This document shows positions 1 through 20,415 of a stretch of DNA of 20,415 nt, one piece after another; within the stretch, counting starts at the first letter, position 1; every line of letters starts with the position of its first letter. The translations under genes were made by a program, and so were the position numbers. This DNA comes from a virus: positions 1 to 20,415 of the IMG/VR virus record IMGVR_UViG_3300048120_000006. One strand, given 5' to 3'. The notes beneath the pieces were generated by a model that did no database searches, was not told where the DNA came from, and saw only the letters and a list, made by a program, of their open reading frames with translations.

Positions 1-272
1 GGTAGCTGACGCACAAACATAGCTCTCGCACACGACATGAGGTTCGAATGATTCTAAATAGCAACAGAGTATAGGAGATCTAGGATTATCAGCACCAGGT
101 CAGCACATTTTAGAAAATTAATGTTATGTTTCCTGGCTAGAGCGTTAGCCTTGTAGGCAAATGCGTTTACCTGACAGCGAATAAATAGTTTTTTTTCTAG
201 GACCGACACCACCAAAAAGTAGCTGCTGGTCCTTATACATAAATTACCGATAGAATAATTAGACACAAACAG
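1..272. other. Gene-free, GC-richer leader before the small genes and terminase
   Basis: No convincing gene is seen on either strand. By hand count about 42% of bases 1-240 are G or C, visibly more than the coding DNA that follows. It holds small inverted repeats: a hairpin at 135-150 with an AGCG loop, one at 155-172 with a TGCG loop and one C-A mismatch, a run of eight T at 189-196, and a six-base arm pair AGGACC at 199-204 with GGTCCT at 228-233. A plus-strand frame open from the window edge stops at 20-22 and could be the tail of an upstream gene, but six residues cannot show this. The block may be a leader, a regulatory RNA or a packaging or end region near the terminase; nothing in the sequence decides between them. 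Confidence 0.5.
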
Positions 273-461
273 ATGACTAAATACATTAAAGACAAGTTTC
301 GGAATGTAACCGCAATAAGCTTTAAGGCTTATGACAATGATTTAATAATAAATTTCTCAGGCTTTGATAACGAAGATGATCTTTACGACTTCTGCGAATT
401 TGTTTTTAACAGAATACATATGAGATCTAACTTTGGAGAAAATCCACCAACGGTCCACTAA
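273..461 (+). CDS. Small acidic hypothetical protein (62 aa)
   Basis: The product is not recognised. It is a small protein with a basic first ten residues, then a hydrophobic and acidic body (IINFSGFDNEDDLYDFCEFV around residues 25-44) and a short tail ending PPTVH. It has no signal peptide or membrane segment. No clear Shine-Dalgarno sequence precedes the ATG, so the start is less certain than for its neighbours. It is the first gene after the gene-free leader and is followed one base later by a membrane peptide gene and then the large terminase. A terminase small subunit is often encoded just before the large one, but this protein is short for that and shows no helix-turn-helix that I can see, so I do not call it one. 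Confidence 0.65.
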   Translation: MTKYIKDKFRNVTAISFKAYDNDLIINFSGFDNEDDLYDFCEFVFNRIHMRSNFGENPPTVH

Positions 462-462
462 G

Positions 463-573
463 ATGATGAACTTTATAAATAATTTAAGATTTAAAATAGA
501 ATGTCTTTGCATTGATCATCCTTTGCTAATCACTTTCGTAATCGGATTTATATTAGGTGCAGCTATATTTTAA
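463..573 (+). CDS. Single-pass membrane peptide (36 aa), coupled to terminase
   Basis: The frame begins one base after the stop of the previous gene and its TAA overlaps the ATG of the large terminase as TAATG, an arrangement expected for translational coupling. The N-terminal half is mixed and contains two cysteines (residues 14 and 16). Residues 21-36 are almost all hydrophobic (LLITFVIGFILGAAIF) and include two glycines, which fits one transmembrane helix with the N-terminus probably inside. In T7-like phages the holin and spanin genes lie close to the terminase genes, so a lysis role is possible. A single helix with no charged tail is a weak holin, however, and the role is inference from position. 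It is under the length usually kept by gene callers and could be missed. Confidence 0.6.
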   Translation: MMNFINNLRFKIECLCIDHPLLITFVIGFILGAAIF

Positions 574-1847
574 TGAAAATCCAAATACCGTACACGCCAA
601 GAAAGCACCAGGCGTTTATACATAAAGAATTAGATCAGTACAGATATGCTGTACTTTGCTGTCATAGAAGATTTGGCAAGACCGTCATGGTTCTTAACCA
701 TTTAATTCGCAGCGCTTTACAAAATAAAAACCATAATCCACGACTGGCTTACATTGCTCCTACTTACAAACAAGCAAAAAGCATCGCTTGGGATTACCTA
801 AAATATTATACAAAAAATATTCCTGGTACTAAATGGAATGAAAGTGAATTGCGTTGCGATTTAATTAATGGTTCAAGAATTACTTTACTGTCTAGTGAGA
901 ATTTCGATAGCATAAGAGGTATCTATATGGATATGGTCGCAATCGATGAAACTGCGCAGATCTCTCAAGGTTTAATAGATGAAGTAATAACTCCAGCTCT
1001 CAGCGACAGAAAAGGAAAAATGTTTCTGATTGGAACACCAAAAGGAATGAACAATATATTTTATGATTATTATAACAAAGCTCAAGCAGACGATAATTGG
1101 TTTCTTTACAAAGCTAAAGCGTCTAGTACAAAAATTGTTGATCAAGAAGAATTAGATGCAGCTCTATCCGTTATGGGTAAAGCTAAGTATGACCAGGAGT
1201 TTGAATGCTCTTTTATTGGTAATATACAAGGCTCAATCTATGGCGATGTAGTTCAAGAAATAGACGATAAAGGTCAAATTGGATCTGTTCCATACGATCC
1301 AGCTTATCCAGTATCAACTGCAATAGATCTCGGATTTAACGATAGTACATCTATAATATTCTTTCAAAAGGTTAATCACTCTATCCATTTGATAGACTAT
1401 TACGAAAACAACAACCAGGCGCTGCCGCATTACGTTCAAGTTTTAAAAGAAAAACCGTATGTGTATGAAACTCATTATGCACCACACGATTTGGACCAGG
1501 TTGAGTTCTCTACTGGTAAAACAAGAAGAGAAGTTTTTTATCAGCTTGGAATAAAATTTAGGACTGCACCTCGACTACTTTTAGAAGATGGTATTCATGC
1601 AGTAAAAATGATTTTACCTAGATGTAGGATCGATAGTGATAATTGCTCAAAGCTTCTTATTGCTCTTAGACACTATCATAGAAAATATAGTGATAAGGAT
1701 CGAACTTATAAATCAAAACCAGTTCATGATTTCAGCTCACATCCAATGGATGCTTTACGATGTTTAGCGACTGGAATGGAAGAAACAAAAATAATCAACA
1801 ACAAATCTTTACAGCAAAAAGCTGAAAGCAATTACGAGGTAATATAA
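573..1847 (+). CDS. terL: Terminase large subunit (packaging ATPase and nuclease)
   Basis: This is the motor that drives phage DNA into the procapsid through the portal and cuts the concatemer. The ATPase domain shows a Walker A variant at residues 31-37 (HRRFGKT), a Walker B at 118-126 with D125 and E126, and a coupling motif GTPKG at 154-158. The C-terminal RNase H-like nuclease shows AIDLG with D252, HYAPHDLD with D306, and SHPMDALR with D393, the expected acidic residues for two-metal cleavage. At 424 residues it is compact but complete. The ATG overlaps the stop of the membrane peptide gene. In T7 this gene is at the far right end of the genome; here it precedes the portal, as in many other tailed phages. 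No small subunit is recognisable beside it. The family call is firm. Confidence 0.96.
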   Translation: MKIQIPYTPRKHQAFIHKELDQYRYAVLCCHRRFGKTVMVLNHLIRSALQNKNHNPRLAYIAPTYKQAKSIAWDYLKYYTKNIPGTKWNESELRCDLINGSRITLLSSENFDSIRGIYMDMVAIDETAQISQGLIDEVITPALSDRKGKMFLIGTPKGMNNIFYDYYNKAQADDNWFLYKAKASSTKIVDQEELDAALSVMGKAKYDQEFECSFIGNIQGSIYGDVVQEIDDKGQIGSVPYDPAYPVSTAIDLGFNDSTSIIFFQKVNHSIHLIDYYENNNQALPHYVQVLKEKPYVYETHYAPHDLDQVEFSTGKTRREVFYQLGIKFRTAPRLLLEDGIHAVKMILPRCRIDSDNCSKLLIALRHYHRKYSDKDRTYKSKPVHDFSSHPMDALRCLATGMEETKIINNKSLQQKAESNYEVI

Positions 1848-1849
1848 TT

Positions 1850-1948
1850 ATGCCAATGGTAAACGGAAAAAAATATGCTTACACAAAAAAAGGTAAAGCA
1901 TCAGCTAAGAAAGCTAAAATGAAAAAATTTAAAAAGAAGAAGAGGTAG
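1850..1948 (+). CDS. Very basic short peptide (32 aa)
   Basis: The ATG lies two bases after the terminase stop, and the frame runs to a TAG two bases before the next gene. The product starts MPMVNGKKYAYTKKGK and continues as a lysine-rich tail ending KKKKR, with about half of its residues lysine or arginine. Short phage peptides with a GKK-(Y/F)-x-YT-x-x-GK-x-(A/S)-AKKA pattern are familiar to me from other tailed phages, but I know no function for them. A role in binding nucleic acid, perhaps during packaging, is only suggested by charge and position. The exact fit between two genes supports it being real despite its length. Confidence 0.7.
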   Translation: MPMVNGKKYAYTKKGKASAKKAKMKKFKKKKR

Positions 1949-1950
1949 TT

Positions 1951-2178
1951 ATGGGTTCAATATTTAAAGCACCAAAGATGCCAGATCCAGCTCCAATTGT
2001 CATGCCGAAAACGGAAGATGTACCTGAAGCAGATGATCCAGCAGTTATAGCAGCAGAAGAAGAAGCTCAAAGAAAAAGAGAGCGAAACAGAAAAGGTAGA
2101 AGATCTACTATCTTAACTGGTACTGGCTTAAACGAAATTGAAGATGCAAACATAGATCAAAAAAGTTTACTAGGTTAA
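1951..2178 (+). CDS. Small phage protein with GRRSTILT...KSLLG C-terminal tag, copy 1 (75 aa)
   Basis: The N-terminus is proline-rich (MGSIFKAPKMPDPAPIVMPK), the middle acidic with an alanine and glutamate helix at about 25-40, and the C-terminus is a basic run followed by the tag KGRRSTILTGTGLN at 48-61 and KSLLG at 71-75. Small proteins with this ending occur singly near the head genes of many podoviruses, from memory of the family; the function is not established. AGAGG just before the ATG is a good ribosome site and overlaps the previous stop. The two following genes end in the same tag. The final leucine and glycine codons supply an AGG eight bases before the next ATG, so the conserved end may serve both protein and translation. 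Confidence 0.85.
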   Translation: MGSIFKAPKMPDPAPIVMPKTEDVPEADDPAVIAAEEEAQRKRERNRKGRRSTILTGTGLNEIEDANIDQKSLLG

Positions 2179-2955
2179 TTTCATGGGTGGTGTTGCAAGA
2201 ATTATAAAAAAAAATCCTAAAATTTTTAAAAAGGTAGAGCCAAAACTTAAAACTCCAGAAGAAGGAAAAAAGATGTCAAAAGCTTTGGATGAAAAACTTT
2301 CAGAAAATGCCGAGAAAGGTAATGAAGCTGCTGCTGAATTATTAAGAAAAAGAAAAGGTAGAAGATCGACAATTATGACTTCAGCTTCTGGTCTAAACGA
2401 AGAAGAATTAATTAAACAAAAAACTTTATTAGGATAATTATTATGGGTGGACCTTCAGGCGGTAATAATGGTGGCGGTGGAAATAATAATAAAACTAAAT
2501 TTGGTTATACGAAACCTAAAAACAAAGTTGTAGAATTTATTAAAGGTGGCGGAGTTGTAGGCGCTGTTGTTAGAGGTATTTCAAAAGGTATAGCAAAATC
2601 TAAAGCTAAAGCTAAAGACAGAAAAATTAATGACAGTTATTTAGGTAGTCCAGATTATCAAGGAGATGTTTCAAGAAAACCACCTAGAGATCTAAGAACA
2701 GGAAGAGATAACAATAACAATAATAATAATAATATAGTTACTCAAAAATCTATTGAACAACCAAAAGTAAAATCTCAAATGAATAATACTGATGTTAAGT
2801 CAGATATGATTACAGCTGAAGCACCAGCTATAACCGAGATGACTGCTGATGAATTAGCACTAAAGAACAGAAGAAAAGGTAGAAAAAAAACAATTTTAAC
2901 TTCCGTAACTGGAGTTGATGACTACCCAACACTAAGCAAAAAAACCTTACTAGGA
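2092..2955 (+). repeat. Three-fold repeat of a 27-28 codon C-terminal tag
   Basis: The tag occurs at 2092-2175, 2354-2434 and 2875-2955, each ending directly at a stop codon. The shared pattern is KGR(R/K)(S/K)TI(L/M)T, then three or four residues, G(L/V)(N/D), a variable acidic stretch, and K(S/T)LLG. DNA of copies 1 and 2 is alike over AAAGGTAGAAGATC. The gene junctions are also alike: an LLG-encoding end, a TAA, a gap of 4 to 6 bases, and ATGGG or ATGGC. This points to duplication of a gene end, or to a tag under common selection. Confidence 0.8.
2183..2437 (+). CDS. Small phage protein with GRRSTIMT...KTLLG C-terminal tag, copy 2 (84 aa)
   Basis: The first half is lysine-rich (IIKKNPKIFKKVEPKLK at 7-23). 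Residues 28-55 look like a single charged helix. The end repeats the tag of the gene before: KGRRSTIMTSASGLN at 58-72 and KTLLG at 80-84. The rest of the protein does not resemble copy 1, so only the last 27 or so residues are shared. It begins MGG like copy 3. The ATG is 4 bases after the preceding stop. Its own end, TTA GGA TAA, provides AGGA eight bases before the next ATG. Function is unknown; a virion or assembly role is suggested by the site between the terminase and portal genes. Confidence 0.85.
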   Translation: MGGVARIIKKNPKIFKKVEPKLKTPEEGKKMSKALDEKLSENAEKGNEAAAELLRKRKGRRSTIMTSASGLNEEELIKQKTLLG

Positions 2956-2958
2956 TAA
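2443..2958 (+). CDS. Low-complexity phage protein with GRKKTILT...KTLLG C-terminal tag, copy 3 (171 aa)
   Basis: This is the longest of the three tag-bearing proteins. Residues 1-16 are glycine and asparagine rich. A glycine and valine stretch followed by lysine and alanine repeats lies at about 30-60, and could be an amphipathic or membrane-touching segment. A run of eight asparagines lies at about 89-97. The C-terminus carries KGRKKTILTSVTG at 145-157 and KKTLLG at 166-171, the same tag as the two preceding genes with some drift. The low-complexity interior suggests a flexible linker rather than an enzyme. Its final codons again place AGGA nine bases before the next start. Function is unknown. 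Confidence 0.85.
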   Translation: MGGPSGGNNGGGGNNNKTKFGYTKPKNKVVEFIKGGGVVGAVVRGISKGIAKSKAKAKDRKINDSYLGSPDYQGDVSRKPPRDLRTGRDNNNNNNNNIVTQKSIEQPKVKSQMNNTDVKSDMITAEAPAITEMTADELALKNRRKGRKKTILTSVTGVDDYPTLSKKTLLG

Positions 2959-2964
2959 ATCATT

Positions 2965-3114
2965 ATGGCAAGACGTGGACTATACGCAAATATACATGCG
3001 AAAAGAAAAAGAATTAAAAAAGGCAGCAAAGAAAAAATGCGAAAGCGTGGTCAAAAAGGCAGACCAACAGCTAAGCAATTTAGAAGAGCTGCTAAGACAG
3101 CTAAGAAGAGATAA
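2965..3114 (+). CDS. Very basic short protein (49 aa), MARRGLYANIHAKRKRI type
   Basis: The frame starts six bases after the stop of the third tag-bearing gene and its TAA overlaps the portal ATG as TAATG. The product begins MARRGLYANIHAKRKRIKKG and continues with KMRKRGQKGRPTAKQFRRA and a basic end. Short proteins opening with GLYANIHAK and carrying a KMRK-G-KG-PTA block are, from memory, common just upstream of portal genes in marine and other podoviruses. No function is known to me. The charge suggests contact with DNA or with an acidic partner. The coupling to the portal gene suggests it is needed at the time the connector is made. Confidence 0.82.
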   Translation: MARRGLYANIHAKRKRIKKGSKEKMRKRGQKGRPTAKQFRRAAKTAKKR

Positions 3115-4733
3115 TGCAATCGCAAGAACTTAGAAAACTAGCTTCTGAGCTAAAGAATAATCTATCAAGATTGATGGAGAAAAGATCAACTTGGGAAAGT
3201 CATTGGCAAGAAATTGCAGATCTTATGCTACCAAGAAAAGCAGAGATTACTAAAGAGAGAGCTAGAGGAGATAAAAGATCTACTCAAATATTCGATGCTA
3301 CTGGTATTCATTCACTTGAATTACTTGCAGCTTCACTACATGGAATGCTTACATCATCTGCGAATAGATGGTTTTCTTTAAGATATAAAGAAGCAGTATT
3401 AAATGAGAATGATGAAGCTAGAGAATGGCTAGAAGATAGTATTGATAAAATGTATTTAGCTTTTGCTAGATCTAATTTTCAACAAGAGATCTTTGAAAAC
3501 TATCATGACTTAATTGCATTTGGAACTTCTTGCTTGATGGTTGAAGAAGATGAAGATGACATCATTCGGTTTTCAGCTAGACACATAAAAGAAATTTATA
3601 TTGAAGAAAATAAAAAAGGTTTAATTGATAATGTTTATAGAAAATTTAAACTTACTGTCGATCAAGCTATTCAAAAATTTGGTGCAGAAAATTTATCTAA
3701 AGAAATAAATAATACTTATAAATCTAATCCTTATGATGAAGTAGAGATTTGTCATATTGTTAGACCAAGATCTATTTATGATGGATCTAAACAAGATAAA
3801 AAGAATATGAAGTTTCAGAGTATTTACTTTGAACATGGAACTGATCATGTAATTTCAGTAGGTGGATTTAATGAAAATCCTTATGTTGTTTCAAGATACT
3901 TAAAATCATCTACAGAGATTTATGGAAGATCTCCATCGATGAATGCGCTGCCAGATGTAAAGGTACTTAACAAAATGGTAGAACACGGATTGAAAGCATC
4001 AGCTAAGATGATCGATCCACCTCTATTAGTACCTGACGACAGTATGTTAGCTCCAGTTAGAATGACACCTGGAAGTTTGAATTACTATAGATCAGGATCA
4101 AGAGATCGAATTGAGCCATTAAATATAGGTCAGAATACTACGGTTACATTAAATGCAGAGAATGCAAGAAGAGAAGCTATAGCTAGAATGTTTCATGTAG
4201 ATCAGTTGCAAATTCAATCTAATAGAACAATGACAGCTACAGAAGTTCTACAAAGAAACGAAGAGAAGATGAGAATACTTGGTCCAGTAATGGGAAGAAT
4301 ACAAAGTGAATTACTTGAGCCAATGATTAATAGAGTATTTTCTATAATGTTAAGAAACCGATTATTTAGAGAAGCTCCACCTATTCTTGCTAATCAAGAA
4401 ATTGATATTGAATATGTATCTCCAATGGCTCTAGCTCAAAAAGGACAAGAGCTGCAAAATGTTATGAGAGGTTTAGAATTATTTGGTTCTCTTTCTCAAA
4501 CGATGCCAGTTATGGATTACATCGATGAAAACGGTTTAGTTAAACAATTAGTTCAAACACTAGGCTTACCAGCAAGAATGATCAAAAGTGATAAGGAAGT
4601 TCAAGGAATTAGAATGGAACGACAAGAAGCTCAACAACAACAAATGCAGATGCAGCAACAAATGGCTGAAAGCGAAATGGCTAAGAATGCTGCACCGTTA
4701 GCTAAAGAAGTTCTAAATGGATCAACAGAATAA
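3114..4733 (+). CDS. Portal (head-to-tail connector) protein
   Basis: The portal forms a twelve-fold ring at one capsid vertex, nucleates assembly, and is the channel for DNA packaging and exit; it also binds the tail adaptor. The protein fits the T7 gp8-type connector family. Near the N-terminus it has a helix followed by R-x-x-WExxWxEIAxLMLPR (around 23-41), and a block GIHSLELLAASLHGMLTSS at about 64-82. The central region has EIYGRSP near 267-273 followed by LPDVKVLNKM, and MTATEV at 373-378 in the long-helix region, both typical of the family. The last 50 residues are glutamine and methionine rich. At 539 residues the length matches T7 gp8. The start overlaps the preceding stop, and the next gene starts 17 bases before this one ends. 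Confidence 0.95.
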   Translation: MQSQELRKLASELKNNLSRLMEKRSTWESHWQEIADLMLPRKAEITKERARGDKRSTQIFDATGIHSLELLAASLHGMLTSSANRWFSLRYKEAVLNENDEAREWLEDSIDKMYLAFARSNFQQEIFENYHDLIAFGTSCLMVEEDEDDIIRFSARHIKEIYIEENKKGLIDNVYRKFKLTVDQAIQKFGAENLSKEINNTYKSNPYDEVEICHIVRPRSIYDGSKQDKKNMKFQSIYFEHGTDHVISVGGFNENPYVVSRYLKSSTEIYGRSPSMNALPDVKVLNKMVEHGLKASAKMIDPPLLVPDDSMLAPVRMTPGSLNYYRSGSRDRIEPLNIGQNTTVTLNAENARREAIARMFHVDQLQIQSNRTMTATEVLQRNEEKMRILGPVMGRIQSELLEPMINRVFSIMLRNRLFREAPPILANQEIDIEYVSPMALAQKGQELQNVMRGLELFGSLSQTMPVMDYIDENGLVKQLVQTLGLPARMIKSDKEVQGIRMERQEAQQQQMQMQQQMAESEMAKNAAPLAKEVLNGSTE

Positions 4734-4935
4734 AAAATTATTAGAATTAAAAAAAGATTATAAAATTACTTTCGATACAGAAGAAGGTACTAGAGTTTTG
4801 AATGACCTCGAAAAAAGATGTCATGAGTTTGTTACTACATTTTCAAAAGATAGTAGTCACGAAACTGCTTTTCTTGAAGGTCAAAGATCAATTTTGATTT
4901 TTTTAAAAGCGATGATTAAACCTCATAAGGAGTAA
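4717..4935 (+). CDS. Bbp19-like small phage protein (72 aa)
   Basis: The gene starts inside the end of the portal gene and ends four bases before the scaffold gene. The body reads ITFDTEEGTRVLNDLEKRCH at 17-36, then TTFSKDSSHETAFLEGQRS at 40-58 and a hydrophobic end. The pattern F-T-EG-RVL-DL-RCH followed by TAF-EG-RS is what I remember for the small family named after protein Bbp19 of a Bordetella phage, usually placed between portal and scaffold genes. The function of that family is not known to me. It is predicted to be a soluble, helical protein. The position suggests a role in early head assembly, which is inference. Confidence 0.8.
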   Translation: MDQQNKKLLELKKDYKITFDTEEGTRVLNDLEKRCHEFVTTFSKDSSHETAFLEGQRSILIFLKAMIKPHKE

Positions 4936-4939
4936 CTTA

Positions 4940-5794
4940 ATGGACAATCAGACAACTGAACAACAAGTTCAATCTGATCCGATAGCTAATACTACAACGG
5001 ATCAATCGCAAACTTCAGTATTATCTGGAGAGCAGACAACAACACAAACAAACTTTCAGGATTTGATTCCTGATGAATACAGAGCAGAAAAATCTTTAGA
5101 AAATTTTAAAGATATGGGCGACTTTGTTAAATCGTATCTATCAGCACAAAAGATAGTAGGTGCAGATAAAATTCCAGTACCTAATAAATTTGCAACAGAG
5201 GATGATTGGAAAGCTGTTTTTAATAAACTTGGCGCTCCAGAAAAACCTGAAGATTATAAATATAGTTTTAAAGAAGGAGAAGTTGATCAAGAATTAGTTT
5301 CTTCTTTTAATCAAGAAGCTCACAAACTTGGTTTGTTACCTCAACAAGCTGAAAGCTTAATTAAGTATTATAATAATATTACTGAAGGCAGCTCTATCCA
5401 GGCAGAAGAAAAAGCTGCTGAAACTAGATTAAATACTGAGAACGAACTTAAAAGAGAGTTTGGTCCTCAATATGCTAAAAGATTAGATCAAGCTAAAAGA
5501 TTAGCATCATCTACATTAGGTAATGAATTTTTAGAAAATACTTTCTTACAAGATGGATCAAGACTTGGAGATAACATTGCTGTTGTTAAAGCATTCTCAC
5601 AACTTGCAGATAAGTTATCTGAAGATGAGGTTGTTAAAGGAGATACATCTTCTTATATGACAGCTAAAGATCTTCAAAAAGAGATAGCATCTTTACAAGA
5701 AGAAGGTTCTCCATTTTGGGATAAACAACATCCTAATCATGACAGATCCGTTCAAGAAGTATTTAAGTTAAGAGAACTATTACATAATGGATAA
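4940..5794 (+). CDS. Scaffolding (capsid assembly) protein
   Basis: The scaffold fills the growing procapsid, directs capsid protein into the right shell and leaves before or during packaging. The call rests on position between portal and major capsid genes and on character: an N-terminal 40 residues rich in glutamine, threonine and serine, then LIPDEYRAEKSLENF at about 43-57, a segment NKFATEDDWKAVFNKLGAPE near 83-102, LGLLPQQAESLIKYYN near 131-146, and a mostly helical, highly charged remainder. The block with PDEYR-x-x-x-S-L and LGAPEKPEDYK is common in podovirus scaffolds. The length of 284 residues is close to T7 gp9. GGAG before the ATG is a good ribosome site. The next gene overlaps the last 8 bases. 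Confidence 0.88.
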   Translation: MDNQTTEQQVQSDPIANTTTDQSQTSVLSGEQTTTQTNFQDLIPDEYRAEKSLENFKDMGDFVKSYLSAQKIVGADKIPVPNKFATEDDWKAVFNKLGAPEKPEDYKYSFKEGEVDQELVSSFNQEAHKLGLLPQQAESLIKYYNNITEGSSIQAEEKAAETRLNTENELKREFGPQYAKRLDQAKRLASSTLGNEFLENTFLQDGSRLGDNIAVVKAFSQLADKLSEDEVVKGDTSSYMTAKDLQKEIASLQEEGSPFWDKQHPNHDRSVQEVFKLRELLHNG

Positions 5795-5984
5795 TGACGG
5801 TCATCTAAACGATGTAGAGATCAGACTAGAATGTGTAAGACTAGCTGTAGAATTTGCTCCTGAAATAGCAAGAATTACAGATCCATTAGATAAAGCTGAA
5901 ACCTATTATAATTGGGTTACAAAACAAAATTCTAAGCGACAATCTGAAAAGACCGCTTCGAAAAAAGACAAAGTGAAGTCTTAA
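5787..5984 (+). CDS. Small helical hypothetical protein (65 aa) between scaffold and capsid
   Basis: The start lies 8 bases inside the scaffold gene, so the two are probably co-translated. The N-terminal two-thirds look helical (VEIRLECVRLAVEFAPEIAR at about 10-29), followed by ITDPLDKAETYYNWV at 30-44 and a lysine-rich tail. Small phage proteins with a DPL-x-x-AETYY-x-WV motif are familiar from this genome position, but I know no function. The basic tail could touch nucleic acid or the acidic scaffold. It has no membrane segment. Its stop is followed by the only spacer of note in the head region, the capsid leader. Confidence 0.75.
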   Translation: MDNDGHLNDVEIRLECVRLAVEFAPEIARITDPLDKAETYYNWVTKQNSKRQSEKTASKKDKVKS

Positions 5985-5996
5985 AATTTACAGAAG

Positions 5997-6058
5997 AGAT
6001 CTCCAGTTTTGGAGGCAATCAAATCGATTAACATTAACCAACATAACTAAGGAGATTT
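5997..6058 (+). promoter_or_regulatory. Capsid leader with hairpin and possible alternative pairing to the ribosome site
   Basis: A perfect five-base stem CTCCA/TGGAG at 6001-6005 and 6010-6014 closes a GTTT loop. The segment AGATCTCC at 5997-6004 is also complementary over eight bases, with one G-T pair, to GGAGATTT at 6051-6058, which contains the ribosome site of the capsid gene. The two pairings exclude each other. The local hairpin would leave the site free; the long-range one would hide it. The pairing is seen in sequence; any regulatory effect is inference, and a short match to GGAG can arise by chance. Confidence 0.4.
6049..6054 (+). promoter_or_regulatory. Strong ribosome binding site of the major capsid gene
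   Basis: AAGGAG lies 9 bases before the capsid ATG at 6064. It is the strongest Shine-Dalgarno sequence in the head region and sits in a 79-base spacer where most other genes have none, as expected for the protein needed in hundreds of copies. The following gene has a similar AGGAG at 6933-6937. Confidence 0.85.
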
Positions 6059-6063
6059 GAAAA

Positions 6064-6927
6064 ATGTCAAATCAAATTACAACTGCGTTCGTTGAACAGT
6101 ATTCAAACAATGTTCAAATGTTATCGCAACAAAAAGGCTCTTTGCTAAGAGGTTCTGTTGATGTTGAAACTGTTGTTGGAAACAATGCGTTCTTTGAACA
6201 AGTTGGTTCTGCTACTGCTCAAAAAAGAGTTAGCCGACATTCTGATACGCCTCAACTAGACACACCCCACGCAAAAAGACGTGTAAGCTTGGTGGATTAT
6301 GAATATGCGGATTTAATAGATCAGCAAGATAAGGTAAGAACTCTTATCGATCCAACAAGTGCTTATGCAAACGCTGCAGCTTTCGCTCTTGGTCGTTCTA
6401 TGGATGACGAGATTATTGCTGCTGCAACTGGAAATGCTTTTACTGGCGCAACTGGTAGTACATCTACTGCGTTAGGTGCTGGACAAGCAATTACAGAAAG
6501 TGGAACAGATGGTTTAACTATTGCTAAACTTAGAACTGCAAAAGAAAAGTTCGATTTAGCAAGTGTAGATCCAAGTCTGCCAAGATTTTTGGTAGTTGGA
6601 CCAAGACAAGTTTCTGATTTATTAGGAACTACATCTGTAACATCAAGCGACTTTAATACGGTTAAAGCTTTAGTAAATGGCGAAGTTGATACTTTTATGG
6701 GTTTCAAATTCATTACATCTACTAGACTTGCAATCGCTTCATCTAAAAGATTATGTGTTGCCTTCGCTGGCGATGGCATAAAGCTTGCATTAGGTAAAGA
6801 CGTTATGACTAGAATTGATGAGAGATCTGACAAAGGATACTCAACTCAAGTTTATGTTTGTATGTCTATCGGTGCTACTAGAATGGAAGAAAGTAAAGTT
6901 GTTTCAATCCAAGCTCACGAAGCTTAA
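6064..6927 (+). CDS. Major capsid protein
   Basis: This forms the icosahedral shell. The protein is 287 residues, with an N-terminal MSNQITTAFVEQYSNNVQ, then SLLRGSVDVETVVGNNAFFE near 27-46, and KRRVSLVDYEYADLIDQQDK near 71-90. Next is a helix with NAAAFALGRSMDDEIIAAAT near 103-122. These blocks are familiar from the podovirus capsid proteins grouped in Pfam as a second phage capsid family (I recall Phage_capsid_2), with an HK97-like fold assumed. A central GLTIAKLRTAKEKFD and a C-terminal AHEA also fit. The strong ribosome site and the position after the scaffold support the call. There is no sign of a frameshifted minor form such as T7 gp10B, because the stop is followed directly by a new ribosome site and gene. 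Confidence 0.93.
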   Translation: MSNQITTAFVEQYSNNVQMLSQQKGSLLRGSVDVETVVGNNAFFEQVGSATAQKRVSRHSDTPQLDTPHAKRRVSLVDYEYADLIDQQDKVRTLIDPTSAYANAAAFALGRSMDDEIIAAATGNAFTGATGSTSTALGAGQAITESGTDGLTIAKLRTAKEKFDLASVDPSLPRFLVVGPRQVSDLLGTTSVTSSDFNTVKALVNGEVDTFMGFKFITSTRLAIASSKRLCVAFAGDGIKLALGKDVMTRIDERSDKGYSTQVYVCMSIGATRMEESKVVSIQAHEA

Positions 6928-6946
6928 TCAATAGGAGATATATATC

Positions 6947-7390
6947 ATGGCAAGTGTTAAAGCGGTAAATATTACCAACTTAGATGCTACTCCGATTGTT
7001 AAGACGGATAGCGAAACTAACGGTGGAAAAATCAGAGTATCTTACGATAACTATGAAGCTTCATCATTAGCAAGTGGATCAGATATAACGATTGGCAGAA
7101 TACCAGCCAACGCTACTATAATGGATGTTGTTCTAAAGTGTGATGCTTTAGGTGGCTCTTCAACTTTAAAAGTTGGCGATGCTTCAGACGATGACAGATA
7201 TTTAGCTGCAGTTGGAACATGGAATGCTGCTGGTCAAACTCAGTCAATGTTAGGTGGCTCTACAGCTGCTAATACAGCAATGACTGGTCTGGGCTATAGA
7301 ACAACTGCATCAACTGATATTATAATCACAACTGGAGGAGCTACTATTTCTGGCTCTATTCATTGTTGGGTTATGTACACAGTTGAGTAG
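6947..7390 (+). CDS. Probable capsid decoration or head-stabilising protein (147 aa)
   Basis: The protein is rich in glycine, alanine, serine and threonine with alternating hydrophobic residues, which suggests an all-beta fold. Visible landmarks are GGKIRVSYDNYEASSLASGS near 26-45, IGRIPANATIMDVVLKCD near 48-65, and a closing SGSIHCWVMYTVE. It starts 19 bases after the capsid gene with AGGAG before the ATG, so it is probably made in large amount with the capsid. A hairpin follows. A small beta protein just after the major capsid gene is often a decoration protein. The family is not one I can name, so the function is inferred from place, expression signal and composition. Confidence 0.7.
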   Translation: MASVKAVNITNLDATPIVKTDSETNGGKIRVSYDNYEASSLASGSDITIGRIPANATIMDVVLKCDALGGSSTLKVGDASDDDRYLAAVGTWNAAGQTQSMLGGSTAANTAMTGLGYRTTASTDIIITTGGATISGSIHCWVMYTVE

Positions 7391-7405
7391 TTAATACATT
7401 TTGTT

Positions 7406-7427
7406 TGGCGGATGAAATACTCCGCCA
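7406..7427 (+). terminator. GC-rich hairpin after the capsid genes (possible partial terminator or processing site)
   Basis: TGGCGGA at 7406-7412 pairs perfectly with TCCGCCA at 7421-7427 around an eight-base loop. It is the most stable simple hairpin I found and stands out in AT-rich DNA. It lies in the 49-base gap after the probable decoration gene. There is no T run after it on either strand, so it is not a classic intrinsic terminator. T7 also has a terminator just after its capsid gene, which lowers expression of the tail genes, so a similar dosing or an RNA-end protecting role is plausible. Confidence 0.55.
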
Positions 7428-7439
7428 GGCGATAAGATT

Positions 7440-7724
7440 ATGGCAAGAAAATCAAAGCCTATTTCAAGGAATAAAAGAAATTACAGACCTACTAAGAAAG
7501 GTGCTGGAATGACAAAAGCTGGAGTTAAAGCTTATAGAAAAGCTAATCCAGGATCAAAATTAAAAACCGCAGTAACTGGTAAAGTTAAAAAAGGATCGGC
7601 TGCTGCAAAAAGAAGAAAATCATATTGCGCAAGATCTTTAGGACAACTGAAGAGATCTTCTGCAAAAACTAAAAATAATCCTAATTCAAGAATTAGACAA
7701 TCAAGACGAAGATGGAAATGTTAA
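7440..7724 (+). CDS. Basic small protein, DUF6321-like (94 aa)
   Basis: The protein is highly basic. The core reads GMTKAGVKAYRKANPGSKLK near 23-42, TAVTGKVKKGSAAAKRRKSY at 43-62, CARSLGQLKR at 63-72, and a closing NPNSRIRQSRRRWKC. This run of blocks, with an SYCAR or SFCAR centre and an RRWKC end, is what I remember as the domain of unknown function DUF6321, widespread in marine phages. Two cysteines, one central and one terminal, are kept. The charge suggests nucleic acid binding, and the place between capsid and tail genes suggests a virion or packaging role; both are inference. A GC-rich hairpin ends 12 bases before the ATG. Confidence 0.85.
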   Translation: MARKSKPISRNKRNYRPTKKGAGMTKAGVKAYRKANPGSKLKTAVTGKVKKGSAAAKRRKSYCARSLGQLKRSSAKTKNNPNSRIRQSRRRWKC

Positions 7725-7725
7725 A

Positions 7726-7944
7726 GTGAAGTATCTTTTAATTTTATATGTATGCAGCTATGCAGCAGAAACTCCTAAATGTAATGACGAAAGAATTACT
7801 GGAGGATTTGATGAATGGTCCACTTGTATAAATCAAGGATATAAACAATCACATTTTTTATTAAACGAACTTTATCAAGAAGATTTCGAAGATGAAAAAT
7901 TAGCGATCAGATTTTCATGTGAGGAACAAGGAGAAAAAACGTAA
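7726..7944 (+). CDS. Small protein with short hydrophobic N-terminus and paired cysteines (72 aa)
   Basis: No in-frame ATG fits, so the start is the GTG at 7726, one base after the previous stop. The product opens MKYLLILYVCSYAAE, a short hydrophobic stretch that could be a weak signal or membrane anchor. It then has cysteines at about 10, 19, 33 and 65, with FDEWSTCINQGYKQSH near 28-43. Small phage proteins of this plan, a hydrophobic start followed by W-x-x-C-x-x-x-GY, are familiar to me but have no known role. Four cysteines would suit a disulphide-bonded protein outside the cytoplasm. Its end carries AAGGAG at 7928-7933 for the tail tube gene, and the stop overlaps that start as TAATG. 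Confidence 0.72.
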   Translation: MKYLLILYVCSYAAETPKCNDERITGGFDEWSTCINQGYKQSHFLLNELYQEDFEDEKLAIRFSCEEQGEKT

Positions 7945-8522
7945 TGGCAAGTGTAGTAGATATGTGTAATTCAGCTCTTAACTTATTAGGAGCATCGACA
8001 ATTTCAGCATTAACTGATGACAGTAAGAATGCAAGATTATGCAATCAAAGATATGATAGCGTTAGGAACAGAGTATTTAGATCTCATGCTTGGAACTGTT
8101 TACATAAAAGAGTTCAATTAGCTCAAAACAGTACAGCTCCAGTTATAGAATATTCTAATGCTTATGCTCTTCCGTCAGATTGTTTAAGAGTATTAAAAGT
8201 TCATAATGGAACTACAGACAGTATTGCTTCTGCTATTGATTACAAATTAGAAGGTAGAAATATTGTAACTGATGAAGGAACTATTTATTTAATCTATGTT
8301 GCTTTAGATGCAGATCCAAATAATTACGATAGTTATTTACAAGAAAGTATCTCTCATCAACTTGCTGCTGATCTTTGTTATGCAATTACAAATAATGCAA
8401 CACTAGCAAATAATTATATGGCTAGAGCCGATGAAAGATTAAGAGAAGCAAGATTTATTGATGCAACCGAAAACAGTTTAGGAACTATTGAGAGTAACGA
8501 ATTTACTGACGCAAGGTTATAA
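7944..8522 (+). CDS. Tail tubular protein A (gp11-like adaptor)
   Basis: This adaptor ring joins the portal to the tail nozzle and carries the fibre attachment. The N-terminus MASVVDMCNSALNLLGASTI followed by DSKNARLCNQRYDSVRNRVF near 26-45 and RSHAWNCLHKR is the standard T7 gp11-type pattern: helix, LLG, then N-A-x-x-C-N-x-x-Y-x-x-x-R. A central YALPSDCLRVLKV segment (near 74-86) and a C-terminal helix with LAADLCYAIT also match the family. At 192 residues the length equals T7 gp11. It follows a good ribosome site and is linked by TAATG overlaps to both neighbours. The tail nozzle gene follows, as expected. Confidence 0.95.
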   Translation: MASVVDMCNSALNLLGASTISALTDDSKNARLCNQRYDSVRNRVFRSHAWNCLHKRVQLAQNSTAPVIEYSNAYALPSDCLRVLKVHNGTTDSIASAIDYKLEGRNIVTDEGTIYLIYVALDADPNNYDSYLQESISHQLAADLCYAITNNATLANNYMARADERLREARFIDATENSLGTIESNEFTDARL

Positions 8523-10543
8523 TGGCTCGAACAACTTTAGCATTAACATCTTTTGTTTCAGGAGAGTTTGGTAATAAGCTTACTGGTCGAACAGATTTTG
8601 ATAAATATCAATCTGCTGCAAAAACTATGGAGAACTTTTTAGTTCATCCTCAAGGAGCTGCTACAAGAAGAGTAGGTACTCAATTTATTGCTTCAGTTAA
8701 AACTGCTTCTGCTAAAACTAGATTAATTCCTTTTGAGTTCTCAACTACTCAAACTTATATTTTAGAATTTGGAAATAATTATATTAGATTTTTTAAAGAT
8801 AAAGGTCAGATCTTATCTGGTGGATCTGCTTATGAAATATCAACTCCGTATTTAACTGCAGAGTTATTCGATATTAAATTCGCTCAATCTGCTGACGTTA
8901 TGTATATCTGTCATCCTAATCATGAGGTAATGAAGCTCAGTAGAACTGGTCATACTTCATGGACATTAGCTCAAGTTGATTTTACTGATGGACCATATCT
9001 TGCAACAAATTCAACAACGACAACACTAACACCAGCTCAATCTGCAACTGGATCTGGAGTAAATATAACAGCTTCTGCAGTAACTGGAATAAATGGTGGA
9101 TCTGGATTTTTAGCTACCGATGTTGGAAGAATAATAAGTTTCAATTCTGGTAAAGCAAAAATTACTTCAAGGACCAGTACAACAGTTGTCGTTTGTACAA
9201 TTACAACTGCTTTTGCTAATACCAATGCTACAGCTGCTTTTAGTTTGGGTGCATTTTCAGATACGACTGGTCATCCTAGTTGCATAAGTTTTTATGAACA
9301 AAGATTAGTTTTTGCTGGAACTATATCTGAACCACAAACAGTATTTTTTTCTAAAGCTGGAGATTATGAAAACATGACTTCAGGAACTAACGCTGATGAT
9401 GCAATGGTTTATACTATCGCTGCTAATCAAGTTAATGTTATTAGATATTTAAAAGCGCAAAGAACTTTAGTTATAGGAACTACTGCTGCTGAATATACAG
9501 TATCAGCTGATGGAACAGATGCTTCTATAACACCGACTAACATTACTATTAAAAGACAAAGCTCTTATGGATCTGCAAATGTTGATGCAGTTACAGCTGG
9601 AAATGCAATATTGTTTTTACAAAAAGCAAAGAGAAAAATTAGAGAACTAGCCTATAACTTTGATAGTGATAGTTATGTTGCTCCTGATTTAACAATTTTA
9701 AATGATGCAGTAACCGATAGTGGTATTGTTCAAATGGAATGGCAACAAGAACCAGATAATATTTTATGGTGTGTTAGAGAAGATGGACAACTAGCAGCGC
9801 TTACATATCAAAGATCTGAAAACGTAGTTAGTTGGCATAGACATATTTTAGGCGGAGCTTTTGGATCAGGTAATTCTGTTGTTGAAAGTATAGCTAGTAT
9901 TTCTGGAGATCTAAACGAAGATGAACTTTGGTGTATTGTTAAAAGAACAGTTAATGGTGCAACTGTAAGATATGTAGAATGCTTTTCTGATTTTGATTTT
10001 GATGAAACCGCTTCTACAGATTTTAAATTTTTAGATAGTCATTTAAGTTATTCTGGATCTTCAACAACTACACTAAGTGGGTTAAGTCATCTACAAGGTC
10101 AAACAGTATCTATCCTGGCTGATGGATCTGTTCATTCAAATAAAGTTGTTAATGGATCTGGACAAATTACTTTAGATAGATCTGTTACTAAAGCGTGTGT
10201 AGGTTTAGCTTATGATAGTGTTTTACAAACTATGAGAATTGAAGGTGGATCTTTAGAAGGTACATCTCAAGGTAAAATAAAAAGAATTTCAAAAGTAGTT
10301 TTAAGATTATTTGAAACTGTTGGTGTTAAAGTTGGTCCAAGTTTATCTAACTTAGAAACAATACCTTTTAGAACTACATCTAGTAATTTATCTGCACCAG
10401 TAGATACTCTTATAGAAGGCGATAAAGAAATAGAATTTGACGATGATTATAATAGTGACGGACATATATTTATTAAACAAGATCAACCGCTTCCAGCTAG
10501 TATTCTTGCAATATATCCAACGCTAGTAACAAACGATGGCTAA
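8522..10543 (+). CDS. Tail tubular protein B (gp12-like nozzle)
   Basis: This is the nozzle protein at the tip of the short tail. The N-terminus has FVSGEFGNKLTGRTDFDKY near 11-29, VHPQGAATRRVGTQFI at 41-56 and RLIPFEFS at 67-74, followed by YILEFGNNYIRFF near 79-91. All are standard for T7 gp12 relatives. Later blocks include HPSCISFYEQRLVFAGTISE near 251-270 and RQSSYGSANV and FLQKAKRKIREL near 344-371. A C-terminal beta region follows. At 673 residues it is somewhat shorter than T7 gp12. The ATG overlaps the stop of tail tube A, and the next gene starts 8 bases before the end. The call is firm. Confidence 0.94.
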   Translation: MARTTLALTSFVSGEFGNKLTGRTDFDKYQSAAKTMENFLVHPQGAATRRVGTQFIASVKTASAKTRLIPFEFSTTQTYILEFGNNYIRFFKDKGQILSGGSAYEISTPYLTAELFDIKFAQSADVMYICHPNHEVMKLSRTGHTSWTLAQVDFTDGPYLATNSTTTTLTPAQSATGSGVNITASAVTGINGGSGFLATDVGRIISFNSGKAKITSRTSTTVVVCTITTAFANTNATAAFSLGAFSDTTGHPSCISFYEQRLVFAGTISEPQTVFFSKAGDYENMTSGTNADDAMVYTIAANQVNVIRYLKAQRTLVIGTTAAEYTVSADGTDASITPTNITIKRQSSYGSANVDAVTAGNAILFLQKAKRKIRELAYNFDSDSYVAPDLTILNDAVTDSGIVQMEWQQEPDNILWCVREDGQLAALTYQRSENVVSWHRHILGGAFGSGNSVVESIASISGDLNEDELWCIVKRTVNGATVRYVECFSDFDFDETASTDFKFLDSHLSYSGSSTTTLSGLSHLQGQTVSILADGSVHSNKVVNGSGQITLDRSVTKACVGLAYDSVLQTMRIEGGSLEGTSQGKIKRISKVVLRLFETVGVKVGPSLSNLETIPFRTTSSNLSAPVDTLIEGDKEIEFDDDYNSDGHIFIKQDQPLPASILAIYPTLVTNDG

Positions 10544-10997
10544 ATTTACTGTTGTTCCTTATGAAATGGAACATGGAGATCATATTATTGAATTTGGGAT
10601 GAATGATAAGCTCATGGAAATTGATGCTAGTTATACGAATAATAGACTAGATATGGCAATTCCAGGTTTGGCATTTACTTTATTTTTAGATGAAACTCCG
10701 ATTGTATCAGGTGGCATAGTTCCAATGTGGGAAGGTGTTGCTGAAGGCTGGGTGTTATCATCCAAACATATATTTAATTACAAAATTAAAGCTGCATCGA
10801 TAATTAAAAAGAGATTGGATTATCTTTGCATCAACAACAAAATTATAAGATTACAAACTGCAGTCAAAGAAGAGTTCCTAACTGGTGTTAGGTTTGCTCA
10901 ATGGCTAGGTTTAGAAAAAGAAGGTCTAATGAAATTTTATGGATTAGATCAAACTAATTATTGGAGAATGGCAAAATATTATGAGCGCACTTGGTAA
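10536..10997 (+). CDS. Internal virion protein A-like (gp13-like, acetyltransferase fold)
   Basis: The protein is 153 residues, close to T7 gp13, and sits just after the nozzle gene as gp13 does. The middle has FTLFLDETPIVSGGIVPMWE near 47-66 and GWVLSS, then a helix with IIKKRLDYLC, a VKEEFLTGVRFAQWLGLEKE block near 110-129, and an end GLMKFYGLDQTNYWRMAKYY. This resembles the GNAT acetyltransferase fold, with strand, W-x-x-S, helix and a late G-F/L-x-x-E segment, which many podoviruses keep in this slot. The acetyl-CoA loop is not clear, so it may be a non-enzymatic relative. T7 gp13 helps assembly of the internal core. It overlaps both neighbours, by 8 and 17 bases. Confidence 0.8.
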   Translation: MAKFTVVPYEMEHGDHIIEFGMNDKLMEIDASYTNNRLDMAIPGLAFTLFLDETPIVSGGIVPMWEGVAEGWVLSSKHIFNYKIKAASIIKKRLDYLCINNKIIRLQTAVKEEFLTGVRFAQWLGLEKEGLMKFYGLDQTNYWRMAKYYERTW

Positions 10998-11436
10998 CAT
11001 CGCAGCAGCACAAACTGCAAAAAGACTTGGATCATACAATGCTAAAGTCACTAAAATGGAAAGTGATTTTATTAAAGCAAAAGCAGAAGTTAATAAAAAA
11101 TTTTATAATAAAGTTACTAAGCCATTACTTTTAAAAAATCAGGAAAAAGCAAAAGATAATTTATTTGTAAGTATATTAAGAAGTGGTGCAGAGTTTAGAG
11201 CTGGTACAACTCCTTATGACGTAATGTTAGAGAATAATGTTAATCAAGCATTCAATGTTGTGATCGCTGATTATAATTCTGAGATGGATGCCAACGATCA
11301 ATTAAATCAATCTTTGATGTTAGATGCAAAAGCAGCTGGTCAAGAGTACGCTGGTCGTATGACTGCAAGAGCGCAAAAGTTTGCAGCTGTTGGATCTTTG
11401 TTAAGTGATGCTAATAAATTAGGATATGAATTTTAA
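10981..11436 (+). CDS. Internal virion protein B-like (gp14-like ejection protein)
   Basis: This small ejection protein begins 17 bases inside the preceding gene and ends by TAATG overlap with the next. It is rich in alanine, lysine and asparagine and mostly helical, with a coiled stretch at about 20-60. The block SILRSGAEFRAGTTPYDVML near 64-83 followed by NNVNQAFNVVIADYN near 85-99 fits the pattern of gp14-type proteins, where an arginine, serine and glycine rich turn precedes a long helix. The C-terminus keeps alanine and glycine rich helices. At 151 residues it is shorter than T7 gp14 (about 196). In T7 gp14 is ejected into the outer membrane; here the same role is inferred from order and composition. 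Confidence 0.75.
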   Translation: MSALGNIAAAQTAKRLGSYNAKVTKMESDFIKAKAEVNKKFYNKVTKPLLLKNQEKAKDNLFVSILRSGAEFRAGTTPYDVMLENNVNQAFNVVIADYNSEMDANDQLNQSLMLDAKAAGQEYAGRMTARAQKFAAVGSLLSDANKLGYEF

Positions 11437-13082
11437 TGGCTATTTTAAAAATTGAACAAGTACAAGGTAAAGTAAATACTGGTAATGTACCAAGAGCATC
11501 AGCGTTAGCATTACCTTTATCTATTGCTAATCAAGAAGCTGCTGGATTTAAAGCATTCTCAGATGGTGTAGTTACACTTTATGCTGCACAAAAAAAAGAA
11601 GAGGACCTTAACGAAGCTCAAAGTATTACAGAAAGTTTATCAATAGATTTAATTAAAAGTTACAATAAACATAAGAAAGGAAGTAATTTAGAACTTGCTT
11701 TAGATGGCTTTCAAGAAGATGTTAAATATGAAAATTTTAAAGATCTTGGATCTAATAAAAGAGTTAAGAAAGAAGTTAGAAATTATGTAAATAAATTTAG
11801 AAGCAAGTATGCTTTAGATTTATTAGGTAAAGTTACAGAAAATCATCAAGACATAACTAAAGCTAGAAAAACTCAAACTTTAAACAAGATGGTTAAAGAT
11901 CAAGTAGCTGGTGGTAAAGACGGTATTATAGCTCAAAGAGATTATCAAAGCTTTTGGACAGATCCTTTAAATCTTGAGTATTACGGAGCTGAAGGTTTAG
12001 AAAAATTAAAACAAGAAAAAGACCTAGAGATATTAGAGTTAGCTTACATTCAAGGTGGTAATACTGGACAAGTAAACTTATTTAATAACGAGCAAAGAAG
12101 TGAAATTTTATCTAGTTTACCTCTTAAAAGTCAAAAAGCTGTTATTGAAAAAATTAGAAATGGAGCTGTATCAAGAGCAATAAAATCTCAAGAAGATATA
12201 ATCTTTAAAGAAAAGAAAGATAAACAGTTCAAAATAGAAACATTTACTACTGCATTACTTGCAATTAATGATGCTAGATTAAACAGTACAGATGAGAATA
12301 TAGCTAGAAATCCATCACTTGATGATCTTTATGATTTGAAACAAAGTGGCGCTATCAACTCTTCTCAATACAATCAGCTATTAAGATTTAAAGCTAATGA
12401 CAAAACATTAGATAATCCTGAAATTTTACAGATCGTAAATGCTTCATTTGCTTTAGCAGATAGTGTTGAAAAAATTGATAGCCTTCAAGAAGATGTAAAT
12501 CTTAATCCAGATATTATGGATGGTCTAACAGCTAAAAGTATTATTACGTTTAATAAGATGGCTGATAAATATAAAAAAGATACTACGTTTGGAACTGAAG
12601 ATCAAAAATTTAGAGATTTATTAGATATAGGTACTAAAAGAATTTCTAAAGGTAAAAGTGGTATATTTAATTCTTCAGGTAAACCAGCAAACAATGATAT
12701 TTTAATAAGAGCAGAAGCTAGACTTAATGAATATAACGATTTAACTTTAAATAAAAATTATACACCTGAACAAGCTTACGCTGAAGTTATTAAGAAATTA
12801 AAAAAAGATGAGTTACCTGAGCTGCATGATTTAGAGCAACCTAGATCTGTTTCAATAAAAAATTTTAAAGAAGAACTAAATGCTCATCCAAAAGATACAT
12901 TTATTGAAATGAGAAAAGAAGTTGCTTTAGCATATAAAGAAAGTGGAGATCTTGAAACTTATAAAGATGATCTTCGTAAACTAGATATAATTGAAGATAC
13001 ATACGATACTAGGTTAGTAATTTATGATGGCAATCAAGACAATGCTTTAGGTAGACAATTCAAAATTAAAGAGAAAAAATAA
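11436..13082 (+). CDS. Internal virion protein (gp15-like ejection protein)
   Basis: The protein is 548 residues, nearly all helical and charged, with many lysine and glutamate residues and no signal peptide, membrane segment or catalytic motif that I can find. Its N-terminus, MAILKIEQVQGKVNTGNVPR, then SIANQEAAGFKAFSDGVVTL near 29-48, followed by long helices, is the usual style of podovirus core proteins placed before the largest ejection protein. T7 gp15 is 747 residues, so this is shorter. The call rests on position after the gp14-like gene and on helical character, not on a residue-level match. Both ends overlap neighbouring genes by TAATG, so it is probably made in step with them. Confidence 0.7.
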   Translation: MAILKIEQVQGKVNTGNVPRASALALPLSIANQEAAGFKAFSDGVVTLYAAQKKEEDLNEAQSITESLSIDLIKSYNKHKKGSNLELALDGFQEDVKYENFKDLGSNKRVKKEVRNYVNKFRSKYALDLLGKVTENHQDITKARKTQTLNKMVKDQVAGGKDGIIAQRDYQSFWTDPLNLEYYGAEGLEKLKQEKDLEILELAYIQGGNTGQVNLFNNEQRSEILSSLPLKSQKAVIEKIRNGAVSRAIKSQEDIIFKEKKDKQFKIETFTTALLAINDARLNSTDENIARNPSLDDLYDLKQSGAINSSQYNQLLRFKANDKTLDNPEILQIVNASFALADSVEKIDSLQEDVNLNPDIMDGLTAKSIITFNKMADKYKKDTTFGTEDQKFRDLLDIGTKRISKGKSGIFNSSGKPANNDILIRAEARLNEYNDLTLNKNYTPEQAYAEVIKKLKKDELPELHDLEQPRSVSIKNFKEELNAHPKDTFIEMRKEVALAYKESGDLETYKDDLRKLDIIEDTYDTRLVIYDGNQDNALGRQFKIKEKK

Positions 13083-15766
13083 TGGAATTTAATACTTACG
13101 ATTTATACCTTAATCAAGTTAAAGAAGATGATGTATTCAATAGTAATGAATATAAATACTTAAAAGAAAATAATATTGATACTGCTGAAATAGAAGGCAT
13201 AGATAAAGATCCTGATGCTGGAGAAATAAAATTTGATAAAGACCAAAAGATTTCTGATGAAGATAATAAATTATTATTAAAAGATGTAACTGACTTTATA
13301 TTAGATATACCTTATGATACTTTTATAAGTATTCTTAGAGGTGGTACTAATGGGTTTCAATTTGTAAATAATTTTGCTGGAGCTGTTGGTTTAACTGGAG
13401 AAGAAACTACTGACGAATTTAATTTAAAGTTTGATAAGATCAAATCCGATTTAGACAATGCTCAAGAAGATAGTCCATTTGTAACTAAGATGATTGCAAT
13501 GGCTGGGCAAGATGCAATGTACACTTATCCAATTTATAAAAAGCTTCAAAAGGCTGGATTACCTAAAATGTGGAGATTACCTTTATCTTTTGCTTTAGGT
13601 GGTGCTTTAGCATTTGATAAAAAAGAAAGCTTGTTTGTTGATAGTAATTCAATGCGTAATCTAAAAGCTTATATTGGTATTGCTCAAGATACTCCAATAG
13701 AAGAGATGTACGATAAAACAGTCCAGGCTATAGAGTTTGGTGCTTTTGGTAAAATTTTTGATGATGTTATTGGAATGGCTAAAGGCATTAAGACAATGAA
13801 TAAAGACAGAATTAAACAAGCTGATATTGCTGTTGGTGCATCTGCTGCAACTGCTGGTGTTGTAGAACAATTCGTAGATGATGATCCAAATCAAGCAACA
13901 AATGAAATGATGCCTAATACAGAGGCTATCGAGGAAAAAAAAAATCCAAATTTTAACGATGACGAAATAATACCAGGTACTGTTAATGAATATGGTTTCG
14001 AAAAAACATCTAGCTTAGTTCCAGTATTTAAATCAGTATTAAAAGAAACTGCAAAGAAATTACCAAACAAAGGATCTGGAGAACAAATATTTAATACTTT
14101 AAAAAATACTCCAGGATTAAAACAACAAGAATTAAAATGGTCAGGTCTTGATGATTTTCTTAAAGAAAAGAAAACCGTTACTAAAGAAGAAGTAAAAGAA
14201 TATTTAGAAAATAACACTTTAGATGTTTCTGAAATACAGAAATCTAATAGAACACCTCCAGCAGATGTTGATTTTGAAAATCAGTTACAAAGTGAACTTG
14301 ATAAAATTGATAGCGATATAAATGAAAAATTAAGATTAAATAGAAGAGCAAATGTCAGTAATGATTTAGATGAAGTTCTTTTAGAAACGTCTGGTCCATC
14401 ATTTAATCCAGATGCTGATCCTCGTAGAGCTATGACAATAGAACAATTTGGAAATTATATACTTGATAATCAAAATAGTTCTTATGATGAAATGGTAAAA
14501 AAATTTTCTAAAGAAGATGGAAATTTATATTTATACGATTTAAGAAGTAGTGATGGTAATAACAATTTATCAAGACTTTCATCTGAAGAAGCAAAAATTG
14601 CAATTTTAAAAAATGATGACTTAAAACTTTCTTTGGAACATAAAATTGATCCAGTTGAAATGGAAAAATATTTTATAGCTAAAGACTTACGAAAATTTAG
14701 CCGAATGGAAGAAGCAAGAAAAACTAAGTTTGATGATTCAAAATATACTGAGCCAGGTGGGGAAGATTATAGAGAAATTATATTTAAGCTTAAAGGCGAT
14801 AGATATTATCCTATTGAAAAAGAATTGGAAAATTCAATAAGTAGTGGAACAGAGCCTTTAAAAAGTTTTAAAAAGAAAAGTGAATTTCCTTACAGATCTC
14901 CAAATGTTCACTTTGGAACTAAGAACGAGTTTGCTCATGTAAGATTTAAAACTAGAGATTTAAATGGTCAAAAGGTTTTAACAGTAGAAGAAATGCAGTC
15001 TGACATAGTTCAAGATATGAAAAGAAACTTTGGAGAAAGAGTTACAGACTTTCCATTTAAAAATAACTGGTATGAGCTAGTAACTAAAAGATTAATTAGA
15101 TATGCAGCAGATAATGATTTTGATGCTGTTGCTATACCTAAAGGAGAAATAATAGGAAAAAGATATAATCAATCTGTTGGTAAAGCTAAAGAAGTAAATG
15201 TAATACCAAATATTGATACAGAATTTAATAAAAAATCATTTACAGTTAAATATTTTAGTGGAGGAAACAGAGAAATAAAAACTAAATTGTATTATGAAAA
15301 TGAAATTTACAATTTGGAAAAAGATATTGGATCAGAGAATTTTAAGGATTTAAAAGATAATATTGATAATTTTTTACAAAATGACGATTTAACTCCACAA
15401 GATATAAGAAATGAGTTTTTCTTTTCTAAGTTTGATAAACCATTGATAATTGGAGAGGCTCAAGGAAAAGTATCTTTATATGACAAAGCTATTCCAGGCT
15501 TCATGAAAAAGTATGGCAAGAAATGGAATGCTAAAGTTTATGATGACAAGATTTTACCATTCTCAGATGAAGTAACTATTGGTACTTTTAATGAACCATT
15601 ACCAGTTACAATTATTCAGCTTACTGATGAGATGAAACAGTCAGTACAAAAAGACGGACAAGCTCTATTTAATATTTTCGGAATAGGATCAGGAGCTGCT
15701 ATAGGATCAAATGCTATCCTAGATAGTGATAGGAACAATACTATTTCAAATATAACAGAAAATTAG
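13082..15766 (+). CDS. Large internal virion protein with polyvalent-protein domains (894 aa)
   Basis: The first 130 residues are acidic. A stretch with FALGGALAFD near 165-180 and alanine and glycine runs to about 270 could touch membranes. Around 314-400 is a helical block (VFKSVLKETAKKLPNKGSGE, then LKWSGLDDFL and TKEEVKEYLE), and around 590-862 a second domain with VHFGTKNEFAHVRF at 609-622, VEEMQSD at 635-641, RLIRYAADNDFDAVAIPKGE, and KKYGKKWNAKV near 809-819. These same blocks occur, from memory, in giant multi-domain phage proteins called polyvalent proteins, which are thought to enter the host with the DNA. The activity of the second domain is unknown to me. It takes the T7 gp16 slot or part of it, but no lytic transglycosylase motif is seen. 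The end is followed by a 63-base AT-rich gap. Confidence 0.75.
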   Translation: MEFNTYDLYLNQVKEDDVFNSNEYKYLKENNIDTAEIEGIDKDPDAGEIKFDKDQKISDEDNKLLLKDVTDFILDIPYDTFISILRGGTNGFQFVNNFAGAVGLTGEETTDEFNLKFDKIKSDLDNAQEDSPFVTKMIAMAGQDAMYTYPIYKKLQKAGLPKMWRLPLSFALGGALAFDKKESLFVDSNSMRNLKAYIGIAQDTPIEEMYDKTVQAIEFGAFGKIFDDVIGMAKGIKTMNKDRIKQADIAVGASAATAGVVEQFVDDDPNQATNEMMPNTEAIEEKKNPNFNDDEIIPGTVNEYGFEKTSSLVPVFKSVLKETAKKLPNKGSGEQIFNTLKNTPGLKQQELKWSGLDDFLKEKKTVTKEEVKEYLENNTLDVSEIQKSNRTPPADVDFENQLQSELDKIDSDINEKLRLNRRANVSNDLDEVLLETSGPSFNPDADPRRAMTIEQFGNYILDNQNSSYDEMVKKFSKEDGNLYLYDLRSSDGNNNLSRLSSEEAKIAILKNDDLKLSLEHKIDPVEMEKYFIAKDLRKFSRMEEARKTKFDDSKYTEPGGEDYREIIFKLKGDRYYPIEKELENSISSGTEPLKSFKKKSEFPYRSPNVHFGTKNEFAHVRFKTRDLNGQKVLTVEEMQSDIVQDMKRNFGERVTDFPFKNNWYELVTKRLIRYAADNDFDAVAIPKGEIIGKRYNQSVGKAKEVNVIPNIDTEFNKKSFTVKYFSGGNREIKTKLYYENEIYNLEKDIGSENFKDLKDNIDNFLQNDDLTPQDIRNEFFFSKFDKPLIIGEAQGKVSLYDKAIPGFMKKYGKKWNAKVYDDKILPFSDEVTIGTFNEPLPVTIIQLTDEMKQSVQKDGQALFNIFGIGSGAAIGSNAILDSDRNNTISNITEN

Positions 15767-15829
15767 TAAATATTAATTATCCTCAAATATTTCTAAAAAT
15801 TTTCACAAAAATTCAAAAGGTAACAATTA
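15767..15829. other. AT-rich intergenic gap between the two large internal virion genes
   Basis: This 63-base spacer is nearly all A and T, without a stem of note. AAAGGT at 15816-15821 can serve as the ribosome site of the following gene. A promoter is possible in such a gap, but no matched -35 and -10 pair is visible. It is one of only three real spacers after the portal gene. Confidence 0.5.
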
Positions 15830-18682
15830 ATGGCAAATCTAAAAACTATAACTAAGGAATTTACAAAAGAGTTATTACCTGATGCACAAAAGATCATTGA
15901 TGAAAAGATTAAAGGACCAAAATTAAAGAATAAGAAAAAGCCTCTAACTGAAGGCGATAGTATTAGAAATCAAGAGCTTAGTGTTGAAAAGAGTTTAAAA
16001 GAAAAAAATTTAAAAGAGCCTAGACCAGTTACTGTAGATAAAGCTGAAAAGATGCTCTTTACAAAAGAGAGTAAAATAAAACCTAGCAAACTAATAGATT
16101 TTAATATTTCAAAGTTTGAAACTAGAGATGATATTTTAAAGTTTATAGATGAAGTTTCAGTTCAAATGAAAACTTCTATTGATAAACAAAAAAGAGGTGT
16201 TCAAACTAACGAAGCTACAAAAGAGATGGCTCAGTTACTTCAGGTTAATTCTAAGGACCTGAAAGAAAGTTTATTAAAGATAAAGCCTGGACAAACTTTA
16301 AATGCCGAAACTATTTTAGCAGCTAGAGAATTATTATTAGCAGCTATGAATAAGATGGATGAGTTGGCTATTGCAGCTAAGGCTGGTGGTACAGAGGATC
16401 TATTTGCTTTTAGACAGCACATGGCTTTGACATCTGAATTACAAAAAATTATTAAAGGTGTTCAAACTGAAACTGGTAGAGCATTACAACAATTTAAAAT
16501 ACCAGTTAGAGATAAAGCTTTTACTGCTAGAAATCTTGATGATCTAAATAGAGATCAATTAATAATGGATCTAGGAGGAGAAGAGGCTATTAGAAATTTA
16601 GCTAAAACTTATCTTAAAGCAAACACTTCTAAAGCAAGAGCAACACTTACAGAAAAAACTGGTTTAATAACTAGAACTCAAGATGCTTTAGCTGAAATAT
16701 TTATTAATGCTATTTTGTCTAATCCGATGACGCACGTTAGAAATACTGCTGGTAACTGGATTACTCAAGGCATTCTAATGCAAGAGAGAAAAATTGCTGG
16801 AAAGTTTTTTAGTGATGCTAGTCAAACTGGTGGAGTTGCTGAGTTTGAAGCTATTGCTAAAGCTTATGGTAAAACTCAAGCTGCATCTGAAATGTGGGCT
16901 GCTATTGGTAGAGAATTAGCTGATGGCAAGATGCCTACAATTAAAAATCAAATGAGTGGTTCTAAAATAGAAGTAAGACCTAACAAGGCTTCTGCTGAAC
17001 ATTTTGGAATGAAAGAAGGTGGTCTTGCAACTGGTGTAGATGTTTTAGGAAACATATTAACTTTAGGTAGAATACCTACAAAGATGTTATCCGTTTCAGA
17101 TAACTACTTTAAGAATTTAGAATATAGATCAGAAATTTATGCTCTAGCTTATAGAGAAACAATCGAGTTAGTTCAAAGTGGTGTTGTATCAAAAGCTAAT
17201 GCTGCAGAGTATTTAGCTAACAGAGTTGTTAATCCTCCTGAAGCTCACGTTAAAAGAGCTATGGAAATTACTTTAGAAAGTACGTTTCAAACTAAGCTTG
17301 GTACTAGAGGCGATATTTTAGATATGGGAGCTGGTTTACAGAAAATGAAATCAAGAGCTGGTTGGTTTACATTTATCTCTAATTATTATTTACCTTTTAT
17401 TCAAACACCAGCAAACGTAGTCGGAATGACTATGGAGAGAACACCAGGATTAAATATGGTCCTAACAAGCTATAGAAATGATTTATCAGGAGCTAATGGT
17501 TTAGCTGCTCAACAACTTGCTAAATCTAAAATGGCTACTGGAAGTTTATTCTATTTGACTGTCATGGGTATGACTTTTGGAAAACCTTTTGGTGTAAGTA
17601 CAACTGGTACTTCTCCAGAAATCGGAGTTAATTTTAAAAATAAATATAATAAATCCGATATGAAAAAGTTACTTGGTATTCAATCAGGTACAATAAACAT
17701 TCCATACGGAGATGAAACATTACAAATAAATTTAACTGGTAATGATCCTATTGCTATGGCTTTCAGACAAGCATCTGATTTAGCATCAATAATGCAATAT
17801 GGTTTTAAAGATAACGATCAAGCTAAGGATTTTTTAAATATGCTTACTGCGTTTACTTTATCTGTTGGAGAAAATATTGGATCATCTACATTTATGGCTG
17901 GTATTGGTAAAGCAGTTAATGATTATCAAAACTATAAACAATTAGGTTTTACTAAAGGTTTGGAAAAACAAACTAAATCAATGGTAAGTGCTTTTGTTCC
18001 AACTGGTGTTAGACAAGCAATGAAACTTGTTAATGAAGATAATAATAAGATTGCAATTACTATTGATGAGTACATTACAAAAAATTTATATGATGCTTCA
18101 CTACCAAAAGATTATGATTTACTTGGAGATGAAATAGAAAGATTTGGATTAATATCTTTTAGAAAAGAAGATCCAATAAGAAATGAAATTTTAAATTCAG
18201 GTGTTGAATTAAATAAGGTTGATAGAAGATTTAGTTATCAAGAAGATGGTTTATCAACTAGCATTGAATACACTTCAGAAGAACTTTCTTTTATGAAGCA
18301 AAGATCTGGAAAATATTTTAAAGAAATATTAGGTCAGGTATTTACTAAAGATGAATATAACGATCCAACTTTAGATCAGTATGTTAAACACGAATATATA
18401 AAGAAAGCTCATGCTGCAGCTAAATCAGCAGCTAAAGCAGACTTACTATTTAACTCAGATGATAGTTCAGAAGATTATATTGAATATCCAGAATACATCG
18501 TTGATGACGAACAAATGGAAATTACAGTAGATGCTTTAGGTGCTTACGATAAATCATTAGATTTAAGAGGCAGAATACAAAGTGAGATTAGATCAAATCT
18601 TTTAAACGAAATTAGAACTAAACAACAAGGACAACCGCTTTCTCAAGCAGAAGATCAATACTTTCAAACAATAGAGGAATAA
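15830..18682 (+). CDS. Large internal virion protein, LPD38-like style (950 aa)
   Basis: The first 270 residues are charged and helical. From about 288 lies AEIFINAILSNPMTHVRNTA followed by a long amphipathic and partly hydrophobic region, with NILTLGRIPTKMLSVSDNYF near 405-424, NRVVNPPEAHVKRAME, GWFTFISNYYLPFIQTPANV, and a glycine-rich MATGSLFYLTVMGMTFGKPF near 565-585. An N-A-x-x-SNP-x-TH-x-x-N-T block of this kind is, from memory, typical of very large phage proteins, often with the name LPD38. The C-terminus is acidic with alanine and lysine helices. The protein takes the place of T7 gp16, is 950 residues against about 1318, and lacks a visible transglycosylase. Membrane-crossing during DNA entry is a fair inference from the hydrophobic stretches. 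The fibre gene begins six bases after its stop. Confidence 0.75.
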   Translation: MANLKTITKEFTKELLPDAQKIIDEKIKGPKLKNKKKPLTEGDSIRNQELSVEKSLKEKNLKEPRPVTVDKAEKMLFTKESKIKPSKLIDFNISKFETRDDILKFIDEVSVQMKTSIDKQKRGVQTNEATKEMAQLLQVNSKDLKESLLKIKPGQTLNAETILAARELLLAAMNKMDELAIAAKAGGTEDLFAFRQHMALTSELQKIIKGVQTETGRALQQFKIPVRDKAFTARNLDDLNRDQLIMDLGGEEAIRNLAKTYLKANTSKARATLTEKTGLITRTQDALAEIFINAILSNPMTHVRNTAGNWITQGILMQERKIAGKFFSDASQTGGVAEFEAIAKAYGKTQAASEMWAAIGRELADGKMPTIKNQMSGSKIEVRPNKASAEHFGMKEGGLATGVDVLGNILTLGRIPTKMLSVSDNYFKNLEYRSEIYALAYRETIELVQSGVVSKANAAEYLANRVVNPPEAHVKRAMEITLESTFQTKLGTRGDILDMGAGLQKMKSRAGWFTFISNYYLPFIQTPANVVGMTMERTPGLNMVLTSYRNDLSGANGLAAQQLAKSKMATGSLFYLTVMGMTFGKPFGVSTTGTSPEIGVNFKNKYNKSDMKKLLGIQSGTINIPYGDETLQINLTGNDPIAMAFRQASDLASIMQYGFKDNDQAKDFLNMLTAFTLSVGENIGSSTFMAGIGKAVNDYQNYKQLGFTKGLEKQTKSMVSAFVPTGVRQAMKLVNEDNNKIAITIDEYITKNLYDASLPKDYDLLGDEIERFGLISFRKEDPIRNEILNSGVELNKVDRRFSYQEDGLSTSIEYTSEELSFMKQRSGKYFKEILGQVFTKDEYNDPTLDQYVKHEYIKKAHAAAKSAAKADLLFNSDDSSEDYIEYPEYIVDDEQMEITVDALGAYDKSLDLRGRIQSEIRSNLLNEIRTKQQGQPLSQAEDQYFQTIEE

Positions 18683-18688
18683 TAAACA

Positions 18689-20415
18689 ATGACTATATCA
18701 ACTACGATAATTAAGAACAGTTTTTCTGGTAACGGTTCTACTACAGCTTTTAACTATGGTTTTAAAATCACAGCAGAAAGTGAAATGCAAGTTATCATCA
18801 GATCTTCTACTGGATCTGAAACTGTAAAAACTTTATCTTCACACTACACAATAAGTGGAGTAGGTGCTGCTAATGGTGGAGCTGTAACTTTCACTTCTGG
18901 TAATATTCCAGCATCTGGCGAAACAGTTATTTTAAGAAGAGTTACTGCACAAACTCAAGCAATGGATCTTATAGATAATGATCCAATGAGTGCTGACACT
19001 ATTGAAACAGCTCATGATAAGAGTATTGCTTTAATCCAGGAGCTTCAAGAACAACTTAATAGATCTCTTAAAGTTTCAAGAACAGCTACTTTAACTACAC
19101 CAGAAATAACAGATGATGCTGCTGCAAGAGCTGGAAAACTTTTAGGCTTTTCTGCAGATGGAAATTCTTTAGATGCAACAATCGATGGATCTGGAGTTGC
19201 TGTTTCAGCGACTGCCGCTGCAAATTCTGCGACAGCTGCCGCTAGTTCAGCAAGTGCTGCTTCTTCAAGTGCTACTTCTGCCGAAAATGCAAAGAATGCT
19301 GCTGAAGCTGCTCTTGATACTTTTGATGATGATTTTTTAGGATCTAAATCTTCTAATCCTTCAGTTGATAATGATGGAAATTCATTAGCAGATGGTGCTT
19401 TATATTTTGATACGACAAACAATGTCATGAAAGTTTATGATCTTGGTAATACTCAATGGAAACAATTAACACCAACAAGTTCACAGCAAACTAATATTGA
19501 TGCTGCAGTTTCAAACGCAACAAATATTAATCATGTTGGTGGATCAATAGGAAATGTAAATACAGTTGCTGGACAAATTACTCCAACAAATAATATTGCG
19601 ACACTTGCTGGAATTTCTGGTCTTAATACTTTAGCTGGATCTGCTGCATCTGTAATTGCTGCTGGTAATAATCTTTCAGATATTAATGCTTTTGCAAATA
19701 TTTATCTTGGACCAAGTTCTTCAGCTCCTTCTGCTGATCCAGATGGATCTGCATTAGATGTTGGAGATTTATATTTTGATACGACTTCAGATACTTTAAA
19801 AGTTTATAAATCTGGTGGCTGGGCTGCTGCTGGATCGACTGTTAATGGAACTTCAAAAAGATACATTTACAATATTACTGGAACTCCAACTACTTTAACT
19901 GGAGCATCTGGAACTGGCTATGCCGAAGCAACAAGTCAAATTTTAAGTTATGATTCTGGCTTTGTTGACATATTTCATAATGGTGTGAAGATGATTTTAG
20001 GAACAGATGTAACTGCAACATCTGGAAATTCTCTTGTCTTTGCTTCAGCTTTAGCAAATGGCGATGTAGTAGATGTAGTTGCTTATGGAACTTTTGAATT
20101 AGCAAATGTTCAACTTAATGATTTAACAGATGTATCAACTGGTGGTGTTAGTGATGGACAAGTATTAGTTTATAATTCTGGAAACTCAAGATTTCAACCA
20201 GGCTCTGCAAGTTCGGCAGAAGTTTATGGATTTAAAAAAACTTTTGTTGGCTCAACTTTAGTTAAAACCGTAACAGTAGTTTCAGTTGGTGGTTCAAATA
20301 AATATTTTATTGATGGTGTTCAACAAGATACTTTAGAATTATACGAAGGTAATACTTATATTTTTAATTATCCTTCTGCACATCCTTTTAAATTTTCAAC
20401 GACTTCAAATGGTAC
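18689..20415 (+). CDS. Tail fibre protein, N-terminal part (cut by the window edge)
   Basis: The frame is open from the ATG to the window end, giving 575 residues without a stop. Residues 1-150 match the T7 gp17-type base that binds the tail: NSFSGNGSTTAFNYGFKI, HYTISGVG, GGAVTFTSG, VILRRVTAQTQ, DPMSADTIE and LIQELQEQLNRSLKV. An alanine and serine rich coiled stretch lies at about 168-215. Two LYFDTT...KVY blocks follow at 238-250 and 361-373. A domain with VDIFHNGVKMILGTDVTATS and VVDVVAYGTF lies near 395-475, followed by LNDLTDV near 476-482. A last domain from about 525 has NKYFIDGVQQ and HPFKFST (565-571), a beta fold seen in many marine phage fibres. The receptor-binding tip is beyond the window. 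Confidence 0.93.
   Translation, partial: MTISTTIIKNSFSGNGSTTAFNYGFKITAESEMQVIIRSSTGSETVKTLSSHYTISGVGAANGGAVTFTSGNIPASGETVILRRVTAQTQAMDLIDNDPMSADTIETAHDKSIALIQELQEQLNRSLKVSRTATLTTPEITDDAAARAGKLLGFSADGNSLDATIDGSGVAVSATAAANSATAAASSASAASSSATSAENAKNAAEAALDTFDDDFLGSKSSNPSVDNDGNSLADGALYFDTTNNVMKVYDLGNTQWKQLTPTSSQQTNIDAAVSNATNINHVGGSIGNVNTVAGQITPTNNIATLAGISGLNTLAGSAASVIAAGNNLSDINAFANIYLGPSSSAPSADPDGSALDVGDLYFDTTSDTLKVYKSGGWAAAGSTVNGTSKRYIYNITGTPTTLTGASGTGYAEATSQILSYDSGFVDIFHNGVKMILGTDVTATSGNSLVFASALANGDVVDVVAYGTFELANVQLNDLTDVSTGGVSDGQVLVYNSGNSRFQPGSASSAEVYGFKKTFVGSTLVKTVTVVSVGGSNKYFIDGVQQDTLELYEGNTYIFNYPSAHPFKFSTTSNG
19399..19785 (+). repeat. Two copies of an 18-base LYFDTT-encoding sequence in the fibre gene
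   Basis: TTTATATTTTGATACGAC occurs at 19399-19416 and again at 19768-19785, about 123 codons apart, and the protein on both sides is alike (DG-x-LYFDTT-x-x-x-x-KVY, then a W). DNA identity over 18 bases is higher than the protein likeness alone requires. This suggests duplication or recombination between fibre modules, or use as a shared site for module exchange. Confidence 0.6.

Follow-up and report, generated by a model that had tools for sequence, protein, structure and literature searches.

One C-terminal tag on three unlike neighbouring proteins of a marine SAR11-type phage: a candidate docking motif at the portal-tail gateway

The placement of small ejected proteins at the portal and tail channel is structurally known for phage T7. 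Two such proteins, gp6.7 and gp7.3, are encoded in T7 in the slot ahead of the portal gene, which is also the place of the genes described here. Residues 2-15 of gp6.7 were shown to ring the portal barrel, and six C-termini of gp7.3 (residues 84-98) were located at the adaptor-nozzle junction (PMC11784390). Both proteins are ejected at infection and are then degraded by cellular proteases (PMC11784390). gp7.3 has further been described as needed for assembly and absent from the mature virion (PMC11784390). For the group formed by epsilon15, BPP-1 and the pelagiphages, which includes abundant ocean phages, no comparable structural account was found.

The window, by which the whole analysed stretch of 20,415 nucleotides is meant, is a contig (20.4 kb) from a marine SAR11-type phage with a short tail and is of the HTVC010P/HTVC028P type. 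Between its portal and that of Pelagibacter phage HTVC028P there is 71% identity, and the genes for the terminase, the portal (PF12236), the capsid and the tail tube follow one another in the usual order. Adaptor and nozzle are encoded at 7944-8522 and 8522-10543. The interval between the gene for the terminase large subunit (terL) and the portal gene holds three intact ORFs, A, B and C. The features of this slot are the following.

573..1847, + strand: terminase large subunit (terL), left anchor of the slot
1951..2178, + strand: gene A, 75 aa, with a conserved N-terminal MGSIFKAPKMPxP, a predicted helix at residues 30-56 and the C-terminal tag; PHROG 831
2092..2175, + strand: tag of A, 28 aa, KGRRSTILTGTGLNEIEDANIDQKSLLG
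2183..2437, + strand: gene B, 84 aa, with a KTPEEGKK... body and an A-like tag; a patchy accessory copy
2354..2434, + strand: tag of B, 27 aa, KGRRSTIMTSASGLNEEELIKQKTLLG
2443..2958, + strand: gene C, 171 aa, with a variable Gly/Asn/Lys-rich body, a QPKVKSQMNN motif ahead of the tag and the terminal tag
2875..2955, + strand: tag of C, 27 aa, KGRKKTILTSVTGVDDYPTLSKKTLLG
3114..4733, + strand: portal, head-tail connector (PF12236), right anchor of the slot

The tagged set is itself flanked in the slot by two very basic tiny ORFs, one of 32 aa (1850-1949) and one of 49 aa (2965-3114; PHROG 16028). HTVC028P (gp48) and Baldr likewise have small basic genes ahead of the portal gene.

An earlier note on this DNA, made from the sequence alone, had described three neighbours of 75, 84 and 171 residues with a common ending of 27-28 residues at the exact C-terminus of unlike bodies. 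That observation is confirmed: the ORFs are intact, their bodies differ, and each of the three tags finishes at the last residue of its protein. The common ending was also recovered with an independent profile, built from A-type tags of other genomes and excluding the window sequences in order to avoid circularity. This profile matched B with E=1.2e-12 (41 bits) and C with E=2.7e-8 (27 bits). Among the 241 ORFs of the window the next best match after the tagged genes reached only E=0.65, and the best score in 50 shuffles of all window ORFs was 6.7 bits. With gene A as the query within the contig, the other two tagged genes were retrieved with E=1e-5 and 8e-4. Orthologues of gene A were present in 80/80 loci of one locus set.

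The tag family is already catalogued, though under entries that carry no function: PHROG 831 and the related PHROGs 16847, 4566 and 29361. The C-terminal regions of all three window proteins match PHROG 831 (A, E 2.9e-13; B, 4.3e-9; C, 1.2e-6), and only A among them matches it over its full length. Epsilon15 gp3 and HTVC010P gp3/gp4 belong to the same set of matches, and epsilon15 gp3 additionally matches PHROGs 29361 and 4566. PHROG 16847 is matched by 37 of 43 BPP-1-type tagged proteins, and the part of Bbp22 that is matched includes the tag. The tagged protein of Stenotrophomonas phage BUCT708 matches PHROG 4566 and, weakly, PHROG 831. The four entries are split by body; neither the single tag that spans them nor the sets of two or three different tagged bodies per genome are recorded there. 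No account of Bbp22, PHROG 831 or other tagged proteins was found in the open-access literature. The device had been called undescribed, which is true of its function and not of the family. With the tag as a guide, many short hypothetical proteins could receive the annotation that they lack today.

Whole records searched with the tag profile were positive in 22 of 28 cases, with one to three copies per genome. Three copies were found in the genome of L084. Two were found in HTVC010P, HTVC028P, HTVC034P, HTVC035P, Baldr, zth2-2 and eight other IMG/VR contigs. A single copy is carried by epsilon15 (gp3), BPP-1 (Bbp22), Limnohabitans phage DC33, Caulobacter phage SR18, Pseudomonas phage Flu_PA14_4, Acinetobacter phage 4316 and Xanthomonas phage CP2. 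The profile had no match in T7, K11, VP5, ZP6, K227 or BUCT708. Since VP5, ZP6 and K227 have the same portal family and no tag was seen in them, the tag is not universally required.

A second count covered 80 loci with both terL and portal, taken from IMG/VR and the named phages with identical strains kept in; A is favoured in it because the IMG/VR loci were retrieved by A, B or C queries. Two tagged ORFs were found in 61 loci, one in 11 and three in 8. Seven further matches, scored as lying outside, concern first ORFs that, read from stop to stop, share sequence with the end of terL; adding them by hand gives two in 66, one in 5 and three in 9. In relatives, two tagged genes, of the A and C types, are almost always present. 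Of 89 loci obtained in a separate survey with BPP-1-type tags, 86 had one tagged ORF and three had two. The expectation that other podoviruses carry one such protein at this place therefore holds for the epsilon15 and BPP-1 types and fails for the phage's own relatives, which usually have two. Multi-copy sets were recovered not only in HTVC010P, 028P, 034P, 035P, Baldr and zth2-2 but also in many marine contigs, and the tag is more general than the earlier note had supposed. The tag may also repeat inside one protein, as a single ORF in L090 (1123-1788) contains two tag-like motifs, of which the second, close to the end of the ORF, is the weaker.

In the named phages, all matches of the tag profile fall between terL and portal. 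The PHROG 831 search adds the sole exception, BUCT708. Its tagged gene (9059-9340, equal to L254 3360-3641) is situated in the ejection module, downstream of the nozzle gene and shortly upstream of a gp14-type internal virion protein and a transglycosylase, and is flanked by two genes of about 130-145 codons.

Gene type is strongly preserved among the tags. In pelagiphage-like sequences, a tag and its closest counterpart from another genome were of the same gene type in 125/130 cases. The tags of A and C have an identity of 0.44 within one genome and 0.42 across genomes, and being hardly closer within than across, they give no sign of recent gene-end copying. A and C represent two distinct lineages whose conservation extends over dozens of contigs. 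The mean identity of the tag exceeds that of the body in every type (A, 0.62 vs 0.37; B, 0.76 vs 0.67; C, 0.52 vs 0.19). Rough Nei-Gojobori dN/dS values were 0.27/0.31/0.47 for the tags vs 0.53/0.51/0.69 for the bodies, to be taken as indications only because synonymous sites are near saturation. These comparisons support a constraint on the tags at the protein level and a slower evolution than that of the bodies.

Gene B is a patchy third copy, present in at least four further lineages. L017 lacks it in spite of a portal that is 98% identical, yet it is present in L034 and L045, whose portals are only 72-73% identical, and in L012 it is placed after C rather than ahead of C. The tag of B has an identity of 0.54-0.59 to the tag of A and 0.43 to that of C, so that B, or its end, probably derives from A. 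This greater closeness to A is also what a duplicated gene end would leave if it were diverging or decaying without a function of its own, an option raised by the earlier note. However, the type conservation of the A and C tags and the lower, if rough, dN/dS of tags than of bodies argue against such an origin. B itself has kept both body and tag across relatives of only 72% portal identity, and no frameshifts or truncations were seen in A, B or C. A decaying duplicate is therefore very improbable, and the claim does not stand for A and C.

Constraint could in principle act on the RNA instead. The last codons of the tag and the stop (TTA GGA TAA) often form a Shine-Dalgarno site for the downstream gene. 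In the window the LLG-stop reads TTAGGATAA or similar, a possible ribosome-binding site at 2170-2185, 2427-2446 and 2949-2968, and a Shine-Dalgarno-type site lies upstream of the genes that follow B and C. It could thus be argued that the ending LLG(G)-stop, TTAGGA(GGT)TAA, is conserved because it provides the next gene with its Shine-Dalgarno site, as many next genes are preceded by such a site. But LL[GASN] is retained in 14/16 tags without a close downstream start (within 20 nt) and in 93/98 tags with a near start but without a Shine-Dalgarno-type site, and the GRRSTIL part of the tag further upstream would be left unexplained. Retention regardless of a nearby start or site indicates that the ending is kept as protein. 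A Shine-Dalgarno role as the main cause of the LLG ending was rejected on these counts, and the RNA explanation as a whole can be given hardly any weight.

The bodies were approached through structure prediction and database searches. An AlphaFold model of C from the single sequence had a pLDDT of 53 and was uninformative beyond disorder. A model of A with 21 sequences predicted a helix at residues 30-56 and gave a pLDDT of 55-60 for the tag. The three proteins are small and, judging from these models of A and C, probably disordered for the most part. No chain in the PDB matched gene A, epsilon15 gp3, Bbp22 or the tag profile, and no Pfam or NCBIfam model fitted A, B or C. Small, basic and disordered bodies would suit proteins that are injected or that act as early factors of host takeover, the tag being a signal directed at the host, for example one that leads to proteolysis, to insertion into a membrane or to a host target; the degradation of ejected T7 gp6.7 and gp7.3 by cellular proteases (PMC11784390) points the same way. 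Yet one tag is common to phages of hosts as different as Pelagibacter, Salmonella, Bordetella and Acinetobacter, and the tagged genes lie within the structural module, which makes a host-directed signal improbable.

The likeness to the T7 proteins was examined at the level of profiles. gp7.3 (PF11653, PHROG 1320) shares with the tagged proteins the slot upstream of the portal gene, the small size, a basic N-terminus, a variable body and a constant basic C-terminal motif. The tag ends in KTLLG, whereas T7 gp7.3 ends in GGGINI, and homology is not established. PF11653 had no match outside T7 and K11. Beyond T7-like phages, PHROG 1320 was matched in two places only, both of them tagged genes of pelagiphages (E values of 8.6e-5, over a span that crosses stops, and 1.6e-3). 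A profile of the gp7.3 C-terminal motif alone (GKKSLSVxRSSGGGIN) showed no enrichment for tagged proteins. hhalign of the tags against gp7.3 gave a probability of 0.8%, not beyond permutations, and that against gp6.7 was not significant; only the lack of significance is relied on, because artefacts with oddly high scores occurred among the permutation nulls.

gp6.7 (PF17570, PHROG 1391) likewise has the same slot and size as the tagged proteins. By eye, its N-terminal MCFSPKxKxPKx resembles the MGSIFKAPKMP of A, and K11 gp6.7 has a tag-like Gly-Arg-Lys-Ser motif and K-S-A-L-G-G end; the profile affinity is sub-threshold only. PHROG 1391 was matched among the tagged proteins only by HTVC034P gp57 (E 1.9e-4), which is one of the tagged genes matched by PHROG 1320, and two cellular control genomes also match. 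When local profiles were run against 17,590 ORFs, tagged proteins ranked top both for gp6.7 (11/20 vs 0/20 reversed) and for gp7.3 (15/20 vs 7/20 reversed). The T7 affinity is partly a matter of composition, because for gp7.3 the reversed sequences also rank partly on top. Judged from sequence, the tags and the small T7 proteins appear to have the same slot and a similar make-up, short of an established common descent. Within T7-like phages, K11 gp7.3 (L112 1396-1656) was also matched by the gp6.7 family profile (E=5.8e-5), and gp6.7 and gp7.3 have a G-x-K-S-L-x-V stretch in common; a distant paralogy, or a common motif, may connect the two.

A sub-threshold resemblance to a third T7 protein was observed in one branch. 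The Pfam model T7_gp14 (PF24072) was matched by 8/43 BPP-1-type tagged proteins at E<=0.01, and the internal virion protein PHROGs 418 and 805 were matched by 4/43 and 2/43. The singly scanned gp14 matches are collinear from about residue 1 and cover the first 75-95 profile positions. The N-terminal part of the gp14 family (PF24072, PHROG 418) thus aligns with the BPP-1-type bodies at a sub-threshold level: all matches of tagged proteins lie below the Pfam cut-off of 27 bits, which the real gp14 of epsilon15 exceeds. When the bodies were shuffled in two blocks that preserved the hydrophobic-then-polar layout, 0/8 matched. The window's own A, B and C bodies had no gp14 match, and the gp14 proteins of epsilon15 and BUCT708 are themselves without the tag.

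Because of the slot position, the gp14-like BPP-1-type bodies and the relocation in BUCT708, the tag is proposed to be a docking motif on small virion-assembly or ejection proteins at the portal/tail gateway, a reading to which we assign a probability of about 0.5. A, B and C would be small, largely disordered proteins of this gateway, in the slot of T7 gp6.7 and gp7.3, whose products are ejected at infection. The same positional argument has been put forward in a preprint on phage Peru-2 for its unidentified small ORFs (PMC13320782). The tag would be a short linear peptide that docks at a site repeated on the portal, adaptor, nozzle or ejection core, and the differing bodies would serve close by as spacers, plugs, adapters or membrane-active pieces. 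Unlike bodies with one tag could share 6 or 12 equivalent positions arranged as a ring.

Alternatively, the tagged proteins could be assembly or packaging factors of the infected cell only, with a tag that binds terminase or portal during packaging or portal nucleation and proteins that leave before the virion is completed. The position of the tagged genes directly downstream of terL would agree with this, as would gp7.3, which T7 needs in assembly and lacks in its mature virion (PMC11784390). It is nevertheless rather unlikely, since the tagged gene of BUCT708 lies away from terL and adjoins ejection genes, and gp14-like bodies indicate the ejection apparatus.

The docking or loading signal suggested by the earlier note is thus partly supported by the multi-copy recurrence, the constraint and a circumstantial portal and ejection context, while we infer the presence of the tagged proteins in the virion, their docking site or partner, their loading and their ejection. 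No virion proteomics or structure for any tagged protein was found in the open-access literature or the PDB, pelagiphages, BPP-1 and epsilon15 included. The gateway docking motif would imply that one tag on different bodies marks a single binding site, which could be sought in cryo-EM maps. More tentatively, the tag may be a modular, phage-wide virion-sorting signal that mounts unlike small proteins on one portal-tail site, with a copy number that depends on the lineage: one in the BPP-1 and epsilon15 types, two in SAR11 phages and three here.

Elsewhere in the window, at 7440-7724, there is a free-standing basic ORF of 94 aa (...KSYCARSLGQ...NSRIRQSRRRWKC). Its matches are confined to the last 70-90 residues, at the very C-terminus, of several phage families with much larger proteins (PHROGs 10346, 727, 3477 and 30733). 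The ORF is read as another mobile C-terminal module.
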